DNA from: a virus
Virus record (IMG/VR): IMGVR_UViG_3300021962_000030
Location: 1 to 64,000 of that record
Length of the DNA stretch: 64,000 nucleotides
Direction: 5' to 3' (one strand)
Shown one piece after another: positions 1 to 64,000 of this stretch. Position 1 is the stretch's first letter; each line of letters begins with the position of its first letter. A program made the translations under genes and the position numbers. The notes below the pieces were generated by a model. That model had not been told where the DNA came from. It saw nothing but the letters and a program-made list of their open reading frames with translations, and searched no databases.

Positions 1-29
1 CAGCTGCTCTACCACTGAGCTACAAGGGC
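1..29 (-). tRNA. tRNA, 5' half only (cut by window edge)
   Basis: The minus strand reads an acceptor 5' arm GCCCTTG, T8-A9, a D-stem GCTC/GAGC and the first bases of the anticodon stem before the window ends. The anticodon lies outside, so the isotype cannot be named. Confidence 0.8.
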
Positions 30-84
30 GAATGAGTCGGATATGATGATCCCGACTCTTATGGAAGAACCGAAGTCCATCCAA

Positions 85-157
85 CTGGGGTGGCAGGGAT
101 CGAACCTGCGACCTAGATGTTAACAGCATCCCGCTACTACCGCTGAGCTACACCCCA
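85..157 (-). tRNA. tRNA-Asn (GTT)
   Basis: Acceptor TGGGGTG pairs with CACCCCA. The anticodon loop is CTGTTAA (anticodon GTT) on a five-pair stem, and the T-loop is TTCGATC. The discriminator is G, as expected for Asn. No 3' CCA is encoded. Confidence 0.93.
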
Positions 158-164
158 TTAATTT

Positions 165-236
165 AACGTGGATTGGGAATCGAACCCAAACTCCATGTGT
201 GTTGTCCACCCGTCCTGACCACTAGACTACCCACGT
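165..236 (-). tRNA. tRNA-like gene, isotype undetermined
   Basis: Acceptor ACGTGGG/TCCACGT, D-arm and T-arm (TTGGG/CCCAA) are sound. The best anticodon stem (GTG/CAC) gives the loop GACAACA, which lacks the universal U33 and suits no class I isotype. It may be degenerate or unusual. The neighbours on both sides are ordinary. Confidence 0.65.
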
Positions 237-300
237 ATGATGGGTTAAGTGTGATATGCCTCATAAGGACATAACAGGGACTTAACCTCTGTCACTTTAT

Positions 301-329
301 ATAGTAACAAACTTTTGATGGGTTGTCAA
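301..329 (-). promoter_or_regulatory. Sigma-70-type promoter for the distal tRNA block
   Basis: On the minus strand a TTGACA box (324-329) is followed after 17 bp by TACTAT (301-306). It sits just after the HNH gene stop and reads into the tRNA genes below position 236. Confidence 0.6.
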
Positions 330-357
330 CCCCCCATGTTCCAGTTTCCAAACTGTC

Positions 358-828
358 CTATCCCATCACATATTCTATCCATTCAGTTACACCACTTTTC
401 TGAACGTCCAGGTAGACCCTATTAAAAGGTGCTACAGGTTCTTTCTTCAAAGTCATGTTAGTTTCTGACAGAAGTTTGTTTCCCTTTTTCAAGTTACATT
501 TAGTGCAACAGGCAACTAGGTTTTCCCATGTTTCCCGTCCACCTTTTGAACGTGGAATCACATGATCCAGTGTCAGATCCTTATCAGATCCACAATACTG
601 GCACTCATGATCATCTCTCTTGTATATTAGAGCTCTTGTTGGATAAGATCCCCTACCCATATGAAAGGGAATATGTACATAATTGACCAAACGTATTACT
701 CGCTTGGTGATAAGCCTTGCCTTCTCTTTAAAGAGAAGAACTATAGCTCTCTTCCAATTAGTGAATTGCAATGGTTCATATGAACTGTTCAGAACCAATA
801 CTGTTGAATACGGTTCTACTAATTCCAT
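358..828 (-). CDS. HNH endonuclease (McrA-like)
   Basis: This 156-residue protein carries the HNH zinc-finger nuclease core: a CxxC pair (CQYC, about residue 76), the LDHVIPRSKGG segment with the catalytic His, then N (WENL) and a second CxxC (CTKC). An N-terminal domain beginning VLNSSYEPL is typical of phage and cyanobacterial HNH proteins of this type. It sits inside the tRNA array, between tRNA-Arg(ACG) upstream and a promoter for further tRNAs downstream. A free-standing homing or recombination nuclease is a reasonable guess. It could instead be a host-DNA-degrading enzyme. Confidence 0.9.
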   Translation of the reverse strand: MELVEPYSTVLVLNSSYEPLQFTNWKRAIVLLFKEKARLITKRVIRLVNYVHIPFHMGRGSYPTRALIYKRDDHECQYCGSDKDLTLDHVIPRSKGGRETWENLVACCTKCNLKKGNKLLSETNMTLKKEPVAPFNRVYLDVQKSGVTEWIEYVMG

Positions 829-859
829 AGTCCTATCACACTGTAATGTTATTTAGAGG

Positions 860-932
860 CGTCCCTTGAGAGATTCGAACTCCCGACACATAGGTTCGTA
901 GCCTACTGCTCTGTCCACTGAGCTAAAAGGAC
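860..932 (-). tRNA. tRNA-Arg (ACG)
   Basis: Acceptor GTCCTTT/AAGGGAC, anticodon stem GTAGG/CCTAT with loop CTACGAA (anticodon ACG), T-loop TTCGAAT, discriminator G. Confidence 0.92.
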
Positions 933-936
933 TTGG

Positions 937-1008
937 CGAAGGGCCAGAGACTTGAACTCTGAACTTTGGTTTTGGAGACCAAGATGTTACCAATTACACC
1001 AACCCAAC
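937..1008 (-). tRNA. tRNA-Trp (CCA), weak acceptor stem
   Basis: Anticodon stem TTGGT/ACCAA with loop CTCCAAA gives anticodon CCA. The T-stem CAGAG/CTCTG is intact and the discriminator is G, as for Trp. The acceptor GTTGGGT against GCCCTTC has two T-T mismatches at pairs 2 and 3, unusual for a working tRNA. Confidence 0.8.
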
Positions 1009-1012
1009 GTGG

Positions 1013-1085
1013 TATCCGTGAGAGGACTCGAACCTCCAACAAATAGATCCTTAGTCTATTGCCTCTTCCATTGGGCTACACGGAT
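1013..1085 (-). tRNA. tRNA with anticodon AAG (Leu), class I shape
   Basis: Acceptor ATCCGTG/CACGGAT, perfect anticodon stem ATAGA/TCTAT with loop CTAAGGA (AAG, reads CUU), T-arm GGAGG/CCTCT. The variable loop has only five bases, although Leu tRNAs normally have a long variable arm. Confidence 0.75.
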
Positions 1086-1089
1086 TTGG

Positions 1090-1160
1090 TTCCAGAACTA
1101 GGACTCGAACCTAGATAAACGCCTTCAAAGGGCGGTGTCCTGCCATTAGACGATTCTGGA
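1090..1160 (-). tRNA. tRNA-Gln (TTG)
   Basis: Acceptor TCCAGAA/TTCTGGA is perfect. Anticodon loop CTTTGAA (TTG) sits on a CGCC/GGCG stem. T-arm CTAGG/CCTAG. Confidence 0.93.
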
Positions 1161-1164
1161 TTGG

Positions 1165-1239
1165 AGTTCAGGGTGGGATTCGAACCCACGGTAAAGAAGT
1201 TTTGCAGACTTCCGCATTCGACCACTCTGCCACCTGAAC
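1165..1239 (-). tRNA. tRNA-Cys (GCA)
   Basis: Acceptor GTTCAGG/CCTGAAC, anticodon stem GAAGT/ACTTC with loop CTGCAAA (GCA), T-arm GTGGG/CCCAC, discriminator U as expected for Cys. Confidence 0.93.
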
Positions 1240-1241
1240 AT

Positions 1242-1270
1242 TGAACTATCTGGACTTTCCGGATAGTTGA
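1242..1270. repeat. Inverted repeat between tRNA-Cys and tRNA-Thr
   Basis: AACTATCTGG and CCGGATAGTT form a ten-pair stem with one G-T pair and a loop of about five bases. It has no U-tract, so a processing signal is more likely than a terminator. Confidence 0.6.
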
Positions 1271-1271
1271 G

Positions 1272-1343
1272 AGCCCTTAGTGAGAATCAAACTCACGACC
1301 GCATTCTTACCAAGAATGTGTTCTATCACTGAACTATAAGGGC
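1272..1343 (-). tRNA. tRNA-Thr (GGT)
   Basis: Acceptor GCCCTTA/TAAGGGC, perfect anticodon stem CATTC/GAATG with loop TTGGTAA (GGT), T-arm GTGAG/CTCAC. The acceptor resembles that of the truncated tRNA at the window start. Confidence 0.92.
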
Positions 1344-1345
1344 GG

Positions 1346-1419
1346 GGTGTAGGACGGGACTTGAACCCGCATAAACCAGATTCACAATCTGGCGCATTGG
1401 CCAATTATGCTACCTACAC
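1346..1419 (-). tRNA. tRNA-His (GTG)
   Basis: Acceptor GTGTAGG/CCTACAC, anticodon stem CCAGA/TCTGG with loop TTGTGAA (GTG), discriminator C as in tRNA-His. Confidence 0.93.
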
Positions 1420-1420
1420 A

Positions 1421-1494
1421 TGGCAGTAGATGGATTTGAACCACCGACCATAGGAATATGAGACCCGTGCTCTACCAAACTGAGCTATACTGCC
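1421..1494 (-). tRNA. tRNA-Met or tRNA-Ile2 (CAT)
   Basis: Acceptor GGCAGTA/TACTGCC is perfect with discriminator A. The anticodon loop CTCATAT gives CAT, but its stem (CGGGT/TCCTA) has two mismatches. A G1-C72 pair argues against an initiator tRNA. Elongator Met and lysidine-type Ile cannot be told apart here. Confidence 0.8.
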
Positions 1495-1496
1495 AA

Positions 1497-1587
1497 CGGA
1501 AGTGGTTGGATTCGAACCAACGGTGCCTATTACTAGACACGGAATCTTAGCAGGATTCTGCGATAAGCCTGACTCTGCCACACTTCC
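1497..1587 (-). tRNA. tRNA-Ser (GCT)
   Basis: A class II tRNA with a long variable arm. Acceptor GGAAGTG/CACTTCC, anticodon stem GAATC/GATTC with loop CTGCTAA (GCT), T-arm GTTGG/CCAAC, discriminator G. Confidence 0.93.
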
Positions 1588-1591
1588 TCAA

Positions 1592-1641
1592 TGTTGCCTT
1601 GAATTATCCTAAAGTTGTTTTGGGTTGCTTCAAGGCAACAA
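1592..1641. repeat. Long inverted repeat between tRNA-Ser and tRNA-Ile
   Basis: TGTTGCCTTGAA (from 1593) and TTCAAGGCAACA (to 1640) form a perfect 12-pair stem. An inner stem CCTAAA/TTTGGG (one G-T pair) can extend it. There is no U-tract. It may mark an RNA processing site or a deleted tRNA. Confidence 0.65.
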
Positions 1642-1713
1642 TGGAACCGACAAGATTTGAACTTGTGACCGCTCGGTTATCAGCCGAGTGCTCTACCGCT
1701 GAGCTACGGTTCC
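1642..1713 (-). tRNA. tRNA-Ile (GAT)
   Basis: Acceptor GGAACCG/CGGTTCC, anticodon stem CTCGG/CCGAG with loop CTGATAA (GAT), T-arm ACAAG/CTTGT, discriminator A. Confidence 0.94.
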
Positions 1714-1716
1714 AAG

Positions 1717-1790
1717 AGGGAACAGTCGGACTTGAACCGACAACACCATGATCTTCAGTCATGTGCTCTACCAATTGGAGCTATGTTCCC
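1717..1790 (-). tRNA. tRNA-Phe (GAA)
   Basis: Acceptor GGGAACA/TGTTCCC, anticodon stem CATGA/TCATG with loop CTGAAGA (GAA), T-arm GTCGG/CCGAC. Confidence 0.93.
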
Positions 1791-1792
1791 AA

Positions 1793-1864
1793 TAGTCCTA
1801 ACGGGATTCGAACCCGTGTTCTCACCTTGAAAGGGTGATGACCTAACCGCTAGTCGATAGGACC
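1793..1864 (-). tRNA. tRNA-Glu (TTC)
   Basis: Acceptor GGTCCTA/TAGGACT, anticodon stem TCACC/GGTGA with loop CTTTCAA (TTC), T-arm ACGGG/CCCGT. Confidence 0.93.
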
Positions 1865-1867
1865 AGG

Positions 1868-1939
1868 CGACCCATAGGGGATTCGAACCCCTGATACCTC
1901 TTAGACAGAGAGGCGTGATCACCACTTCACTAATGGGCC
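1868..1939 (-). tRNA. tRNA-Asp (GTC)
   Basis: Acceptor GGCCCAT/ATGGGTC, anticodon stem CCTCT/AGAGG with loop CTGTCTA (GTC), T-arm AGGGG/CCCCT, discriminator G. Confidence 0.93.
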
Positions 1940-1942
1940 TGG

Positions 1943-2014
1943 AGCGGACTACGGGATTTGAACCCGTGACATCAACCTTGGCAAGGTTGCGTTCTACCAC
2001 TGAACTAAATCCGC
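1943..2014 (-). tRNA. tRNA-Gly (GCC)
   Basis: Acceptor GCGGATT/AGTCCGC, anticodon stem CAACC/GGTTG with loop TTGCCAA (GCC), T-arm ACGGG/CCCGT, discriminator U. Confidence 0.94.
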
Positions 2015-2018
2015 AAGG

Positions 2019-2109
2019 TGGGAGAGGAGGGAATTGAACCCCCGATGGTTCCGATGTAACGGTTTTACAGACCGCAGCCACACATATTGCCAACAGTAGC
2101 CACTCTCCC
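2019..2109 (-). tRNA. tRNA-Tyr (GTA), long D-loop
   Basis: A class II tRNA with acceptor GGGAGAG/CTCTCCC and anticodon stem GCGGT/ACCGT with loop CTGTAAA (GTA). The D-loop is about 16 bases, longer than usual, but the rest is regular. Confidence 0.88.
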
Positions 2110-2147
2110 GAACAGTTTATGTTTAACGACCGAACTGCGGCGGTGCA

Positions 2148-2222
2148 GGGGGCATCTGGGATTCGAACCCAGGACTAACCGATTAAGAGTCGGATACTCT
2201 GACCTGACTGAGTTAATGCCCC
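2148..2222 (-). tRNA. tRNA-Lys (CTT)
   Basis: Acceptor GGGGCAT/ATGCCCC, anticodon stem CCGA/TCGG with loop CTCTTAA (CTT), T-arm CTGGG/CCCAG. A second Lys tRNA (TTT) lies directly upstream. Confidence 0.92.
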
Positions 2223-2225
2223 TTA

Positions 2226-2298
2226 TGGGTCTGGTGGGACTCGAACCCACGATCCACCGGTTAAAAGCCGGGTGCGCTCGCCGCTTAGCTACAGACCC
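2226..2298 (-). tRNA. tRNA-Lys (TTT)
   Basis: Acceptor GGGTCTG/CAGACCC, anticodon stem CCGG/CCGG with loop CTTTTAA (TTT), T-arm GTGGG/CCCAC, discriminator A. Confidence 0.93.
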
Positions 2299-2346
2299 AA
2301 TAAAGGTTTAAATTTTCAAGGTTCAATCAAAAACTATCACAGGCAA

Positions 2347-2388
2347 CAAAAAAGGGGAGGAAACCTTAGTTTCTCTCCCCTGTTCTTG
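2347..2388 (-). terminator. Rho-independent terminator inside the tRNA region
   Basis: On the minus strand AGGGGAGAGAAAC and GTTTCCTCCCCT pair with a one-base bulge and are followed by six T. It ends transcripts coming from the right, including the small ORF at 2406-2513. Confidence 0.8.
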
Positions 2389-2405
2389 CTTTTATGGATT
2401 ACATG

Positions 2406-2513
2406 TTACATGTGTTTATCCATACCCGCAAACAGGGGAGCTCCCTCAATATGCTGCCAGGTGCGGCCGCAATCGAGATTGCTAAACTTAATTGTGAGCA
2501 TTGGATAAGACAT
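2406..2513 (-). CDS. Possible 35-residue late protein
   Basis: A short frame starting MSYPMLTIKF and ending GMDKHM fills the only tRNA-free gap of the array. I recognise no family. It has a consensus late promoter (TATAAATA, 2534-2541) 20 bp before its ATG and a strong terminator just after its stop, an arrangement expected of a real single-gene unit. I saw no clear Shine-Dalgarno sequence. It contains two cysteines/aromatics of note (C15, W19) and no membrane segment. Length alone makes this uncertain. Confidence 0.45.
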   Translation of the reverse strand: MSYPMLTIKFSNLDCGRTWQHIEGAPLFAGMDKHM

Positions 2514-2533
2514 TGTTTTCGACCTAAGTGTTT

Positions 2534-2541
2534 TATTTATA
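2534..2541 (-). promoter_or_regulatory. T4-type late promoter TATAAATA
   Basis: An exact TATAAATA on the minus strand, 20 bp upstream of the small frame at 2406-2513. The stretch 2299-2598 otherwise holds only that frame and the terminator. Confidence 0.55.
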
Positions 2542-2598
2542 GGGTTTTAATTTTTGCGTTACAAAAATTAACAGGAGCAATCAATCAAGATTGCTAAG

Positions 2599-2672
2599 CA
2601 CCCCAGGTAGGATTCGAACCTACGACTCACGCTTTAGAAGAGCGTTACTCTATTCCACTGAGTTACTGAGGC
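2599..2672 (-). tRNA. tRNA-Arg (TCT)
   Basis: Acceptor GCCTCAG/CTGGGGT (with G-T pairs), anticodon stem ACGCT/AGCGT with loop CTTCTAA (TCT), T-arm GTAGG/CCTAC, discriminator G. Confidence 0.92.
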
Positions 2673-2682
2673 ATATATGTTT

Positions 2683-2734
2683 TGGGAATTGACCAACCGA
2701 TTTAAGTCTTACGACGTGTGGTGGTCAGTTCCCT
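2683..2734. repeat. Imperfect long hairpin between promoter and tRNA-Arg(TCT)
   Basis: GGGAATTGACCAACC at 2683 and GGTGGTCAGTTCCC ending 2734 are imperfect inverted repeats around a loop of about 20 bases. They lie in the leader of the tRNA-Arg transcript and could guide 5' processing. Confidence 0.5.
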
Positions 2735-2743
2735 CACTCTTTA

Positions 2744-2772
2744 ATAATACACGGTTTTGGGGATCCGGTCAA
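2744..2772 (-). promoter_or_regulatory. Sigma-70-type promoter before tRNA-Arg(TCT)
   Basis: Minus strand TTGACC (2767-2772), 17 bp, TATTAT (2744-2749). It overlaps the end of the peptide deformylase gene region and reads into the tRNA array. Confidence 0.65.
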
Positions 2773-2774
2773 CC

Positions 2775-3242
2775 CTAGTGGACAGTTTCTGAAGTGTCAC
2801 CCAGGTGGTCAACGAACAGAATTCCGTTCAAATGATCAACCTCGTGCTGAATGATCCTTGCCGTAAGATCATTATACACCTCAAAGCAGGGTTTGCCTTT
2901 CATGTTACGATATTTTACATGAACTTGATTTGATCTTAACACGGCACCGAATGTATTGGGACAACTCAAACATCCCTCCTCCATCAATTGAGTATCTTCA
3001 CTCAACTTAGTGATTTCCGGATTAATCATCACAATCTCAGTATCGCGATGTTTTACTACAATAATTCTCTTGGAAATTCCCACCTGTGGGGCAGCAATTC
3101 CAATTCCTTGATATTTATTCATGACTTCAATCATCTTGAAGCACAAAACTCTAGTGACATCATCAATCTTAGCCACTCTGGGAGCGACTCTTCTCAAGAC
3201 CTTCGATCCTACTGTTTGAAGTTCCATGACCCTATCGACCAA
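2775..3242 (-). CDS. def: Peptide deformylase
   Basis: This enzyme removes the formyl group from the N-terminal methionine of new proteins. All three family motifs are present: GIGIAAPQVG (motif 1, about residue 47), EGCLSCP (motif 2, with the metal-binding Cys) and QHEVDHLNG (motif 3, HExxH with two metal-binding His and the catalytic Glu). At 155 residues it is shorter than bacterial enzymes and lacks their C-terminal extension, as in cyanophage forms. It is the last gene of a small operon with 3254-3769. MELQTVG, five codons in, is an alternative start. Confidence 0.96.
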   Translation of the reverse strand: MVDRVMELQTVGSKVLRRVAPRVAKIDDVTRVLCFKMIEVMNKYQGIGIAAPQVGISKRIIVVKHRDTEIVMINPEITKLSEDTQLMEEGCLSCPNTFGAVLRSNQVHVKYRNMKGKPCFEVYNDLTARIIQHEVDHLNGILFVDHLGDTSETVH

Positions 3243-3253
3243 TTTTTCCTATT

Positions 3254-3769
3254 CTACTTATCGTCTGAGGATTGTCTGCTTTTTTGTAATATTTCTTTTT
3301 GTATTGGGGTGCCAACACTTTCGATCATATTCTCATTACTGAATGCCCACTTTCTGAGGTTAGGATCTAAAATTTCCTTCTTTTCTTCAACATACCAAGG
3401 AGCACGTATTCCAATTGCATCTCCAAGTTGATATGCCTTTGGTGCAAATTGGTCTGGTGCTTGGGGGCCCATCTCAAGACTTCTTCTATACTCATTTAAA
3501 GCATAAGTTACATCAGACTTAACTCTATAATCTAATAATTCTTTATCTTCAATAAATCTTCGATTTAAATTCTCTTTAACTTCAGTAAATACGGGATCCT
3601 CGTCAGGCAATTCTAAATTAATCAATCGTCTAATCTCATCATAAATTTGATAAATTAACTTATCTTCAATTACAATATTCTGCTTGGCAAGGCTAAAAAG
3701 AATCCACCCAATCAGAGATCCAATGATCATGGCAGGAATAGTCCTACGTCCAAATAAGTTAATTCTCAT
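3254..3769 (-). CDS. Membrane-anchored protein of unknown function (motif family member 1)
   Basis: 171 residues with an N-terminal membrane segment (about residues 11-29, TIPAMIIGSLIGWILF) and a hydrophilic remainder. Around residues 80-97 it carries LLDYRVKSDVTYALNEYRRS, closely matched in the next upstream protein (FLDYRISSDVDQAISEYEVS) and partly in the one beyond. It overlaps the upstream gene by four bases (ATGA), so the pair is translationally coupled. I know no function. Membrane tethering on the cytoplasmic side is inference. Confidence 0.75.
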   Translation of the reverse strand: MRINLFGRRTIPAMIIGSLIGWILFSLAKQNIVIEDKLIYQIYDEIRRLINLELPDEDPVFTEVKENLNRRFIEDKELLDYRVKSDVTYALNEYRRSLEMGPQAPDQFAPKAYQLGDAIGIRAPWYVEEKKEILDPNLRKWAFSNENMIESVGTPIQKEILQKSRQSSDDK

Positions 3770-4164
3770 TTTACTTTAAATTTGTCAAGTTCGGGAGGAT
3801 CGCCAAGATATACTCTATTTTTTAACAAAAAATATGATACTTCATACTCAGAGATTGCTTGATCAACATCAGATGAGATCCGATAATCTAAAAATTCCTG
3901 ATGCTTGATTATATAGTCGTTTAAAACTTCAATTCCATATTGCCTTTGTATTCGATCTATAATGATCACCAAATCCCTTTTATTTACCCAAGGGAGTAAT
4001 GTAATTATGTCAATTAGTCCCTCAAATATAACTCCAAACTTAACATAATGAAATATATCTCTTGGTTGCTCTCCTCTCTCAATATGCAAGATATTGTGCT
4101 CAGGATTCTTTTTTCTTTTTACGATCTTCTCTAAGAGATCTTTCATATTCCTCCAGGGCAGCAT
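3766..4164 (-). CDS. Unknown protein (motif family member 2)
   Basis: 132 residues, basic N-terminus, no signal peptide. It shares the [LF]LDYR[VI]xSDVxxA[LI]xEY motif with its downstream neighbour. The first ATG has AAGGA eight bases upstream and overlaps the previous gene by 65 bases. A second ATG six codons in (MKDLLEK) has GGAGG very close by, so the start is open. No family is recognised. Confidence 0.72.
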   Translation of the reverse strand: MLPWRNMKDLLEKIVKRKKNPEHNILHIERGEQPRDIFHYVKFGVIFEGLIDIITLLPWVNKRDLVIIIDRIQRQYGIEVLNDYIIKHQEFLDYRISSDVDQAISEYEVSYFLLKNRVYLGDPPELDKFKVK

Positions 4165-4462
4165 CTACCAGATCCTTTGGATCCCGTTCTTTCACATCCG
4201 TATCCGATAATTCTATGTTTATTTTTGGGACTACCTCACTAGTTTCATAATCATATTGAACTTCCAATCCCAAAGGAACTTTATCATGATTTATAGCAAA
4301 AGTATCAATATTCTCCAATCCAACAGAAAATTGACCAAGTTCAACTTCTGGATTAATTAGTTCCGTCTCTATAGAAATATCTGCACTCGTTGCTGCCGTT
4401 CTTTTTATTGGTTCAAAAAAATTATCATATGGAGTTTCTTTTTGTTTAGACTTCTTATCCAT
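4100..4462 (-). CDS. Unknown protein (motif family member 3)
   Basis: 120 residues, acidic in the middle with a lysine-rich tail (REDRKKKKES). Near its end it carries DLVDAALEEYERSLRED, the short form of the motif seen in the two following genes. A late promoter (4515-4522) precedes it and it starts the three-gene run ending with peptide deformylase. The late promoter suggests expression with virion genes. The function is unknown. Confidence 0.75.
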   Translation of the reverse strand: MDKKSKQKETPYDNFFEPIKRTAATSADISIETELINPEVELGQFSVGLENIDTFAINHDKVPLGLEVQYDYETSEVVPKINIELSDTDVKERDPKDLVDAALEEYERSLREDRKKKKES

Positions 4463-4486
4463 CAGTATAAGTTTTTATTCCTACTA

Positions 4487-4512
4487 AAAAGGTGGGAGTT
4501 TCCCCCCACCTC
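4487..4512 (-). terminator. Terminator overlapping a late transcription start
   Basis: Minus strand AGGTGGG/CCCACCT stem followed by five T, after the lysozyme-like gene. The TATAAATA box at 4515-4522 would start transcripts within the hairpin's 5' arm. Confidence 0.75.
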
Positions 4513-4514
4513 GG

Positions 4515-4522
4515 TATTTATA
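4515..4522 (-). promoter_or_regulatory. T4-type late promoter TATAAATA
   Basis: An exact TATAAATA on the minus strand, 53 bp before the ATG of the gene at 4100-4462 and abutting the terminator hairpin. Confidence 0.7.
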
Positions 4523-4531
4523 ATATTTCAA

Positions 4532-5374
4532 CTACCATTTTTTCATTAATGGATTTGGTGTTTTTGGTTTAATAGTATTCACCACTTTAGGAACCTCACT
4601 TACATCAACTGAATCTCCATTTTCATTAACCACTTCAGTTGCGGTATAAAGACGATTCAAATAACCATTTGAATAATGAGTGCGAGCACCGTGGATTCCC
4701 CAACCCAACCATGTGTATGCATGTCTCATATATCCATTTACAGATTTACCACCTGCCTTCAAAGCAGGTTCAATACTTCTCCACTGTGGCTCTGTGACCA
4801 TGTAGCGAAGTTGAGTATCAATATGTGAAGGATTTCCACCATAACGACTTGCGAAATTTCCCAACCCGCGATAACGATTAGAGGAAGTCCACTGAATAAT
4901 TCCATAACCACCAGAGTGGCAGCTGCCATATGAAATTCTGGCACCACCTTCACAGATATTGGAAACAAACATGGACTCTTGCTTGATGTTGCCCATAACA
5001 GTAGCAAGGGCATGACGATCAGTGATTCCACGTTGCTGCAAGAAATCAAGAGTCTTTTGCTCATTAGCATTACAACCCTTACATGCTATTCTAGTAACAG
5101 TTTTAGGTTCTGCCAAAACTTCTTTGGCAGTCTCTAGCACACTCTTCACGCTAGTTTTTTCACCTTCGACCTTTACTGTATTTGTCTTTGCAGATCCCAT
5201 ATTACGGAGTTCTGCAATTGTTTCTGCGATTGATTGTTTTTTCTGAACCACCACCGGGGTGGAGGGTTCACCTTCTGGAGCGACTTGGGCATATGTTGTA
5301 CCCATTGTTGAAGTTGTAATCGCACCACCTAGAACGGTGGTCGCCAACAAAATGTTTGCGTATTTAAAAAGCAT
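4532..5374 (-). CDS. Exported phage lysozyme-like protein
   Basis: 280 residues. Residues 1-30 form a signal peptide or signal anchor (hydrophobic ILLATTVLGGAITTSTMG, then a TTYAQ end resembling a cleavage site). A linker follows to about residue 100. Residues 104-230 match the phage tail-lysozyme fold (NEQKTLDFLQQRGIT, ALATVMGNIKQES with candidate catalytic E133, YGIIQW). Four cysteines (C98, C101, C141, C152) could form disulfides outside the cytoplasm. The family normally occurs in tail proteins. A free-standing secreted form suggests an endolysin of the signal-arrest type or a periplasmic muramidase. It has its own terminator downstream and another terminator upstream. Confidence 0.8.
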   Translation of the reverse strand: MLFKYANILLATTVLGGAITTSTMGTTYAQVAPEGEPSTPVVVQKKQSIAETIAELRNMGSAKTNTVKVEGEKTSVKSVLETAKEVLAEPKTVTRIACKGCNANEQKTLDFLQQRGITDRHALATVMGNIKQESMFVSNICEGGARISYGSCHSGGYGIIQWTSSNRYRGLGNFASRYGGNPSHIDTQLRYMVTEPQWRSIEPALKAGGKSVNGYMRHAYTWLGWGIHGARTHYSNGYLNRLYTATEVVNENGDSVDVSEVPKVVNTIKPKTPNPLMKKW

Positions 5375-5473
5375 AGTAGTTTCCTAGAACTCGACATCCG
5401 TTTGTAAGTGCAACCCCTCATTTCAGAGGAACTATACCCACGGCACATTTTTAAAAGTAGAAAAAATGTAAAC

Positions 5474-5500
5474 AAAAAAAGGGGGAAGAGTCCTACCCCC
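5474..5500 (-). terminator. Rho-independent terminator
   Basis: Minus strand GGGGGTAGGA...TCTTCCCCC stem followed by seven T, ending the transcript of the gene at 5529-5873. Confidence 0.8.
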
Positions 5501-5528
5501 ACTAAAGCATTATGTATTACATTACTAT

Positions 5529-5873
5529 TTATGTGTTTTCATACAGGTTTTGAATGTAATCATTGTCAATACATAAATACTCAAGATCTGAGTGTCCATC
5601 ATATTCAAGCCACTCACGAAATTCATCTTCAATGGCAATGGCATTAGCATTATCACTATGTACTTGATGACGATCTTGAACGATCTCGCCAATTCTTGAT
5701 ACTGCCCAATCCCTCACATAACTGCAGATGTGACCATCATACGACTGAGAATCGTAAAGATCATAATCAACATCGTTCATAACATTCTCTTGAGTGTTCC
5801 CCATCACTATAGCAGGTTTTGGTGTGAATGCAAGCAACATGTCAAGAAACCTTAACACAAATACGAAAAACAT
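5529..5873 (-). CDS. Small acidic protein of unknown function
   Basis: 114 residues. The first 24 are hydrophobic (MFFVFVLRFLDMLLAF), after which the chain is very acidic and rich in Tyr, Asp and Asn (DVDYDLYDSQSYD; a C-terminal DNDYIQNLYENT). No Shine-Dalgarno is visible at either the first ATG or at the internal MGNTQEN (start 5804), so the true start is uncertain. If the longer form is right it would be membrane-anchored. It is a single-gene unit with a terminator. Confidence 0.6.
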   Translation of the reverse strand: MFFVFVLRFLDMLLAFTPKPAIVMGNTQENVMNDVDYDLYDSQSYDGHICSYVRDWAVSRIGEIVQDRHQVHSDNANAIAIEDEFREWLEYDGHSDLEYLCIDNDYIQNLYENT

Positions 5874-5884
5874 AAGAATTACAA

Positions 5885-6319
5885 ATGAATTGGCAATACA
5901 ACGGAACAGATTATGAAGGCCCGACCAAAGCTTTGGAAGGATTTGTATACCTAATTACCAACAAAACTAATGGAAAGAAGTATGTAGGTAAAAAAAATTT
6001 TTGGACCCGAAGAAAGGATCCAAAAACTGGAAGAAGAAAAACTAAAGAGGGTGCTTGGAAATCTTACTACGGTTCCTGTGACGAACTAAAAGATGACGTA
6101 AAATCCTTGGGTCCAGACAATTTCATCCGGGAAATTCTATATCTTTGCCCACACAAAAAATCTATGTCATACTATGAGACATATGAGCAATTCAGAAGAA
6201 ATGTCATAATGGATGAAACATATTACAACACAAATATTGAAGGAAAATACTTTTCCAGCGAATGCCTATCGATCTACGGAATCGTCTCCATTAATGAATC
6301 TCTCACACTTCCCGTTTAG
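5885..6319 (+). CDS. GIY-YIG-like endonuclease
   Basis: 144 residues on the strand opposite to its surroundings. The N-terminal FVYLITNKTNGKKYVGKK matches the GIY...YIG signature in relaxed form (FVY/YVG). RR follows at about residue 43, YYET supplies the candidate catalytic Glu and YYNTN the terminal Asn. WKSYYGS and FIREIL are conserved in phage relatives. It stands alone between two minus-strand units, with no clear Shine-Dalgarno or promoter, as expected of a recently inserted homing-type gene. An endonuclease II-like role in host DNA breakdown is the alternative. Confidence 0.75.
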   Translation: MNWQYNGTDYEGPTKALEGFVYLITNKTNGKKYVGKKNFWTRRKDPKTGRRKTKEGAWKSYYGSCDELKDDVKSLGPDNFIREILYLCPHKKSMSYYETYEQFRRNVIMDETYYNTNIEGKYFSSECLSIYGIVSINESLTLPV

Positions 6320-6440
6320 GCAAATACAAGCACGTGCTGAGCGGAGATATACTGCCCTCAATACCATTCTACTGAGATTGTATAAGATAAATCCAACTAA
6401 AGACAATTTAACTAGAATTTGAAAAACTATATTTTCCATA

Positions 6441-6662
6441 TTATCCGCCCGCACAATCTATGTTATAGGACTCATAATAATCATAGTCCCCCCCAAACAT
6501 AAAATCATCCCATTCTGCTGCTTCCCGATAAGCATCCAAACAAACATCTTCACTATCAGCAACAGGAGGTGTGGGAGTCAATGGTTCAATTGCATCCATT
6601 TCTTTCCACACTCTAGCAAATTCATCAAAGTTTAAATCCTGCGAAGGTTGATTCTGTGACAT
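6441..6662 (-). CDS. Small protein after nrdB
   Basis: 73 residues from an ATG with GGAGG eleven bases upstream. It overlaps the last 38 bases of nrdB in another frame. The chain is acidic, with a proline-rich centre (EPLTPTPPVAD) and a tyrosine-rich end (GGDYDYYESYN). No family is recognised. Tight overlap with nrdB suggests co-expression with nucleotide reduction genes. Confidence 0.65.
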   Translation of the reverse strand: MSQNQPSQDLNFDEFARVWKEMDAIEPLTPTPPVADSEDVCLDAYREAAEWDDFMFGGDYDYYESYNIDCAGG

Positions 6663-7806
6663 CCTGTTTAATTCCTCCAACGATGTAAGATTCCACTTCC
6701 GTTTCTTGAGGTGCAACTTGCAAACCTTTTGATGAAATCCAATGCTCAGTCCACGGAAGTGGATTGTTTTTTGCGACAATATCATAAACTGGTTTGAGAC
6801 CAATCGCTTTCAATCTACGATTAGCAATCCACTCAACATATTGCTGAAGGAGTTTGTCATTCAACCCAATCATACTACCATCTTTGAAAAGATAGTCGGC
6901 CCAAACCTTTTCTTCGTTCACTGCCCTATCAAACATAGCATACACCCAATCCTGCTCTTCCTTAGCAATTTTCTGCATTTCCGGATCATCACCGTCGCGC
7001 CACTTATTCAAGATATTTTGAGTAAGTGCTAGGTGTTGGTTTTCGTCTCTCGCGATGAGAGAGATGATTTTAGCTGATCCTTCCATAAGCTTAAGTTCAC
7101 CAAAGGCGAAACTGCAAGCAAAACTAACGTAAAAGCGAATACCTTCAAGAATATTAACGTTTGCGACTGCTCTGTATAGTTTTCGTTTAACATCGGTGAG
7201 TGATTCCTGTGCGTAATGTACTCCTTCAAGGCGATGACGCCAAGCATCCGATGTACCGTACATGTGTGCAGAATTGATGAAATCATCATAGGATTCTGTT
7301 ACGCTTTTTGAACGCTCCAGAATTCTTTCATCCTCAATAATCGTATCAAAAACATCAGATGGATCTGAATAAACATTTTTGATAATATATGTATATGAAC
7401 GACTATGGATCATTTCCATAAATCCCCACACTTCCATACATGCCTCCAATTCAGGAAGAGAGCAATATGGAATAAACGCCATTCCAGGACCGCGACCCTG
7501 AACGGAATCCAACATAATCTGATATTTAAGATTTGAAGTATAGATATGCTTCTGCTCGGGACGAAGAGTTTGATAATCTCCACGATCTTTTTGCAAGGAC
7601 ACTTCTTCCGGTCTCCAAAAGTATCCAAGTTGTTGAGTTGTAAGTTTCTCAAAAATTGGATACTTGTAAGAATCATATCTTTGTACACCTAAAGGTTGCC
7701 CAAAAAACATAGGTTGCTTTTTGGTATTGACTTTATTTCGATTAAAAACGGTCATCCCTTCGGGCATACTTACTCCTTTATCTACAGATTCATTAAATTT
7801 ATTCAT
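6625..7806 (-). CDS. nrdB: Ribonucleotide reductase class Ia, small subunit
   Basis: The subunit carries the di-iron/tyrosyl radical that drives ribonucleotide reduction by NrdA. Conserved elements include EMIHSRSYTYI (Glu and His iron ligands and the radical Tyr, matching E. coli E115, H118, Y122), LEGIRFY (Glu ligand) and RDENQHLA (Glu and His ligands). Length 393 residues is normal. The C-terminal acidic-aromatic tail used for NrdA binding is present (STFAGFKL). MPEGMTV, 13 codons in, is a possible alternative start. It lies downstream of nrdA and primase in one operon and provides dNTPs for replication. Confidence 0.97.
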   Translation of the reverse strand: MNKFNESVDKGVSMPEGMTVFNRNKVNTKKQPMFFGQPLGVQRYDSYKYPIFEKLTTQQLGYFWRPEEVSLQKDRGDYQTLRPEQKHIYTSNLKYQIMLDSVQGRGPGMAFIPYCSLPELEACMEVWGFMEMIHSRSYTYIIKNVYSDPSDVFDTIIEDERILERSKSVTESYDDFINSAHMYGTSDAWRHRLEGVHYAQESLTDVKRKLYRAVANVNILEGIRFYVSFACSFAFGELKLMEGSAKIISLIARDENQHLALTQNILNKWRDGDDPEMQKIAKEEQDWVYAMFDRAVNEEKVWADYLFKDGSMIGLNDKLLQQYVEWIANRRLKAIGLKPVYDIVAKNNPLPWTEHWISSKGLQVAPQETEVESYIVGGIKQDVTESTFAGFKL

Positions 7807-7860
7807 TTCACAAAAGCATGGCAGAGAATAATTTCATCAAATATAATCTTATTTAACAAG

Positions 7861-10167
7861 TTAGATTTTGCAACTTTCACACTCCTCTTCAGAGTCCTCA
7901 AGAATAGAATTGAGCAGACAATCAAGTTCAACTGTCCTAGAAATATTCTCCTCAACTACATCACTCTTCAGATCATAAGTGTTCTGATAGTAAGAGGTTT
8001 TCCATCCATACTTATAAGTTGTCAGAAGATCTGTTGCCATCACCGAGACCGGGACTTCGTTGTTTGAATAGTTTTCTGGATTGTAACTCCAGTTTCCGGA
8101 GATTGCTTGATCGAAGAACTTTTGCAATACTGCAACAACGTTGATGTACCCAGTATTGTTAGGCATATCCCAAAGAAGAGTGTAATTGTTCTTAAGGGAT
8201 CCATACTGAGGAACAATCTGTTTAAGGGGGCCCTTCTTGCTCTTCTTAATGGACAAGTAATCTCTAGGTGGTTCAATTCCGTTTGTTGCGTTTGACACAA
8301 CGGAACTGCTCTCAGAAGGCATTTGTGCGGACAACGTGCTATGTCGCAATCCATATGTTTGAATGTCGGATCGTAATGTTTCCCAATCATGTTGATAAGC
8401 AATCGAAGAAATGTCGTCTACCTCTTTTTTGTAAGTATCAATTGGAAGAATGCCATCCGCATACTTGGTTCTACCGAAGGATGAACAATGACCCTTCTCC
8501 TGTGCCAACTGATTAGATGCTTTCAAGAGGTAATACTGGAATGATTCTGCAAGACCGTGAGCAGCGTCCCATGCCTCCTGAGAGTCGTATTTGAACCCCA
8601 GTCTGGCAAGATAATGGGCAAGACCGATGAACCCCACTCCAAGCGATCTACGTGCCTTTGTGGCGTTCTCTGCTGCCTTGACGGGATAGTGTTGATAATC
8701 GATCAGCTCATCCAAAGAACGGACAGAAAGATCGCAAAGTTCTTCCAACTCATCATCAGACTTTACCTTGCCAACATTTACTGCAGACAGAATGCACAGG
8801 GCGATCTCACCCACAATATCATCAATATGTTGGAGGGGATCTGTTGGGAGGGTAATCTCTTGGCAGAGATTGCTCATATTTACCTTGTCCTTAAATGATG
8901 AGTGAGAATTGCAATGGTCAATATTCATGATATAAATTCGACCAGTTTCAGCCCTCTCCTTCAGTAGATCAAGGATTAGATCTTGTGCCTTTAAAGATTT
9001 CTTGGGGATCTCTTCGCAGGTCTCATAATACTCATAAAGTTCATCAAATCTATCAGTTCCAAATGATTCATACAGACCAGGAACATCATGCGGACTAAAG
9101 AGAGTAATGTTGCCACCAGAAATAAATCTCTCATAGAAGATTTTGCTGAGTTGAATTGAATAGTCCAACTTACGAACACGATTATCTTCAGTTCCCTTGT
9201 TGTTCTTAAGAACAAGAATGTCTTCTATTTCTTGGTGCCAGATTGGGAAGTGGACTGTCGCGGATCCACCTCGTATGCCATTTTGCGTGCAACATCTGAC
9301 AGTTGCTTCAAACTTCTTGAGAAATGGTACAACACCTGTGTGTTGAACTTCTCCCCCTCTGATTTTACTGTTGATGCCACGGATGCGACCAGCGTTGATG
9401 CCGATCCCCGCCCTCTGTGCAACGTATCTGCCAATAGCCATATCAGAGCTAAAGATAGAATCGAGGGTGTCATCAACATCAACAAGAACACAACTAGCAA
9501 ATTGTCTAATTGGTGTTCTAACCCCTGCCATGATTGGGGTTGGGATGTTGATTTTGTGTTTGGAGATTGCGTCATAATATCGTCTCACATAGGACATTCG
9601 GGTTTCTTTTGGATACTCTGCAAAGATTGTCAGAGCAATCATCATGTACATGAATTGTGGAGTTTCAAATACTCTACCACTGCTTCTATCTTGCACGAGG
9701 TACTTATCAACGACCTGGCGTAAACCTGCATAAGTGAATAAGAAGTCACGATTATGATCAATATACGAATCAGCTCGCTCAATCTCTTCTTTAGAGTATT
9801 TTGTGAAAATTTCATGATCGTATAGTTGCTGCTGAACACATTGGACAATATGCACCTCCAGAGAAGGAAGTTCTTTCATTCTTCCATATAGAGACTTTCT
9901 CAGAGAAAATAGAAGAAGTCTTGCCGCAACAAATTGATAATTTGGATGCTCCAGATCAATCAGATCACTAGCAGAGCGAATCAAAATCTCTTGAATCTCA
10001 GCGGTTGTGATTCCATCATAAAATTGAATACCTGAAGTCATTTCAACCTGACTTGCAGACACTCCAGAAAGACCTTGACAGGCGGCATCCACCATCAGAT
10101 GCATCTTTTCAAGATTGATGGGTTCGATAGAACCATTCCTTTTAAGTACCTTTAATCCGTTGCTCAT
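7861..10167 (-). CDS. nrdA: Ribonucleotide reductase class Ia, large subunit
   Basis: The catalytic subunit reduces NDPs to dNDPs. It contains an N-terminal ATP-cone-like region (VLKRNGSIEPINLEK), the active-site NLCQE (Asn, thiyl-radical Cys, Glu), the redox cysteines in FASCVLVD and ALCILSAVN, and the C-terminal CxxC shuttle (EECESCKI). I chose the ATG at 10167 (MSNGLKVLKRNG) because it overlaps the primase stop as ATGA. An in-frame ATG four codons earlier would give a longer overlap. About 768 residues, normal for the class. Transcribed with primase and nrdB. Confidence 0.97.
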   Translation of the reverse strand: MSNGLKVLKRNGSIEPINLEKMHLMVDAACQGLSGVSASQVEMTSGIQFYDGITTAEIQEILIRSASDLIDLEHPNYQFVAARLLLFSLRKSLYGRMKELPSLEVHIVQCVQQQLYDHEIFTKYSKEEIERADSYIDHNRDFLFTYAGLRQVVDKYLVQDRSSGRVFETPQFMYMMIALTIFAEYPKETRMSYVRRYYDAISKHKINIPTPIMAGVRTPIRQFASCVLVDVDDTLDSIFSSDMAIGRYVAQRAGIGINAGRIRGINSKIRGGEVQHTGVVPFLKKFEATVRCCTQNGIRGGSATVHFPIWHQEIEDILVLKNNKGTEDNRVRKLDYSIQLSKIFYERFISGGNITLFSPHDVPGLYESFGTDRFDELYEYYETCEEIPKKSLKAQDLILDLLKERAETGRIYIMNIDHCNSHSSFKDKVNMSNLCQEITLPTDPLQHIDDIVGEIALCILSAVNVGKVKSDDELEELCDLSVRSLDELIDYQHYPVKAAENATKARRSLGVGFIGLAHYLARLGFKYDSQEAWDAAHGLAESFQYYLLKASNQLAQEKGHCSSFGRTKYADGILPIDTYKKEVDDISSIAYQHDWETLRSDIQTYGLRHSTLSAQMPSESSSVVSNATNGIEPPRDYLSIKKSKKGPLKQIVPQYGSLKNNYTLLWDMPNNTGYINVVAVLQKFFDQAISGNWSYNPENYSNNEVPVSVMATDLLTTYKYGWKTSYYQNTYDLKSDVVEENISRTVELDCLLNSILEDSEEECESCKI

Positions 10168-11141
10168 ATCCGTTTCCAATGTGTGAACTTTACTCTTGCC
10201 TCTAAACCCTGATATACGTTTGATTCTACAATATCTTGAACATTATGTCCAGCAAGAACCATGTCATTGATGTCTTTCTCAACAATAGATGATGGCCAGA
10301 TCACGACCTTATCTCCTCTGTCGATTGCTTTGGAGATTCTTGCGGTGATGTCTCTACTGCGCGGTTCGTTATCAAAAACATAAATATAATCGCTCCAATC
10401 AAACGACCCAAGATCGATATCGGCCCCGCACATAGCAACGCTATTTTTAATAAAGGTCGAGTCGAACGGTCCTTCGATGATGTAGATGGGAGAGCGAACA
10501 TCCACCTGATCGAATCCATAAATTTTTGGCGCATCGTCTTCAAGCATTATAGTAATGTATTTAACCTTGGAAGACTTTTCTAAAGATCTTCCTTGCAACC
10601 CGATTAGTCGGTCTTTATATATTAAAGGAATAACGATCCTTGGTTCGTCATATTCCACGTTGCTAAAGACGTGATTGAGTGTATTAACCCATGCTTTGAA
10701 CTTATCGGTGTAATAAAATTTATCTGGATTTAGTTTTCTACTTTCCAGAAATGTTTTGGATTGATAATTTGTAGACGCCTTAGGCAAATCCAAAACAACC
10801 TTCTTCTTAAAGACAGGTTTTTCAAATTCAAAATCCGGCTTCTCTGCAGTAAAATTTCTCCCGGTATGTCCTTCTTTGAATTTCTCAAAGACATACTCCT
10901 TATGCATCGTAATGTCTAACTGCTTAAGAAAATTGTTGAAAGAAATATTCAACCCGCAGTTATGGCATTTATAGTTTGTATTATTTTTTACTTGGTAGAG
11001 ATATCCTCTTGCTTTATTCTTATTCTTCTGAGAATCGCCGCACAAGGGGCATCTAAAGTTAAAAAGGTCATTCTTCACCCTTTTAAACTTTTGAAGTCTT
11101 GAAGAAACAAGATTGATGTATTTCACATCAATAAAATCCAT
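10164..11141 (-). CDS. 61: DNA primase (T4 gp61)
   Basis: It makes RNA primers on the lagging strand together with helicase gp41. An N-terminal zinc-binding domain (CPLCGDS and CHNCG, residues 31-62) is followed by a Toprim-type catalytic core with EGPFD (about residue 223) and VFDNEPRS. At 325 residues it is close to T4 gp61 (342). It is the first gene of an operon with nrdA and nrdB under the promoter at 11169-11196. Confidence 0.93.
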   Translation of the reverse strand: MDFIDVKYINLVSSRLQKFKRVKNDLFNFRCPLCGDSQKNKNKARGYLYQVKNNTNYKCHNCGLNISFNNFLKQLDITMHKEYVFEKFKEGHTGRNFTAEKPDFEFEKPVFKKKVVLDLPKASTNYQSKTFLESRKLNPDKFYYTDKFKAWVNTLNHVFSNVEYDEPRIVIPLIYKDRLIGLQGRSLEKSSKVKYITIMLEDDAPKIYGFDQVDVRSPIYIIEGPFDSTFIKNSVAMCGADIDLGSFDWSDYIYVFDNEPRSRDITARISKAIDRGDKVVIWPSSIVEKDINDMVLAGHNVQDIVESNVYQGLEARVKFTHWKRI

Positions 11142-11168
11142 AACGAAAGAGGTCCCCGAATATTCTTC

Positions 11169-11196
11169 AGTCTAGCAGACTAGATTCGTTTGTCAA
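11169..11196 (-). promoter_or_regulatory. Sigma-70-type promoter for gp61-nrdA-nrdB
   Basis: Minus strand TTGACA (11191-11196), 16 bp, TAGACT (11169-11174), 28 bp before the primase ATG. The -10 TAGACT is the same as in the two plus-strand leader elements at 44325 and 61488. Confidence 0.75.
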
Positions 11197-11208
11197 GTAT
11201 TTGGTGAG

Positions 11209-11250
11209 CCAATTCTGTGATGATTGATGTCCATTTTATCACAGAATTGG
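11209..11250. repeat. Perfect 13-bp inverted repeat
   Basis: CCAATTCTGTGAT and ATCACAGAATTGG flank a 16-base loop. It lies between the stop of 11335-11829 and the primase promoter. No U-tract follows, so it is either a weak terminator or an operator. Confidence 0.75.
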
Positions 11251-11334
11251 TGTTCTTCTGCAGCAAATATAATGATATCGGTTTTTCGGTTTTGACCTTT
11301 TTCATAGTGGCATCGAAGCCCATTCTGGCATTAT

Positions 11335-11829
11335 TTAGATGTTGTCACTCACATTTTTATGCACAAGACTCTGATAAGGTCTTTCAACAGTTGTCCTTTC
11401 CATCCTTGCCTTTGGAATGGTATTTGTCCACACTCCAGATGCCAACTGAGACAGAGTAGCGGCAACTGTTACAAGAACTGCTCCAATTCCAATAACCATC
11501 CACTTAACTCTTGTGACATCATCAATCTTTTGTTCAAGATCATCCATGTCAGGAAGTTTATCCAACCTACTCTCCAATTCGTCAATCTTCTCTAGACAGA
11601 ATTGAACTGATTCATCGTTTCTGTTACTAACATTATCAATAAGTGACTTCATGCTGTCACTATGCTTGTAAAACTGCTCAATTTTTTCATTCTGAACTGC
11701 CAGCATTTTCAGAATGTTTGAGTTTACATCGTTAATCTTATTGATCGCCCTCTCCAACTTATCCACAACCGTGACAAAATCCACCAATCTCTGCTCCAAG
11801 ATGGCTATTTTTATCTCTTCGTTTGGCAT
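11335..11829 (-). CDS. Coiled-coil protein with C-terminal membrane segment
   Basis: 164 residues. Residues 1-105 are heptad-rich coiled coil (EQRLVDFVTVVDKLERAINKI and onward). A membrane segment follows (about residues 110-130, WMVIGIGAVLVTVAATLS) and then a short polar tail. The layout resembles haemolysin XhlA-type lysis accessory proteins, but the sequence match is not strong. A late promoter (GATAAATA, 11897-11904) precedes it, which fits a role late in infection. It could also be a virion or membrane scaffold protein. Confidence 0.7.
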   Translation of the reverse strand: MPNEEIKIAILEQRLVDFVTVVDKLERAINKINDVNSNILKMLAVQNEKIEQFYKHSDSMKSLIDNVSNRNDESVQFCLEKIDELESRLDKLPDMDDLEQKIDDVTRVKWMVIGIGAVLVTVAATLSQLASGVWTNTIPKARMERTTVERPYQSLVHKNVSDNI

Positions 11830-11895
11830 AGTCGTTTATGCGAAGTTTCTGCAACCCAAAGATCTTTTATTATTTTGAATGGCACTAACGTATAT

Positions 11896-12111
11896 CTATT
11901 TATCCTCCAAGTCTTTCACCCATTTCTTGTATGTGTTGGAAACCTTTCGATAATCAACTTTCTTTCTTCTATTCATGAACTTTAGAAGGGGATCAAATCC
12001 AGCAACAGGGCCCTCTGCTGGGGAGGATGCACTCATACCTCCCTGAGTTCCAGGGGCATTTGCCACCATCATTTCCCGAATAGTTTGAATTACCCTATCA
12101 ATCTTCTTCAT
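11896..12111 (-). CDS. Small conserved phage protein with GFDPLL motif
   Basis: 71 residues from MKKIDRVIQTIREMM. It holds a Gly/Ala/Ser/Pro-rich middle ending in PVAGFDPLLKF and a basic end (NRRKKVDYRKV). The same Gly-rich TAGFDPVL phrase occurs just after the cleavage site in gp23 here, which may be coincidence or a shared head-binding element. Its start overlaps the end of 12098-12493. The function is unknown. Similar small proteins are frequent in cyanomyoviruses. Confidence 0.72.
   Translation of the reverse strand: MKKIDRVIQTIREMMVANAPGTQGGMSASSPAEGPVAGFDPLLKFMNRRKKVDYRKVSNTYKKWVKDLEDK
11897..11904 (-). promoter_or_regulatory. Late promoter GATAAATA
   Basis: A one-base variant of TATAAATA, overlapping the stop of the small gene at 11896-12111 and 68 bp before the coiled-coil gene. 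Confidence 0.55.
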
Positions 12112-12493
12112 CGTCCTTCTTGTAGATCTGTTGCAATTCTTTGTAGCAATCAAGGTCAATCGGAATATCATGAAAAAAGCATTTAGGGAACTCTGGCAGT
12201 CTATTCATAAACAGAATGAATGTTTTTGTGACTGACCACAGTTCCTGCTCCAACTTATAAAAAAGCATAGGAGTTGCTGCATCACCAAATATATTATATA
12301 AAATCATAAAGTGATTAATTAGAAGGTGAGTTTTTAGCTCACCCGTGCTTTTATATCGCTTTAAGAGTCTTTTAATATATTTGAAATAATTAAGATCCTT
12401 ATCAAAATCCTCTTTCGTTACTGATTGAGGATTTTGATAGTTCTTTATAGCGAATAATAGAAAATTATCACTGTTCAGTTCATTAAACTGCAT
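12098..12493 (-). CDS. Conserved hypothetical protein of T4-like marine phages
   Basis: 131 residues, mostly helical. It starts NSDNFLLFAIKNYQNPQ and contains FKYIKRLLKRYKSTGEL, LLINHFMILYNIFG and IDLDCYKELQQIYKK. I recognise this pattern as a protein common in cyanomyoviruses and relatives, without known function. It lies between a structural protein gene and the GFDPLL protein, in a late-type block. Confidence 0.78.
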   Translation of the reverse strand: MQFNELNSDNFLLFAIKNYQNPQSVTKEDFDKDLNYFKYIKRLLKRYKSTGELKTHLLINHFMILYNIFGDAATPMLFYKLEQELWSVTKTFILFMNRLPEFPKCFFHDIPIDLDCYKELQQIYKKDDEED

Positions 12494-12514
12494 AAACCCC
12501 TATTCGCAATTTTA

Positions 12515-13258
12515 TCAAACGATCTCTAGTTGATCTGTACCAAGTCCAACGGAAGATCCACCAGATCCAGCACCGCCAATGTGGCGAAGAAGATCTGCAG
12601 AGAATGTGCTAGTAACACCAGCGGCACCACTCATATCGGTGATGACTCCAACAAATCCGTAATCAAGATTGATGGAAATCTTTTCACCAGGAAGATTTGG
12701 TGCAGTAAATGAGAATGAAACTCTGTTTGTAACCTGACCATTATAATCCGTAGATGCTCTCAGACCATAATTATTGAAATGATTGTAAACTGTTCCAACA
12801 CCATAGGAAACTGCAGTTGCAACAATTGCAGTGCTGTTGGAAACTAGAAGATCAATAGTTGCTCCGGCAGAAACATGCACCAATTCGTTGAATACCAGAT
12901 GAACATGTCCAGTTGCAAGAGTTCCAATACCCGAAGTTGCTCCACCATCAGCACTAATGATAGATGCTCTGTTTGGATCCTCAAAGAATACTGCAACAGG
13001 AGTTGCCAAACTGAGACCAGTTTCATTAGCTGCTGTACTTGTAGTATTGAGACCAGCAACGGATACTAAGACTTCATCGTAATAGTTCTGTGATGCACCA
13101 GAGTGCTCATCACTACCATATCTTCTATAAACCCAACCACGTTCGTCAGCAAAACAATTCCAAGGCGTATTTGTCCTGTCATTTTCGTCCAAATGCTTTG
13201 GAAGCGCATAATTATTTGCTACTGTTTCAGTGGTTGTCGAAATACCCCAAAGAGCCAT
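12515..13258 (-). CDS. Virion structural protein (MALWG family)
   Basis: 247 residues beginning MALWGISTTTE, with RGWVYRRYGSDEHSG near residue 40 and a long Gly/Thr/Ser-rich beta-strand body (AADGGATSGIGTLATGHV type segments). No signal peptide. This start is typical of a structural protein family in T4-like cyanophages. A consensus late promoter fused to a terminator (13293-13327) drives it. It may be a capsid decoration or tail-associated protein. Confidence 0.75.
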   Translation of the reverse strand: MALWGISTTTETVANNYALPKHLDENDRTNTPWNCFADERGWVYRRYGSDEHSGASQNYYDEVLVSVAGLNTTSTAANETGLSLATPVAVFFEDPNRASIISADGGATSGIGTLATGHVHLVFNELVHVSAGATIDLLVSNSTAIVATAVSYGVGTVYNHFNNYGLRASTDYNGQVTNRVSFSFTAPNLPGEKISINLDYGFVGVITDMSGAAGVTSTFSADLLRHIGGAGSGGSSVGLGTDQLEIV

Positions 13259-13292
13259 TTTACTTACCTGTCTATGAAAATTGTGCTAAGAA

Positions 13293-13300
13293 TATTTATA
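13293..13300 (-). promoter_or_regulatory. Late promoter TATAAATA fused to a terminator
   Basis: On the minus strand the terminator's T-run runs straight into the box (TTTTTATAAATA), 35 bp before the MALWG gene. Confidence 0.75.
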
Positions 13301-13327
13301 AAAAGAGGAGACCCAAAGATCTCCCCC
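13301..13327 (-). terminator. Rho-independent terminator
   Basis: Minus strand GGAGA/TCTCC core, extendable by two pairs, then TCTTTTT, after the small membrane protein at 13353-13538. Confidence 0.65.
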
Positions 13328-13352
13328 GATGCTATACCCAAAATTAACTATC

Positions 13353-13538
13353 TCAAGGTGTTGGATCTACAGCACCTTTTTGCTTCAGAACCTCTTGTAC
13401 TCTGAGGAGAAGGAAAGAAACAAGTCCGTTGGACTTGACCTTTGGCCATGCTCCAAGAAGTTCAGAGAGGATGAAAGCAACTGTTGCAAGTGCTGCCTGA
13501 TTTGCATGGACCCATGCAAGAATTGCGGCGAGTTCCAT
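13353..13538 (-). CDS. Small membrane protein, holin-like candidate
   Basis: 61 residues from MELAAILAWVH. The start is fixed by a near-perfect Shine-Dalgarno (GGAGGTAATTT then ATG). A hydrophobic helix covers about residues 3-27 (LAAILAWVHANQAALATVAFILSELLG) and a second amphipathic stretch follows (GLVSFLLLRVQEVL). The end is KQKGAVDPTP. Size, hydrophobicity and a late promoter suit a holin or a small head/tail membrane component. No clear family match. Confidence 0.68.
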   Translation of the reverse strand: MELAAILAWVHANQAALATVAFILSELLGAWPKVKSNGLVSFLLLRVQEVLKQKGAVDPTP

Positions 13539-13570
13539 AAAATTACCTCCAATAGGTTGGATATCCAATA

Positions 13571-13843
13571 CTATTTATCCAAATTAGACTCGTATTTTTT
13601 AGTCTTTGGATTCCATTTCCTAACTTCACCCTTTCTCAAGGGTGGAGTGTCATCATGCCTCGTTTTCCAATGTTTACCAAATTTCATTCTCATCTTTCTT
13701 TCCAAATTCTCTCTCTCCGACTCATCATCTTTTTCACGTTCCCTAGAGGACAAATATCCTGCAAAAGGTTCACTAGTTTCATACCTCATATTTCTTCGGA
13801 AATAATCAATTACGAAGTCAATTTTCTTGTCGAAATTGTCCAT
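13571..13843 (-). CDS. Small highly charged protein
   Basis: 90 residues rich in Arg, Lys and Glu (SSREREKDDESERENLERKMRMKFGKHWKTRH). It overlaps the stop of the 929-residue head protein as TGATG, so translation is coupled. Its unusual charge resembles the larger gene before it. It may be an internal head protein or a split-off piece of that gene. No family is recognised. Confidence 0.7.
   Translation of the reverse strand: MDNFDKKIDFVIDYFRRNMRYETSEPFAGYLSSREREKDDESERENLERKMRMKFGKHWKTRHDDTPPLRKGEVRKWNPKTKKYESNLDK
13572..13579 (-). promoter_or_regulatory. Late promoter GATAAATA
   Basis: It overlaps the end of the small charged gene and lies 33 bp before the ATG of the small membrane protein. 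Confidence 0.55.
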
Positions 13844-16632
13844 CAGTCCCTCGCAGAATAATACTTCTCTCTTGCCTTTGCTTCTCCCCTCTCTTTGGAA
13901 GTATGACCATGCTTGATCACTCTATCAACCTGACGATTAGCCAGTCTACGTTGAGTCTCTGAAGGAGTTTCCTTCTGACCTCTCACCTTTGGTTCTTGGC
14001 GGGATCCAGGAAACTTCGTCTCATGCTCCTTCTCTGCCCTGTGCTTGAGGTTGGTGATGCCCGCCTTAAGACGTTGCTCACGACCCTTTCTTGCCGCTGC
14101 CAGCGACTTCATAGCGGCATCTCTACGTGCCTGCTTCGCGGCATCAGGTGCTGCCCCATGCCTATCTGCTGCTGTAGACTCGCCAAGTTCTCCAAGTGCT
14201 TTTTGCTTACGAATCTTCTTAGGATTCTTGGTCTTGTCTGCAGAGTAGTTATTATCATCCTCATTATCAGGATCTACAGCACTACGATGTCTGGTGCGTC
14301 TTTCTTCATCATCCATATTTGCACGACTTCTCTTTGCTTCATCGGGAGAATATTTTCTACCGCTGTTGTACCATTCTTTACCTACATGACCTCTCTTTTC
14401 AGCATCAGCAGATGCCTCTCTACGCTTATTCTTCTGACGATTTGCTTTGAAGTCTTTCATGGTCATGCCTTCTTCAAGTTCATCTTCAAACTCAACTTCC
14501 TCTGTATTCATAGGAAGTTTGTTTTGCTGTTGCAGTCTCAACTTCTGCTTCTCAAGTTGCTGCTTCTTCATTTGCAACCTCTTCATATTCTGAAGTTGCT
14601 GCTTCCTTAGATTTTCCTGTCGCTTGTCAGCACTAGTTTGAGTTGCTCTTACATCATCATCAGCGGTTGTTTCTTCCTGATCAACAATTGCAGACTCTTT
14701 CACTTCAGGCAGTTCACTACGCTTAGTCTTAGCATAGTCACGAAGTTGCTTAGTGGTCATGGTTTTGGCCAGTTTGGCAACTGTCACAGAAGGTGCTTCC
14801 ATTTCACCCGCCTTGGTTGCATATGCCATACCCATCAGTTTTTGCTGCTTAGCAGAAACTGCTTCTTCCTTCATAGCATCAGCAACTCTTTGTGCTGCCT
14901 TTCTAATACCACGCTTCAGAGAAGTCTTTGCTCTCTGAACCTTTGGTTCTGCAGCAACCTTCAATTCTCTTGCCTTATTATATGCCTTCACGGCAAGTTT
15001 TCCAAGAATTTCTTTTGCTCTTGACTTGACACTTCTCTTTTTGGGGCCCTCTGTATCATGACCATAAGTTACTGTTGCCTCAATAAGTGCTTCGCTTGCA
15101 AGGTCAAGATCATATCCTTCAAGAACCAATTCTTCCAGAATTTGCTCAATATCAAACTCCTCTCTATTAAGTTGCTTTTTCTCAGCAGGAGTTAAAGCAC
15201 CTCTCTGTGCTCCTCTTGCTGCTTGCTTTGACTTCACCTTAGGATCATCAGACTTGTGACCATATCCATGGAGACCAGGGGAAGAAGAAGTGGTCTTACG
15301 GAAATCACCTCTTTGTGCTCTGGCAAGATTTTGTCTCTGCTTTTCTTTATTAGCATCACCAAAGGTTGGTCTGTCTGCTAGTTTGGTTGCTCTATCAGCA
15401 GCCTCACCGCCACCAGTTGACTTAGCAATCTTATTACGAATTGCGGTCTCATCATGACCACGTTTCGCCATCGCGGTTGCTTCATCAATTTCTGAGACCA
15501 GAGGATCTGGTGTAATCAAATCAACAAATTCAACATAGTCATTTCCATTTGCATCCTGAATAGTGACAGACTCTTTGGGAACACAATTCGGGACCTTTTT
15601 ACCACCCTTCTTCTTCATTCCTACTTGCTGATATCCATCCCAACAAGGATCATCACTCACTTCTTTTGCCTCAAGAACCACTCCACCAATCTCAGAAATT
15701 GCGGCAGTCACTTCCTCAGTCTTGAGGTTTGGGTTGAGGATGACTTTATTGTTTACCTTCTTTTCCTTAATTTCATTTTCACCCTCATCTTCCTTTGGAG
15801 CAACTACTTCACGAAGATCATTTCTCCAGTTTGAGAAGGCTTCCTTTCTTACTTTCTTTTCCTTCGCTGGGTTTGGTTTTACTGCCTTTCCACCGGGAGG
15901 ATTATTCTTACCAGAAACACCCCTATTTGCTTCTGCTTCGTCATGATCAAAGTCAGGATCCTCCATAGGATCATACCACCCTTTACCCTCACTTACACCA
16001 TGAGACTTATCTTTAGCAATCGCAGCAGAACGCTTTTGTCTACGATTCAAAAGATACTTATCTGTCTTATCATGGTCGCCATCATTATCAATATCCTTAT
16101 CCTCTTTGCCAACGGGATCAAGACCCTTACCAGACTTTACTTTTGCAGTTTGTTCACCACGCGATGCTTCTGCATCATATGCCTTTCCATAGTGGGTCAT
16201 TTCGACCGACTTAATATTTGGATTTGCACGAAGTTGACTAATCTTTTCGCGGGTTGCTCTTCTAACGTAACTTCTACCAGTTTCCTTATCAGTAACACGA
16301 ATCTGATATTTCTCAACTGGACCTTCCTTCTCTTCCTTAACTGGAGAGGGGTTTACCAGACCCAACTTTTCCTTAACAGCAAGTTTCTCAGGACCGGTCA
16401 TAGTTGTATGACCCATATACTGACCATATGCCTGATCTACCTTAACACCTTCTCTCTTAGAGCGATATCTAATATCATATACCGCTTGACGAACACGTTT
16501 AGCGGATGATTCTTCATCATCCTTACCCTTCTCAACATGCTTGCCAGAATCAGATCTTGACTTACCTAACTTAGGTTCAAAGACCTCTTTCATATAAACA
16601 TCAGAGATCGCATTTAGAGGATTGACGGTCAT
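13843..16632 (-). CDS. Large modular charged protein, probable internal head protein
   Basis: 929 residues, extremely rich in Lys, Arg, Glu, Gln and Ala, with little hydrophobic core. Recognisable modules: a DIDNDGDHDKTD loop (about residue 182) of EF-hand/dockerin type, GKGWYDPMED, a DPCWDGYQQVGMKKK...VPNCVPKE module, a Gln-rich coiled coil (MKRLQMKKQQLEKQKLRLQQQ region) and basic C-terminal repeats. Several (L/I)xE-type sites, as cut by T4 gp21 protease, are visible (ALIEA, VVLEA). Similar mosaics occur in cyanophage virions. A late promoter at 16664-16671 serves it. DNA-binding inside the head is inference from composition. Confidence 0.75.
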   Translation of the reverse strand: MTVNPLNAISDVYMKEVFEPKLGKSRSDSGKHVEKGKDDEESSAKRVRQAVYDIRYRSKREGVKVDQAYGQYMGHTTMTGPEKLAVKEKLGLVNPSPVKEEKEGPVEKYQIRVTDKETGRSYVRRATREKISQLRANPNIKSVEMTHYGKAYDAEASRGEQTAKVKSGKGLDPVGKEDKDIDNDGDHDKTDKYLLNRRQKRSAAIAKDKSHGVSEGKGWYDPMEDPDFDHDEAEANRGVSGKNNPPGGKAVKPNPAKEKKVRKEAFSNWRNDLREVVAPKEDEGENEIKEKKVNNKVILNPNLKTEEVTAAISEIGGVVLEAKEVSDDPCWDGYQQVGMKKKGGKKVPNCVPKESVTIQDANGNDYVEFVDLITPDPLVSEIDEATAMAKRGHDETAIRNKIAKSTGGGEAADRATKLADRPTFGDANKEKQRQNLARAQRGDFRKTTSSSPGLHGYGHKSDDPKVKSKQAARGAQRGALTPAEKKQLNREEFDIEQILEELVLEGYDLDLASEALIEATVTYGHDTEGPKKRSVKSRAKEILGKLAVKAYNKARELKVAAEPKVQRAKTSLKRGIRKAAQRVADAMKEEAVSAKQQKLMGMAYATKAGEMEAPSVTVAKLAKTMTTKQLRDYAKTKRSELPEVKESAIVDQEETTADDDVRATQTSADKRQENLRKQQLQNMKRLQMKKQQLEKQKLRLQQQNKLPMNTEEVEFEDELEEGMTMKDFKANRQKNKRREASADAEKRGHVGKEWYNSGRKYSPDEAKRSRANMDDEERRTRHRSAVDPDNEDDNNYSADKTKNPKKIRKQKALGELGESTAADRHGAAPDAAKQARRDAAMKSLAAARKGREQRLKAGITNLKHRAEKEHETKFPGSRQEPKVRGQKETPSETQRRLANRQVDRVIKHGHTSKERGEAKAREKYYSARD

Positions 16633-16646
16633 TTTTCAACGCTGTG

Positions 16647-17852
16647 CTATTTCTTCTTATACTTATTTATGAAATTTTTAATACTCTTGGTTTGAGTCAT
16701 ACGCATCAAATATTTTAGAAGAGAATCAGTTCCAACCAATCTTTTATCAGATGAGACTCCAGATTGATCGGTCCATTCAACAACATCACGAATCCAAGGT
16801 TTGAATAGAATATTATCCTCAGTCACACAAATCAAATAATTTGCACCTCTGCGAATGATCTTACCAACAAATCCAGTATTAAGGTTCTCAACAACATCCC
16901 CAACATTAAAAATATTTCCCCTGATATATTCATCTCTCAATCCATTGGAATCATATTTTGGAGCAATTTCCCACAAACTATACGACTCAGAAACCTTCAT
17001 ACTCTTTCTAAGAGTATTATAAAGTTGTTTTGTAGTTTCGTCATCCAAAGTGGAAGGAACTCCCTTTCGGAAAGTTGCAAAGTCTCCCTCTGCTGCTGCC
17101 TTCCTCAATTTAGATGCTGACATACCACTCACATCATCAGCATCCGGATCACGTTCTCCAGCAGAAACTACCTGAATATCTTTGAAGTCATACAACTTAC
17201 CATTATATTCTGTAGACAATTTCTCAAACTCTGATTGGCGATCACTTCCCACAACAATATTAACTGAAGAATAACCGTCAGCATGTGCTTGCTTGAGAAC
17301 ATCAAAAATGGTCTTTGACTTCACATCGTTCACAATTCTCTCACCATGCTTTGGATACATTTTACGCATTACTGCAATTTTAGTATCCGGATCTAATGGA
17401 TTTTTCTTTGAATCACTAGATCTAGACGGATAGATTTTATAGTCCCCCTTACCAGCAACGGTTGCAACTCTATCCAACAACTTTTCATGTCCGGTAGTTG
17501 GGGGGTTAAATCTACCGAAAGCAATAGTGAGTGTTCCCTTATCTTCAACCTCTTCTTCACCACCCTCAGGTTGCTGAGATTGTGCCTGAGGTTGCGGTGC
17601 TTGTGGGGCAGATTGTTGAACTTGAGTAGCGGCGATTTGTTGATTCGCAGATGTTCTTTCCTGAGGAGGATCCTGTCCAGGTCTCTGATTTTTATTATAA
17701 AACTTTAATTTACCACCCTCAGTTTTTGCTACAAACTCTCCGTCTTTATCATACCACCCACCATGACCATCTCCAGTCAGTCCAAGCCGTCTTGCTTGCA
17801 TAACTGCCTGTGATTTGCCTGCTTCGGAAAGAAATCGGGAAAAACTTTTCAT
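16647..17852 (-). CDS. HIGH-type nucleotidyltransferase with capsid-targeting-like N-terminus
   Basis: 401 residues. Residues 1-11 (MKSFSRFLSEA) closely resemble the T4 internal-protein capsid-targeting sequence (MKTYQEFIAEA) and contain LSE, a fit to the gp21 cleavage rule (L/I)xE. A conserved patch GDGHGGWYDKDGEF follows, then a Pro/Gln-rich linker (61-98). The cytidylyltransferase-like domain spans about 105-285: GRFNPPTTGH (HIGH-type) and GMSASKLR (ISSTxxR-type). The C-terminal region holds a KOW-like IFNVGDVVENLNTGFVGKI segment. Nucleotidyl transfer to a small molecule or protein is expected; the substrate is unknown. It has its own late promoter (17873-17880) and follows a ligase-like gene. 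Confidence 0.85.
   Translation of the reverse strand: MKSFSRFLSEAGKSQAVMQARRLGLTGDGHGGWYDKDGEFVAKTEGGKLKFYNKNQRPGQDPPQERTSANQQIAATQVQQSAPQAPQPQAQSQQPEGGEEEVEDKGTLTIAFGRFNPPTTGHEKLLDRVATVAGKGDYKIYPSRSSDSKKNPLDPDTKIAVMRKMYPKHGERIVNDVKSKTIFDVLKQAHADGYSSVNIVVGSDRQSEFEKLSTEYNGKLYDFKDIQVVSAGERDPDADDVSGMSASKLRKAAAEGDFATFRKGVPSTLDDETTKQLYNTLRKSMKVSESYSLWEIAPKYDSNGLRDEYIRGNIFNVGDVVENLNTGFVGKIIRRGANYLICVTEDNILFKPWIRDVVEWTDQSGVSSDKRLVGTDSLLKYLMRMTQTKSIKNFINKYKKK
16664..16671 (-). promoter_or_regulatory. Late promoter CATAAATA
   Basis: A one-base variant of TATAAATA inside the end of the nucleotidyltransferase gene, 31 bp before the 929-residue head protein. Confidence 0.5.
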
Positions 17853-17872
17853 ATTTATAATTCTTGCATTTT

Positions 17873-17880
17873 TATTTATA
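17873..17880 (-). promoter_or_regulatory. Late promoter TATAAATA
   Basis: An exact match 20 bp before the nucleotidyltransferase ATG, leaving a leader of roughly 15 bases. Confidence 0.7.
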
Positions 17881-17882
17881 TT

Positions 17883-19076
17883 TCAATCAGATGACCAATT
17901 TTTATCTGCGGTAAAGTTTGCTCGCGAAAATTCAAGTCTATCAACAAGTTTTAAGGCAGATCCAGATTTGATTGCAACAAATCCCTCTGGCGCAGTAACT
18001 TTGTATCCATCACCAGTTCTCAGGAATGTTCCAAAGTCCTTCACCATTTCAAGTTTACGAATTACAATATTTTTTGCCTTCTGCAAATTAATATAAGAAG
18101 CGACTGTAAAATATACAGATCTGCTATTCTTGGTCAAGAAGGTTAATCCATCTGCCTTAATCTTTGCATATTTATCTCTAGCAGCAGGAGTTTTTTTACT
18201 ACCAATCTCCTTATCCAAAAGTGAAGAATAGTAAGTCTTGAATCCTTCAGAAACTTTTTTCACATTAGTGATAGGGTTGCCAGACCGAATGTATGTATTG
18301 AAATATTGCTTAAACAAAGTGGATAGTAAGAATTTACCATCACCAGTCTCACCCAAAATATCTAAAAATGCAGATGCTTGCTTCAAAGATCCAGTCGCCA
18401 TATTTACGGCAGACTTATATTTTTGATGCTCAGTTGGTGAAAAATTAGCAGCGCCGGAAGCATCACTAAATGATGCTGTTGCAGCATAAACATCAGGACA
18501 ATCTTGGAATTTAGAAATGTCCACACCAAAGGATGCATTCATACTTTCCAAAGATGATCCACTATATTCAGTATGAAAAACAATTCCAACTTTTGCCCTT
18601 GAGATTTTAGATCCAAGTTTCGAATCAACCGGGACAGTATATACAATAGTATTTGGTTGGAAACTATGAACTCGTTCTCCAGCAATTGTCTTAATACTCA
18701 CATCATCCGTGAAAAGAAGGTCTCCCTGAATTACATTTGTAATTCCAAGTTTGGGAAGATGCTCTAGACATGCCTTTAGTTTAGATGCTAGTTGCCCAGA
18801 ATAATTTTGATCTATATCGCCGGAAGTAAACATCAACTTCGGATTTGTTTTTGCAAAAACAGATTTTGTTCCAACAAAAAAGCATCCTGTGACAGGTTCA
18901 ATTCCACAGATTACGGCAGGTGCTCCATCCCACTTTGTTGTGATGCGGATAGAAGATCTTGGTTCCGTGAGCATAGTTCCAAGCTCATTTAAAAATGTAA
19001 TTGCATTTTTTCCGCCAGCAGAACCATGATTTAAAATATCATCTTCAAGGTGTTCAAGGTGAGTGTTTTTTGCCAT
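17883..19076 (-). CDS. ATP-dependent ligase-like protein (KxDG)
   Basis: 397 residues. K48-W49-D50-G51 matches motif I of covalent nucleotidyltransferases (DNA/RNA ligases, capping enzymes). VIQGDLLF (about 115-122) fits motif III, TIVYTVPVD motif IIIa, PEGFVAIK (about 362-369) motif IV and LKLVDR motif V. A helical stretch of about 150 residues is inserted between IIIa and IV, longer than in classical ligases. It starts within the stop of the upstream nuclease-like gene (TGATG) and precedes the HIGH-type nucleotidyltransferase. A role in sealing nucleic acid is inferred from motifs only. It belongs to a phage family not well characterised. Confidence 0.7.
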   Translation of the reverse strand: MAKNTHLEHLEDDILNHGSAGGKNAITFLNELGTMLTEPRSSIRITTKWDGAPAVICGIEPVTGCFFVGTKSVFAKTNPKLMFTSGDIDQNYSGQLASKLKACLEHLPKLGITNVIQGDLLFTDDVSIKTIAGERVHSFQPNTIVYTVPVDSKLGSKISRAKVGIVFHTEYSGSSLESMNASFGVDISKFQDCPDVYAATASFSDASGAANFSPTEHQKYKSAVNMATGSLKQASAFLDILGETGDGKFLLSTLFKQYFNTYIRSGNPITNVKKVSEGFKTYYSSLLDKEIGSKKTPAARDKYAKIKADGLTFLTKNSRSVYFTVASYINLQKAKNIVIRKLEMVKDFGTFLRTGDGYKVTAPEGFVAIKSGSALKLVDRLEFSRANFTADKNWSSD

Positions 19077-20380
19077 CAGTTAATAAGTCTCCTAATATTT
19101 GCAAACTGTCCTTTCAATAGGTGCTTTAGTTCCGGTGCGATTGTGGCAAAGAATTGTGGTTGAGAATGGAAATCCCCCTTGTATCGAAGTTCCACACAAA
19201 GAAGTCTAAATTCTCCCTTGAAAACATCAAAGAAAACCTTGGCAGCATCTGCCTTTTCCGTCTTGTCTGTATCCAGTTTAATATGGGCAGACTCCTTTGA
19301 CAGGGCTGCTAGGACACATTGAACACTGTCTATCCCGATGGCATCGCCAGATCCCATACTGATATTTCCTTTTTTACATTCACCAACACCAGTGACCAAC
19401 ACAAATTCAAATTTGTTCTGAACTAGATCCTCCAGTGTATCCTGCAACCTACTCTTAAGAACAAGATTGATTAGAGAATCTGCGAATAAATCCGCATGTT
19501 CATCCATAATGTCAAGGAAACCTTTATATAAAGGATTGACTGTATTACCAATGCTCTGCAACTTCTTATTCACATAGTCTCGCATATCATTATGCGCTTT
19601 GGACTCGGAAGCAACTAATGATGGATCATCGCTAATTGCACGAACATCCTTAATATTAATCAGGAACACATATTCAGTTTTATTTGCCTTTCTTCTTGGA
19701 ACCTTCGCATTCCACAATTGCTCATCAGTTGCAGTATTCCAATTATCCACACGATCAATCTTACCAATCAATTTTAATGGACCATCTTCCTTTGCTTCGC
19801 GGATCACACCTGCAAAGAATTTTTGTCTATGCGCCAACAATTCAGTCTTCACAGTATTAAACTTAGTGCCCTCCATCAGGGTGTCAAACGCCTTGTTAAT
19901 AATTGTTGGATCTTGTGCTGTCGATTTTGGTTTCTTCTTCAGCGAAATGCCAACATAATGATCAGTTCCGTATCTAAAAATAACATCGGATGAATTATAA
20001 TCTGCCATTCCAAAAGCATTAATCTTAAACTTCTGAACCTCTGTTGGCCAACGAGTTCCAGTTAAAAATACTTTGGTTGGACTTGCTGCTGAAATAGTAT
20101 CATAAGCATCTGTCTTTAGATATGAGCGAATTGCTTTCATCGCTGACATACCAACAAGTAGATCAGTATATACTTGATCAGTATTGCTGCCATCGAGTCT
20201 CATCTTCTTGAGGAAATCGTTCTTAACGTTTCCAATTCCCTCAACATTAGTTCCTTCAACATTTGCAATCACATCATTAAGTAATGCTTGCAGTTTGTTT
20301 GTGTCTCTGGCAGCTGCGTTTATTTCGGTGTCACTAATGAAGGCAACTCCAGCCAACATTCCTTCAGATGGTTCAGCCAT
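19076..20380 (-). CDS. PD-(D/E)xK-nuclease-like protein
   Basis: 434 residues. SSDVIF (D132) followed 14 residues later by GISLKKK (S146-L147-K148) resembles the D...(E/S)xK core of restriction-type nucleases, in the SLK variant. GTRWPTEVQKF before it is a plausible start of the fold. The rest is mixed alpha/beta without recognisable domains. It opens the late cassette nuclease-like, ligase-like, nucleotidyltransferase, head protein, with a late promoter variant (20402-20409) 21 bp upstream. The nuclease assignment is moderate and rests on one motif pair. Confidence 0.55.
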   Translation of the reverse strand: MAEPSEGMLAGVAFISDTEINAAARDTNKLQALLNDVIANVEGTNVEGIGNVKNDFLKKMRLDGSNTDQVYTDLLVGMSAMKAIRSYLKTDAYDTISAASPTKVFLTGTRWPTEVQKFKINAFGMADYNSSDVIFRYGTDHYVGISLKKKPKSTAQDPTIINKAFDTLMEGTKFNTVKTELLAHRQKFFAGVIREAKEDGPLKLIGKIDRVDNWNTATDEQLWNAKVPRRKANKTEYVFLINIKDVRAISDDPSLVASESKAHNDMRDYVNKKLQSIGNTVNPLYKGFLDIMDEHADLFADSLINLVLKSRLQDTLEDLVQNKFEFVLVTGVGECKKGNISMGSGDAIGIDSVQCVLAALSKESAHIKLDTDKTEKADAAKVFFDVFKGEFRLLCVELRYKGDFHSQPQFFATIAPELKHLLKGQFANIRRLIN

Positions 20381-20401
20381 TCTTACTATTGTGTTTTGTC
20401 C

Positions 20402-20409
20402 TATTTATT
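20402..20409 (-). promoter_or_regulatory. Late promoter AATAAATA
   Basis: A one-base variant 21 bp before the nuclease-like gene, right after the terminator of the MazG operon. Confidence 0.5.
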
Positions 20410-20415
20410 TAATCA

Positions 20416-20442
20416 TAAAAAAACCCCCCGGAGGGGGGGGTG
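20416..20442 (-). terminator. Rho-independent terminator
   Basis: Minus strand CCCCCC, short loop, GGGGGG, seven T. It separates the replication operon from the late cassette. Confidence 0.85.
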
Positions 20443-20444
20443 AT

Positions 20445-20735
20445 CTATGCAGCAGATTCGGAATAGAATCGGAGACTATACACATCACCTTCTCTACTAA
20501 CCGAATTCAATGTTCTAAATGCTTCAGGTCTTTTTTCAAAGATAGAACTAACCTCAGAAACACCTTGGAAACGACGAACTCGGCACCTAGTTCCATCAGG
20601 AAGATCACCAATCACAAATTCAGAAAAGTAATCTTTCACCTCATTACAAACACCCCTAAGTTCATCATCAACTTCTTGTGAAGATTCAACCCACTCCATC
20701 CACTCTTGAAAATTGTCAGTTTGTGCGCAACTCAT
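20445..20735 (-). CDS. Unknown protein after MazG
   Basis: 96 residues from MSCAQTDNFQEWMEW. The start is an ATG inside the MazG stop (TGATG). The first half is acidic and helical, the second half beta-rich (GTRCRVRRFQGVSEV, DVYSLRFYSE). No family is recognised. Operon position suggests a link with nucleotide metabolism or replication. Confidence 0.7.
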   Translation of the reverse strand: MSCAQTDNFQEWMEWVESSQEVDDELRGVCNEVKDYFSEFVIGDLPDGTRCRVRRFQGVSEVSSIFEKRPEAFRTLNSVSREGDVYSLRFYSESAA

Positions 20736-21148
20736 CACAAATCTCCTTCAATACGATTTTCGGAACGATAAACTCTAAAAGCACCTTCGGGATAACGAGC
20801 ACTCAGTTTCTCAACATTCATAGAGAGAATTTCGTTAAAGTCAGTATCAAGTGCCATACATGCTTGAGCAAGATACCAACACATATCACCAAGTTCCCGT
20901 TTCATATGAAAAACATTCTCCTCATTATAGGGTTTCCCTTGTAGGAAGATCTTTTTCACAACTTCAGTAAATTCACCCGCTTCAGCAGTCAGACCAAGAG
21001 CAGCGGTCAGCAGTTGGGGAACATTTGCTCCAAGTTCACCCAGTTCAGCAAGACGTGCCTCTAAAACATCCGGACTGAGACTTGGTGCGCTAGTAACACC
21101 CCGAACAAACTCAATATACATCTTTTGGTCTACAACCTTTTCACTCAT
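20735..21148 (-). CDS. mazG: MazG-like nucleotide pyrophosphohydrolase
   Basis: 137 residues. The MazG helix pattern is visible: GLTAEAGEFTEVVKK (EAGEF, Mg-binding Glu pair) and RELGDMCWYLAQACMALD (ELGD). Such enzymes hydrolyse NTPs or dNTPs, and cyanophage MazG has been discussed as acting on nucleotides or alarmones; the substrate cannot be read here. Good Shine-Dalgarno (AGGAGG). Located between helicase gp41 and an unknown gene. Confidence 0.9.
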   Translation of the reverse strand: MSEKVVDQKMYIEFVRGVTSAPSLSPDVLEARLAELGELGANVPQLLTAALGLTAEAGEFTEVVKKIFLQGKPYNEENVFHMKRELGDMCWYLAQACMALDTDFNEILSMNVEKLSARYPEGAFRVYRSENRIEGDL

Positions 21149-21159
21149 TACACATCCTC

Positions 21160-22542
21160 CTAGAATTTAAAAGAGTCAAATTTTTTGTTTTGGAATTTTT
21201 CCTCAGTCCTATCATTATAGTCAATATCATGTCCGCTGTCAACTAAATCATTCTGAGCGGTCTGCTCAACATCATACAGTCTCATCTTTGCTCTGTCAAT
21301 ACCAACCACAAACCTCTTGTAGACTGTCGGATCATTATAACGATTCTTAAGTTGCTTTACAAGGATTTGTCCGAGTTGCTCCAGATCTTCAGTAGAAATA
21401 AGGGCAAACATAAGATCAGCAGTAGCAGGGAGGCCAAAGGATTCACTAGTATCAGTAAGTTCGACATCGTTGCTACTATAACCAGAACGAGTGGTCTGCG
21501 TGGCAGAAACGATAGGGACGTTTGCTTCAACAGCCAATCCTCTAAGCTCTTCAGCAATTGCTTTGATATAGCTATATGAATTGACAGAAAGGTTCGTCCT
21601 ATACCTAGAGGAAGAACATATATTAAGGTAATCAACGAAAATAATATCAGGACAAAATGACTTTTTAAGATGTAAATCATTTAACAACGACCTAAAGTGC
21701 CCAGAATGTGCAGAAGCAGTTGGATATTCCTTAATTATAAGAGTACCTTGCGTCTTCTTTGAAAGTTTATTGACTTTTGTTTCAAACATATCTTTTGGCA
21801 GTTTCACAATATCCTGAATCGGAACGTTCAAAAGATTTGCATCGATTCTTTCTGCGATTTTTTCTTCAGACATCTCCATCGTAATATACAAAACATTTTT
21901 GCCTTGAAGCAAAACTGCTGCTGCCATATGACACATGAATAAAGATTTGCCCACACCAGTTCCTGCGAGGGCAATATTTAAAGTCTTTCTTGGAAGACCA
22001 CCTTTAGTAATCTTGTTGAAGTAATCCAGATCAAATGGAATACGATCTTCCTTTCTATGATAACTCTCATATCTTGCTTCAAAGTCATTCAAATAATCAT
22101 GACCGATATGATTGTCAAAAGAAACTGCTAATGCATCTTGTAAGATGGAAGGAATGGAATCCCTAGATCTTTTTTCATCCTTGCCATCAGCGATTGAAAT
22201 TGCATCAATCAACGACAAGTAAATAGCACGATCTCTACACCACTTTTCGGTAGTGTTTACCAACCAAGAATATTCAGAAACACTCTCATCCAAAGATTGA
22301 ATGAGACCGCGAATATCTTTGAATTCAGAATCATTAATATCCTTCCTATTCTCAACTTCAATAGAAAGGACCTCCTTCGTTGCAGTTTTATTATACTCCT
22401 CAATAAAGGATCGTATTTCTTCAAATACAATTCTCTGATTCTTATCCTCAAAATATTCCGCCTTAATAAAGGGTATTACCTTTCGGCAATACTCCTCATT
22501 GTATACTAAGTTCTTAAGGATTAGAAGTTCAATTGTTTCCAT
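21160..22542 (-). CDS. 41: Replicative DNA helicase (T4 gp41, DnaB-like)
   Basis: 460 residues from METIELLILKN (the codon before is not ATG). An N-terminal helical domain is followed by the RecA-like core with Walker A AGTGVGKS (about residue 194), Walker B IIFVDYLN and the ATQTTRS motif. It unwinds DNA at the fork with primase gp61. Ends in a phage-type tail (EEKFQNKKFDSFKF). Downstream of uvsX in the gp43-uvsX-gp41 run. Confidence 0.95.
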   Translation of the reverse strand: METIELLILKNLVYNEEYCRKVIPFIKAEYFEDKNQRIVFEEIRSFIEEYNKTATKEVLSIEVENRKDINDSEFKDIRGLIQSLDESVSEYSWLVNTTEKWCRDRAIYLSLIDAISIADGKDEKRSRDSIPSILQDALAVSFDNHIGHDYLNDFEARYESYHRKEDRIPFDLDYFNKITKGGLPRKTLNIALAGTGVGKSLFMCHMAAAVLLQGKNVLYITMEMSEEKIAERIDANLLNVPIQDIVKLPKDMFETKVNKLSKKTQGTLIIKEYPTASAHSGHFRSLLNDLHLKKSFCPDIIFVDYLNICSSSRYRTNLSVNSYSYIKAIAEELRGLAVEANVPIVSATQTTRSGYSSNDVELTDTSESFGLPATADLMFALISTEDLEQLGQILVKQLKNRYNDPTVYKRFVVGIDRAKMRLYDVEQTAQNDLVDSGHDIDYNDRTEEKFQNKKFDSFKF

Positions 22543-22566
22543 TATCAATAATTCAAGTTTTTACTA

Positions 22567-23571
22567 TCAAGAACCGTAACTAAATTCCCTCCGAGCAACC
22601 TCATCAAGTTTTTCCATCACTTCTGGAGTGAAATAGATCTCAGGATCTTTCAGGATTGACTTTGCATAAACCTTTTTGCCGTCAAACTCATAACGACCCG
22701 CTACATTCTTCCAGAGTCCACCAAGTTCACCAAGTTCCAAAAGACCATAAAAACGATCAAGGCCGCGCTCATCATAATACAAACGGACTTCAACATCCTT
22801 ATTCTCCTTACTTAAACGCGACTTATGAGTTTTTGCCTTGATAATATTTCCAACGACTTCTGTTCCGTCTTTTTCTTTTTTCTTTGTGAGATAGATGATC
22901 GTGGAAGCAGCATACTTAAGACCACTACCTCCACCCATCTCTTTTGTAGGAACGTAGGCACCGATAACATCATATGTGTGATTAGTAACCAGCATTGGAA
23001 TGTTTGCTTGACCCAGTTTTAGGGTCAGCATCCGGAATGCACCTTTAATCAGTTGAGATTTTGTCATGTCGCGAACTTGTTTGTCGTTCAGCGCGTCTGT
23101 GATCTCCTTCTCTGTTGAGAGCATACCTAAAGAGTCTAGCACGAACATGCAGGGTTGTCTATCGTCTTCTGGTTTCTTAAGATAGAGGTCTACTGCCTTA
23201 AGTGCTTTACTTCGAAATTCTTCTACTGTGACAACATTAACCACGACAAGACGTGATGTATCGACGCCGCGACTTGTAAGTAATGACTTGGTGATAGCAG
23301 CCTCAGTATCAAAATATAAACAGTATCCAGTAGGATTAGTATCAAGAAAATTCTTAACCACGGCAAGAGAAAAGAAAGTTTTTCCCGTAGAAGACTCACC
23401 CGCAATTGCTGTGATTTTATTAGCAGATACACCACCAAAAACACTCCCACTAACAAGAGCGTTAAATATGTACGAACCTGTGTCAACATAATTTTCAGTC
23501 TCATCAATTTCAGATGCCAATTTGGTGTAATCATCACCAATTTCTTTAACAATATCCTTAAGAAAGTCCAT
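22567..23571 (-). CDS. uvsX: RecA-like recombinase UvsX
   Basis: Strand-exchange protein for recombination-dependent replication and repair. Walker A AGESSTGKT (about residue 58), MFVLDSLGML as Walker B, and the VTNHTYDVIGAY and GGGSGLKYAAS segments typical of phage UvsX. I start at MDFLKDIVKEIG (334 residues); a longer frame upstream overlaps a separate 57-residue gene. Works with UvsY encoded at 46453-46896. Confidence 0.95.
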   Translation of the reverse strand: MDFLKDIVKEIGDDYTKLASEIDETENYVDTGSYIFNALVSGSVFGGVSANKITAIAGESSTGKTFFSLAVVKNFLDTNPTGYCLYFDTEAAITKSLLTSRGVDTSRLVVVNVVTVEEFRSKALKAVDLYLKKPEDDRQPCMFVLDSLGMLSTEKEITDALNDKQVRDMTKSQLIKGAFRMLTLKLGQANIPMLVTNHTYDVIGAYVPTKEMGGGSGLKYAASTIIYLTKKKEKDGTEVVGNIIKAKTHKSRLSKENKDVEVRLYYDERGLDRFYGLLELGELGGLWKNVAGRYEFDGKKVYAKSILKDPEIYFTPEVMEKLDEVARREFSYGS

Positions 23572-23731
23572 ACGTGCGCTCCGCTTCACTGACAATAACT
23601 GCGTCTCTATCTTCCAATTCTTTTTTATATGCCGGAACTTCTTCTGGCTTATGATATCCAATAAAAATAACTTGTGGATATTTTTTATAATAAAATTGTA
23701 TCTCTATAAGAGGTTCGTGTTTGTGTTTCAT
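23558..23731 (-). CDS. 57-residue protein between gp43 and uvsX
   Basis: Starts MKHKHEPLIEIQFYYKKYP and ends ERTYGLS. Its ATG overlaps the gp43 stop as TAATG and its own stop lies 14 bases inside uvsX, so all three are coupled. A beta-alpha pattern (IEIQFYY, QVIFIGYH, AYKKELEDRDAVIVSEAE) is plausible for a small folded domain. No family name known to me. Placement in the core replication operon argues it is real. Confidence 0.75.
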   Translation of the reverse strand: MKHKHEPLIEIQFYYKKYPQVIFIGYHKPEEVPAYKKELEDRDAVIVSEAERTYGLS

Positions 23732-26226
23732 TATAGGAAAAATGATTCCAGATTTGTGCTTTTTTCAACTCTCCACCCAATAGCATCCAAGATAATCCTA
23801 AGTGGTTCCAGGAAAGACTTCTCAAATTGTAAGTTGTAATCAACATACATGTCAAGTCCAAATTCCTTTGGAAGAGTCTGAATGAATGAAATAACATTCT
23901 CATGAATTGGATTTGGTTTTTTCAAGTAACAAAACTTGATTTTTTCACCATTTTGTATAGGTGAATATTTATTGGAAACTCCTTTATCATTCACATAATG
24001 ATTATATAAAAGAGCACCTCTAACATGAATTGGAGTTCCTTTAGCATAAATGTTGCTATAAGAACGGTACTTGTTCACATCAGAAACTGAACGTGGGAAA
24101 GCAATCTCTTCTGCTGGAAGTTTTTTAAAGTCAGAACGACACTTATCAATATAATTGATTACATCATCCTCAGTACCTTCAACCATCATCCTAAGAGCAT
24201 CCTTAATCATTTGTCTGCAAGGTGCTGGTGTTGAAGACTTAATTGCCTCCAATCCCATAATCTTCAGTTTAGACTTTTCGTAGCGAACACCTTCACTATC
24301 CCACACGTTAAGAATGTAACGCTTCTTGGCAGTCCAGATTCCACGATCCGCAATATTCTCACGTTTCATGAACATCTTCTGGTCATACGCATTCACGTAT
24401 TCGGCCAGTTCTTTGTAAGAACCCTCAATATACTTCTCAAATTCCAACGTACAGACCTTATCAAGGAACGAAACAACGCCCTCAGTAGTTTTCTCTCTTC
24501 CGGCGAATATAGTCTCAACAAAAGGACCCATATTAAGATAGATGGAATCAGTATCTGAAGCAATAACATAATCAACTCCTTCGGTCTTAAGAATCTTATT
24601 CAAGTATGTATTCATTCGATTTTCGATCCAGCGGATAGATACTTGCCCAGAAAGTGTAATTGCTTCTGCATTCGCGAGTTTGTAATATCGAAAATACTGA
24701 TTACCGATAGCACCATAAGCAGAGTTGAGCTGAATCTTACGAGCCATCTGGATATTGTTACACCGTGCAATTTCCTTCTCAAGGGATTTTGTGGGAGTTT
24801 TTTCATACTCTCGTTTCGCTGCAAGCATTTTCTTTTTATAGATCGTTCTCTCCTTATAGATCTTCTCCATCAATTCTGGAAGAAATCCACGCTTTGTAGT
24901 GTCAAACAGAGCGCCATTTGCGCAAACTGTTCTCCCATCAAGATCAGAAAGATCTACTTCCTTATTCAAGATTTTTGAAACAGATACTTGCGGATGACGT
25001 TCATCAAGCAAAGTCTCAGGACTAATGTTATATTGCATGATCAAGTGTGGATATAGAGAGTTAAGGTCAAAACTCACCACCCAATCATAGACGCCCGGTT
25101 TTGGTTCCTTTACATATGCTCCTGCATATTTTTCATTCTTAGCGGTTCTCTCCTTAGGTGGAATTACAATATTCCTCTTCTTCAAGTAATTGAAGATAAT
25201 ATTGTCCCACATGCGAACCTGATAGAACACATCCACAAAGTTCACCTTTGCGTCAAATGCCATAGTAATGGCGAGTTCAATCAACTTCATCTTGTCTTCC
25301 AATCGGTCAACAAGTTCCACGTCAACGATGTTATATTCTACAAATTTCTGCCAGTCGTTTGTATAGAAATCTTTGAACGTCTCATACTCAGAGTGGTCCA
25401 ATTTCTTCTGACCAAGTTCGACAAAGGCAATATGATCCAATCGATAAGATTCTTGTGCCTTGTATGTAAACTTCTTATAAAGATCCAGATAGTCAAGTTG
25501 TGTCAATCCACCCACATCATAAACGATGTGCTCACGACCAGTTAAGACAATTTTGCCTTCAGTCACCAATCCCCAAGGAGAAAATCTACGAGCAAGTTTC
25601 TCACCAAGAACCTTATACAAGCGACCACAGATATATGGAACGTCATATAGTTGAACATTCCACCCGGTAATAACTTCAGGCAGATGTTCCATCCAATATT
25701 CCATAAACCTACTGAGAAGTTTATGTTCTGTATCACACTCAACGTATGTCAGGTTCTTTCTGTCATGCTTGAAAGGTTTCCTGCCCCAAGTCATCAGTTT
25801 CTTGGTGGCATAATCCTGAAGTGTGATTGTAAGAATTTCTTCTGAGCATGATGCCGTATCCGGGAATCCGTGCTCAGATGCAACCTCAATATCAATTGTG
25901 GTCAGTTTAATCTTGTTGATGTCAAACTTAATCTCATCCTCAGGATACTTATCACTAATGTACTGACACACATAGCGATCATTTCCATGGACTTTAAATC
26001 CTTCAACATTTTCATATCTGGAAAAGAAGTCCCTACAATCGCGCACAAGACCGGGTTGAACCTCTTCAACATACTCACCCTCTAGTGTCTGATATTTTGT
26101 TTTCTTCTTGGAAGGCACGTAAAGGGAAGGATAATACTCCTCCTTAAACATTACGTGCTTTCCATCTTCATATCCACGAATCAGGAATTGATTCCCAATC
26201 ATCTGTACATTTGTGTAGAAGCGCAT
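23731..26226 (-). CDS. 43: DNA polymerase, family B (T4 gp43)
   Basis: 831 residues. 3'-5' exonuclease motif I TTIDIEVASE, exo II GWNVQLYDVPY, exo III EYNIVDVELVD. Polymerase motif A DLNSLYPH, motif B KIQLNSAYGAIGN and motif C ASDTDSIY. It replicates the phage genome with clamp gp45 and loader gp44/62. Shorter than T4 gp43 (898), as in cyanophages. TAATG overlap with the following small gene. Confidence 0.98.
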   Translation of the reverse strand: MRFYTNVQMIGNQFLIRGYEDGKHVMFKEEYYPSLYVPSKKKTKYQTLEGEYVEEVQPGLVRDCRDFFSRYENVEGFKVHGNDRYVCQYISDKYPEDEIKFDINKIKLTTIDIEVASEHGFPDTASCSEEILTITLQDYATKKLMTWGRKPFKHDRKNLTYVECDTEHKLLSRFMEYWMEHLPEVITGWNVQLYDVPYICGRLYKVLGEKLARRFSPWGLVTEGKIVLTGREHIVYDVGGLTQLDYLDLYKKFTYKAQESYRLDHIAFVELGQKKLDHSEYETFKDFYTNDWQKFVEYNIVDVELVDRLEDKMKLIELAITMAFDAKVNFVDVFYQVRMWDNIIFNYLKKRNIVIPPKERTAKNEKYAGAYVKEPKPGVYDWVVSFDLNSLYPHLIMQYNISPETLLDERHPQVSVSKILNKEVDLSDLDGRTVCANGALFDTTKRGFLPELMEKIYKERTIYKKKMLAAKREYEKTPTKSLEKEIARCNNIQMARKIQLNSAYGAIGNQYFRYYKLANAEAITLSGQVSIRWIENRMNTYLNKILKTEGVDYVIASDTDSIYLNMGPFVETIFAGREKTTEGVVSFLDKVCTLEFEKYIEGSYKELAEYVNAYDQKMFMKRENIADRGIWTAKKRYILNVWDSEGVRYEKSKLKIMGLEAIKSSTPAPCRQMIKDALRMMVEGTEDDVINYIDKCRSDFKKLPAEEIAFPRSVSDVNKYRSYSNIYAKGTPIHVRGALLYNHYVNDKGVSNKYSPIQNGEKIKFCYLKKPNPIHENVISFIQTLPKEFGLDMYVDYNLQFEKSFLEPLRIILDAIGWRVEKSTNLESFFL

Positions 26227-26242
26227 TATATAAATCTAAAAT

Positions 26243-26470
26243 TCAAGAGTGATCGTTCTGATAGTGAGAGGATGTTACGATGTCATCATAAGCGGTTGGT
26301 AGATTGCCGCAACTACCTTGTCTCGCCTTCATTCTATTCAGTTTATCAATACCTAGAAGGATTGCTTCATCATCGGTAATGATTGAAGAGAGTTGCCTCT
26401 TCTCATTTGTTGAGCGTGGTTGGCGCAACTCACATTTATGGTAAGATTCTTTTCGATACGTTCTGCTCAT
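26243..26470 (-). CDS. Small basic protein upstream of gp43
   Basis: 75 residues from MSRTYRKESYHKCELRQPR. Its ATG overlaps the previous stop as ATGA. The N-terminus is strongly basic (possible nucleic acid contact), the middle helical (DDEAILLGIDKLNRMKARQ). No known function; translation is coupled to the Sm-like gene before it. Confidence 0.72.
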   Translation of the reverse strand: MSRTYRKESYHKCELRQPRSTNEKRQLSSIITDDEAILLGIDKLNRMKARQGSCGNLPTAYDDIVTSSHYQNDHS

Positions 26471-26691
26471 TTTACTAGGCTCCAATACTTTTCTTCAATA
26501 ACTCCCTTCGGTTTAACCAGAGTTAGAATTTTATCGGATGAAATCATATACGAATTCTCATTCGTATATTCCATTAACCAAGGCTCCAAAGTGATATTAT
26601 TTGAATCAACCTTGAGAACAAATGGTTCAACTAATTTGCAGTTTGGATCTCCAATTTCTGCATATACTTCTTCAATCTGAGAGACCAACAC
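26467..26691 (-). CDS. Sm/Hfq-like beta-barrel protein (copy 2)
   Basis: About 74 residues if started at the GTG (26691) four bases after GGGAG; a TTG one codon later is equally possible. VSQIEEVYAEIGDPNCKLVEPFVL and YMISSDKILTLVKP form the strand pattern of a small Sm-like barrel, similar to the genes at 26672, 30057 and 44369. It overlaps its upstream neighbour by 20 bases. RNA or protein binding is inferred from fold resemblance only. Confidence 0.65.
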   Translation of the reverse strand: MLVSQIEEVYAEIGDPNCKLVEPFVLKVDSNNITLEPWLMEYTNENSYMISSDKILTLVKPKGVIEEKYWSLVK

Positions 26692-27019
26692 TAAGCTCCC
26701 GGTCAAGATCAGAACTCTCAGCAACTTCCCCTCTTCCATCTAAAACCTCATTCAGATACATGTTCTTCAAACTTTCTACGGGTTCAACCACCGTAACTAC
26801 CCAATCTGTAATAATCGGGACTACTTTATCTGCCGACAAACTAGGCCAACTACACAGGGTCAGATTAATTTTGTCGGGGGCATTATCAGTTGGCGGAGCA
26901 ATAAGAACTTCACATGGATGCTCAAGAATATAAGTCACCACACGATCATCCACATACCCCTCCTTAATATCGGAGATGACATGCTCACCCGATTTCAAAA
27001 TTGCAAGTTTAACGCTCAT
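26672..27019 (-). CDS. Sm-like protein (copy 1)
   Basis: 115 residues. VKLAILKSGEHVISDIKEGYVDD opens a barrel-like pattern (KSGEHVI is comparable to MSSGEDVL in 30057-30350), followed by CEVLIAPP and VITDWVVTVVEP. The acidic tail (EVAESSDLDRELS) is extra. GGAGG Shine-Dalgarno precedes its ATG, and the sigma-70 promoter at 27042-27070 starts the operon that continues into gp43, uvsX and gp41. Confidence 0.7.
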   Translation of the reverse strand: MSVKLAILKSGEHVISDIKEGYVDDRVVTYILEHPCEVLIAPPTDNAPDKINLTLCSWPSLSADKVVPIITDWVVTVVEPVESLKNMYLNEVLDGRGEVAESSDLDRELSVGLSD

Positions 27020-27041
27020 TCAACCTCCTATACACACATCT

Positions 27042-27070
27042 ATCATAGCACGGAATTACCTGAGAGACAA
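27042..27070 (-). promoter_or_regulatory. Sigma-70-type promoter for the gp43 operon
   Basis: Minus strand TTGTCT (27065-27070), 17 bp, TATGAT (27042-27047) with an extended -10 TGC before it. It reads into the Sm-like genes and gp43. Confidence 0.6.
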
Positions 27071-27766
27071 GCTGTTGACCTTAAGATTTCTTAAATGCTC
27101 ACTCATCTTATCAAGATATCCGCGATTACGCAACTCCTTGAACACCAGATTTTCTACAGCAAATTCACCTCCCTTCTGAATCGAAGATGATCTCATGTTT
27201 CTAAACTTTTCCTTAAGTTTCATGAATGCATCACGATCATCTGCACGATTATTAATCAAGAAATCAATCTTTTCCATATAATGCTTAACCTTACTAGCAA
27301 TACACGGATCTGAAAGATTGACTTGTTTATGAACTGGTTTGCGGATCCACTTACTTTTTTGTAGGGAAAAAATTCCCTGATCTGATGGGAAAGGTTCTCT
27401 AATGTCTTGAGCATACAATTCTACATCATGTCCATATATTTTAATGTCATGAGTTAATGCCCACAGTTGCTTCTTATCTTTCAAGTAGTCATCAATTAAA
27501 TCTGGGCAATTAGCAATCTCTCTCTTGTCAACCAGTAGATGCAAATCCAAATCAGAATATTTTGTATAGTTGTAATTTGCATTTCCACCAACCAGAGTAA
27601 TATCCTTAATTGCAGAATTTGGAATATTAGCAAATTCTGCCCACTCACCAGCGATACGCAAAAGTGCTTCTCTAACATCAACTTTAATATTATCATCATC
27701 CCAGACTTTAGGATTTAGTCGGTCATGATAGCGTAAGGTTAATTGTAATTCTTTAAATGTTTTCAT
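27056..27766 (-). CDS. Polymerase-beta-type minimal nucleotidyltransferase
   Basis: 236 residues. LVGGNANYNYTKYSDLDLHL (about residues 58-77) is the GG/S...DxD active-site pattern, and HDVELY supplies a third carboxylate. The N-terminus MKTFKELQL resembles the capsid-targeting start of other genes here, but has no (L/I)xE site. Such enzymes add nucleotides to RNA, proteins or antibiotics; the target is unknown. It lies between hsp20 and the Sm-like genes, in the replication block rather than behind a late promoter. The C-terminal half is helical and basic. Confidence 0.8.
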   Translation of the reverse strand: MKTFKELQLTLRYHDRLNPKVWDDDNIKVDVREALLRIAGEWAEFANIPNSAIKDITLVGGNANYNYTKYSDLDLHLLVDKREIANCPDLIDDYLKDKKQLWALTHDIKIYGHDVELYAQDIREPFPSDQGIFSLQKSKWIRKPVHKQVNLSDPCIASKVKHYMEKIDFLINNRADDRDAFMKLKEKFRNMRSSSIQKGGEFAVENLVFKELRNRGYLDKMSEHLRNLKVNSLSLR

Positions 27767-27852
27767 CTTAGAGAAACCCAGAAAAAGAGGAAGATTCCTT
27801 GATATGTGCCAAAGAATCTTCCGCGCCGACGATATTCAATACTATTTAGAAT

Positions 27853-28287
27853 TTACAAATAATCCCGTCTCTTATGAGTCTCCGGCACAATTTTTCCAAG
27901 AACAATACTCAATAGACCATCCTCAAATTCAACTGATCTAACTTCCGTATCATCTGAGAGAGTCCATGCTCGGGTGAAAGATCGTTGAGCCAGTCCTTTG
28001 TGGACATACTCCGTTTCCGTTTCTTTGTCTTCCTTTTGTCCCTCAACGAATAATTTTCCGTCCTGTGTGTATACAAAGACCTCTTTTTTCTTAAATCCCG
28101 CGAGGGCGATCTCCAATCTCGATTCGACATTGCTTACACTTACTAGATTATAGGGTGGATAATTTGAAGTTGTTTCATGTAGGTTGAATAACCTATTAAA
28201 ATATTCATCCATTCCAATACTATTGCGCGTGATTCTATCCATCAACGCAGGCAAATCGGCCGCAGTATAGCGTGAGAGGTTTGTCAT
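27853..28287 (-). CDS. hsp20: Small heat-shock protein Hsp20
   Basis: 144 residues with an alpha-crystallin domain: YPPYNLVSVSNVESRLEIALAGF, KLFVEGQ and GLAQRSFTRAWTLSDDTEV (residues about 43-125). ATP-independent chaperone, near universal in cyanomyoviruses. It has its own extended -10 promoter (28349-28354) after a terminator. Confidence 0.95.
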   Translation of the reverse strand: MTNLSRYTAADLPALMDRITRNSIGMDEYFNRLFNLHETTSNYPPYNLVSVSNVESRLEIALAGFKKKEVFVYTQDGKLFVEGQKEDKETETEYVHKGLAQRSFTRAWTLSDDTEVRSVEFEDGLLSIVLGKIVPETHKRRDYL

Positions 28288-28348
28288 TATAGTAGCTCCT
28301 TAAATAAGCGAGTTTGTGTTTTGTGGACCCTTTCGGCATCCACTATTA

Positions 28349-28354
28349 ATTATA
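28349..28354 (-). promoter_or_regulatory. Extended -10 promoter for hsp20
   Basis: Minus strand TGTTATAAT (TGn extension plus perfect TATAAT), 61 bp before the ATG. No good -35 is visible 17 bp upstream, where the terminator lies. Confidence 0.55.
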
Positions 28355-28365
28355 ACACATAGCAT

Positions 28366-28390
28366 AAAAAATGGGGGTCGTAAACCCCCA
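28366..28390 (-). terminator. Rho-independent terminator after regA
   Basis: Minus strand TGGGGGT/ACCCCCA stem followed by six T. Confidence 0.8.
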
Positions 28391-28417
28391 CCAAAAAGTT
28401 TGGTTAACCGAAATATA

Positions 28418-28843
28418 TCATTCGGCAGACCTATTTCTTTTTCCAATATTATATTTCTGCTCCAAAATCCACTCACCTTTATCGCGGTAAGGAAGAACTT
28501 TGATTTGATTCAAAGGTGCAATATCAAACACCTGATCAGGATTTACAATTGTAACCAAATCCCAATCGGCAAGAAGTTGTGTAATTCTATTTCTTCTCTG
28601 AATGTCATTAATCGTAAGGTTTGCATGTTTGCCATCAAGAGCAAACAATTCCTTGAAATGAACAAGATAATATCTTCCCTGCTTATGCAGAATGTGGCAG
28701 GATTGATAGAGTTTCTTCTCTTTCCGGGAAGCAACTCCAATTCTTGTCAGGGTCTCCCGGACCTTAAGAAAATCATCTGGTTCATTTAAAAGAACCTCAA
28801 CCATCATAGATGGGTTCCATTCCACAACTGGTTCAATAGTCAT
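28418..28843 (-). CDS. regA: Translational repressor RegA
   Basis: 141 residues. The match to T4 RegA is clear: EPDDFLKVRETLTRIGVA, LYQSCHILHKQGRYYLVHFKE and DWDLVTIV. RegA binds the start regions of early phage mRNAs and blocks their translation. It has about 13 extra N-terminal residues compared with T4; MVEVLLNEP would be the T4-like start. Its ATG overlaps the gp62 stop (ATGA), keeping the T4 order gp44-gp62-regA apart from the inserted genes. Confidence 0.95.
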   Translation of the reverse strand: MTIEPVVEWNPSMMVEVLLNEPDDFLKVRETLTRIGVASRKEKKLYQSCHILHKQGRYYLVHFKELFALDGKHANLTINDIQRRNRITQLLADWDLVTIVNPDQVFDIAPLNQIKVLPYRDKGEWILEQKYNIGKRNRSAE

Positions 28844-29220
28844 TTTGCACCGCCAATATCAAGTTTACGTTTAATAAGTGTAATTTGTTGACTAGTTAAG
28901 ATTTTTAGTGCTTGTTGTGCTTTCTGTGTACTATATCCATAGTAAGTTTTGACACATTCAAGATCATCAACTTTTTCTTTCCTAATCCAAGGAGAATAGC
29001 GTTTCCTTTTTCTCAAAGTATTTATAAGAAAATCATATTGCATCTTCTTTGGCAGAAAATGATACACATTCATCTCATTTGCAAAAAGCAAACTATCAAT
29101 CTGCCCACTTAAACAACGGTTAATAATATACGGTGCATATTCCTTCTCAAGTGAAGGATCCTCATCAATCAGATTCTCTTTAGTTTGATTGATTGAGTTC
29201 AACCAGTCCTTCAATTCCAT
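28840..29220 (-). CDS. 62: Clamp-loader small subunit (T4 gp62)
   Basis: 126 residues from MELKDWLNSINQTK. YAPYIINRCLSG, NEMNVYHFLPKKMQYDFLINTLRKRKRYSPW are characteristic of gp62. With gp44 it loads the gp45 clamp. It overlaps the end of the Dam gene by 41 bases, which suggests Dam was inserted or extended next to an existing gene. Confidence 0.92.
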   Translation of the reverse strand: MELKDWLNSINQTKENLIDEDPSLEKEYAPYIINRCLSGQIDSLLFANEMNVYHFLPKKMQYDFLINTLRKRKRYSPWIRKEKVDDLECVKTYYGYSTQKAQQALKILTSQQITLIKRKLDIGGAK

Positions 29221-30052
29221 AATTAAATAGTAGCAATTCTTTACGTTTCTTTTGATCTCGCATATATTCACCAACTGAACGCATGGTGTAAGTTAGATCA
29301 AACTCGGCGGCATTCCAGTTCTCAAAGCGACTCTTTACCAACTGATCAGAATTATAACTGATTAATTGATGCATATTACAAGAATCGCAATCAACAGCAA
29401 ACCTATCGTGATCAAATCCTTTGTGCATTGATCCTTTACGCCCATAGAGGTTGTCCTTAATATCATAAGGAGGATCAAGATAAACAAAAGCACTCTCATC
29501 CCCACCCAACAAATAGTCGTAAGAATAGTTAGTGATCTTCCACCTAGAAATCAGTTCAGAATATTCGGGGAGTCTCTCTATTCCGCGCAAAGAGAAGTTG
29601 GAGTTGCTCGCTTGGGCAGAAAAGGATGAGGACTCTGTGAGACCAGAAAAAGAGCACTTGTTAACAACATAAAAAGCAACGGCACGATCAAAGGATGATA
29701 CTTCTGGTTCATTAATTTTCTCCTTAGAGATTGTGAAAAGTTGCCTTGCCTTATCTGGTGTATCACAAACTGCCTTTAGATCTGCCAGGGCAGTTGACAT
29801 TTCACTCCCAAACATTTGGAGCTGTTGCCAAAAGTTTACCAGCGGTTCATACAAATCATTCACCCAGATATTCAAATCTGGATATTTCTTGGTGATATGA
29901 ATTGCAACACTTCCACCACCAATAAATGGTTCACGAAACTCTCTATACTCACTAAGATCTGGAAAATATGCGTCCATCTTATTAACCGCCCTACTCTTGC
30001 CGCCAGGGTATCGGAGAGGTGTTTTTAGCGATTTTTGAGTGAGAATTGTCAT
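29180..30052 (-). CDS. dam: DNA adenine-N6 methyltransferase (Dam, D12 class)
   Basis: 290 residues. LRYPGGKSR (N-terminal motif X), FREPFIGGGSV (motif I, AdoMet binding), YLDPPYD (motif IV catalytic DPPY) are in D12-class order. It methylates adenine in a short site, often GATC; specificity cannot be read. It lies between gp44 and gp62, which are adjacent in T4. It may protect phage DNA from restriction or regulate it. Confidence 0.93.
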   Translation of the reverse strand: MTILTQKSLKTPLRYPGGKSRAVNKMDAYFPDLSEYREFREPFIGGGSVAIHITKKYPDLNIWVNDLYEPLVNFWQQLQMFGSEMSTALADLKAVCDTPDKARQLFTISKEKINEPEVSSFDRAVAFYVVNKCSFSGLTESSSFSAQASNSNFSLRGIERLPEYSELISRWKITNYSYDYLLGGDESAFVYLDPPYDIKDNLYGRKGSMHKGFDHDRFAVDCDSCNMHQLISYNSDQLVKSRFENWNAAEFDLTYTMRSVGEYMRDQKKRKELLLFNYGIEGLVELNQSN

Positions 30053-30056
30053 AATA

Positions 30057-30350
30057 TCAGGTAATCAGTTTCTTGGACGGTTTAACAATCGGGGATGGAT
30101 TGAAGAACCTATCATAGTATTCTAACACACCCTCTTCAGGGTCTGCAACATAAACAACGAAGCGACGATCAACCACAAGTTCTTTCTGCTTCTGACTCAG
30201 AATTGGAGACCAAGGAGCAAATCCAAGTTGACCATTTCCTGCAGGAACCGCGACCAGAGCATTATGAATCGCAAGTGAATTACCCCGATCTTCCAAAAGT
30301 TCTGCAAGGACATCCTCACCAGAGGACATACGAATCAATTTAACATTCAT
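30057..30350 (-). CDS. Sm/Hfq-like protein (copy 3)
   Basis: 97 residues from MNVKLIRMSSGEDVLAELLED. The first strands fit an Sm barrel (KLIRMSSGEDVLAEL, SLAIHNALVAV), then APWSPILSQ and FVVYVADPEEGVLEYY. Relatives of this type recur in cyanophages. It lies between a small membrane protein and Dam in the gp44 transcript. RNA binding is a guess from fold. Confidence 0.68.
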   Translation of the reverse strand: MNVKLIRMSSGEDVLAELLEDRGNSLAIHNALVAVPAGNGQLGFAPWSPILSQKQKELVVDRRFVVYVADPEEGVLEYYDRFFNPSPIVKPSKKLIT

Positions 30351-30352
30351 TT

Positions 30353-30541
30353 TCAAATACCTCTAAAATTTGCATTACGAACATAGTTGGTAAATTCTTC
30401 TGCCATCATACGATATCCAGAACCAACATAAATCTGACCAGATACTACCGCTACTGCGCAGATGCCCCAGAAGATGTAATACCACTTCGACTTAACTTGA
30501 TACTTTCTCAAATATTCAAGTTCATTCTGCTTCTTTCCCAT
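30353..30541 (-). CDS. Small membrane protein
   Basis: 62 residues. A hydrophilic basic N-terminus (GKKQNELEYLRKYQVKSKW), one membrane helix (about residues 20-38, WYYIFWGICAVAVVSGQIYVG) and a polar C-terminal tail. Probably N-in. No family recognised. Confidence 0.7.
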   Translation of the reverse strand: MGKKQNELEYLRKYQVKSKWYYIFWGICAVAVVSGQIYVGSGYRMMAEEFTNYVRNANFRGI

Positions 30542-30547
30542 AATAAA

Positions 30548-30769
30548 TTAAATGCTTGTGGGACACTTCGTTAGGACGGTTGCAACAGCAGCTGCTTGCA
30601 ATCCGGGACTTTTTTCAACAACCCGATTAACTTCTTTTGCACCATATTTATCGGCAGCTTTGCCATAAGCAATCAACACTGCTTTCACAGTATCAACCCC
30701 ACGGGCGCGGGAAGAACAGAAGTCTCCAGACATGAATTGTAAAAGTGTCAATAATGTTAAAGTTGCCAT
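30548..30769 (-). CDS. Small protein with hydrophobic N-terminus
   Basis: 73 residues. A short hydrophobic start (MATLTLLTLLQFMSG) could be a weak signal peptide. The remainder is helical (GVDTVKAVLIAYGKAADKYGAKEVNRVVEK) and ends with a Cys (LTKCPTSI), with a second at residue 18. A disulfide after export is possible. Function unknown. Confidence 0.65.
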   Translation of the reverse strand: MATLTLLTLLQFMSGDFCSSRARGVDTVKAVLIAYGKAADKYGAKEVNRVVEKSPGLQAAAVATVLTKCPTSI

Positions 30770-30776
30770 AATAACC

Positions 30777-31721
30777 TCACTTAAAATTACATTCGCACAT
30801 AATTTCTGTCAGTGCTGCAAGAGTATTAATCTCCTGATCAGCAACAAATCCGCTCTGATACAGATACTTTGCGATGATAAGAACTGCAGCAGGAATACTT
30901 GGTGGGGTCAGATATTCGTAACAAGCATCATAAATGCGACGAAGAACGATATGTGCATCATTATCTAGATTTGTTGTGACCCACTTACGAACCTCAGTAA
31001 AATTCTTTTCCTTAAGGTTTTTAACCAGTTCATTTACTGTAATATCAGCGAAACATGCAAGAATTCCAGAATCAATTTTTCCGCCAATAGAATAACGTTG
31101 GCACTCATTAATGATCCGACGAAAATCTGGGAAATATTTAGTGACCATTTCAATAAGAACCTTCTGATCATATTCAATCCGCTCAGTGTCGAGAATAAAT
31201 TGAAGACGCTTCAGAAAGTTTCCCGCAAGTTGTGCCTTTTGCTTCCCCTTAATTGAGAAGTCAATTACTGCACATCGAGAATGAAGTGGTTCGATGATTT
31301 TATTCTTGTAGTTGCAAGTAAAGATAAATCGACAGTTATTATAAAATGTCTCAATATTTGCCCGCAAAAGAAGTTGCACATCGTTTCCAGTATTGTCTGC
31401 CTCATCGATGATGATCACCTTATGCTTTGCATCAGATGAGAGAGACACGGTAGAAGCAAAGTTCTTTGCTTGATTCCTAACAGTATCAAGAAACCTTCCT
31501 TCATCAGAACCATTAATTACATAGTAATCTGCTCCGATTTCATTGCACAATGCTTTGGCGATGGTCGTTTTGCCGACTCCGGGGGGTCCAGCAAGCAGGA
31601 GATTTGGAATTTCACCTTTTTTGACAAACTCACGAAAAGTCTTTTTAGTATCATCGGGAAGAATGCAATCATCCACATTTTGTGGGCGATACGTTTCCAC
31701 CCAGAGAAATTCACTTGCCAT
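30777..31721 (-). CDS. 44: Clamp-loader large subunit (T4 gp44)
   Basis: 314 residues, AAA+ ATPase. Walker A AGPPGVGKTT (about residue 45), Walker B VIIIDEADN, sensor 1 FIFTCNYKNKI and SRC box LHSRCAVIDF. Five copies with one gp62 load the sliding clamp. First gene of a run to Dam and gp62, driven by the promoter at 31744-31772. Confidence 0.96.
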   Translation of the reverse strand: MASEFLWVETYRPQNVDDCILPDDTKKTFREFVKKGEIPNLLLAGPPGVGKTTIAKALCNEIGADYYVINGSDEGRFLDTVRNQAKNFASTVSLSSDAKHKVIIIDEADNTGNDVQLLLRANIETFYNNCRFIFTCNYKNKIIEPLHSRCAVIDFSIKGKQKAQLAGNFLKRLQFILDTERIEYDQKVLIEMVTKYFPDFRRIINECQRYSIGGKIDSGILACFADITVNELVKNLKEKNFTEVRKWVTTNLDNDAHIVLRRIYDACYEYLTPPSIPAAVLIIAKYLYQSGFVADQEINTLAALTEIMCECNFK

Positions 31722-31743
31722 AATTTAAATAGATCATATTTAC

Positions 31744-31772
31744 AGTATACCACAGATTTCAATCTGTGTCCA
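31744..31772 (-). promoter_or_regulatory. Sigma-70-type promoter of gp44 with palindromic spacer
   Basis: Minus strand TGGACA (31767-31772), 17 bp, TATACT (31744-31749). The spacer holds an 8+8 palindrome CACAGATT/AATCTGTG (31751-31768), an operator-like site. Confidence 0.7.
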
Positions 31773-31908
31773 CTCTTGTCTCAACAATTTCACATCCCTC
31801 AGATTCAAGACGTTCAATCATACTATCAAACACCTCCTCATCCCAACAAAATGACAAGCCATTTTGCCCAGACAAATTGGTGTATTGAACATAATAAGTA
31901 AATCCCAT
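31759..31908 (-). CDS. 49-residue protein
   Basis: Starts MGFTYYVQYTNLSGQNG and ends EIVETRVDTD. Its ATG follows the upstream stop by two bases (TAATTATG), with GGTG as ribosome site. The pattern YYVQYTN...FDSMIERLESEGCEIVETRVD suggests a small beta-alpha-beta fold. Its stop overlaps the gp44 promoter palindrome. No family recognised. Confidence 0.62.
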   Translation of the reverse strand: MGFTYYVQYTNLSGQNGLSFCWDEEVFDSMIERLESEGCEIVETRVDTD

Positions 31909-31910
31909 AA

Positions 31911-32441
31911 TTACACCCAATCAGGTTTACGATCTGGTTTGCGAAGATAATTTGAAGAAACCCACGGTTTGGACGAAACATACATTCTATATGCCATCAC
32001 ATCATCAATAGATTCGTCCAACTTGTATTCATCTGGCATGGCACGAACAAACTCATCAACCTTACCCCAATCATAAATGGAGTGTCCATGATTATGGAAG
32101 ATTGTCATTGCCTCTTCTATTGTGGTCTGACATGAATGGCGTTTACCATAACGCTCAGTGTACTCAAAACAGAGGGCAAGACCGTGAGCAAGGAGCCATG
32201 CGGTGTTTGCCGGGTCCTGTGCTGCCCACCGGGTGCAGGGGTGGTTCCTGAAGGCACCCTTGGACGTGCTGTAGGAGGTCCCGTCTGCCTTGTGCAGGGC
32301 ACCCCACCCCCAATACCACTCAGAGAGCACCAGAGAGAGCATCTGGCACGTCTCTAGGGGCATCTTGACTACATGACGGTCTGGAAGTTGCTGCGCTGCC
32401 TTGTGGGGGTCAGTATCGGTGATGAAGATGTTCAAAGACAA
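31911..32441 (-). CDS. Conserved phage protein, GC-mosaic gene
   Basis: 176 residues beginning MSLNIFITDTDPHKAAQQLPDRHVVKMPLETCQML, a start I recognise from many marine phage proteins of unknown function. Many Trp and His residues (WYWGWG, HNHGHSIYDWG) could bind metal or form an enzyme core. The 5' part of the gene (about 32160-32420) is far richer in G+C than the 3' part and all neighbours, which suggests recombination with a GC-rich relative. It starts inside the upstream gene. Confidence 0.8.
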   Translation of the reverse strand: MSLNIFITDTDPHKAAQQLPDRHVVKMPLETCQMLSLVLSEWYWGWGALHKADGTSYSTSKGAFRNHPCTRWAAQDPANTAWLLAHGLALCFEYTERYGKRHSCQTTIEEAMTIFHNHGHSIYDWGKVDEFVRAMPDEYKLDESIDDVMAYRMYVSSKPWVSSNYLRKPDRKPDWV

Positions 32442-32902
32442 TACCTCTTAAGCATGTACGTGGTCAGAAGGGGACTCTTCTCCATATAATAAGCCTCTGC
32501 CTCAAGGGCGGCGGAACTTAGATTCAGCGTATATGCCATAGATCTGACCACGCTTTTCTTTTGTGATGCTGTCAACTCATCCAGTTTAACGCGAGTTGTA
32601 AGGACCGGAGACCTCTTATTACACATCTGGGCAACATGAACTGCCTCATGAGTAACTGCCTGGTTCACCATATTTTTAACCATGGACTTACTTACCGCTG
32701 GAGAATGACCACCCACGGCAATATGCTTTTCGATATTATTAAGGCAAATCCCAATTTTGTTCTCAGCACTGGTCCATGCAAATACAACTTGGGACATATC
32801 ACAAAGTCCGGAATTTTCCTCAAGCTTCCAATTTGCTTGTTTCATAATCCCAACCATTTCAAGTTGATATGGGAGAAGAAGGGCGATAAATTCAAGCATC
32901 AT
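32432..32902 (-). CDS. Predicted zinc metallopeptidase-like protein (HEAVH)
   Basis: About 156 residues from MMLEFIALLLP, whose ATGs overlap the gp45 stop. The N-terminus is hydrophobic (FIALLLPYQLEMVGIM), maybe a membrane anchor or signal. QAVTHEAVHVAQMC carries HExxH, with candidate third ligand in ALEAEAYYMEK. A one-off Gly-rich loop GGHSPAVS precedes. It lies between gp45 and the mosaic gene. Peptidase activity is inferred from the motif alone. Confidence 0.68.
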   Translation of the reverse strand: MMLEFIALLLPYQLEMVGIMKQANWKLEENSGLCDMSQVVFAWTSAENKIGICLNNIEKHIAVGGHSPAVSKSMVKNMVNQAVTHEAVHVAQMCNKRSPVLTTRVKLDELTASQKKSVVRSMAYTLNLSSAALEAEAYYMEKSPLLTTYMLKRYCL

Positions 32903-33563
32903 TAAAGTCAGAATCAGGTTCAAGTGCGATATAGTAAGTCAGATCGTAATCCCTACTCACCCAACGAGACAGAAGTTTACGTGAAACTGTAACGTCATAA
33001 GATCCGGGAAGAATCTTAATATTCTCCACTTTGAAGTTGAACGAAAACTTAGATTCGGTCTCACCAACAACAACGGAGAAATCATTAGAAGTATCATTCT
33101 TCTTGTCGCGGACCATGATCTTAACAACACCATATTCACCAACTGCAGAAAGATCCTGAAGTTGATAGACGGATGCTGCCTTGAGCAGACGGTCCAACTG
33201 CTGAGTGTTCAGTTTAAATGCAACGTCTTCGGTGGGAAGAACGATTGATTTCTCCGGAGGAGTCACAATTAGACTCGGATCTGAGAAGAAGTAATTAGAA
33301 CGAGTCCTGCCCTCACGAATTACAACGTAATTGTCATTCGTAAAATCCAGTTCGGGATTCTCATGAAGTGCAAGACCATTTAGGAACTGGTTCAGATCAT
33401 AGATCCCAAAATCACGTGGGAAATCATCTTCAATTGTTGCCTCTGCGAGGATATTCTTCATCACCGACATGGTGCGAAGATTCTTACCTTGTTTAAAAAG
33501 AATTGACTGGTTGATTGAAGAAAAGTTCTTCAGAAGGACCAGAGTTTTATCAGAAAGTCTCAT
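32892..33563 (-). CDS. 45: Sliding clamp (T4 gp45)
   Basis: 223 residues from MRLSDKTLVLLKNFSSINQ, which aligns with the T4 start; the longer frame overlaps the upstream gene. Trimeric processivity clamp for gp43 and mobile activator of late transcription with gp55 and gp33. TRSNYFFSDPSLI, FKLNTQQLDRLLKAASVYQL and the C-terminal DYDLTYYIALEPDS are typical. Confidence 0.94.
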   Translation of the reverse strand: MRLSDKTLVLLKNFSSINQSILFKQGKNLRTMSVMKNILAEATIEDDFPRDFGIYDLNQFLNGLALHENPELDFTNDNYVVIREGRTRSNYFFSDPSLIVTPPEKSIVLPTEDVAFKLNTQQLDRLLKAASVYQLQDLSAVGEYGVVKIMVRDKKNDTSNDFSVVVGETESKFSFNFKVENIKILPGSYDVTVSRKLLSRWVSRDYDLTYYIALEPDSDFNDA

Positions 33564-34152
33564 AACCATTAGAATTAGTTTTGTGGAAACCTGCGAAGTG
33601 GTACAGAAGCACACCATAGTGCATAATCTTCAGGGCGTCAAGTTTAGACATCCCGTTCTTTTTGCCAAATCGGGAAGCATACTTGATCAGGTTGTCCCTG
33701 CAGAACGGAACACCATCACCAATTGCCTCAATAATATCAAGGACTTGAACTTTAGAGTTCTCAGAAGTATAGTGAGAATGATAAGTGCTGGTGAGATATT
33801 CCTCAAGCACCCTCAGAGTTTGATCCTCACTAAACTTCCAAAATCCATTTGAGTTGCTGGTGTCAGCAGCGTCAGGATCGGAAAGATTGAATTGAACCAC
33901 ATCATTCCCCGCTGCAGAACTGGAAAATGAAATCGTATCATCTGCTGCAGCACCCTGAACATGGGATCCAAAAAAATGATTAATATAGTCATCTCCACCA
34001 GTTCCAGAGTGGATGACGAAATCTGGGCCGACAAGATCATATCCATCGTCATAAAGATCTGCATCGCCTGCGCTGGGGGCATCAACAGGACCAACATGAT
34101 CGGTGACATACAGATCAAACGAATAATCAGAATAATCGGACTGTGAACTCAT
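33550..34152 (-). CDS. DUF3310-domain protein
   Basis: 200 residues from MSSQSDYSDYSF (GGAG six bases upstream). The first 105 residues are low-complexity, rich in Asp, Ser and Gly (DDGYDLVGPDF, GTGGDDYINHF, SSSAAGNDVV). Residues about 125-195 match DUF3310: KVQVLDIIEAIGDG, FCRDNLIKYASRFGKKNG and LDALKIMHYG. The domain occurs in phage proteins tied to nucleotide metabolism, without defined activity. It precedes gp45 and overlaps it by 14 bases. Confidence 0.8.
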   Translation of the reverse strand: MSSQSDYSDYSFDLYVTDHVGPVDAPSAGDADLYDDGYDLVGPDFVIHSGTGGDDYINHFFGSHVQGAAADDTISFSSSAAGNDVVQFNLSDPDAADTSNSNGFWKFSEDQTLRVLEEYLTSTYHSHYTSENSKVQVLDIIEAIGDGVPFCRDNLIKYASRFGKKNGMSKLDALKIMHYGVLLYHFAGFHKTNSNGYETF

Positions 34153-34198
34153 AATAATCTCCAATAGCAAATACTCACAAGACTTTTTTTACATTATA

Positions 34199-35320
34199 TC
34201 AGAAAGGAGCTCCGTTGTCAACAGGAGATTCTTCCTGGCCAGGTTGAAAATCCGGATCAACCTTATCATAGAGTTCCATAAATGCAGATTTGGTTTCATT
34301 ATCGAAACGATTAACACAAACCTTGATTGCCTTAGACTTGTCGCGGAAAATGGAATATGCACGAATAATGTGAACAAGACGACGGGTGCTGATGATCTCA
34401 TCAATACCACCATCAAAGAATGTCTTGCGGATCACATCTGCCCAGTCAACAAGTCGCTTGCAGAAGTCACGATCCTCAATTCCAAGTTCCAAAGAAATAC
34501 CCTCAAGGATCTTCTGCTCTACGGTTACGCTAGGATACTCCTGCTCCATCGTAACAGGGAAACGCTCAAGGAATGCCTCATTCAGCACGTTTGTGCCAAT
34601 GAAACGTCCATCATCGGATCCCTTACCTTTTGTGTTTGCAGTAGCAACCACGTTGAAACCAGCAGCGGGTTTCACGAAACGTCCGATCTTTTTCAGGAAG
34701 ACTCCTTTCCCCTCAAGGATTGATTGAAGGCAAAGAATTTTGTTGGAAGCCAGGTCAATTTCGTCAAGCAGTAGAACCGCACCGCGCTCCAAGGCTTCGA
34801 TGACCGGACCATTATGCCAAGCAGTTTCACCGTTGACCAAACGGAATCCGCCAATAAGATCATCCTCATCAGTTTCAATAGTAATGTTTACACGAATAAT
34901 TTCACGCTTAAGTTGGGCACATGCCTGCTCAACACTAAAAGTCTTACCATTCCCAGAGAGACCGGTAATGAATACAGGATAGAAAATACCAGACTTCAGG
35001 ATCTTCTTCACATCAGAAAAATTGCCAAAGGGAACAAAAGTATGATCCTTATCAGGAACAAGACTATTTGTATCTTCAGCGTTAGGGATCACAGAAATTG
35101 CACTATAGCTATGCTCAATTTTCTCAATATCTTTTTTAGTCACTTCAAGATTCCACTTACCACGACCAACTTTAAACTGATCCAAACGCTTAGTTACGGT
35201 TGGATACGAAACTCCATGAGTTGTGCAATATTCCCGGACATTTTCAGCAGTAATATCCACACCGAAAGAACCACGAAGTTCATCAATTACAGAGTTGTTG
35301 ATTTTGCTTTTGAATGCCAT
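34199..35320 (-). CDS. cobS: CobS/MoxR-type AAA+ ATPase
   Basis: 373 residues from MAFKSKINNSVIDEL (AGAGGA upstream). An N-terminal helix-turn-helix-like part (VREYCTTHGVSYPTVTKRLDQF) precedes the AAA+ core: Walker A GLSGNGKT, Walker B VLLLDEIDLA, sensor 1 VVATANTKGKG and arginine finger region NEAFLERFPV. Cyanophage CobS is named for cobaltochelatase but lacks the partner CobN. The nearby VWA protein at 36115-38271 is the likely CobT/VWA-like partner. Confidence 0.9.
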   Translation of the reverse strand: MAFKSKINNSVIDELRGSFGVDITAENVREYCTTHGVSYPTVTKRLDQFKVGRGKWNLEVTKKDIEKIEHSYSAISVIPNAEDTNSLVPDKDHTFVPFGNFSDVKKILKSGIFYPVFITGLSGNGKTFSVEQACAQLKREIIRVNITIETDEDDLIGGFRLVNGETAWHNGPVIEALERGAVLLLDEIDLASNKILCLQSILEGKGVFLKKIGRFVKPAAGFNVVATANTKGKGSDDGRFIGTNVLNEAFLERFPVTMEQEYPSVTVEQKILEGISLELGIEDRDFCKRLVDWADVIRKTFFDGGIDEIISTRRLVHIIRAYSIFRDKSKAIKVCVNRFDNETKSAFMELYDKVDPDFQPGQEESPVDNGAPF

Positions 35321-35350
35321 CAGGGGGTTGTTCCTCTCATCTACCCCTTT

Positions 35351-35356
35351 AGTATA
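35351..35356 (-). promoter_or_regulatory. Possible promoter of the CobS-like gene
   Basis: TATACT on the minus strand, 30 bp before the chosen ATG and right after a terminator. No convincing -35. Confidence 0.35.
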
Positions 35357-35380
35357 CATCCCTCAAAGACCCCGACGCAC

Positions 35381-35406
35381 AAAAAAGGACAGTTCTGAAA
35401 CTGTCC
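35381..35406 (-). terminator. Rho-independent terminator
   Basis: Minus strand GGACAGTT/AACTGTCC perfect stem, four-base loop, six T. Confidence 0.9.
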
Positions 35407-35413
35407 CCAAGAA

Positions 35414-35563
35414 TCAACTTTTGTAGCGTTCACATGCTTCATCAAATGGAATTATATTGCCATCAACATCTTTATAGAAGACTTCTTTACCGCGCATTCT
35501 TGCCTCATATGCAACCATACGGGACATCATATTGGTGTTCTGTAGAATTACTTTTTTGCTCAT
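35414..35563 (-). CDS. Small conserved-looking protein
   Basis: 49 residues from MSKKVILQNTNMMSRMV; its ATG follows the upstream stop by one base (TGACATG). KEVFYKDVDGNIIPFDEACERYKS fits a small beta-hairpin plus helix. It shares the late transcript of the head-type protein before it and ends at a perfect terminator. Function unknown. Confidence 0.65.
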   Translation of the reverse strand: MSKKVILQNTNMMSRMVAYEARMRGKEVFYKDVDGNIIPFDEACERYKS

Positions 35564-35564
35564 G

Positions 35565-36080
35565 TCAATCTTTCTCAAAGGTAAATGTCTTATTCTTAAC
35601 TTTGGTGTCAAATTCACCAGTTCTCCCCGGTCTCATTTTTCCCTGAGGAACTCTCTTACCCTTACCTGGCCATGCTCCTTTTTTGGTGCCAACAAGATCA
35701 CCAGATCCGCTGGGTTTCTTCTGAACCAGGACAGCATCTTGCCCATGCTTTGCGCCCAGCTTTTCAACTGCCTTCTTAAACTTCCTCTTACCCTTCTTTC
35801 CAGAGCTAATGATGTGCGACTTTTCACCAACCTTTCTTCCTTCTGGGGATCCATCATCCTCAGTATATCTTCCCTGTGCCTTTGTTGGTCCTGGGAGTCC
35901 AGCGCCCTTAATGTCCTTCTCCATTTGACGAGAACGTGCTTTATTCTCTTTCTTGGATTTGTCTCCACGTTCAGCAGAAACAATTGCCAATCCACCTTTC
36001 TTTGATTTCTGGACAACTCTGGAAAGTCCCCCCTCTTGGAGGGACCTACACTCAGTCATGAACTCCCTAAAAGTCTTCAT
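35565..36080 (-). CDS. Basic protein with capsid-targeting-like N-terminus
   Basis: 171 residues from MKTFREFMTECRSLQEGG, which resembles T4 internal-protein targeting sequences. E10 and LQE (14-16) are candidate gp21 cleavage points. The remainder is Lys/Gly-rich with SERGDKSKKENKARSRQMEKD, ERGRKVGEKSH-like and KFKKAVEKLGAKHGQDAVLVQKK, suggesting DNA association in the head. A related arrangement occurs in cyanophage virion proteins. A late promoter variant (36109-36116) precedes it. An in-frame ATG 17 codons upstream is less likely because the T4-like motif starts here. Confidence 0.72.
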   Translation of the reverse strand: MKTFREFMTECRSLQEGGLSRVVQKSKKGGLAIVSAERGDKSKKENKARSRQMEKDIKGAGLPGPTKAQGRYTEDDGSPEGRKVGEKSHIISSGKKGKRKFKKAVEKLGAKHGQDAVLVQKKPSGSGDLVGTKKGAWPGKGKRVPQGKMRPGRTGEFDTKVKNKTFTFEKD

Positions 36081-36108
36081 CTTGTGCAAGTAATTCTTCT
36101 CTATTCTA

Positions 36109-36116
36109 TATTTATC
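36109..36116 (-). promoter_or_regulatory. Late promoter GATAAATA
   Basis: Overlaps the end of the VWA gene, 28 bp before the ATG of the head-type protein at 35565-36080. Confidence 0.55.
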
Positions 36117-38271
36117 AAGCGACCAACTCAATAAACTCGGAGAGAATTTTCTTATTCATTTTTTTAGAACGAAGAGACTTCATGAAGGAACTCTTGATCT
36201 GTGCTTTAGTTGCACCTTCTTGCACATCAAAGTCAGCATTAACATTCACATGATTGGCACTAATTCCAAAATAGCGATGATAGTAATTGGTCTCCATAGA
36301 AACACTATGCTCTTTCTTGAACTCCTTAGTGATTTTTTCATACTTACTTAGATCACCATACCCAACTCCCTCGCGAACAAACTTATTCAGTTCCCGATTG
36401 CTAAGAATGCGAATTCCGATAATGTTTACTTGGGGGAAGCAGTCGCGGAGCTCCTCAATCAGATACTTAGAAATATCAATATGATCGGTCATCTTATAGA
36501 CCTTTCCACTCTTACGATTGCGAAGACAGACCTCAGTTCCATAAGAAGCATATGCAAGTGTCCTGCGGAACAGCGGATCTTGATCGCTATCGTCAGATAA
36601 TGTGCGTTCTTCAGTATATTGCATAGAAGCACCTTCACCATCAGTAAGAATGATAGTCTGAACCTTCTGGACTTTATTGCGCTTCTGGAAGTCTGGAATA
36701 ATCTGATGAAGGGAGATGATGCTCTCACTCAAAGGTGTTCCACTCAGATCAAGGCGGGGTGACAATCCAATCACACCGTAGGCATATCTACGGGTAGTGG
36801 CAGTAGCAATCCTCCAGAAGTTCTTCATCTGAGTTTCAAGAACCCTTGCGCTCACACCATTTGTCAGGACATTGATAAGACTGAAACTCTCACCGACATA
36901 TAGTTCATGAAGTTTCATACTATGATGTTTCTTTGGAAAAACTGCCTTACCATACTGATCGTAAGTTACGCGAGCATAGGAACTTGTGAAGAGGTATACG
37001 TCAAAAGGAATTGCAACTTTTTTGCAGAACCAGATAAGAGTAAAGAGTTGCTTCACAGTATCCATGAGATAATCTTCCATAGATCCAGACCAATCCATCA
37101 CAAACACAAGACCATGATTTTTCCCATCAGGAAATGTGGTCACTTTCTTAAAGAGATCCTCATTATACTTGTAAGTATGCAAAGCACGAGTATTCAGAAC
37201 ACCAGTCTTTGATACAGATGCACGTGCATAGGCATCTGCAGATTTACGGCACTCAAATTCCTTCACCAAATAGTTGACTTCCTTCTGCGCTTCTTTCTTA
37301 AAATTTCGATAGTCGCGGTCCCAATCACAAAACACATCCTCAGAACTCTGAACACCAATATAATCAGAGGAAACAAATTCATGATACTCTTTGTTGTTCA
37401 CAACAACGCTGTCAATATTAATTTGGGGTGACTGTAGATATATGGGATTGGATCCATTCTGATCAACCAGATCGCGAAGTTTCTGCTGAAGAACTTCATC
37501 GGTCTTAACTTTAGTATCACTCCTCTCACCACCCTCATTAGATGGTTGATTGTTAGAAGCACCAGATTGATCATCACTTTCACCCTGCTGAGCATCACCA
37601 TCACTCTCACCATCTTCTTCAGATTCGGATTGTTGATTTTCCCCATCCTCAGACTTCTCACCAGAACCAGCAGATCCGGAGGGTTGATCATCAGATTGGT
37701 TAGGAACTTCTTCCTGTTGCTTGTCCTTTGCACAATAATCATAGAGAACCTTTGCAGCATGAAGCGCATCATCAAAGGTCTCAGTGTTGCCAATCAGATC
37801 AACAATTTCCTGCTCCTCAGCAGTGAATTTTACATCCACGAACAGACCGATCTTGTAGAAGATGTTGACACGATCTGCAAGGTTCATGGCGCTAATATCC
37901 TCATCAGCAATACCAAAGAAGTCATCATCTGATAGTTCTTTGTATCCACGGAAGAAAGTCTTAGGAAGACCAGCATAACGACGCTTGATCAACTTCTCAA
38001 TACGAACGTCTTCAACGACGTTCACAAATTGTCCGGGAATATTAACCTTCTCGCGCCAATCTTCATTTGGGGTATAAAGAGCGTGACCCACCTCATGTGC
38101 CACCAGAAGGTCATACACATCATTCGATGCCCTCTCCCACATAGGAAGGGTCAGAACACGTGTCTGAACGTTAAACTGAGCAGTCTCAACCCTACGGTGC
38201 TCCACCACAAGATCCTCAGTTGCCAGCAACTTTGCCAGTTGAGATTTGATCTGCTGGTTGATTGCGGACAT
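36115..38271 (-). CDS. VWA-domain metallopeptidase-like protein (CobT-like partner)
   Basis: 718 residues. Near residue 58 VAHEVGHALY gives an HExxH zinc site. Residues about 190-255 are low complexity (Gln, Ser, Glu, Asp, Gly). A VWA domain begins at about 395 with the MIDAS DWSGSME (DxSxS) and continues with LSGTPLSES and IILTDGEGAS. Together with the CobS-like ATPase it forms a MoxR-VWA pair like CobS-CobT, here fused to a protease-like domain. It may remodel or process a host target. Found in many cyanophages without an assigned role. Confidence 0.88.
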   Translation of the reverse strand: MSAINQQIKSQLAKLLATEDLVVEHRRVETAQFNVQTRVLTLPMWERASNDVYDLLVAHEVGHALYTPNEDWREKVNIPGQFVNVVEDVRIEKLIKRRYAGLPKTFFRGYKELSDDDFFGIADEDISAMNLADRVNIFYKIGLFVDVKFTAEEQEIVDLIGNTETFDDALHAAKVLYDYCAKDKQQEEVPNQSDDQPSGSAGSGEKSEDGENQQSESEEDGESDGDAQQGESDDQSGASNNQPSNEGGERSDTKVKTDEVLQQKLRDLVDQNGSNPIYLQSPQINIDSVVVNNKEYHEFVSSDYIGVQSSEDVFCDWDRDYRNFKKEAQKEVNYLVKEFECRKSADAYARASVSKTGVLNTRALHTYKYNEDLFKKVTTFPDGKNHGLVFVMDWSGSMEDYLMDTVKQLFTLIWFCKKVAIPFDVYLFTSSYARVTYDQYGKAVFPKKHHSMKLHELYVGESFSLINVLTNGVSARVLETQMKNFWRIATATTRRYAYGVIGLSPRLDLSGTPLSESIISLHQIIPDFQKRNKVQKVQTIILTDGEGASMQYTEERTLSDDSDQDPLFRRTLAYASYGTEVCLRNRKSGKVYKMTDHIDISKYLIEELRDCFPQVNIIGIRILSNRELNKFVREGVGYGDLSKYEKITKEFKKEHSVSMETNYYHRYFGISANHVNVNADFDVQEGATKAQIKSSFMKSLRSKKMNKKILSEFIELVA

Positions 38272-38303
38272 GGTTCACTTCCTTGCTTACATAGTCATCA
38301 TAC

Positions 38304-38328
38304 AAAAAAACCGCCCCATGGGAGCGGT
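38304..38328 (-). terminator. Rho-independent terminator
   Basis: Minus strand ACCGC...GCGGT stem containing CCATGG, followed by seven T, after the gene at 38357-39943. Confidence 0.85.
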
Positions 38329-38356
38329 TGGTAGACACTTTCTCAACTGTCAGGAA

Positions 38357-39943
38357 TCACTTTCTCTTGGACTGACCTTCCTTTTCTGCTCTGTATGCAT
38401 CTGCTTCGCCACTCTTTTTGGCCTTATGTGCTGCGGTCACTCTCTTAGAGAATTCTGCACCAACCTTTGCCATCTTAGGATCTCTGTAACCATGAGGATC
38501 TTCCTTGGTTCCTGCACCCATTCCACCGCGCTTTTCCAGTTTAGCAAGGTAATCCTTTCTGGAGAACTTTGGATCCTGATATGCTTCCTTTACGCCCTCA
38601 TATTCTGGACGACCCTTATTTACTTTCTTAATCCATGCACGTCTTGCCGAACGAACTTCATCCTTATAGTCAAGTCTCTTAGCACGATCCTCTCTGTGCT
38701 TCTGAACTTCTGGAGAAACTTCCTCACCCATCTGTTTAGCATACCACTTCTCAAAGTCCTCTCTACGCTTATCACCTCTTGGGGGCATAGGAGTTCTTTC
38801 TCCACGAACAGGAGCAGATTTCTTTGCCTGCTCTCTTTCATACTTCTCTGGGTTCTCACGAGCGTGTTGTGCTTCATTTACATAATCTTCTTTAGCGTGA
38901 TACCAACCCTTTCCAGCATCTTGTTGAGAACCACCAGTTTTTTCTGCTTCTTTAGCACGACGAACGGCCATTCCCATCTTCATTCTACGATCAAGACCAG
39001 CAGAACCTTGATCGCGGAGTTTTACTTGTTTTGCTTTAACCTTTTCGTAAGGAAATGGTTTTTCTGCTTCATTTACATAATCTTCTTCTACTGGTTTAAT
39101 CTTACTTCCAGTTCTCTCTGCTCTTGAGGCAAGAGTTTTATTCAGCATATTCTTTTTAGCATTCTGCTTACTATAGTTAGCAGACATTCCACCATCACCG
39201 AAAGAAGCGTTATATCTCCTCTCTCTAGTATTTCTTGCTGCTTTTGCTAGTCTATCAGAAACTTCATCAAGTTGCTCTTCACCGATAATAATATCAATCG
39301 CTTCCTCATCAAGAAAATTTGTCATCATCCACTCTGCTTCTTCCAGAGTTTCTGCATATCCTTCTACACAGAGGAACTCAAGGACAACATCAAAGATGTC
39401 AAGATCTTCTTTCTTAAGTGCTGCTGCTCTTCTTGCTGCTTTGTTTCCTGTTCCACCAACTCCACTATATGATTTTGGCCAGTTGGAACCTGCTACTTTG
39501 GGATTGGGGGGAGTTCCAAGAAGTCCATCTCTATTAGAACGACGAATGTGCTTGATTGTAGCAACATTAGCACCTTGTCCTGGTCTTGCTCTACCAGAGG
39601 CAGTGGTACGCTTAGCAATCATTTCTGCTGCCTTTGCTTTACCCCTTTCACTGGAGATTTCTTCATCAAGATAAAACTCATACATCTCATCCCAAGTGAA
39701 ATCGGAGAGGTCATAACCTTCTTCTACAAATTCACTTACCCAATTTTCAAACTCTTCCTTTCTCACAACACCAGACATCTTCTTCATTTTTCTGACTGGC
39801 TTATAGTCAGAGGGCACGGGATCATCGGAATATGGTGCCTTATCGTATGGATCAATCAATCTACCACCAAGTGCAGTGGTTTCTTTGGCCTCATAAACTT
39901 GGCCATATGCTTCCATTAAATCGCGGAGGTCTTGGGGGTTCAT
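38357..39943 (-). CDS. Charged late head-type protein with repeats
   Basis: 528 residues. The start MNPQDLRDLMEAYGQVYEA includes LMEA, a fit to the gp21 site. Two negatively charged helical modules (EFENWVSEFVEEGYDLSDFTWDEMYEFYLDEE and the FLCVEGYAETLEEAEWMM region) are followed by basic stretches. KEDYVNEA occurs twice, and GKGWY recurs as in the 929-residue protein. Composition matches an internal head protein. A consensus late promoter lies 32 bp upstream. Confidence 0.72.
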   Translation of the reverse strand: MNPQDLRDLMEAYGQVYEAKETTALGGRLIDPYDKAPYSDDPVPSDYKPVRKMKKMSGVVRKEEFENWVSEFVEEGYDLSDFTWDEMYEFYLDEEISSERGKAKAAEMIAKRTTASGRARPGQGANVATIKHIRRSNRDGLLGTPPNPKVAGSNWPKSYSGVGGTGNKAARRAAALKKEDLDIFDVVLEFLCVEGYAETLEEAEWMMTNFLDEEAIDIIIGEEQLDEVSDRLAKAARNTRERRYNASFGDGGMSANYSKQNAKKNMLNKTLASRAERTGSKIKPVEEDYVNEAEKPFPYEKVKAKQVKLRDQGSAGLDRRMKMGMAVRRAKEAEKTGGSQQDAGKGWYHAKEDYVNEAQHARENPEKYEREQAKKSAPVRGERTPMPPRGDKRREDFEKWYAKQMGEEVSPEVQKHREDRAKRLDYKDEVRSARRAWIKKVNKGRPEYEGVKEAYQDPKFSRKDYLAKLEKRGGMGAGTKEDPHGYRDPKMAKVGAEFSKRVTAAHKAKKSGEADAYRAEKEGQSKRK

Positions 39944-39975
39944 GGTATGACTTTTTTTAATAATTTCCGTTTAGT

Positions 39976-39983
39976 TATTTATA
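39976..39983 (-). promoter_or_regulatory. Late promoter TATAAATA fused to a terminator
   Basis: The T-run of the terminator leads directly into the box (TTTTTATAAATA), 32 bp before the head-type gene. Confidence 0.75.
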
Positions 39984-40119
39984 AAAAGAAAGCACCCCCT
40001 GAGGAGTGCTTTTTCTTGAATGCCTTTAGTCTAGCCTTTGCTTGCCTAAGTGCCTGTGGTTTTAATTTTCTCTTCTGATCTTTCTTGCTGTGATGTTGCC
40101 AGTTTGGTGTATTTGCCAT
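39979..40119 (-). CDS. 46-residue basic protein
   Basis: A short frame, MANTPNWQHHSKKDQKRK then LKPQALRQAKARLKAFKKK, with 15 basic residues. Its stop lies inside the terminator and late promoter, so the gene would form a compact unit downstream of gp46. No clear Shine-Dalgarno. Its highly basic helix suggests RNA or DNA binding if it is real. The last residues (SSGGAFFL) are encoded by the terminator itself. Confidence 0.5.
   Translation of the reverse strand: MANTPNWQHHSKKDQKRKLKPQALRQAKARLKAFKKKHSSGGAFFL
39984..40015 (-). terminator. Rho-independent terminator
   Basis: Minus strand AAAGCACTCC/GGGGTGCTTT stem with a short loop, then TCTTTTT running into the late promoter. Confidence 0.75.
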
Positions 40120-40186
40120 GGTAGTTTGGACCCTGATTTTAGTGTATCTACTAAAAGGAGCCTGAAGGTGTCAGATGTGCCACTTC

Positions 40187-41896
40187 TTAAACCGGACTAC
40201 TAAATCCCTTCACTTTATCAAACTTGATCAACTTATTGAATTTATCTTCTAGACCACTCTTATGAGAAATCACGAAGATATTCGCATCTTTCACAACAAA
40301 TCGAATAATTCTCAAAAACTCTTCTGTACCAAATCCATCCAAAGAACTATCAAAGACTTCATCCATAATCAAAAGATTGGTATTGACAGAATTCTTGAAT
40401 TTTGCAACTTCTCTCCAAGTGAAGAGAAGTGCTAGGTCAATTCTCATCTTTTCACCTTCACTAAAGGAAGAATATGAAAAGTCTTCATGAATTGGTGATA
40501 GGACAGTTTCGTTAAATTCATCATCAAGAGTAAAGTTGATATAAAAATCCATCATCTGAAGATAACGGTTTACTTGCTGATTAATAAGCGGTAAGTATTT
40601 CTTAATGATTTTGGATTTAACTCCACTGTCCCTTAGTAAGTTGTATACAAATTCGTGATTATTAACTTGTGTTTTCTTATCTACTAGATTATCATATGTA
40701 CTCGATAACTCCCTTTGGAATTTTTCTAACTTCTCATGCTCAGTATTTCTGTTCGCAAGGTTGTCGGTAATTCTTTGAATTTCCGATTCAAGATCACCGA
40801 CTTGTCGCTGTAATCCAGAAATCTTAATATTGTTTTGAGAAATTCCATGCGTTAAACTAGTAACCTCTTTAGAAACGGCAACGAAATGACACTCTCGCTG
40901 CTCCTCCTCTTCAATTGCACGTTCGAGTTCTAAAAACCCAGTTTGCAACTCCTTTGCCTTAATTTGAGTGTCTTCAATCCTATTTAACCGAAACTCTTCT
41001 TCTATGTTCTGAGTGCAGGTGGGGCAAACCGTATTTTCACTAAAAAACTTATGCTCTTCAGTAACGGTTGCAACTTTTTGGGAGATTTTGCCCTTTAATG
41101 ATCCCAACTTTCTCAACTTATCTTTAGATCCCTTAACATTATCAAGTTCTTCCGTGAGTTTCTCAACCACCCCCGTAGTATCTTCATTCTCAGAGATATA
41201 AACGCCAATTTCCTCATTCAGATTGGCAATCTTTTCTTTATAGGCATTTATATTGGCATTTCCCCGACTCTCAAATTCATGAATAAAGTTCTTCTGCATT
41301 TCAAGGCGATCACTTAAAGATTCCTTCTTCAGTTCCAGAGTTCGAATCTCTTCACGACTTTCGCGAATTCTATCTTTGACAATTGAGTTCATAGAAGAGA
41401 AGATCTTGATGTCAAGAAGATCTTCAATCACCTCTCTACGATTAGCAGCAGAAAGTTGCATAAATGGAACAAAATTACTAGATCCCAAAATCACAATTTG
41501 TGTGAAAGATTTATAGTTCATCTTCAGAACATTTTGCTCCAACCACTTCTGCTGATCAAGTGCTGCAGAGGATTGATCAAGAGCAGAATCGTTTCTATAA
41601 ATCTCAAAAATATTTGGCTTGATGCCTCTTACAATTTTCCAGGAAATACCGCCAATATTAAACTCAACCTCAACTCTACAGTCTCTCTCATTTACTGTGT
41701 TGACCAGTTGTGGTTTGTTAATACGACGAAACGGTTTCCCAAATAAGGAAAACGTTAATGCATCAAGAATAGTAGATTTACCGGCACCATTATTCCCAAC
41801 GATTAACGTTGTGGAATCTTTGTTTAAAGTAATTTCTGTGTATTGATTGCCGGTGCTTAAAAAGTTTTTCCAACGAATTTTTTCAAATACTATCAT
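40187..41896 (-). CDS. 46: Recombination endonuclease subunit (T4 gp46, Rad50-like)
   Basis: 569 residues, SMC-type ATPase. Walker A GNNGAGKST (about residue 34), a central coiled coil with the zinc hook CPTC, signature SFSEGEKMR and Walker B LLIMDEVFDSS. With gp47 it resects DNA ends for recombination and host DNA breakdown. Confidence 0.96.
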   Translation of the reverse strand: MIVFEKIRWKNFLSTGNQYTEITLNKDSTTLIVGNNGAGKSTILDALTFSLFGKPFRRINKPQLVNTVNERDCRVEVEFNIGGISWKIVRGIKPNIFEIYRNDSALDQSSAALDQQKWLEQNVLKMNYKSFTQIVILGSSNFVPFMQLSAANRREVIEDLLDIKIFSSMNSIVKDRIRESREEIRTLELKKESLSDRLEMQKNFIHEFESRGNANINAYKEKIANLNEEIGVYISENEDTTGVVEKLTEELDNVKGSKDKLRKLGSLKGKISQKVATVTEEHKFFSENTVCPTCTQNIEEEFRLNRIEDTQIKAKELQTGFLELERAIEEEEQRECHFVAVSKEVTSLTHGISQNNIKISGLQRQVGDLESEIQRITDNLANRNTEHEKLEKFQRELSSTYDNLVDKKTQVNNHEFVYNLLRDSGVKSKIIKKYLPLINQQVNRYLQMMDFYINFTLDDEFNETVLSPIHEDFSYSSFSEGEKMRIDLALLFTWREVAKFKNSVNTNLLIMDEVFDSSLDGFGTEEFLRIIRFVVKDANIFVISHKSGLEDKFNKLIKFDKVKGFSSPV

Positions 41897-41910
41897 CGAT
41901 CATCATCACA

Positions 41911-42186
41911 TCAAATTGTATCAAATGTAAGATCCTCTGGTGGAAATACTATGTCATTCTTCGTAATGACTGCATACTTATATCCACCAATTTCGCATGT
42001 TTGAATAATTAAATCATCATCCAATTCTATCACGTGCATTTCTGGATATCCATTACCCTCTAATAACATAGCATATCTAACAGCATCATCCTCTTCTTCA
42101 AAAACATATAACACCATATCCCCATCCGGGGATTCTACAGCATATACACCTTCCTTTTCGCTTCCATATATTGTTAGAATATACAT
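41911..42186 (-). CDS. DUF3110 protein, cyanobacterial type
   Basis: 91 residues from MYILTIYGSEKEGVYAVE; its ATG follows the gp47 stop by one base (TGACATG). VLYVFEEEDDAVRYAMLLEGNGYP is the hallmark of DUF3110, a small family of cyanobacteria, plastids and their phages. Function unknown. Its presence supports a cyanobacterial host. Wedged between gp47 and gp46 and coupled to both. Confidence 0.88.
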   Translation of the reverse strand: MYILTIYGSEKEGVYAVESPDGDMVLYVFEEEDDAVRYAMLLEGNGYPEMHVIELDDDLIIQTCEIGGYKYAVITKNDIVFPPEDLTFDTI

Positions 42187-42187
42187 G

Positions 42188-43228
42188 TCATACCATTTCG
42201 CAAGCTTCCCGATAGATATTATGAATAATGGACTGAATCTCAGACCTATCAAGTTGAGTATCAGATTCGTTTATATATCTATTCAAGATAGAAAGTGTAT
42301 CTTCTGACTCAATTGCTTCGAAGTCTTCATTCTCTTGAATTTGGAAGTTTTCAACGATCTTCAACTCATACACATTTGCTTTAAAGATCTTATCAATAAA
42401 CTTCTCAAAATGCTTGGGATTTGATTTCTTACGAACTACTACCTTAACGATCTTATTTTCAAGTTCCCTAGTGTCAAAGGTTTGATATGGAGTATCTTCA
42501 TAATAGATGTTATAAAACATCCGATATGGATTATTAATTGGAGTATGTTCCAGAGTCTCCGTATCAAAAATGTGAAATCCACGAGTTTCCTTTACATCAT
42601 TCCAAAACATCTCATATGGATTGCCCAGGTAATAAATTGGATCTACTGACGATCTAGTGTGATAGTGCCCAGAGAAGACTTTGGTGAACGTCTTAAATAA
42701 TTCGCTGCCAAGACCTTCCTCCATGACGTGGCCACGACTAGCTGCAAATCCTCTGAGTTCAAGGTGCCCCATCGCACACTTGCAAGATGTACCTTTAATA
42801 AGTTTAAGAGTTTCTTCTTCATTTTCTTGATTAATCCATGGTATAAAAAGAACCTTTAATTTTCCCAAAAGAACTTCTTGTGGGGAAGAATAGATCTTTA
42901 CATTTGCATATTCGCGAAGCAAAAGATCTACGGCATTTACAGAATTTGTATTTTTGTAGTAAACATCATGATTGCCAACAATCAAGTGTAAGTCAATTCC
43001 CCTGCCCTTGATGGGATCAAAGATATTATTCTTAGCCCATGTTAGAGCAGAAAAATCAATTCCCTTCCGGCTGTCAAAAGCATCACCCATATGAACTATG
43101 GTCTTAATTCCCTCACTATCCAGAGTAGGGAAGAAAATATCCTCATAGAACCTTAAAAAATAATCATGAAAAACTTTAGAGTTTTTTCGAGCACCATAAT
43201 GAGTGTCTGTAATGATTGCAACTTTCAC
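42188..43228 (-). CDS. 47: Recombination endonuclease subunit (T4 gp47, Mre11-like)
   Basis: 346 residues, calcineurin-like phosphoesterase. Motifs DTHYG, HMGDAFDSRKG, VGNHD (GNHD/E) and SGHYHTR are all present, supplying the two-metal site. Partner of gp46. Confidence 0.96.
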   Translation of the reverse strand: MKVAIITDTHYGARKNSKVFHDYFLRFYEDIFFPTLDSEGIKTIVHMGDAFDSRKGIDFSALTWAKNNIFDPIKGRGIDLHLIVGNHDVYYKNTNSVNAVDLLLREYANVKIYSSPQEVLLGKLKVLFIPWINQENEEETLKLIKGTSCKCAMGHLELRGFAASRGHVMEEGLGSELFKTFTKVFSGHYHTRSSVDPIYYLGNPYEMFWNDVKETRGFHIFDTETLEHTPINNPYRMFYNIYYEDTPYQTFDTRELENKIVKVVVRKKSNPKHFEKFIDKIFKANVYELKIVENFQIQENEDFEAIESEDTLSILNRYINESDTQLDRSEIQSIIHNIYREACEMV

Positions 43229-43241
43229 AAATTAATCCCCA

Positions 43242-43676
43242 TCAAATCTCATGCTTCAAACGCAATCTCTCAAGAAGTCTTTGATATTGTTCCGTAAGAG
43301 TCTTGTTCAATTTTAAAACTGGAGTATAATCATTTGGTGCAGGTGCATCGTGACGCAATAATGCATTTACAACTGCGGCAGGTCTTCCCGATACGTTAAT
43401 TGATCCGTGGAGGACATTTGGAGGAATTACAACTGCTACTGGCGATTCCGCATTCATAGAAATATATCTGACCTTATCATTTTCAACATAAAACAAATAC
43501 GAAATTCCTTGAACAGGAATCAGTTGATCTGTTTGATTTTCATGAGAAAACATCTCAAATGGATTATTATGAGATATTTCTACCAAAAATGTCTCACAAC
43601 TACGATAAGAGGTGTAAAACTTACACCCACTGGTGCTCATATATGAGATTGGTTCAACAGAAACCGTTTGTGGCAT
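43242..43676 (-). CDS. Cupin-like protein
   Basis: 144 residues. The beta-rich chain contains VEISHNNPFEMFSHENQTDQL and VIPPNVLHGSINVSGRPAAVVN, the latter fitting a cupin second motif with a metal-binding His. No enzymatic residues beyond that can be named. First gene of the gp47-gp46 operon, with a strong promoter at 43707-43735. Sugar-modification and small-molecule binding are both possible. Confidence 0.65.
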   Translation of the reverse strand: MPQTVSVEPISYMSTSGCKFYTSYRSCETFLVEISHNNPFEMFSHENQTDQLIPVQGISYLFYVENDKVRYISMNAESPVAVVIPPNVLHGSINVSGRPAAVVNALLRHDAPAPNDYTPVLKLNKTLTEQYQRLLERLRLKHEI

Positions 43677-43706
43677 ACAAACTCCTCACCGGGAAATATA
43701 TCTTTA

Positions 43707-43735
43707 AATATATCATGCATTAATTTGACTGTCAA
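43707..43735 (-). promoter_or_regulatory. Sigma-70-type promoter of the gp47-gp46 operon
   Basis: Minus strand TTGACA (43730-43735), 17 bp, TATATT (43707-43712), 31 bp before the cupin gene. Confidence 0.75.
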
Positions 43736-43746
43736 CAATTACAGCA

Positions 43747-44244
43747 TTAATACCGCAGTTTATTGTGAACAGAATCTTTAATCGAATTGTAATCGCTGTA
43801 ATTCATTCCATCAATTGATACGTCGTCCACGAACACCTCATCAAATCCGGTCTTCTCAAGGATTTTGTTCTTGATTTCTAACTGACGCTTTTCCTTTTGA
43901 ATTCTACGCAGAAAAGCATAATGAATAATTTGAGTAAAATATGCAAAGGGGTTCTGTGATTTTTTTGGATCAAAATTATGAATGTATTGAATGCAATTCT
44001 CAATACCATCAGAAATCATATCTTCCTTGAACATATAGTTCACGAAGTTTGGTTTAAAAGATAGGTGAGTTGCGATCTTCAGAAAACAGTCACCAATATA
44101 ATTCGTGATCCTTGGTTTTTCATTGCCCCTAATCTGAGCAATCTCACAATTTTCCCGATATGTAATAAGAGCTGCTAGGAATTCTTTATTATTCACATAG
44201 TGCTCAGATCTCTTCTTTCTTACCATTACCGCAGTTGTCAACAT
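43747..44244 (-). CDS. 55: Late sigma factor (T4 gp55)
   Basis: 165 residues. PRITNYIGDCFLKIATHLS and YMFKEDMISDGIENCIQYIHNFDP...PFAYFTQIIHYAFLRRIQKEKRQ form a sigma region-2-like helical block which recognises the TATAAATA promoter with clamp gp45. MVRKKRSEH six codons in may be the true start. Driven by TTGCGC-17-TATAAT just upstream. It explains the late promoters seen across the window. Confidence 0.93.
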   Translation of the reverse strand: MLTTAVMVRKKRSEHYVNNKEFLAALITYRENCEIAQIRGNEKPRITNYIGDCFLKIATHLSFKPNFVNYMFKEDMISDGIENCIQYIHNFDPKKSQNPFAYFTQIIHYAFLRRIQKEKRQLEIKNKILEKTGFDEVFVDDVSIDGMNYSDYNSIKDSVHNKLRY

Positions 44245-44268
44245 ACTAAACGATTCAAACTATGTATC

Positions 44269-44297
44269 ATTATACGACATTCAACACAATTGCGCAA
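44269..44297 (-). promoter_or_regulatory. Sigma-70-type promoter of gp55
   Basis: Minus strand TTGCGC (44292-44297), 17 bp, a perfect TATAAT (44269-44274), 25 bp before the longest gp55 start. It is back to back with the plus-strand promoter at 44302-44330. Confidence 0.7.
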
Positions 44298-44301
44298 GGC
44301 C

Positions 44302-44330
44302 TTGACAAGGAACCAAAACAGCAGTAGACT
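44302..44330 (+). promoter_or_regulatory. Plus-strand sigma-70 promoter, copy A of the repeated element
   Basis: TTGACA (44302-44307), 17 bp, TAGACT (44325-44330). No plus-strand gene lies within range; the transcript would run antisense into the end of the gene at 44369-44779. Confidence 0.7.
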
Positions 44331-44372
44331 ACCTTTGTTAGGGTTGAAGGATGAGTTATAGCTTAGCTTTAA
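44325..44372 (+). repeat. Repeated 48-bp promoter-leader element, copy A
   Basis: 45 of 48 bases equal copy B at 61488-61535. It begins at the -10 box and includes AGGG, then an ATG eight bases on that opens the 11-codon frame MSYSLALRLWF. Confidence 0.85.
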
Positions 44373-44387
44373 GACTCTGGTTCTAAA
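44352..44387 (+). CDS. Possible leader peptide MSYSLALRLWF
   Basis: An 11-codon frame with AGGG eight bases before the ATG. Copy B (61515-61544) encodes MRYSLALKT in the same position, so M-x-YSLAL is shared. The conservation may equally belong to the RNA rather than the peptide. Confidence 0.35.
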
Positions 44388-44779
44388 CCATAAATCTTCT
44401 CTAGAATTTCCTTTGCTTCAGTAATACTAGAGATATATCCCTGTTCTCTGGTGAGAGTGGTTTGATTGGGATGTTGATCCGGATTAAGTGCAAACTGACG
44501 GGTATATTGATGGTAGATTTTTATCATCTCCATATCTTTTGTTTCACACATCGTTAAGACATCATTCTTATCAATTACAAACATATCATTAGTAGTTGTC
44601 TTAAGCCAGGGTTCAACTTTATACCCAGAACCAGATCTGCTTTTAAATTCACTAATAACTACTGGACAATGCAGCATAATGAGAGTTCTATCTCCCTCTT
44701 CTAAAACAGCTGCCTTGCAAAATAATTCTTCACTTGTCTTTAATTTTATTGTTGCATAAAAATCTTCTTCTATACCCAT
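44369..44779 (-). CDS. Sm-like protein (copy 4)
   Basis: 136 residues. EEDFYATIKLKTSEELFCKAAVLEEGDRTLIMLHCPVVI, VEPWLKTTTNDMFVIDKNDVLTM matches the strand pattern of the other Sm-like copies (compare LEPWLMEYTNENSYMISSDKILTL in 26467-26691). The C-terminal helical tail is extra. It lies between uvsW and gp55. Copy A of the plus-strand element overlaps its last codons, so an antisense effect is possible. Confidence 0.7.
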   Translation of the reverse strand: MGIEEDFYATIKLKTSEELFCKAAVLEEGDRTLIMLHCPVVISEFKSRSGSGYKVEPWLKTTTNDMFVIDKNDVLTMCETKDMEMIKIYHQYTRQFALNPDQHPNQTTLTREQGYISSITEAKEILEKIYGLEPES

Positions 44780-44783
44780 ATTT

Positions 44784-46241
44784 TTATAGATTAACTGTGA
44801 TTATGTCATAATTAAATTTCTCTTCGTTATAGATCTTGATTCTTTCAATTAGATGATTTAAAGTGAAATTTCGTTTTTGCTTGTATGTGCAATCATCTGA
44901 TATATCGTAGAGAATTGCTTTAGTTTTTGTCTTAGACTTTCTAAGAACTCTTCCAATACTTTGGAGATTTCTAATTCTTGATTTGGATGGAGAAGCAAAG
45001 ATTACATTATGCAAATTCTTAATGTTAATCCCGGTGCTAAATGTTCCGTAAGATGCAATAATGATTGCACTATCCTCTTTCTCCGTGATTTCTCTAACTA
45101 GCTCACGTTCCTCTGCATCCACACCACCATGAACAAAAAAGATTTTTCTGTTCATATGTTTGCTACTATTTATGAGATCATAGAGAACCTGTCCATGAGC
45201 AGCAACTCTATTATACAGAACAAGAGTATTTCCCTTTAGATCCAAAGATAGATTGCATATAAACTTATTTCTTTTCTCATGAGAGATTAAGTATTGAATT
45301 TCATCCTCATAGGTTTCAAATCTCTTTGGGGGATGCTTAAGAACAATGCACTTAATATCTAATTGTGATAGATGTCCTTGCTCCATCAATTCAGAAGTTC
45401 TAGTAACTTTGTATGATGGTCCAAATAATCCCTCTAACACCCATTTATGCGTCTGTGTGCCGTCCAAAGTTCCAGTGAACCCAAATCTATACTTGGTGTG
45501 ATGAAGCTTGGTCATTATGTCGATTAATGACTTACTCTTGAATAGGTGTGCTTCATCTCCAATAACTACATTATAATCTTCAAAGAATAAACGTTCCAGT
45601 TTGTAAATTGACTGCCATGTGGTAATTGTGACCGAATATTCATTTGTCTTTTCTCTTCCCGAATATATGCGATGACAGTATGACTCAGCATCCCAACCAT
45701 AATCAACAAAATCCTTATACATTTGTTCTACAAGACTTGTCGTTGGAACAACTAGAAGAATTTTTTGTCCTTTATCCACATAGTATCTTACAAGGGAATA
45801 AATCATCAGAGATTTGCCTGATGCAGTGGGACTTATCAATAGTTTTCGGTTATACTTTAGAGCATCATATACTCCATCAACTTGATAATCTCTAGGTGTA
45901 TGAGTGCATATTGATCTCATATATCCAGACACACCTTCCTTGGTAATATCTTCGTTTGATTCGAAGGGACTACCGTAGAATTTATTGTCCTTGAACGTAT
46001 ACTCGTATCCATATTGATGGCAGAACTCAACTACCTTATCTAAAAGTCCAACATAGATTTGTTTAGACCTCGAATCAAAAAGGTGTATTTCTCCATTCCA
46101 GTTTCTTTTTCGATATTGGGGCATAAACTTTGCACCCTCAACCTGAAATGTGAAATGGTCACGCAATTCATATTCTACATGCGGTTCAGTCTCTACTTTT
46201 AGAAAGACTTCATTCGCCTTACTTATAATAAGTTCTGTCAT
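44784..46241 (-). CDS. uvsW: Recombination helicase UvsW
   Basis: 485 residues, superfamily 2 helicase. Walker A SPTASGKS (about residue 135), GDEAHLF (DEAH-type), the TGT motif FTGTLDG and motif VI QSIGRVLRKS. An N-terminal DNA-binding region (YELRDHFTFQVEGAKFMPQYR) matches T4 UvsW. It resolves R-loops and recombination intermediates late in infection. Confidence 0.96.
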   Translation of the reverse strand: MTELIISKANEVFLKVETEPHVEYELRDHFTFQVEGAKFMPQYRKRNWNGEIHLFDSRSKQIYVGLLDKVVEFCHQYGYEYTFKDNKFYGSPFESNEDITKEGVSGYMRSICTHTPRDYQVDGVYDALKYNRKLLISPTASGKSLMIYSLVRYYVDKGQKILLVVPTTSLVEQMYKDFVDYGWDAESYCHRIYSGREKTNEYSVTITTWQSIYKLERLFFEDYNVVIGDEAHLFKSKSLIDIMTKLHHTKYRFGFTGTLDGTQTHKWVLEGLFGPSYKVTRTSELMEQGHLSQLDIKCIVLKHPPKRFETYEDEIQYLISHEKRNKFICNLSLDLKGNTLVLYNRVAAHGQVLYDLINSSKHMNRKIFFVHGGVDAEERELVREITEKEDSAIIIASYGTFSTGINIKNLHNVIFASPSKSRIRNLQSIGRVLRKSKTKTKAILYDISDDCTYKQKRNFTLNHLIERIKIYNEEKFNYDIITVNL

Positions 46242-46268
46242 ATTACCTCAACTCAAGTGAGTTCAATA

Positions 46269-46451
46269 TTATTCCGTGCGGAATTTGTAATCTAGTATTG
46301 GTCTGTATAATTTATTTTTTAGATCGTTAAGATGTTGCTGCTCAAATGGATGTCTAGATGGATATCCTTCCCAAGACTCTATTCTTCTACAAACACAATC
46401 ATATAAAAGATGCACATCTTCAATTGATAGATCTAATTTGTAATCGGACAT
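46269..46451 (-). CDS. Small protein between uvsW and uvsY
   Basis: 60 residues, MSDYKLDLSIEDVHLLYDCVCRRIESWEGYPSRHP and a second helix EQQHLNDLKNKLYRP. It begins two bases from the uvsY stop, so it is coupled. It probably forms a helical hairpin. Conserved position in cyanomyoviruses; no function known. Confidence 0.75.
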   Translation of the reverse strand: MSDYKLDLSIEDVHLLYDCVCRRIESWEGYPSRHPFEQQHLNDLKNKLYRPILDYKFRTE

Positions 46452-46452
46452 A

Positions 46453-46896
46453 TTACCCTAAACCTGCTGTGAAACGGATGAATTCGATTGCATTCTTGAT
46501 TTGATATGTCCTGTTCTGAATAACCTTTAAAATACTTTCTATGTAGTTTAGAATCGTATCGTAGTAATCCAATTTGAGAGAGATTGAAGAAAGTCTCTCA
46601 TCGGCATCCAAATATTTTTGAAGAGTATCTTTATCGCGGATTTTTTTGGGGAATGGATTCTCTAGGTAAACATCGGGATCCGCTTTTCCAGAATAATACT
46701 CATAGCGTTCGTGCCTTATATTTCTTCTCTGCTGCTCAGCCTTCTTACGCAAAAGAATGGTTGTGTTATACAACTCAAAATATTTTGCATGTAAAACTGG
46801 TATATTTAATGACTCTGTGTGTAGATTGTCAATATCAATTTGGGAATCTTTCTCCCACATTTGTTGAATTAATTCAAGATTGATCTGGTTCGTCAT
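46453..46896 (-). CDS. uvsY: Recombination mediator UvsY
   Basis: 147 residues. RYEYYSGKADPDVY matches the T4 UvsY core (RLDYYSGRGDGDEF), followed by a helical end (LDYYDTILNYIESILKVIQNRTYQIKNAIEFIR) like the T4 C-terminus. It helps UvsX displace gp32 from single-stranded DNA. Confidence 0.93.
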   Translation of the reverse strand: MTNQINLELIQQMWEKDSQIDIDNLHTESLNIPVLHAKYFELYNTTILLRKKAEQQRRNIRHERYEYYSGKADPDVYLENPFPKKIRDKDTLQKYLDADERLSSISLKLDYYDTILNYIESILKVIQNRTYQIKNAIEFIRFTAGLG

Positions 46897-47464
46897 AATG
46901 TAATGGTTTGCCTCCCAAAGTTACTATGTCGTAGATAGTATACTTAAATGCCACCTCAGCGGTGATATATTCCAAGTCTGGATCTGTTGCACTAAAATCC
47001 AATGCACTCAGATACGTTGGCCAAAGATCCCTGAACACTACTTTGAATGAAGGATTATTGGAACTCGTAAGAATATTTAGTGTGCCATCACAGAAGAGAT
47101 TCAGAAGCGATGGGTGTTCTTGAACATCTAATCCAGGATTGGTAAACTGGCGATCATAGATGTCCATCAAACTATCTGGATATCCACATCCACGTATCCA
47201 GTGATGGATTTCCATGTAATTCTCAAGGTTTTCATCAACCATGAACCTGACACGGAAATCCTCAAAGGAAACCTTATCTCCGGGAACATCAATATCCTTT
47301 AGTCCGGTTGGTTGTATAGCTGCACCAAGACTGATTCCAGGTATTTGTGCTCCATTCCCAAAGAAAGCAACTTTTGGTGCTCTATTCAGAATTAATTTAA
47401 AACCAACGTTGGAAAGAAAATTCCTGTTGGTAATTTGGTTTTTTAAACCGTTACTGATTGCCAT
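46874..47464 (-). CDS. 3: Tail completion or tube-like protein (gp3 position)
   Basis: 196 residues. FKLILNRAPKVAFFGNGAQIPGISLG, VPGDKVSFEDFRVRFMVDENLENYMEIHHWIRG resemble the tail-tube fold of contractile phages. It stands where gp3 (tail completion and sheath stabiliser) lies in cyanophages, between gp23 and uvsY. I cannot distinguish gp3 from another tube-like protein by eye. A late promoter variant (47486-47493) lies 21 bp before its ATG; it overlaps uvsY by 23 bases. Confidence 0.7.
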   Translation of the reverse strand: MAISNGLKNQITNRNFLSNVGFKLILNRAPKVAFFGNGAQIPGISLGAAIQPTGLKDIDVPGDKVSFEDFRVRFMVDENLENYMEIHHWIRGCGYPDSLMDIYDRQFTNPGLDVQEHPSLLNLFCDGTLNILTSSNNPSFKVVFRDLWPTYLSALDFSATDPDLEYITAEVAFKYTIYDIVTLGGKPLHYDEPDQS

Positions 47465-47485
47465 TTCAAAATTGCCTTTATTTAT

Positions 47486-47493
47486 TATTTATC
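47486..47493 (-). promoter_or_regulatory. Late promoter GATAAATA
   Basis: 21 bp before the gp3-position gene and overlapping the stop of micropeptide 2. Confidence 0.6.
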
Positions 47494-47575
47494 CTGGGTA
47501 TGCGTGATGAAGACCCCAGTTCACAAAAACAGCAGCAACAGCAAATACAGAAAGAGTTTTAATCAAAAGATTCAT
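47489..47575 (-). CDS. 28-residue membrane micropeptide 2
   Basis: MNLLIKTLSVFAVAAVFV then NWGLHHAYPG: one short membrane helix and a conserved-looking NWGLxxxY end. A late promoter lies 23 bp upstream and the next late promoter overlaps its stop. The same layout and the (N/H)W(G/S)L motif recur in the frame at 47606-47695, which argues both are real. Candidates are a pinholin-like peptide or a small subunit binding a host membrane complex; both are speculation. No Shine-Dalgarno seen. Confidence 0.55.
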   Translation of the reverse strand: MNLLIKTLSVFAVAAVFVNWGLHHAYPG

Positions 47576-47598
47576 ATTCAATTATTAAATCAACGTAG

Positions 47599-47606
47599 TA
47601 TTTATC
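47599..47606 (-). promoter_or_regulatory. Late promoter GATAAATA
   Basis: 23 bp before micropeptide 2; it overlaps the last codon of micropeptide 1. Confidence 0.6.
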
Positions 47607-47695
47607 TACGATTGCCACCCATTCAAAAGACTCCAATGAAGAAAGTAAACTATTGGTGTAAAAATGAGAATAGTCTTGAGGAAAAGTAGTAACAT
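47606..47695 (-). CDS. 29-residue membrane micropeptide 1
   Basis: MLLLFLKTILIFTPIVYFL then HWSLLNGWQS: a single membrane helix followed by an HWSL motif, parallel to micropeptide 2 (FVNWGL). Consensus late promoter 43 bp upstream. Too short for family recognition. Confidence 0.5.
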   Translation of the reverse strand: MLLLFLKTILIFTPIVYFLHWSLLNGWQS

Positions 47696-47738
47696 GTTCG
47701 GTTATTGCGAATGCATTACTATTTTATAAAAAACTAGG

Positions 47739-47746
47739 TATTTATA
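47739..47746 (-). promoter_or_regulatory. Late promoter TATAAATA
   Basis: Exact match between the gp23 terminator and micropeptide 1. The gap 47465-47822 holds three late promoters, two micropeptides and a terminator. Confidence 0.7.
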
Positions 47747-47773
47747 CTGTATTTTGTTAGAAAATGGTGACAT

Positions 47774-47799
47774 AAAAAAAGACCCCCTTGCGGGGGTCC
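47774..47799 (-). terminator. Rho-independent terminator after gp23
   Basis: Minus strand GACCCCC, loop GCAA, GGGGGTC, seven T. Strong, as expected for the most abundant transcript. Confidence 0.92.
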
Positions 47800-47822
47800 C
47801 AGTTGAACTTTGTGAAAATGGA

Positions 47823-49244
47823 TCACATGAGGTTCTTAACTGCAACGCGACGGTAGTAGCGGTTTGCATTAACCTGAAGACGGCCGAGACCAGCGTTAGT
47901 GCCTTCTGCAAATGGGTTTGCAACAAGACCATAACGGGTCTTAAAGCCAATCTTGGGCTGGAAGGTGTCCTCACCAACGGCACGAACCATTTGGAGGGGA
48001 ACATAAGGACAGTAGAACAGTCCAGCATCATAAGGGGAAGAACCCTTATAACCGATGACGTAATACTGGTTGCCAGAAGCGGTATTACCAGCAGCAAGGT
48101 TTGCCGAATAAGGATCGATGTATACGCGATACTTACCAAGCAGAATACCTGCGAAGGTGTTGCCAGTGTCATCAACGTTGAGGTTTGCGTTCAGTGCAGG
48201 GGTGTAATCAAGAACACCAGCCATGCTCAGAGCAGAAGCAACGTCTGCAGAGCAAAGGATGATGTTGCCCTTTCCACGACGAGTGCGCTGTGCAATTCTG
48301 TTTGCATCACGCTCAATCTGGAACAGGAGACCCTTGAACTTCTCAACAGACCAACGACCGTTGGAGTCAACGTCGAGGTCAAATACGCCAGGAGTTGCGG
48401 TATTTTCTACAGCACCTTGCTCAGCAACCTTATAGATGGTTCTGATGACTTCACGGTTGATCTCAGCAAGAATCTCTGTGGAGAGAATGTTTGCGAGTTC
48501 CGCTTCAGCATTCAGACCGTGGATTGCCTTCAGGTCTTGTGCAAGCTCAAGGCTGTATTCTGCCTTCAGGGCACGTGACTTTGCAGTAACGGTGACTTTC
48601 TCAATCGAGAATGCCATCTCGTTGAATGCTGCACCAGCAGTTCCAAGGTTCTCAGAATCGCCAGTAGGCATACCCTGACCAACATTGTAGCCGAGGGAGT
48701 TTGCAGTTCCAACTGGGTTGAGAACGGATGGGTTGGTGCCAGCCTGGATGGTAGAACCAATACCAGCGTTGTTGTCAGCGAAGTCTTGGTTGATTGCAGC
48801 ACCATAAGCAGCGTTCTGACCAGAGAATACTGTATCTGCTTCGTTGAAGAATGCCTCTTGACCAGACTGATTAACGTAGCGCGAACGCATTGCGAAAATC
48901 AGACCAGTAGGACCGGACATTGGCTGCACACCAGCAAGGTCATAAGCGACCAGATTAGGCATGGAGCGACGAATGAGGCTGATCAGCACAGGGTCGAAAC
49001 CTGCGGTTGGGCTGCCACTTGTGCCACCGAAAGCACCCTGAGCACCAGCAGCGTTGCCGCTATTGGTTGGAGCTTCCATCAGGGACTGCATCGAACCATT
49101 GTCGAATGCAGATTGCTCGCGGAGGAATCTTTCTTGGTTTTCGAGCAGGACAGCGGTTACGGCTCTACGATGAGGATCGGAGATTTCTTCACCATAATTG
49201 AGAAGAGGTGCCCACTTTTCCTGCAATTGCTCGGAATGGAACAT
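47823..49244 (-). CDS. 23: Major capsid protein (T4 gp23)
   Basis: 473 residues. The N-terminal propeptide ends at SLMEA (about residues 54-58), a gp21 cleavage site, followed by a Gly/Ala-rich stretch (GGTSGSPTAGFDPVL). LIRRSMPNLVAYDLAGVQPMSGPTGLIFAMRSRY and FKTRYGLVANPFA are diagnostic for gp23. Builds the icosahedral head on the gp22 scaffold. Confidence 0.98.
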   Translation of the reverse strand: MFHSEQLQEKWAPLLNYGEEISDPHRRAVTAVLLENQERFLREQSAFDNGSMQSLMEAPTNSGNAAGAQGAFGGTSGSPTAGFDPVLISLIRRSMPNLVAYDLAGVQPMSGPTGLIFAMRSRYVNQSGQEAFFNEADTVFSGQNAAYGAAINQDFADNNAGIGSTIQAGTNPSVLNPVGTANSLGYNVGQGMPTGDSENLGTAGAAFNEMAFSIEKVTVTAKSRALKAEYSLELAQDLKAIHGLNAEAELANILSTEILAEINREVIRTIYKVAEQGAVENTATPGVFDLDVDSNGRWSVEKFKGLLFQIERDANRIAQRTRRGKGNIILCSADVASALSMAGVLDYTPALNANLNVDDTGNTFAGILLGKYRVYIDPYSANLAAGNTASGNQYYVIGYKGSSPYDAGLFYCPYVPLQMVRAVGEDTFQPKIGFKTRYGLVANPFAEGTNAGLGRLQVNANRYYRRVAVKNLM

Positions 49245-49301
49245 TTGCTTTTACCTTTAAAATAGTTGTTTACGTTTGAATTTGAATTATATTAAATTCA
49301 A

Positions 49302-50438
49302 TTATTTGCTAAATTGTGAAAGTGTCTTCAGATATGCTGCCATCGATCCGGAAACTGATTCCGGTGAGGAATCAACACCTTCTGACAGAGTTTCAGTTTT
49401 AGCGGTTGGAGCTTTGCCGGGAGCAAAATATGCTTCCTTCAGAGTTTCCAACTTTTCACGATATGCTTCTTCACTTTCAAACTCAACACTTTCGGCAAGT
49501 GAAGCGAGCTTGTCTTTCTGTGTGGCCGCAAGACCTTCAGAAATTTCGTCAAGAATGTTGTCTGCAACAGCCTCTGCAAGACGCTTGTTGAGATTTACAT
49601 TCTTCTCAATCTGCTCGTTGAGTTTTGTCTCCATGTCATCAAGTTTTTCTACCATGCTCTCAAGAACATCATATTTATCTTCAGGGATTGCTACATAATG
49701 ATCTTCAAAAAGTCCTCTTAAGTTATGGAGGAACGATTCAGTAAGTTCGGTCTTAAGACCATGCTCTATTGCTAGGGCATTCTCAGTAAACCACTCTTCG
49801 CTTACATACTCCAGGTATGAATCTACGCGAAGTGCTAGTGATTCTTTGATAGCTTCGACTTCTTCCAGGAGTTGCTCTTCGTATTGAACTTGGAGATCTT
49901 CCTTGATCTCAGCAACTTTGGAGAGTAGTGCGGACTCAAAGATGGTGCGAGCCTTATCTTGGAATTCCTCAGAAAGATCTTCGTCAGCAAGAAGTGCATT
50001 AACATCTTCTTCGATGTCATACTCTTCCTTACATTCCTTCTCGTCTTCCTCATCCTCATCTTCGTCCTCATCCTCTTCATCTGCTTCTTTAGCAGCAGCC
50101 TCTAGGAGTTCTTCGTCCTCATCATCCAATTCAAGCTCTTCTTCTTCCTTAACTGCACCACCCTTAAGGTGTGGCATAGCATCGGCAGCTGCAGCACCCT
50201 TATTAACAACATCCTTAACTTGCTTAAGGGTTGCGCCAGGGGTCTTCAGTTTAGCTGAATCGTCGTCAGACTTATAGTTTTCTGGTGTAGGTCCACCAAG
50301 ATCTTCCCAATTGCCACTCTGGCCTGGGGTGTCTCCGGATAGAGAAGGCATGGGATCTGCTGCTTTTGCACCAGCATTAACAGCGGTTTTTGAGTGCTTT
50401 GTGCCTACTTCCATCTCTTGTAAATCTTCACGGGACAT
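49302..50438 (-). CDS. 22: Prohead scaffold protein (T4 gp22)
   Basis: 378 residues. Residues about 95-145 form an extreme acidic stretch (runs of Asp/Glu), followed by long helices typical of gp22 (LNEQIEKNVNLNKRLAEAVADN, EAYREKLETLKEAYF). The N-terminal part contains a duplicated GAxAADxMPxL phrase. It is cleaved by gp21 and leaves the head before packaging. Two late boxes lie upstream (50473-50484). Confidence 0.92.
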   Translation of the reverse strand: MSREDLQEMEVGTKHSKTAVNAGAKAADPMPSLSGDTPGQSGNWEDLGGPTPENYKSDDDSAKLKTPGATLKQVKDVVNKGAAAADAMPHLKGGAVKEEEELELDDEDEELLEAAAKEADEEDEDEDEDEEDEKECKEEYDIEEDVNALLADEDLSEEFQDKARTIFESALLSKVAEIKEDLQVQYEEQLLEEVEAIKESLALRVDSYLEYVSEEWFTENALAIEHGLKTELTESFLHNLRGLFEDHYVAIPEDKYDVLESMVEKLDDMETKLNEQIEKNVNLNKRLAEAVADNILDEISEGLAATQKDKLASLAESVEFESEEAYREKLETLKEAYFAPGKAPTAKTETLSEGVDSSPESVSGSMAAYLKTLSQFSK

Positions 50439-50476
50439 TTGAACTCTCCGATTTTTTCCTAGAATTAATCTATATT

Positions 50477-50484
50477 TATTTATA
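50477..50484 (-). promoter_or_regulatory. Late promoter TATAAATA
   Basis: Exact match 38 bp before gp22, preceded by an overlapping AATAAATA (50473-50480). It probably serves gp22 and gp23, since no box lies directly before gp23. Confidence 0.75.
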
Positions 50485-50486
50485 AA

Positions 50487-51137
50487 TTAGAGATTTGCCA
50501 GAAAGTCATTAAACAATTGTAGTTTATGCTCCTGCAACCTTTTTTCATCCACCAAAGTATTAATTCTTCTGGTGGTGGTTTCAGCGAGTTTTTCACGAAG
50601 GATTCCACCTTCCCAAACCCACTCTTTACCTTCCATAATTCCCTGAACAAATGCATCAGGTGCAGAAGGATCTGCTACAATATCAGCAGCAGTTGCAAGC
50701 ATAAAGTCTTCACCGACTTCCATCCAACCTTCTTTTGTTTGTCTTACGGATCCAATACCTCTTGACGAAACGCCAAGAGTTACTCCCTCTTTGAGAAGAG
50801 ACTCCGCAATTTTGCCCATAGGTGTTGATAAAATTTGTGCCTTTCCAATAAAGTTATTTCCACGTTGTTCTAGGGAAACAATCTTATGAGAAACGCGGTC
50901 AAGATTAACTGTTGGACCCTCTGGGTGTCCAAGTTCACCTAAAGCACGACCCTTGTTAATATATCCTTCAGTATAACGCTTGACCTCTCTCTCCATTACA
51001 TCGCGACGATAGACTCGATTATTACGATTCTTCTGCTCAGTTTGAAGAAATGGTCCGGTAATATAGAGGGTCTTTTTGCCGTTCACACTTTCAGTAATGA
51101 CCTTTACTGATTCAATTTCTTCTGTGATGAGTAACAT
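50487..51137 (-). CDS. 21: Prohead protease (T4 gp21)
   Basis: 216 residues from MLLITEEIESVKVIT (the ATG follows the upstream stop by one base). GELGHPEGPTVNLDRVSHKI provides the catalytic His and GVSSRGIG the catalytic Ser of the herpes/T4 prohead protease fold. It matures gp23, gp22 and internal proteins at (L/I)xE sites. Several candidate substrates in this window carry such sites near their N-termini. Confidence 0.95.
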   Translation of the reverse strand: MLLITEEIESVKVITESVNGKKTLYITGPFLQTEQKNRNNRVYRRDVMEREVKRYTEGYINKGRALGELGHPEGPTVNLDRVSHKIVSLEQRGNNFIGKAQILSTPMGKIAESLLKEGVTLGVSSRGIGSVRQTKEGWMEVGEDFMLATAADIVADPSAPDAFVQGIMEGKEWVWEGGILREKLAETTTRRINTLVDEKRLQEHKLQLFNDFLANL

Positions 51138-51138
51138 C

Positions 51139-51690
51139 TTAGGCGTCTCCTGTAACTTGAACTTGCTGAGCATAAAGAGTTCCTGATCCAGAACTTGTTC
51201 TAGATGAAATCTTGACCGATCTTCTCAGAACACCATCTGGCGCAGTAAAATCATGACCAACTGCTATAGAATTGTATGAAATTCCAATTCCAGTAGAGAA
51301 GGATCCATCATAGGATGCTCTATTGTCCACAGAAATTACTCTTTGGTGAGTAAAGTTCCATGCAGAATCAATTGTGGATGTGAACGATACATAATCGCCA
51401 ACTGCAAATACGGTTCCAGTACCTTCTGCAAAGGTTACTGTAGTAATTGCTCCGGATGAAATACCAGCAACTACCTGTGTTGCTGTATCAAGTGTCAACG
51501 TTGCAGAGGTTCCAGCAGGAATGAGATAATCAGTTACAGCAGCAGTTGGGCTGTAACCAATTGCCACATGTGCATTCTGCTGATCCGCTACAATACGAAT
51601 TGATTTTGTTTGTACTGAAATCGGAACAGATAGTGCGGGTGATGTGGTAATCGCAAAAGATGTCCCATTTCCAACTGGTCTATGCGTCAT
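51139..51690 (-). CDS. Structural protein between gp20 and gp21
   Basis: 183 residues, beta-rich and Thr/Ser/Ala/Val-rich, beginning MTHRPVGNGTSFAITTSPALSVPI. GIGISYNSIAVGHDFTAPDG near the end. Composition suits a capsid decoration or head fibre component. No family known to me; the position in the head cluster and a late promoter variant upstream support a virion role. Confidence 0.65.
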   Translation of the reverse strand: MTHRPVGNGTSFAITTSPALSVPISVQTKSIRIVADQQNAHVAIGYSPTAAVTDYLIPAGTSATLTLDTATQVVAGISSGAITTVTFAEGTGTVFAVGDYVSFTSTIDSAWNFTHQRVISVDNRASYDGSFSTGIGISYNSIAVGHDFTAPDGVLRRSVKISSRTSSGSGTLYAQQVQVTGDA

Positions 51691-51712
51691 TTTCTTTGGG
51701 CGTTTATTTAGT

Positions 51713-51720
51713 TATTTATT
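51713..51720 (-). promoter_or_regulatory. Late promoter AATAAATA (weak)
   Basis: A one-base variant 22 bp before the structural gene at 51139-51690. AT-rich surroundings lower confidence. Confidence 0.4.
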
Positions 51721-51726
51721 CATTTA

Positions 51727-52935
51727 TTAAGTTAAGTCATAAAATTCCAGAGAACCAATAGCATCTCCTGACCCCGATAATGTTCTAATTGCCAGTGTGA
51801 TAATGTCACTTACCTTTGCCTGAGTTCTTCCGAGCTGAAGATCCCAATTATATTCTTCAGAGGTGGAGACTGCACCACTTGCTTGATTTGATCCTGCAAG
51901 ATATTCTCTATGAATGATTTGTCCACCAGAAAGCGCAGTGGATGTTCTATCAAAATAGACGTTTGGTGATGGTGAAGATGAAAATGCTGCCCCAGTTAGA
52001 GTTGCATTTTTAATCACAGCAATTTCATAATTAATATTGTTACTTAATGGTAATGTTTGATAAGTATGAAGAAGTATAATTCCATCTCCTCTTTCTGGTG
52101 CCAAACGATATGAAACTAAGGGTTGAAAAGTTAATCCAATTCCAGTCAGAGGTTGTGGTCTTGCAATGGTATTTGGAGCAACTTTTTTTTCATATCCCCC
52201 GTTTGATATGATGGATACACAAACTTGCTTCAACGTTGATGCTGATCCAACATTTCCAGTGTTGATAATTTCATATCTAATTGGAAGAGATGCCGTCGTC
52301 ATGTAAACAGAATTCAACGTATTTGCATGATCAAAACGGTGTGCAATAATAAATGTCCCATCAACTACAACTCCAACTCTCACCGATCCCGCACCCAACC
52401 ACTCAAACTCCGAAAATAAAATTTGAATTTTTGATGGATCTAGGATAACTCCACTTGGACCATTTCCATCAAGAGTGTCGTGGTTCCATTCGGATTGTGG
52501 AACTGTGACTACGGTTCCAACACCAGAAATTGCTGTGCGCTTAATAATGTTCAGGTCAGATCCATTCAATTCCAACATCACACCATTCTCTGATGATGCA
52601 TATCCAACTCTCTGTACCAGATTTGGTTTTGGTGCTTCAAAAACAAATGTCTGAAGACATTGTAGAGATTTTCCGGGTTGATATTTGTATACTCTTTTGC
52701 TTTCGCGAATATAACTGCACCCAGATGTACTCCCAATGGTTAATGTTGCCGTACTTTGTGATGTAATAATTCCAGAAGTTGATCCGGATCCAACAATCAC
52801 ATCATCAAAATCCCCATCCTGAGAATATCTGTGAGACGCATCAAATACTGTATATGGATTTGATACTTTCAATCTTCCAAATAAATCTCCAGAGAAACCC
52901 TTTCCTAGGGGACTCTGATCATATAAGTGTGACAT
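51727..52935 (-). CDS. Beta-rich structural protein, possible head decoration
   Basis: 402 residues. RLKVSNPYTVFDASHRYSQDGDFDDVIVGSG opens a mostly beta chain with VGVVVDGTFIIAHRFDH and LPIRYEIINTG segments. The repeated small-residue strands suit a jelly-roll or Ig-like outer protein. Its ATG shares bases with the previous stop. No named family. Confidence 0.65.
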   Translation of the reverse strand: MSHLYDQSPLGKGFSGDLFGRLKVSNPYTVFDASHRYSQDGDFDDVIVGSGSTSGIITSQSTATLTIGSTSGCSYIRESKRVYKYQPGKSLQCLQTFVFEAPKPNLVQRVGYASSENGVMLELNGSDLNIIKRTAISGVGTVVTVPQSEWNHDTLDGNGPSGVILDPSKIQILFSEFEWLGAGSVRVGVVVDGTFIIAHRFDHANTLNSVYMTTASLPIRYEIINTGNVGSASTLKQVCVSIISNGGYEKKVAPNTIARPQPLTGIGLTFQPLVSYRLAPERGDGIILLHTYQTLPLSNNINYEIAVIKNATLTGAAFSSSPSPNVYFDRTSTALSGGQIIHREYLAGSNQASGAVSTSEEYNWDLQLGRTQAKVSDIITLAIRTLSGSGDAIGSLEFYDLT

Positions 52936-53681
52936 TAGACGACCCTCCAGGAATTACCTCTCCAAATAAACGTAAGCGATCCATAATCATATGCAAGAAT
53001 TGCTCTATCTCTACCATCAATCAAATCGGAACCTGATGGGAATATTGTGATGTATCTGTTCGTTCCTTTTGATGCTTCTCCAAGTTCATCTTTTACGACA
53101 AACTTTTTACCTTCCTTTTCAGCATATGGAAGAGTAATTGACACTGCTCCAGCATAATTTACGCCAATGTAATAATCCTTATGTGACGCAGTATATGTAG
53201 AAGATGTCACATAAGTAACTGGCACATCCATATAGGTGAGGTTGGTTTCTCCGCCACCACCTAGTGTTGAGAGTTGCTGCTGAACTCTTGTTATAAACTT
53301 GCTATAATGCTTTTGAAGTTGGTCAAAGGTTACAAAATTTTGATCCAGAGGTGTCAAAGGATCTGAATTTTTTGTGTTGGATGGTTCCGCCAACAATCCT
53401 AATGTTTTTTCAATCAGAGTTTGCTCCTTACTTTCAAGAACCTCTACGACTTCTTGAATGTCTGGATGTGGAGAATATAGGGGACCTTCATAGTTTCCTG
53501 CAAATTCAGTTTCCTCCTTCTTAGGACCCCTCTTCTTCTTACTCTTTTTTACCTCCTCTTTCAGCGGAGAAAGAAAGAATTCTTCAAAGGAGTTGGATAC
53601 AATCTCATCAACCTCCTTCTTTCTCTTCTTCTTTTCTTCGCCAATTTGTTTGAAAAAATCTCCTAGGTCGGAACTATCCAC
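52935..53681 (-). CDS. Structural protein with charged N-terminus
   Basis: About 248 residues, beginning at a GTG. The GTG at 53681 has GAGGAG five bases before it; an in-frame GTG at 53687 directly abuts that site and is less likely. Residues 1-65 are Lys/Glu-rich (KKKRKKEVDEIV, KKSKKKRGPKKEE), followed by LEPLDQ-like linker and coil, and a C-terminal beta domain (YYIGVNYAGAVSITLPYAEKEGKKFVVKD, DLIDGRDRAILAYDYGSLTFIWRG) of a type seen at the ends of phage fibre-like proteins. Confidence 0.68.
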   Translation of the reverse strand: MDSSDLGDFFKQIGEEKKKRKKEVDEIVSNSFEEFFLSPLKEEVKKSKKKRGPKKEETEFAGNYEGPLYSPHPDIQEVVEVLESKEQTLIEKTLGLLAEPSNTKNSDPLTPLDQNFVTFDQLQKHYSKFITRVQQQLSTLGGGGETNLTYMDVPVTYVTSSTYTASHKDYYIGVNYAGAVSITLPYAEKEGKKFVVKDELGEASKGTNRYITIFPSGSDLIDGRDRAILAYDYGSLTFIWRGNSWRVV

Positions 53682-53683
53682 AT

Positions 53684-53851
53684 TCACTCCTCATCAGTCA
53701 CCCCAGGTTGAAACATAGATTGGGCTACAATAGGTTTTGCAACATCAATCCTTTCAGATGCCTTTGCAAAAAGCATATCCTTGATTTTGTCACTAATATC
53801 CGATGGGGAACTATCAGTAACAATCATATCCATAAGATCATCCATTTCCAT
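53684..53851 (-). CDS. 55-residue prohead-core-like protein (gp67-type candidate)
   Basis: MEMDDLMDMIVTDSSPSDIS then DKIKDMLFAKASERIDVAKP and a TDEE end. LFAKASERIDVAKPIVAQSMF resembles the LFAEAMAARTID...IAIARNF region of T4 gp67, which also follows gp20. It is shorter than gp67 and lacks its acidic tail. A late promoter variant lies 32 bp upstream and its stop overlaps the next start. Confidence 0.65.
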   Translation of the reverse strand: MEMDDLMDMIVTDSSPSDISDKIKDMLFAKASERIDVAKPIVAQSMFQPGVTDEE

Positions 53852-53883
53852 ATCTAATCCTAATTTGAATTAAAAGTCTGTTC

Positions 53884-53891
53884 TATTTATT
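53884..53891 (-). promoter_or_regulatory. Late promoter AATAAATA
   Basis: A one-base variant overlapping the gp20 stop, 32 bp before the 55-residue gene. Confidence 0.5.
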
Positions 53892-55557
53892 AGATCTCTC
53901 CGCCAGAAGGAGGTTCAAATTTAGATGCATCTGCTTCCATATCCGGTTCCATAACCGGACTTCCCAAATCAGGTTGCATCGATGGATCCATAGGTTGCCC
54001 TGTTGCAGGATCTATAGGTGCATTTGGATCTGGAATTTCACCATTTTCAATTTCCTTAGTGATGATTTTATCTTGCTCTATAATTTCCTCATCATTTTGA
54101 CGAAGAATTTGCTTTCTGACATAATCCTTGGAGAAATACTTGCCAACATAAGGTTCTGCAGTAGCAACCAAGTTGAGTCTTTCTGTTAGAATTTCCGCAT
54201 CCTTCAATTCTGAGAAGTGATTGTCATATAGGAAATCGTATTGAATATGTTGCGCCATCTTATCCCAATCTTCTGGTGTGATGATGTTCTTCAGAATGAG
54301 TTGTGTCTTAAGAATATCATTAAACATATTTGAGAATCTCATTCTCAAACGACCAACAAATTTGGTGAACTTAAGTTCATCTCTCAAAATTTCCGATGAT
54401 CTGCCAAGATTAAATCCACTATCACCATCCATTCTGGATGATGGGACATTCAGGGAGCGGAACAACTTCTTCTTGAAGTATTCAATATCGGTAATTTCTC
54501 CAAGATTTTGGCCACCTGGGAGAGTTGTGATTTCAGTTCCTCTTCCACCTTCTCTACGTGGAAGCCAGAAATCTTCTAGCATACTCATATACTTCTTATC
54601 ATCACGGATTTCTCCTGTAGATGCATCGTATACAAGTTTGTTTCTATATCTCATCATCACATCGCGCAGATACTGCTCTGCCTTTACCTTTGGAAGGTTG
54701 CCAACGTCAATATAGAAAATTCTTCTTTCTGGTGCGCGTGACAGACGATAGATCACAAGACTATCCTCAATCATTCTAAGTTGATTGAGGGACTTAATTG
54801 CTTTATGAAGATATGATAAGCAAATGCCCTTATTCCTATCAATCAGACCCGAGTTGCAATATGCGATTGCATCTCTTGTGATCTTAATTCCACCTTCTCC
54901 ACCCATAGATGCTGGGTTTTGTGATGGATAATTTCTTTGTGGATTGTAGATAAAATACTCATCAATCTGAGGGAATTCGTAGTTCAAAGGATCCCCCATA
55001 TCCTTTTGTCTATAATTGATTGCTTTTTGATTATTATCTTCCTTTCTCTGCTGACGGACATAACGAATCTTCATGGAATCAATATATCTCAATTCCTGAA
55101 TACCCTCATGGGGGTTTTTAAAATCAATCACCTTGTGGTAATAGATTCTACCATCAACATACCAGTTTCTATAAATTTCATGGCACTTTTTGTTAAAGTC
55201 AAGAAGACTTAGAATGTGCTTAAATTCTTCTCTAATTTTTTTCTTAATACCATCACTTGCATTAAGATTTGAGAGTTCAATCTTAACAGGAACATCATTC
55301 GAATCTGAAACGATTGCTTCATTCACAATATCTTCAATTGCACTATCACACTCTGGATGAAGTGCCATTTCACGATATCTTTTAATGAGATCAAACTCGG
55401 TTCTATAGACTCCCTCAATATCTACATAAGACCCAAAAAATCCACTAGTCAGATAATGATCAACCCCATCCTCAGAATTTTGAGGAACAGGGGACACCGC
55501 ACTAGGGGATAATTTATCAGAATCGTCTTCAAGAGAAAAACCAAACAAACGTGTCAT
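53890..55557 (-). CDS. 20: Portal protein (T4 gp20)
   Basis: 555 residues. DVEGVYRTEFDLIKRYREMALHPECDSAIEDIVNEAIV, ELRYIDSMKIRYVRQQRKED and LPRREGGRGTEITTLPGGQNLGEI are strongly conserved portal segments. Twelve copies form the DNA entry vertex. A Pro/Asp-rich C-terminal tail is present. Late promoter variant at 55583-55590. Confidence 0.97.
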   Translation of the reverse strand: MTRLFGFSLEDDSDKLSPSAVSPVPQNSEDGVDHYLTSGFFGSYVDIEGVYRTEFDLIKRYREMALHPECDSAIEDIVNEAIVSDSNDVPVKIELSNLNASDGIKKKIREEFKHILSLLDFNKKCHEIYRNWYVDGRIYYHKVIDFKNPHEGIQELRYIDSMKIRYVRQQRKEDNNQKAINYRQKDMGDPLNYEFPQIDEYFIYNPQRNYPSQNPASMGGEGGIKITRDAIAYCNSGLIDRNKGICLSYLHKAIKSLNQLRMIEDSLVIYRLSRAPERRIFYIDVGNLPKVKAEQYLRDVMMRYRNKLVYDASTGEIRDDKKYMSMLEDFWLPRREGGRGTEITTLPGGQNLGEITDIEYFKKKLFRSLNVPSSRMDGDSGFNLGRSSEILRDELKFTKFVGRLRMRFSNMFNDILKTQLILKNIITPEDWDKMAQHIQYDFLYDNHFSELKDAEILTERLNLVATAEPYVGKYFSKDYVRKQILRQNDEEIIEQDKIITKEIENGEIPDPNAPIDPATGQPMDPSMQPDLGSPVMEPDMEADASKFEPPSGGEI

Positions 55558-55582
55558 TATTAGAGAATGAATTGATCTCTTC

Positions 55583-55590
55583 TATTTATG
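55583..55590 (-). promoter_or_regulatory. Late promoter CATAAATA
   Basis: A one-base variant 25 bp before gp20, just after the gp19 terminator. Confidence 0.55.
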
Positions 55591-55595
55591 AACAT

Positions 55596-55623
55596 AAAAA
55601 AAGACCCCCCTTGCGGAGGGTCT
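55596..55623 (-). terminator. Rho-independent terminator after gp19
   Basis: Minus strand GACCCTCC, loop GCAA, GGGGGGTC, seven T. Very similar to the gp23 terminator. Confidence 0.9.
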
Positions 55624-55638
55624 GAATGTTTTGGTGAA

Positions 55639-56253
55639 TCAAGCACCAGCACCAGCAGCTTCTGGGTAGAAGTATTGAACTTGCAGTTCTACTGTGAACT
55701 CCTCAAGAGTATCTGTTGACTCATAGGAGAGGTCAATTGCAGAAACATTAGTTGGGAATACATCCACGAACTGGTATTGTGCCAGAATTTCAGCATTTCC
55801 ACTATCGGTTGCATTGCCCTGTTGTACAACAGGTGCTCTACCAAGCTGGAAGACCTTTGCCATGCCCATGTAATCGGCAGGATTGGTGAGACCAGAGTGA
55901 TCGCCATACTGAGCGACGTTCTGCATCCATGCTTCGAAGGATCTTCTGTGACTGAAGTTCTCATCGTTGATGACTGTGATGGTCCAGGTGTCGAAGGTTC
56001 TGTCTCCAGCAACCTTCAGAATACGACCTCTGAATGGAACATCAACGGGAGCAACGTTAGAAGCTGGCAGAGCAGCTGCCTTGCACAGGAATCTGAAGTT
56101 GTTGGCGTCGAATGTGCCACCACCATCACCTTGAACGCCCAGATTAACTCCGGTTGGGAAAGTTACGTCAACCTCAAAGAGGTTGGGGCGGGCACCGCCG
56201 CCAACCAATTGAGACTTAAATTGTGATACGCCTCTGACTGGAATAGTTGCCAT
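55639..56253 (-). CDS. 19: Tail tube protein (T4 gp19)
   Basis: 204 residues. RPNLFEVDVTFP, FLCKAAALPASNVAPVDVPFRGRILKVAGDRTFDTWTITVINDENF match T4 gp19 (ARPNLFQVEI, KINVAGDRTFDDWTVTVMNDE). Hexameric rings stack to form the tube through the tail. Confidence 0.97.
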   Translation of the reverse strand: MATIPVRGVSQFKSQLVGGGARPNLFEVDVTFPTGVNLGVQGDGGGTFDANNFRFLCKAAALPASNVAPVDVPFRGRILKVAGDRTFDTWTITVINDENFSHRRSFEAWMQNVAQYGDHSGLTNPADYMGMAKVFQLGRAPVVQQGNATDSGNAEILAQYQFVDVFPTNVSAIDLSYESTDTLEEFTVELQVQYFYPEAAGAGA

Positions 56254-56300
56254 TTTTTAAATCCTCTTGCTGTAGTTTGTGATATGGTTTACAGTTAAAA

Positions 56301-58487
56301 TCAAACGGTGCCTGCAACCTCTTCGAAGTCAACTCCGGTGCGAGTTGCTACGAAGGTCAGGGTTACATAGTTAATGGACTTAGCAGGCTTCAGGAAGATG
56401 TCTGCTCTGAACTCGTTATTGTCAATAACGTCAGGTGTGTTGTTTGTCTCATCGCAAACTACAAGGAATCCATACAGACCACGCTTCGCTTGAACATCGC
56501 GGAGATAAGGTTCTACGATGTTTACGAAGTTTGCTCTTGTAATTTGGTCATTCAGTTCGAAGAGTTGTGCCTGAGCGGATCTCTCAAGTGCTTGCTCCAC
56601 GGTAAGGAACAGACGACGAACGTTAATTCTATCGAATGCGGATGAATATCCGAGAGCAGTCTTATCACCGAAGAGAAGAATACCAATTCCTGGTTGGTTC
56701 ACAATCGCGTTTACACGTTGTGGATACAGGCGGTCTCTTTGTGCCTTATTAGGATTATAAGCAAGTTTGATTGCGTTGTTCAGAATGCCTCTTTGCTGAC
56801 CCGCTGGTGAGAACCAAGGATATGCAAAGATGCTAGTTCTTACACACAGACCGGCAACGTCTGCGTTACATGGAATCCAGCGGAATCTGTTGTTGAAGCG
56901 GTCATACATGTACTTATAACCACTGTCAAATGTCACGTATGAAGAAGATCCAAGTGAGCTGAAGAACTCAATTACGTTGTCAGTTTGAGTATTTGTATTT
57001 GTCAGATCAACAACGTCTTCACGGTGAGGTGAAATCATCGCCATGCAATCCTTTCTCAGGTTTGCAACAGAGATTAGGTGATTTGCCTTGGCCTGTGATT
57101 CATCCTTATAAAGGCAACCAGGACCCATGATTAGGTAATCAACCGCGATTTCGTCTCTGTTGGCGAAGAGTTCGTAACCAGTAATTAGGTCTCCAAGTTC
57201 TGCCTTCATACCACCAGCAGCAGAGTAGTCAACACCACCAGTAAGGTTGTATGTGACATTACCGATAGAGCTGAAGTTGAGGCTCTGTACATCGCGGTTC
57301 CAGGAACCATCAGACTCGGTGATTGGATTCCATCCACCAAGAGTATCAAATCCGTTTGCTCTTGGAGTTGTATCGTGATATGTGTCTACACCAGTTGATG
57401 GGTTGTCACCAACAAACAGATAGTCGGAGAATTGTGCGATATACTCCTTCCAGAAGATCTTCTGAGGCGAGTTGACTGCAGAGATGCAATCTTTTGCCTT
57501 GGAGATGTTAATGTGCTTCTCTAGGAGGTTTCCGGTGATGCCTGTTACGGTTCCGCTGTCATCGATGACAACAACGTGCATCGCGTCGTTCTTACCTCTT
57601 CTATCAGAAGCGTAGCGGTTTGTTTGTGGTTTTGGAGCAATAGATCTCCAGTAGATCGATGCGTTTGTGAGTTCAAGTTTCTGGGACTCGTACCAATCAG
57701 TAACCTCAGCAGCAATAAATCCAGTACCAACTCCAGCACCAGAGTTATTGACGAAGCTCAGGGAGTCATTCTTGAGGTATGAAGCAACTCTAGAGAACTC
57801 TGCATAAGAAATTGCAGTTGCGACTCCAGCAGAAGTTACTCTCTCAACGATCTTAACATCGATGGTGCTGTTGCCAGTTGCGGCAGTTGTAACACCAGTA
57901 ATGATGCCCTTCACATAACCGGTGAAGAGTTCTGTAGCACCAACACCAGCGAATACGCTATTGATGCCAACGGTTACACCATAACCGATCAGAGCACCAG
58001 CAGCGCCAAGGTCAGCAGTAGCAATACCGATGGTCTGGTCTGCCAGATCGTCGATCATGCAAACTTTAAGGTTGTTTGCCCAAGATCCAGGGTTCTTCGC
58101 AGCAAAGACATAATCGGCAATATCATCTGCCCAATTTGCCTCATAGTCGTCAAAGTTCTTGATCTTTACTGTGGTGTTTGCAGCACCAACACCAGCATTA
58201 GCATTGTTAAGTGCTCCACCATCTGCTCTTACGACTTTAAGAATGCCGCCATAAGAGAGGAATGATGAGCAGCTCAGCCAATACTCATACTGTGCATCAG
58301 TAGAAAGTGGCTTACCGAAGTTCTTGATGAGATCCTGCTCGGTAAAGATGTCAATTGGGTCTTCAACTGGACCGATTGCAAAGGGACCCGCAATTGCTCC
58401 AATATTATCTAAAACATTATCAGCTCTTCCTACTGTTAAGTCAACCTCCCTAATCAATACGCCGGGAGACAATTGAGGAGTCGCCAT
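56301..58487 (-). CDS. 18: Tail sheath protein (T4 gp18)
   Basis: 728 residues, somewhat longer than T4 gp18 (659). SPGVLIREVDLT start, DNIGAIAGPFAIGPVEDPI, VRTSIFAYPWFSPAGQQRGIL and FNRINVRRLFLTVEQAL-type motif (FDRINVRRLFL) near the C-terminus are diagnostic. Forms the contractile sheath. Confidence 0.97.
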   Translation of the reverse strand: MATPQLSPGVLIREVDLTVGRADNVLDNIGAIAGPFAIGPVEDPIDIFTEQDLIKNFGKPLSTDAQYEYWLSCSSFLSYGGILKVVRADGGALNNANAGVGAANTTVKIKNFDDYEANWADDIADYVFAAKNPGSWANNLKVCMIDDLADQTIGIATADLGAAGALIGYGVTVGINSVFAGVGATELFTGYVKGIITGVTTAATGNSTIDVKIVERVTSAGVATAISYAEFSRVASYLKNDSLSFVNNSGAGVGTGFIAAEVTDWYESQKLELTNASIYWRSIAPKPQTNRYASDRRGKNDAMHVVVIDDSGTVTGITGNLLEKHINISKAKDCISAVNSPQKIFWKEYIAQFSDYLFVGDNPSTGVDTYHDTTPRANGFDTLGGWNPITESDGSWNRDVQSLNFSSIGNVTYNLTGGVDYSAAGGMKAELGDLITGYELFANRDEIAVDYLIMGPGCLYKDESQAKANHLISVANLRKDCMAMISPHREDVVDLTNTNTQTDNVIEFFSSLGSSSYVTFDSGYKYMYDRFNNRFRWIPCNADVAGLCVRTSIFAYPWFSPAGQQRGILNNAIKLAYNPNKAQRDRLYPQRVNAIVNQPGIGILLFGDKTALGYSSAFDRINVRRLFLTVEQALERSAQAQLFELNDQITRANFVNIVEPYLRDVQAKRGLYGFLVVCDETNNTPDVIDNNEFRADIFLKPAKSINYVTLTFVATRTGVDFEEVAGTV

Positions 58488-58524
58488 GTTTTTTTGCTCC
58501 TTGAAACTCAGATATTTCTAAAAA

Positions 58525-58532
58525 TATTTATT
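58525..58532 (-). promoter_or_regulatory. Late promoter AATAAATA
   Basis: A one-base variant 37 bp before gp18. Confidence 0.45.
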
Positions 58533-58543
58533 AATTTGAACAT

Positions 58544-60193
58544 TTACATGTAGTCCCACATGTGTGCCATGTCTCCATACTCGTCTGTAAACCATCTATC
58601 GCCATTTTCATCAACGAAACTTCCGTCTTCTGTTCCATCAACAATAAACCCAAAAGGAGCCATGTCCTGTTCTATCTGATTTTTCTGCTCTTCATATAAA
58701 CGCTTTCTCACATCTTGATCAGTTAGTTCCTTAAAGTAGTCTTGTGCAACTAACCAAGCATAGATCACCAAGCACATTGCCAGGTCATCATTACACCCCT
58801 CTTCTGCCTCAAAGGAGTTGTGTTTCTGAATGAATGTGGTTAATTCACTCATAATATCATAATCCCAGAATAGAAGTTTATCTTCTTCTATCATGGTCTT
58901 GAGATTGAGTGATCCAACCTTCTTCACGGTCTTGGACATTTTCACACCCATCTGGGTCTTCTTTCCAGAAAATCCCTGACCAACAATCTGTCCAGCTCTA
59001 CCACGCATCGAGCACATGAGTATGTTCTGATACTCCAGATCGTAGTGTAGAATGCTGGCAACCTGATCTCCAACATCATTCACTTCACACAAAATATATG
59101 CATTATTATAGTTCTTCGCGACTTCATAAATGACGCTTGGAAACAGCATCGGTTTAATATCATTATTCCTATACTTGGCAACAACCTTATGTGGGAATGT
59201 TGTGATATCAACCACAACAAATGCCGAGTAATCCTTACTGACACCTCTTGCAACATCAACTGTAATCAAATAGTCATTATTTTTTACCGCATCATAATAT
59301 ACATCCAATCCACTACTACTGGTTTGTGGCGTCTCATAGATGAGAGAACGTAGTTTACTTGGCGCAATAAGAGTATCAACAGATCCAAGAAATTCACATT
59401 CAAACTCAACTTTGAATTGTGCTTCCGATGTATTTGCAATGGTCTGTGCTTTCCATTCACTATCGCGCCCAGGAACTTCTGACCAATGAACATCTGTTGG
59501 CACGTATTCATTCTTTCCGCGTTCGGCATCGTGCCACATGCGGTAGAAGTGATTCATACCATGTGGCGTTGATACAATAATAACCTTCGTAGATTTACCT
59601 GAGGTAATTGTTGGATATACCGACGCAAAGAATGAATCTGCGATGTGATTTGGAACGAATGCAAATTCGTCCAGGAATAGAATGTTGAAAGACATTCCTC
59701 GGACGGCAGATGCTGACGTGGATGCTGCTAGGATCTTTGATCCATTCTCTAATTCTAAGGACCCCCTGTTCCACGACAAGATGCCTTGTTGCATCCACTT
59801 GGGCAAATTCTCATAAGCAATCTGCAACCTACCCAAAAGTTCCCTAGCAGTTGCTGCTTTGTTTGCCAGAATGCCAATATTTACACTGTCATTAAATACC
59901 GCATAGTGAAGAAGAAATGACACCACAGTGGTAGATTTACCAGTCTGTCGGGGCATCTTACAGATATTAAATCTATGATCATGAAAATTTTGTATCAGTT
60001 TCTGCTGAAACGGATACATTTTAAATGGTTGCAAACCATGATCAAGAGTTACGATCTGGATGTAATTTTGCGTAAAGTATACCGGATCTTCTTTACACTT
60101 GATGAACTCAAGAATCTGGTCTTGAGTGAATTCCATCTGGGTATTAGCCTTTTTAAGATTAGGGTTCCCCAGGTATATGTCATGCCCCGCCAT
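58544..60193 (-). CDS. 17: Terminase large subunit (T4 gp17)
   Basis: 549 residues. ATPase: Walker A MPRQTGKST (about residue 82) and Walker B ILFLDEFAF. C-terminal RNase H-like nuclease: TVDVARGVSKDYSAFVVVD with the first Asp, LCEVNDVG and CNDDLAMCLVIYAW with the last Asp. Packages DNA through the portal. Confidence 0.97.
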   Translation of the reverse strand: MAGHDIYLGNPNLKKANTQMEFTQDQILEFIKCKEDPVYFTQNYIQIVTLDHGLQPFKMYPFQQKLIQNFHDHRFNICKMPRQTGKSTTVVSFLLHYAVFNDSVNIGILANKAATARELLGRLQIAYENLPKWMQQGILSWNRGSLELENGSKILAASTSASAVRGMSFNILFLDEFAFVPNHIADSFFASVYPTITSGKSTKVIIVSTPHGMNHFYRMWHDAERGKNEYVPTDVHWSEVPGRDSEWKAQTIANTSEAQFKVEFECEFLGSVDTLIAPSKLRSLIYETPQTSSSGLDVYYDAVKNNDYLITVDVARGVSKDYSAFVVVDITTFPHKVVAKYRNNDIKPMLFPSVIYEVAKNYNNAYILCEVNDVGDQVASILHYDLEYQNILMCSMRGRAGQIVGQGFSGKKTQMGVKMSKTVKKVGSLNLKTMIEEDKLLFWDYDIMSELTTFIQKHNSFEAEEGCNDDLAMCLVIYAWLVAQDYFKELTDQDVRKRLYEEQKNQIEQDMAPFGFIVDGTEDGSFVDENGDRWFTDEYGDMAHMWDYM

Positions 60194-60281
60194 AATAACT
60201 TACAAACTCTCCACAAAAACTTGTATAATGTATATCGTCTAAAAATCGAACTAATCAGAACAAAGGTTAAGAGTAGTTCTT

Positions 60282-61412
60282 CTACCATTTAACTTTGTTT
60301 GCCCAGTATGCAGCACTCATCTTTCCTTTTGCAATATTCTTTGCATGTCTAGTTTGGAATCTATGGCGACGACTTGCATATTCTTTAGATTCTCCCTCTT
60401 TCTTTGGAGATCCCTTCACTCCCCTTTGACCGAAGCGAATAATCTTTTCCTTGCCATCCGCACATGCCTTTACAACATGCGACTTTCCGGTTTCTCCAGA
60501 ACCGTGGGATTGTGCCTTTGGCTTGTTACATGCCATAGCATCCTTATCAATACCCTCACGCACCTGTAGGAGCATTCCGGGATTGAAGTCTGTAACCTTA
60601 TATCTAATCAATCTGCAACCAGGATATACCTTATTAATCTGATCTAACACTTGCTTTCTTGTTGGGAACTTTGCCTGAGCAAAGAACATCTTATGAACAA
60701 AGTTTCTTCCTCTCCAATAAACCTCAACGAAAACGAGATTTCCTACTGCAGCATCCAAGCGACGAATTGCTTCCTTGATTTCTTCTGAACATACACAAGG
60801 ATTACGCTCACATACTGGGCAAATATCACACTTGCATTCTTTCTTACCACACTTTTCACACTCTCCACAATTTTCACATTCTTCCTTCACTTTTATTTGA
60901 GTATACACTCTCTTCTTACCATCTGGAGATGGGACAAACTCACCAAAATCACCAGCAGATGGATCATTCTTATCTACATCACCATCAACATCAACATCAA
61001 CTCTCTTTACTGCTTTTTTTACTAAGGACTTTAAATTTCTATCTGGAATTTCGTGTGGAGCATGAATTTTGAGTTTTCCCCCAGCGGTTCCTGCTGGTGT
61101 TCCCTGATCCTTTTTATCTACATCACTATCAACATCGGTGTCAATTCTCCCAACTGCCTTCTTAACAAGAGACGCTAGATTTGATTTGGGAACTTCATGA
61201 ACTCCATGAACCTTGGACTTTTGTTCATCCATGGCCATTCTAATCATTCTGGATTGATTTTCCAATCTATCTCTTTTATCACAATTACCCCTCTTTTCAC
61301 AACCAACTTCTTTTTGAGCCTCCATATCCTTATCAAATGCCTTAAGAGACATCTTCTCTTTTGGAAGTGGCTTCTTTGCTTCGTGAATATTGTTGGATTT
61401 ATCGTAGGTCAT
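60282..61412 (-). CDS. Modular protein with DxDxD loops and Cys-rich zinc-like region
   Basis: 376 residues. Two tandem units of 48 residues (HEVPKSNLASLVKKAVGRID and HEIPDRNLKSLVKKAVKRVD) each end in an acidic loop of form DxDxD(G/S)DxDKxD (91-102, 139-150), the same template as in the 929-residue head protein. Residues 179-208 hold nine Cys in CxxC pairs (CENCGECEKCGK, CDICPVCERNPCVC), a likely double zinc site. An alpha/beta domain (VGNLVFVEVYWRGRNFVHKMFFAQ) follows. The end, RFGQRGVKGSP...RHAKNIAKGKMSAAYWANKVKW, is a conserved phage module. It stands where terminase small subunit gp16 lies in relatives, but shows no gp16 likeness. Confidence 0.75.
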   Translation of the reverse strand: MTYDKSNNIHEAKKPLPKEKMSLKAFDKDMEAQKEVGCEKRGNCDKRDRLENQSRMIRMAMDEQKSKVHGVHEVPKSNLASLVKKAVGRIDTDVDSDVDKKDQGTPAGTAGGKLKIHAPHEIPDRNLKSLVKKAVKRVDVDVDGDVDKNDPSAGDFGEFVPSPDGKKRVYTQIKVKEECENCGECEKCGKKECKCDICPVCERNPCVCSEEIKEAIRRLDAAVGNLVFVEVYWRGRNFVHKMFFAQAKFPTRKQVLDQINKVYPGCRLIRYKVTDFNPGMLLQVREGIDKDAMACNKPKAQSHGSGETGKSHVVKACADGKEKIIRFGQRGVKGSPKKEGESKEYASRRHRFQTRHAKNIAKGKMSAAYWANKVKW

Positions 61413-61464
61413 TTTACCGATAATTTTGCCATATTAGTTATTTAGTAAATACTTACATGAGGGC

Positions 61465-61493
61465 TTGACAAGTTCTTAAATACCCATTAGACT
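61465..61493 (+). promoter_or_regulatory. Plus-strand sigma-70 promoter, copy B of the repeated element
   Basis: TTGACA (61465-61470), 17 bp, TAGACT (61488-61493), reading into the oxygenase gene at 61564. Confidence 0.75.
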
Positions 61494-61535
61494 ACCTTTG
61501 TTAGGGTTGATAGATGAGGTATAGCTTAGCTTTAA
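61488..61535 (+). repeat. Repeated 48-bp promoter-leader element, copy B
   Basis: Differs from copy A (44325-44372) at three positions. It encodes MRYSLALKT (61515-61544) ahead of the oxygenase start. Confidence 0.85.
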
Positions 61536-61563
61536 AGACATGATACTTTGAGCATAAACTAAT

Positions 61564-62163
61564 ATGAAATCTAAATTTCTTGAGTTGGGATATCACTATA
61601 TTCCTAATATTATCACTAAAAGTGAGGCAATTGCAATCAAATATCAGAATCTTTGTGATCTTCTGAAGGTGCATGGTAATCTGCAGGGACAATATGATCC
61701 AGACAGGGGAAGAGTTTTAACCATATACACTCCTCCATCATGCACGTATATTATGCCAAGAGTTCATAAGATATTGGAAAATCTTTGTGGTGAGGAACTG
61801 CTTCCAACATATTGGTTCTCTACGACATATCATAATGGAGGTAGAATGAATTGTCACGTGGATAGGCCATCATGTGAGATTTCTATTACTATGAATATCT
61901 GTGGAGATGCTAAGTGGCCAATCAAATTAAAGGACAAATCTGGCAAGGTTCAATCGGCAATAACTCCTCCCGGATATGGAGTTGCATATCTTGGAACAGA
62001 AGTTCAACATTGGAGAAGTCCATTAAGAACTCATGATAAAGATAAATTTATGCAACTATTTCTTCATTTCGTAAGAAAGAATGGACCATATGCTGATTAT
62101 GCTTTTGATGGCCAAAAGTTCAATCATGAGAGATTGAAATATGCCTATGTCTCCTCATCATAA
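61564..62163 (+). CDS. 2-oxoglutarate/Fe(II)-dependent oxygenase-like protein
   Basis: 199 residues on the plus strand. YHNGGRMNCHVDRPSCEISITMNI carries the HxD iron-binding pair, and GVAYLGTEVQHWRSPL the distal His. Such enzymes hydroxylate proteins, nucleobases or small molecules; the substrate is unknown. One of few plus-strand genes, with its own early-type promoter and a leader carrying the repeated element. Its 3' end overlaps the convergent gene at 62145 by 19 bases. Confidence 0.85.
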   Translation: MKSKFLELGYHYIPNIITKSEAIAIKYQNLCDLLKVHGNLQGQYDPDRGRVLTIYTPPSCTYIMPRVHKILENLCGEELLPTYWFSTTYHNGGRMNCHVDRPSCEISITMNICGDAKWPIKLKDKSGKVQSAITPPGYGVAYLGTEVQHWRSPLRTHDKDKFMQLFLHFVRKNGPYADYAFDGQKFNHERLKYAYVSSS

Positions 62164-62942
62164 GCATCAGGTGCTTCACTAAGAATATCTGATGGAGAAT
62201 CTAGATCTTCAATTACCTTTTTATATTCATATAGAAGAAACCATCTTCGATATTGTCTTCTGATTACCAAATCCTTTCTAATCTGATATTGTGGATAATC
62301 TTGAGCAGGGAACGTTGGATTGCCATGAGTTTCTGGTGGTGGTGGAGGTAGTCTTTTTGGAAATCCAATATTCCCAAGATTTACTATTATATTTCTCCAG
62401 TCCTTAAATTCCTGAGTTAATTCCTGAGGTACAGTAATCACACCCTCATCAATCAGATGTGAAACAAAATTATTAATTCGTGTATTTAATGTGGATTTAA
62501 TATCATTTAATAGTGTAACTCTTCTTACATGCTGCATATCATCATGAGCAGATGTTATGCCGTTAAAAGTTTCCTGATCAATAACTTCTAAAGATGAGTA
62601 TTGACTTAAATCATGTTCTTTGGTGTAAGTGACATTATATCTCAACACCTCATACACATTCCCTCTTATTGGACCCCATGGAGTTGTGGTGGTAAATCCT
62701 GCATAAGTTACTATTCCAACTGAAATATCATTTTGAAGATTTTGTAGATTGCCCTCATCAACTATTTCTGTAAATTCAAAATTCTCCGGACATTGTGAAA
62801 GCATGTATGGATATCCATTCTCATCTTCCAGTACGTGTATCACATTCAAACCTTCAATTCTTTCATATCGAAGATCTCTTTTTGATCTGGAGGATGCTAT
62901 TCCAACCTTGTTATCAATATAATAGTGTTTGATTAGTGTCAT
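62145..62942 (-). CDS. Unknown protein between two oxygenases
   Basis: 265 residues. No recognisable domain. A proline stretch (PKRLPPPPPETHGNP) separates an N-terminal beta-rich part from a C-terminal part with basic-aromatic YQIRKDLVIRRQYRRWFLLYEYKK. It overlaps the upstream oxygenase as ATGA and runs convergently into the plus-strand oxygenase. It may be a fibre-related or modification-related protein. Confidence 0.65.
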   Translation of the reverse strand: MTLIKHYYIDNKVGIASSRSKRDLRYERIEGLNVIHVLEDENGYPYMLSQCPENFEFTEIVDEGNLQNLQNDISVGIVTYAGFTTTTPWGPIRGNVYEVLRYNVTYTKEHDLSQYSSLEVIDQETFNGITSAHDDMQHVRRVTLLNDIKSTLNTRINNFVSHLIDEGVITVPQELTQEFKDWRNIIVNLGNIGFPKRLPPPPPETHGNPTFPAQDYPQYQIRKDLVIRRQYRRWFLLYEYKKVIEDLDSPSDILSEAPDAYDEET

Positions 62943-63595
62943 CGAATTTTGATTCCATACTTAGTTTCTATTTCTTGATCGACCTCATCTAATGTTTTAA
63001 CACCTTGAACTGTAAACCATGTGACCATAGAATAGCGAACACCTTTCGTTACTGGTTCTACTTGATGTAGATAATGTTGTGTGGAGGGGAAACAAATCAT
63101 AAGTCCTGGTTCGGGTCTAATTCTGATCTTTAATTCTGGGAAAACCAATTCACCACCTTCAAAATCGTCATTCAAAAATATTACGCACGAAAGATCCCTA
63201 TCAACTGATTTTTTCCATTGCATAGATCCATCTGGATTTCGCCACTTAGCAACACCGTCATAATGTGGTTTATAGTGCCCACCAACTTCATACTTCAACA
63301 GTTGTGGTGGCTCAGAATCTTTAATCTTAAATCCATAAAAGGGATTGATAATCCTATGAACTACATTGTGCAACAAATCGGTGAGTTCTGGAATAATACC
63401 CCCAATATCAATGGTTTTAGTATCCCGAATACGTTTGTCTACTTTTTCACATAGGTCTCCTGTTCCCATCTTTTCGGGGGCAAAAACACCGGCCGGTAGA
63501 GATGCCGTATCTCCTACATAGTCCATCATAAATTTCAACCCATCTCCATTAAGAACATGCGTCTGTATTAATATATTACCAAGGAGATTATTCAT
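62939..63595 (-). CDS. 2OG-Fe(II) oxygenase, prolyl-4-hydroxylase type
   Basis: 218 residues. LLKYEVGGHYKPHYDG supplies the HxD motif, and TQHYLHQVEPVTKGVRYSMVTWF the distal His and the Arg that binds 2-oxoglutarate. FLNDDFEGGELVFPEL is typical of the P4H family. Common in cyanophages; targets may be phage tail proteins or host proteins. Confidence 0.92.
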   Translation of the reverse strand: MNNLLGNILIQTHVLNGDGLKFMMDYVGDTASLPAGVFAPEKMGTGDLCEKVDKRIRDTKTIDIGGIIPELTDLLHNVVHRIINPFYGFKIKDSEPPQLLKYEVGGHYKPHYDGVAKWRNPDGSMQWKKSVDRDLSCVIFLNDDFEGGELVFPELKIRIRPEPGLMICFPSTQHYLHQVEPVTKGVRYSMVTWFTVQGVKTLDEVDQEIETKYGIKIR

Positions 63596-63624
63596 ACTAT
63601 ATTATAGCGATAGTTTATTTAGAC

Positions 63625-64000
63625 CTATAATCCAAAAATATTAATAGACCTTTTCTTTCTCCAAAATTCCAAATTTGAATATTTTTTTATTGTATTTTGG
63701 TCTAGATAATCGGAAATATTTCGACTTACACCTTTTATTTGAGGACGAACTATGTGCATATTTTGAATTCCATATGCAGCATCATCTTCCACCTCATTTT
63801 GCTGAATGCCCTCAAAATTGTGTTCGTAGTGATTTAATTCTAAAAAATCATAAATCAGATTCATGGTTTTTTGTGGGTTACTCAGAATATCATCATACTC
63901 AACAAATAATAGGTTTTTTTCGTGCCCCCTAGAAATTGCTGCCTGCAGAATACGATAATATTCCCCAACAGATCCTCCTTTGGACATGAGATACTCACAG
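63625..64000 (-). CDS. Sulfotransferase, C-terminal part (cut by window edge)
   Basis: The frame is open to the right edge (codons for C-E-Y-L precede the first ATG at 63987), so this is a fragment. NLLFVEYDDILSNPQKTMNLIYDFLEL matches the C-terminal PAPS-related region of sulfotransferases (VxYEDLxxDPxxTLxxIxxFLGL), and KGVSRNISDYLD is also typical. It probably transfers sulfate to a sugar or other acceptor in the virion or host envelope. The catalytic N-terminal part lies outside. Confidence 0.8.
   Translation of the reverse strand, partial: CEYLMSKGGSVGEYYRILQAAISRGHEKNLLFVEYDDILSNPQKTMNLIYDFLELNHYEHNFEGIQQNEVEDDAAYGIQNMHIVRPQIKGVSRNISDYLDQNTIKKYSNLEFWRKKRSINIFGL

What the first reader, a model, noticed from the sequence alone, without database searches (positions are those of the whole stretch)
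13843..20380. Late cassette of nuclease-like, ligase-like and nucleotidyltransferase enzymes ahead of a giant head protein
Four genes in a row (20380 to 13843) are preceded by late boxes. The first two overlap as TGATG. Their motifs are D...SLK (nuclease-like), KWDG/EGFV (ATP-dependent ligase fold) and GRFNPPTTGH (HIGH nucleotidyltransferase). Enzymes of nucleic acid breaking, joining and nucleotidyl transfer are normally early; late expression beside a head protein suggests they act during packaging or are carried in the capsid to act on the next host. I know of no described system of this composition.
Basis: partly seen in the sequence, partly recalled or inferred. Interest (0 to 1): 0.8.

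Follow-up and report, generated by a model that had tools for sequence, protein, structure and literature searches.

The report
Capsid-cargo enzyme module of marine phages
The window holds a late gene module of T4-like marine phages whose nucleotidyltransferase carries a T4-style address tag for packing into the virus head, so it is probably injected with the DNA; the two upstream genes look like a nuclease-type and a ligase-type protein, but neither activity is proven.

Summary
The four genes, the TGATG overlap and the motifs are real. Late boxes (NATAAATA) precede A, C and D; B is coupled to A. The phage is Kyanoviridae-like. Gene C is the near-universal 'cytidylyl/NMNAT-like' transferase (T4-GC190), already published as a virion protein in S-SM1, S-SZBM1, S-SCSM1 and S-CREM2. 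What I did not find in the literature searched: its N-terminus, MKSFSRFLSE^A, matches the T4 capsid-targeting sequence (IPII/IPIII MKTYQEFIAE^A) and is conserved at the positions that matter in T4 (F4, F7, E10). In S-CREM2 all five proteins with this tag are in the published virion proteome (47 of 211 others; p = 7e-4); two small tagged proteins of two other phages were not detected. Gene B (DUF6267) keeps ligase-type nucleotidyltransferase motifs among its few invariant residues, but no fold search confirms it. Gene A sits in a variable slot enriched for D...S-x-K nuclease-like motifs; one slot family matches type II restriction enzymes. The 'trio' is a mosaic: C-D is the constant pair, A and B are optional. 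'Giant head protein' is unproven, though relatives of D are virion proteins. A second tagged protein in the window resembles SAM lyases.

The parts
19076..20380 (-). Gene A, 434 aa, phrog_3060; nuclease-like motif YNSSD132...GISLK148; occupant of a variable slot
   Evidence: ORF, phrog_3060 1.4e-43, invariant residues D132, S146, L147, K148 in 45 homologues, AF2 model pLDDT 88.5, no PDB match
17883..19076 (-). Gene B, 397 aa, DUF6267; ligase-like nucleotidyltransferase motifs K48xDG, Q117xD119, E364GxV, K376
   Evidence: PF19782 1.8e-132; invariant residues among ten divergent members
16647..17852 (-). Gene C, 401 aa, HIGH-type nucleotidyltransferase (T4-GC190, cytidylyl/NMNAT-like), virion protein in related phages
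   Evidence: PF01467 2.9e-6; phrog_395 2.3e-109; virion mass spectrometry of homologues
17823..17852 (-). Codons of the capsid-targeting sequence MKSFSRFLSE; predicted gp21 cleavage before Ala11
   Evidence: T4 ipII/ipIII MKTYQEFIAE^A; conservation F4 92%, F7 87%, E10 98%, A11 81% in 172 homologues
13843..16632 (-). Gene D, 929 aa, K/E-rich protein, constant partner of C; virion-associated in relatives
   Evidence: C-D adjacency 154 times, median gap 10 nt; similarity to SCSM1_92, a virion protein
20402..20409 (-). Late box AATAAATA before gene A
20417..20438 (-). Terminator-like C/G hairpin with T-run in front of the module
   Evidence: read from the sequence
17873..17880 (-). Late box TATAAATA before gene C
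16664..16671 (-). Late box CATAAATA before gene D, inside the end of C
50487..51173 (-). gp21-type prohead protease, the expected processing enzyme
   Evidence: PF03420 6.4e-35, phrog_207
47823..49244 (-). gp23 major capsid protein; candidate cleavage site SLME^A (by eye)
   Evidence: PF07068 5e-150; sequence
35565..36080 (-). Second tagged late protein, MKTFREFMTE^C, SAM-lyase family
   Evidence: PF23780 4.7e-12; homologue is a virion protein in S-CREM2; late box 28 nt upstream

Best explanation
A late virion-cargo module of Kyanoviridae-like phages built round a constant gene pair C-D. C is an internal head protein: its first ten residues are a T4-type capsid-targeting sequence that takes it into the scaffold core of the prohead, the gp21 protease removes the tag after Glu10, and the enzyme stays with the packaged DNA and enters the next cell with it. 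D is a virion-associated protein made next to it. A (nuclease-like, from a variable slot) and B (DUF6267, ligase-like nucleotidyltransferase) are made in the same late programme and act on DNA late in infection or, for some slot proteins, from the virion. Shown here: genes, late boxes, tag conservation, statistical link of tag and virion in one phage. Shown by others: homologues of C in virions. Inferred: cleavage, injection, the enzymatic activities in this phage, and the joint task, most likely protection or repair of incoming phage DNA or counter-defence.
For: C homologues in virions of S-SM1, S-SZBM1, S-SCSM1, S-CREM2. Tag identical in register to T4 IPII/IPIII, conserved at residues 4, 7, 10, which carry targeting and processing in T4. 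Strict tag found once at starts of this genome, expected 0.02-0.11. Tag as DNA: 22 hits in 14 phage records, control 2. S-CREM2: 5 of 5 tagged proteins in virions vs 47 of 211 others, Fisher 7e-4. gp21 protease present. Late boxes. C-D constant. Slot proteins enriched for D...S-x-K (p 9e-5), one family matching type II restriction enzymes. DUF6267 invariant motif residues.
Against: No peptide evidence of cleavage after Glu10. Two tagged proteins of about 105 aa in S-SZBM1 and S-SCSM1 are not in the virion lists. The tag is lost or different in S-PM2, HTVC008M and, as MSFFKKVRTILE, in some relatives. S-SZBM1 genes 141 (DUF6267) and 142 (slot) were not detected in virions. No fold match for A or B. 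I had seen some S-CREM2 N-termini before fixing the pattern.
Confidence: 0.7

Rival explanations
1. C is an abundant late cytosolic enzyme (NAD or nucleotide metabolism) that only sticks to virion preparations; the N-terminal likeness to the T4 tag is a lineage-specific helix.
For: The authors of the S-CREM2 and S-SCSM1 papers leave carry-over open; few peptides for the transferase (3 in S-CREM2, 2 in S-SZBM1).
Against: Detected in four phages by separate groups; tag shared with T4 internal proteins and with other virion proteins of S-CREM2; residues conserved are those needed in T4.
Confidence: 0.17
2. On entry C acts as an NMN adenylyltransferase that restores NAD+ against NAD-depleting defence or tunes host metabolism.
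For: HIGH and S-x-S-x-x-R motifs conserved; homologue annotated NMNAT; phage NAD+ reconstitution is a known strategy (PMC12774641 abstract).
Against: TIGR00482 match far below its cut-off (15.6 of 112 bits); no NAMPT-family gene in this record; no solved relative by sequence.
Confidence: 0.3
3. A and B are DNA-end processing enzymes of the packaging or recombination stage, act only in the producing cell and are not carried.
For: Late boxes; next to replication genes; DUF6267 and slot protein not detected in S-SZBM1 virions; no capsid tag on A or B.
Against: The slot protein of S-SCSM1 (ORF90) is annotated as a virion protein; DUF6267 is co-located with C in most loci.
Confidence: 0.4
4. A is not a nuclease and B not a ligase: they are catalytically dead structural or DNA-binding proteins.
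For: Ser in place of Glu in A's motif; second motif V lysine missing in B; no fold match.
Against: Catalytic-type residues are among the few invariant ones; slot relatives with PD...LEVK and a REase_II match.
Confidence: 0.25

Closest known systems
T4 internal proteins (IPI-IPIII) with capsid-targeting sequence and gp21 processing
   Same: Ten-residue N-terminal tag in the same register (MKTYQEFIAE^A against MKSFSRFLSE^A), gp21 protease in the genome, late expression, virion location of homologues.
   Different: The cargo is a conserved enzyme present in most cyanomyoviruses, not a small variable basic protein; cleavage not yet shown.
Cyanophage T4-GC190 cytidylyltransferase / NMNAT-like virion protein
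   Same: Gene C is a member by sequence and position.
   Different: The tag that would explain its packaging was not described in the papers read.
T4 RNA ligase 1 and the covalent nucleotidyltransferase superfamily
   Same: Gene B keeps the order of motifs I, III, IV and V; motif IV reads EGFVAIKSGSALKL against EGYVAVMKDGSHFKI in T4 Rnl1.
   Different: Helical insert before motif IV, one motif V lysine missing, no significant profile or fold match.
PD-(D/E)XK nucleases / type II restriction enzymes
   Same: D...S-x-K in a predicted strand pair; textbook PD...LEVK in P-SSM2-type slot proteins; one slot family matches REase_II at 4.2e-12.
   Different: Gene A has Ser for Glu and matches no solved nuclease.

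Membership tests
T4-type CTS-tagged internal head proteins (gene C) | N-terminal targeting residues at 4 and 7, processing residues at 8 and 10 | tested here: met
   F4, F7, L8, E10 in gene C; conservation in 172 homologues; T4 rule from PMC9026906
T4-type CTS-tagged internal head proteins (gene C) | gp21-type protease in the same genome | tested here: met
T4-type CTS-tagged internal head proteins (gene C) | protein found in virions | tested here: met
   for homologues only, published mass spectrometry; not for this phage
T4-type CTS-tagged internal head proteins (gene C) | tag removed in the mature virion; protein ejected into the host | not testable with these tools
   needs N-terminal peptides and ejection assays
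HIGH-type nucleotidyltransferase, cyanophage T4-GC190 (gene C) | GxFxPPxxGH and S-x-[ST]-x-x-R motifs, family match | tested here: met
   PF01467 over cut-off (28 against 21 bits); conserved motif columns
NMN adenylyltransferase (gene C) | equivalog-level family match | tested here: not met
   TIGR00482 15.6 bits against a cut-off of 112; activity not testable here
DUF6267 (gene B) | PF19782 match over cut-off | tested here: met
   442.7 bits against 27
ATP-dependent ligase / covalent nucleotidyltransferase (gene B) | motifs I, III, IV, V in order and invariant | tested here: met
   K48xDG, QxD119, E364GxV, K376 invariant in ten divergent members; second motif V Lys absent
ATP-dependent ligase / covalent nucleotidyltransferase (gene B) | fold or profile similarity to a known ligase | tested here: inconclusive
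   weak model (pTM 0.57); Foldseek, Pfam and hhalign below significance
PD-(D/E)XK nuclease (gene A) | D...(D/E)-x-K motif | tested here: inconclusive
   D132...S146-L147-K148 invariant, Ser for Glu; true LEVK form only in other slot proteins
PD-(D/E)XK nuclease (gene A) | fold similarity to a solved nuclease | tested here: not met
   best Foldseek E 0.048, TM 0.13
Head protein (gene D) | capsid or scaffold domain | tested here: not met
   no such Pfam or PHROG match; relatives are virion-associated

The most novel reading that the evidence does not exclude
Kyanoviridae-like phages load a set of enzymes into the head by a T4-type address tag (transferase, SAM lyase, kinase, Cas9-like nuclease), and the module at this locus joins the constant transferase with a variable slot of restriction-enzyme-like proteins and a new ligase-like family (DUF6267): an injected kit that protects or repairs incoming DNA or strikes host defences.
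Probability: 0.25. Interest if true: 0.8.

Novelty: new variant of a known kind. Interest (0 to 1): 0.6.

Why it matters
Cyanophage virion papers have repeatedly found metabolic enzymes in particles and could not say whether they are cargo or contamination. A conserved T4-type targeting tag gives a sequence rule that can be tested at once and predicts which proteins of these abundant marine phages enter the cell with the DNA. It also gives a first functional lead for DUF6267 (matched in about 470 phage records, nearly all cyanophages) and marks a variable slot of nuclease-like proteins beside it.

Tried and rejected
Foldseek of gene A against PDB: nothing; against viral models: only uncharacterised phage proteins. 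Foldseek of gene B: no significant match, weak model. Sequence or profile search of A, B and C against PDB chains: nothing. hhalign of DUF6267 with T4 ligases: not significant. hhalign between slot families: mostly insignificant, so common descent of all slot proteins is not claimed. PADLOC for A, B and C: nothing. NAMPT in the same record, to support NAD salvage: absent. Rejected: a fixed three-enzyme system; the TATAAATA that overlaps C's ATG as its promoter.

Full report
WHAT IS THERE. On the minus strand, gene A (20380-19076), B (19076-17883), C (17852-16647) and D (16632-13843) follow each other. The record is a 154,286-base virus contig with T4-type gp21 and gp23. The neighbourhood is the gp43-uvsX-gp41-mazG-...-gp61-nrdA region of Kyanoviridae, as in S-SM2, S-PM2, S-PRM1, S-SZBM1, S-SCSM1 and P-SSM2. 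The module begins behind a C/G hairpin with a T-run and a late box. NATAAATA, the late motif described for cyanophages (PMC2984593), occurs within 70 nt of 21 of 209 predicted starts, against a mean of 5.6 for ten permuted heptamers; A, C and D have it, B is coupled to A, and gp43, uvsX, gp41 and mazG lack it.

THE GENES. A: phrog_3060, no Pfam family. B: DUF6267 (1.8e-132). C: CTP_transf_like, phrog_395. D: K/E-rich, no capsid domain. In the environmental and reference loci fetched the order A?-B?-C-D is a mosaic: C-D adjacent 154 times with median gap 10 nt, B-C 101 times with median overlap 4 nt, A-B 31 times, A-C 61 times (some loci are overlapping pieces of one contig, so counts are not independent). 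So C-D is the constant pair and the 'trio' is not obligatory. In P-SSM2 and ACG-2014f a DUF6267 gene lies elsewhere in the genome.

C IS A KNOWN VIRION PROTEIN. Sullivan et al. 2010 (PMC3037559) name T4-GC190, a putative cytidylyltransferase, among cyanophage-core proteins detected in S-SM1 virions. S-SZBM1_140 (PMC9146016), S-SCSM1 ORF91 (PMC9602691) and S-CREM2 ORF154 (PMC10665884) repeat this. In S-SCSM1 the genes on both sides (ORF90 in slot A, ORF92 and ORF93) are also annotated as virion proteins. In S-SZBM1 the next gene (139) was detected, but the DUF6267 gene (141) and the slot gene (142) were not. The S-CREM2 and S-SCSM1 papers leave open whether the enzyme is cargo or carry-over.

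A T4 CAPSID-TARGETING SEQUENCE. C begins MKSFSRFLSE^A. T4 IPII and IPIII, read from the T4 record, begin MKTYQEFIAE^A. In T4 the first ten residues of IPIII suffice for incorporation; residues 4 and 7 carry targeting, 8 and 10 processing (PMC9026906). Over 172 homologues of C, F4 (92%), F7 (87%), E10 (98%) and A11 (81%) are conserved while positions 3, 5, 6 and 9 vary. 127 of 149 distinct N-termini match a looser form, and several of the rest are long start-codon calls with the tag inside, or MSFFKKVRTILE variants. In this genome the strict pattern is expected 0.02-0.11 times at starts and found once, in C. As DNA, the tag occurs 22 times in 14 phage records and its reversed control twice; eight hits are the transferase, and the three in T4 are ipII, ipIII and the uncharacterised 61.1.

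TEST AGAINST A PROTEOME. For S-CREM2 I translated 216 proteins and compared them with the published list of 52 virion proteins. The pattern ^M..[FYL]..F[LIVMF].E finds gp6 (SAM hydrolase), gp13, gp14 (kinase), gp136 and gp154 (the transferase); all five are in virions, against 47 of 211 others (Fisher 7e-4; 4.8e-5 when 24 named structural proteins are left out). The Cas9-like gp12, also in virions, has RFASFMAE^A near residues 18-25. Limits: I had seen some of these N-termini before fixing the pattern; of the three further tag hits in S-SCSM1 and S-SZBM1 only the transferase of S-SCSM1 was detected, while two proteins of about 105 aa were not.

B. Across ten members (28-61% identity to B) the invariant residues include K48-x-D-G, Q117-x-D119, E364-G-x-V, K376 and the FFV..K region, in the order of the motifs of the ligase/capping nucleotidyltransferase superfamily (general knowledge). 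Short members lack most of the helical stretch about 210-342, so it is an insert. The second lysine of motif V is missing. Fold and profile evidence is suggestive only: PF09511 (T4 RNA ligase 1) at 0.03 in 3 of 52 members, T4 Rnl2 entries in a non-significant Foldseek list, hhalign with T4 Rnl1 covering only motif IV.

A AND ITS SLOT. The model of A is confident but matches no solved structure. The ORF just upstream of B or C in other loci falls into 20 BLAST clusters; in 7 the majority has the tight motif [TSPAC]D[IVFL]...[IVLF]S[LVH]K against 0 of 47 background clusters (p = 9e-5). P-SSM2-type slot proteins read PD...LEVK or LEIK, the textbook form, and the L082-type slot protein matches type II restriction enzymes at 4.2e-12. 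So the slot is enriched for nuclease-like proteins; for A itself, with Ser for Glu, catalysis is unproven. Some clusters in the slot are other things (an oxygenase-like family, a GIY-YIG-like enzyme, D-like proteins).

A SECOND TAGGED PROTEIN. 36080-35565 begins MKTFREFMTE^C, matches the SAM-lyase family (4.7e-12), has a late box, and its S-CREM2 homologue (53% identity from residue 1) is annotated as a virion protein. This would fit an injected anti-restriction factor, as T4 IPI is (PMC3012670).

CONCLUSION. Carriage in the capsid is well supported for C, open for A and B. The transferase in virions is not new; the targeting tag, which would explain it and predicts other cargo, was not found in the literature searched, and that library holds only open-licence papers. 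The function of C after entry, NAD-related or other, remains a guess.

Noticed in passing
35565-36080 (-): Late SAM-lyase-family protein with a T4-type capsid tag (MKTFREFMTE); its S-CREM2 homologue is a virion protein. A candidate injected anti-restriction factor.
   Followed up: partly
L273 4705-7314 (S-CREM2 gp12): Cas9-like nuclease reported in virions carries a tag-like stretch RFASFMAE^A near residues 18-25 rather than at the start.
   Followed up: no
L101 8670-11135 (S-CRM01 kinase-like protein): Begins MISFDQFLSE, the same kind of tag; a putative protein kinase was reported in S-CRM01 virions (cited in PMC10665884).
   Followed up: no
L302 467-631 (T4 gene 61.1): Uncharacterised 54-aa T4 protein begins MKTFKEFIKE, in the register of the T4 capsid-targeting sequence.
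   Followed up: no
S-SZBM1 gene 191 (record 122311-122628) and L303 716-1036 (S-SCSM1 gene 30): Tagged proteins of about 105 aa that are absent from the published virion lists; either missed by mass spectrometry or exceptions to the rule.
   Followed up: partly
L082 846-1988 and its cluster: Slot protein upstream of DUF6267 that matches type II restriction enzymes in PADLOC (4.2e-12) inside a phage genome.
   Followed up: no
L011 7992-9771 (S-PM2 p138/p139): DUF6267 is split; its C-terminal half lies in one reading frame with the transferase, a fusion or a frameshift.
   Followed up: no
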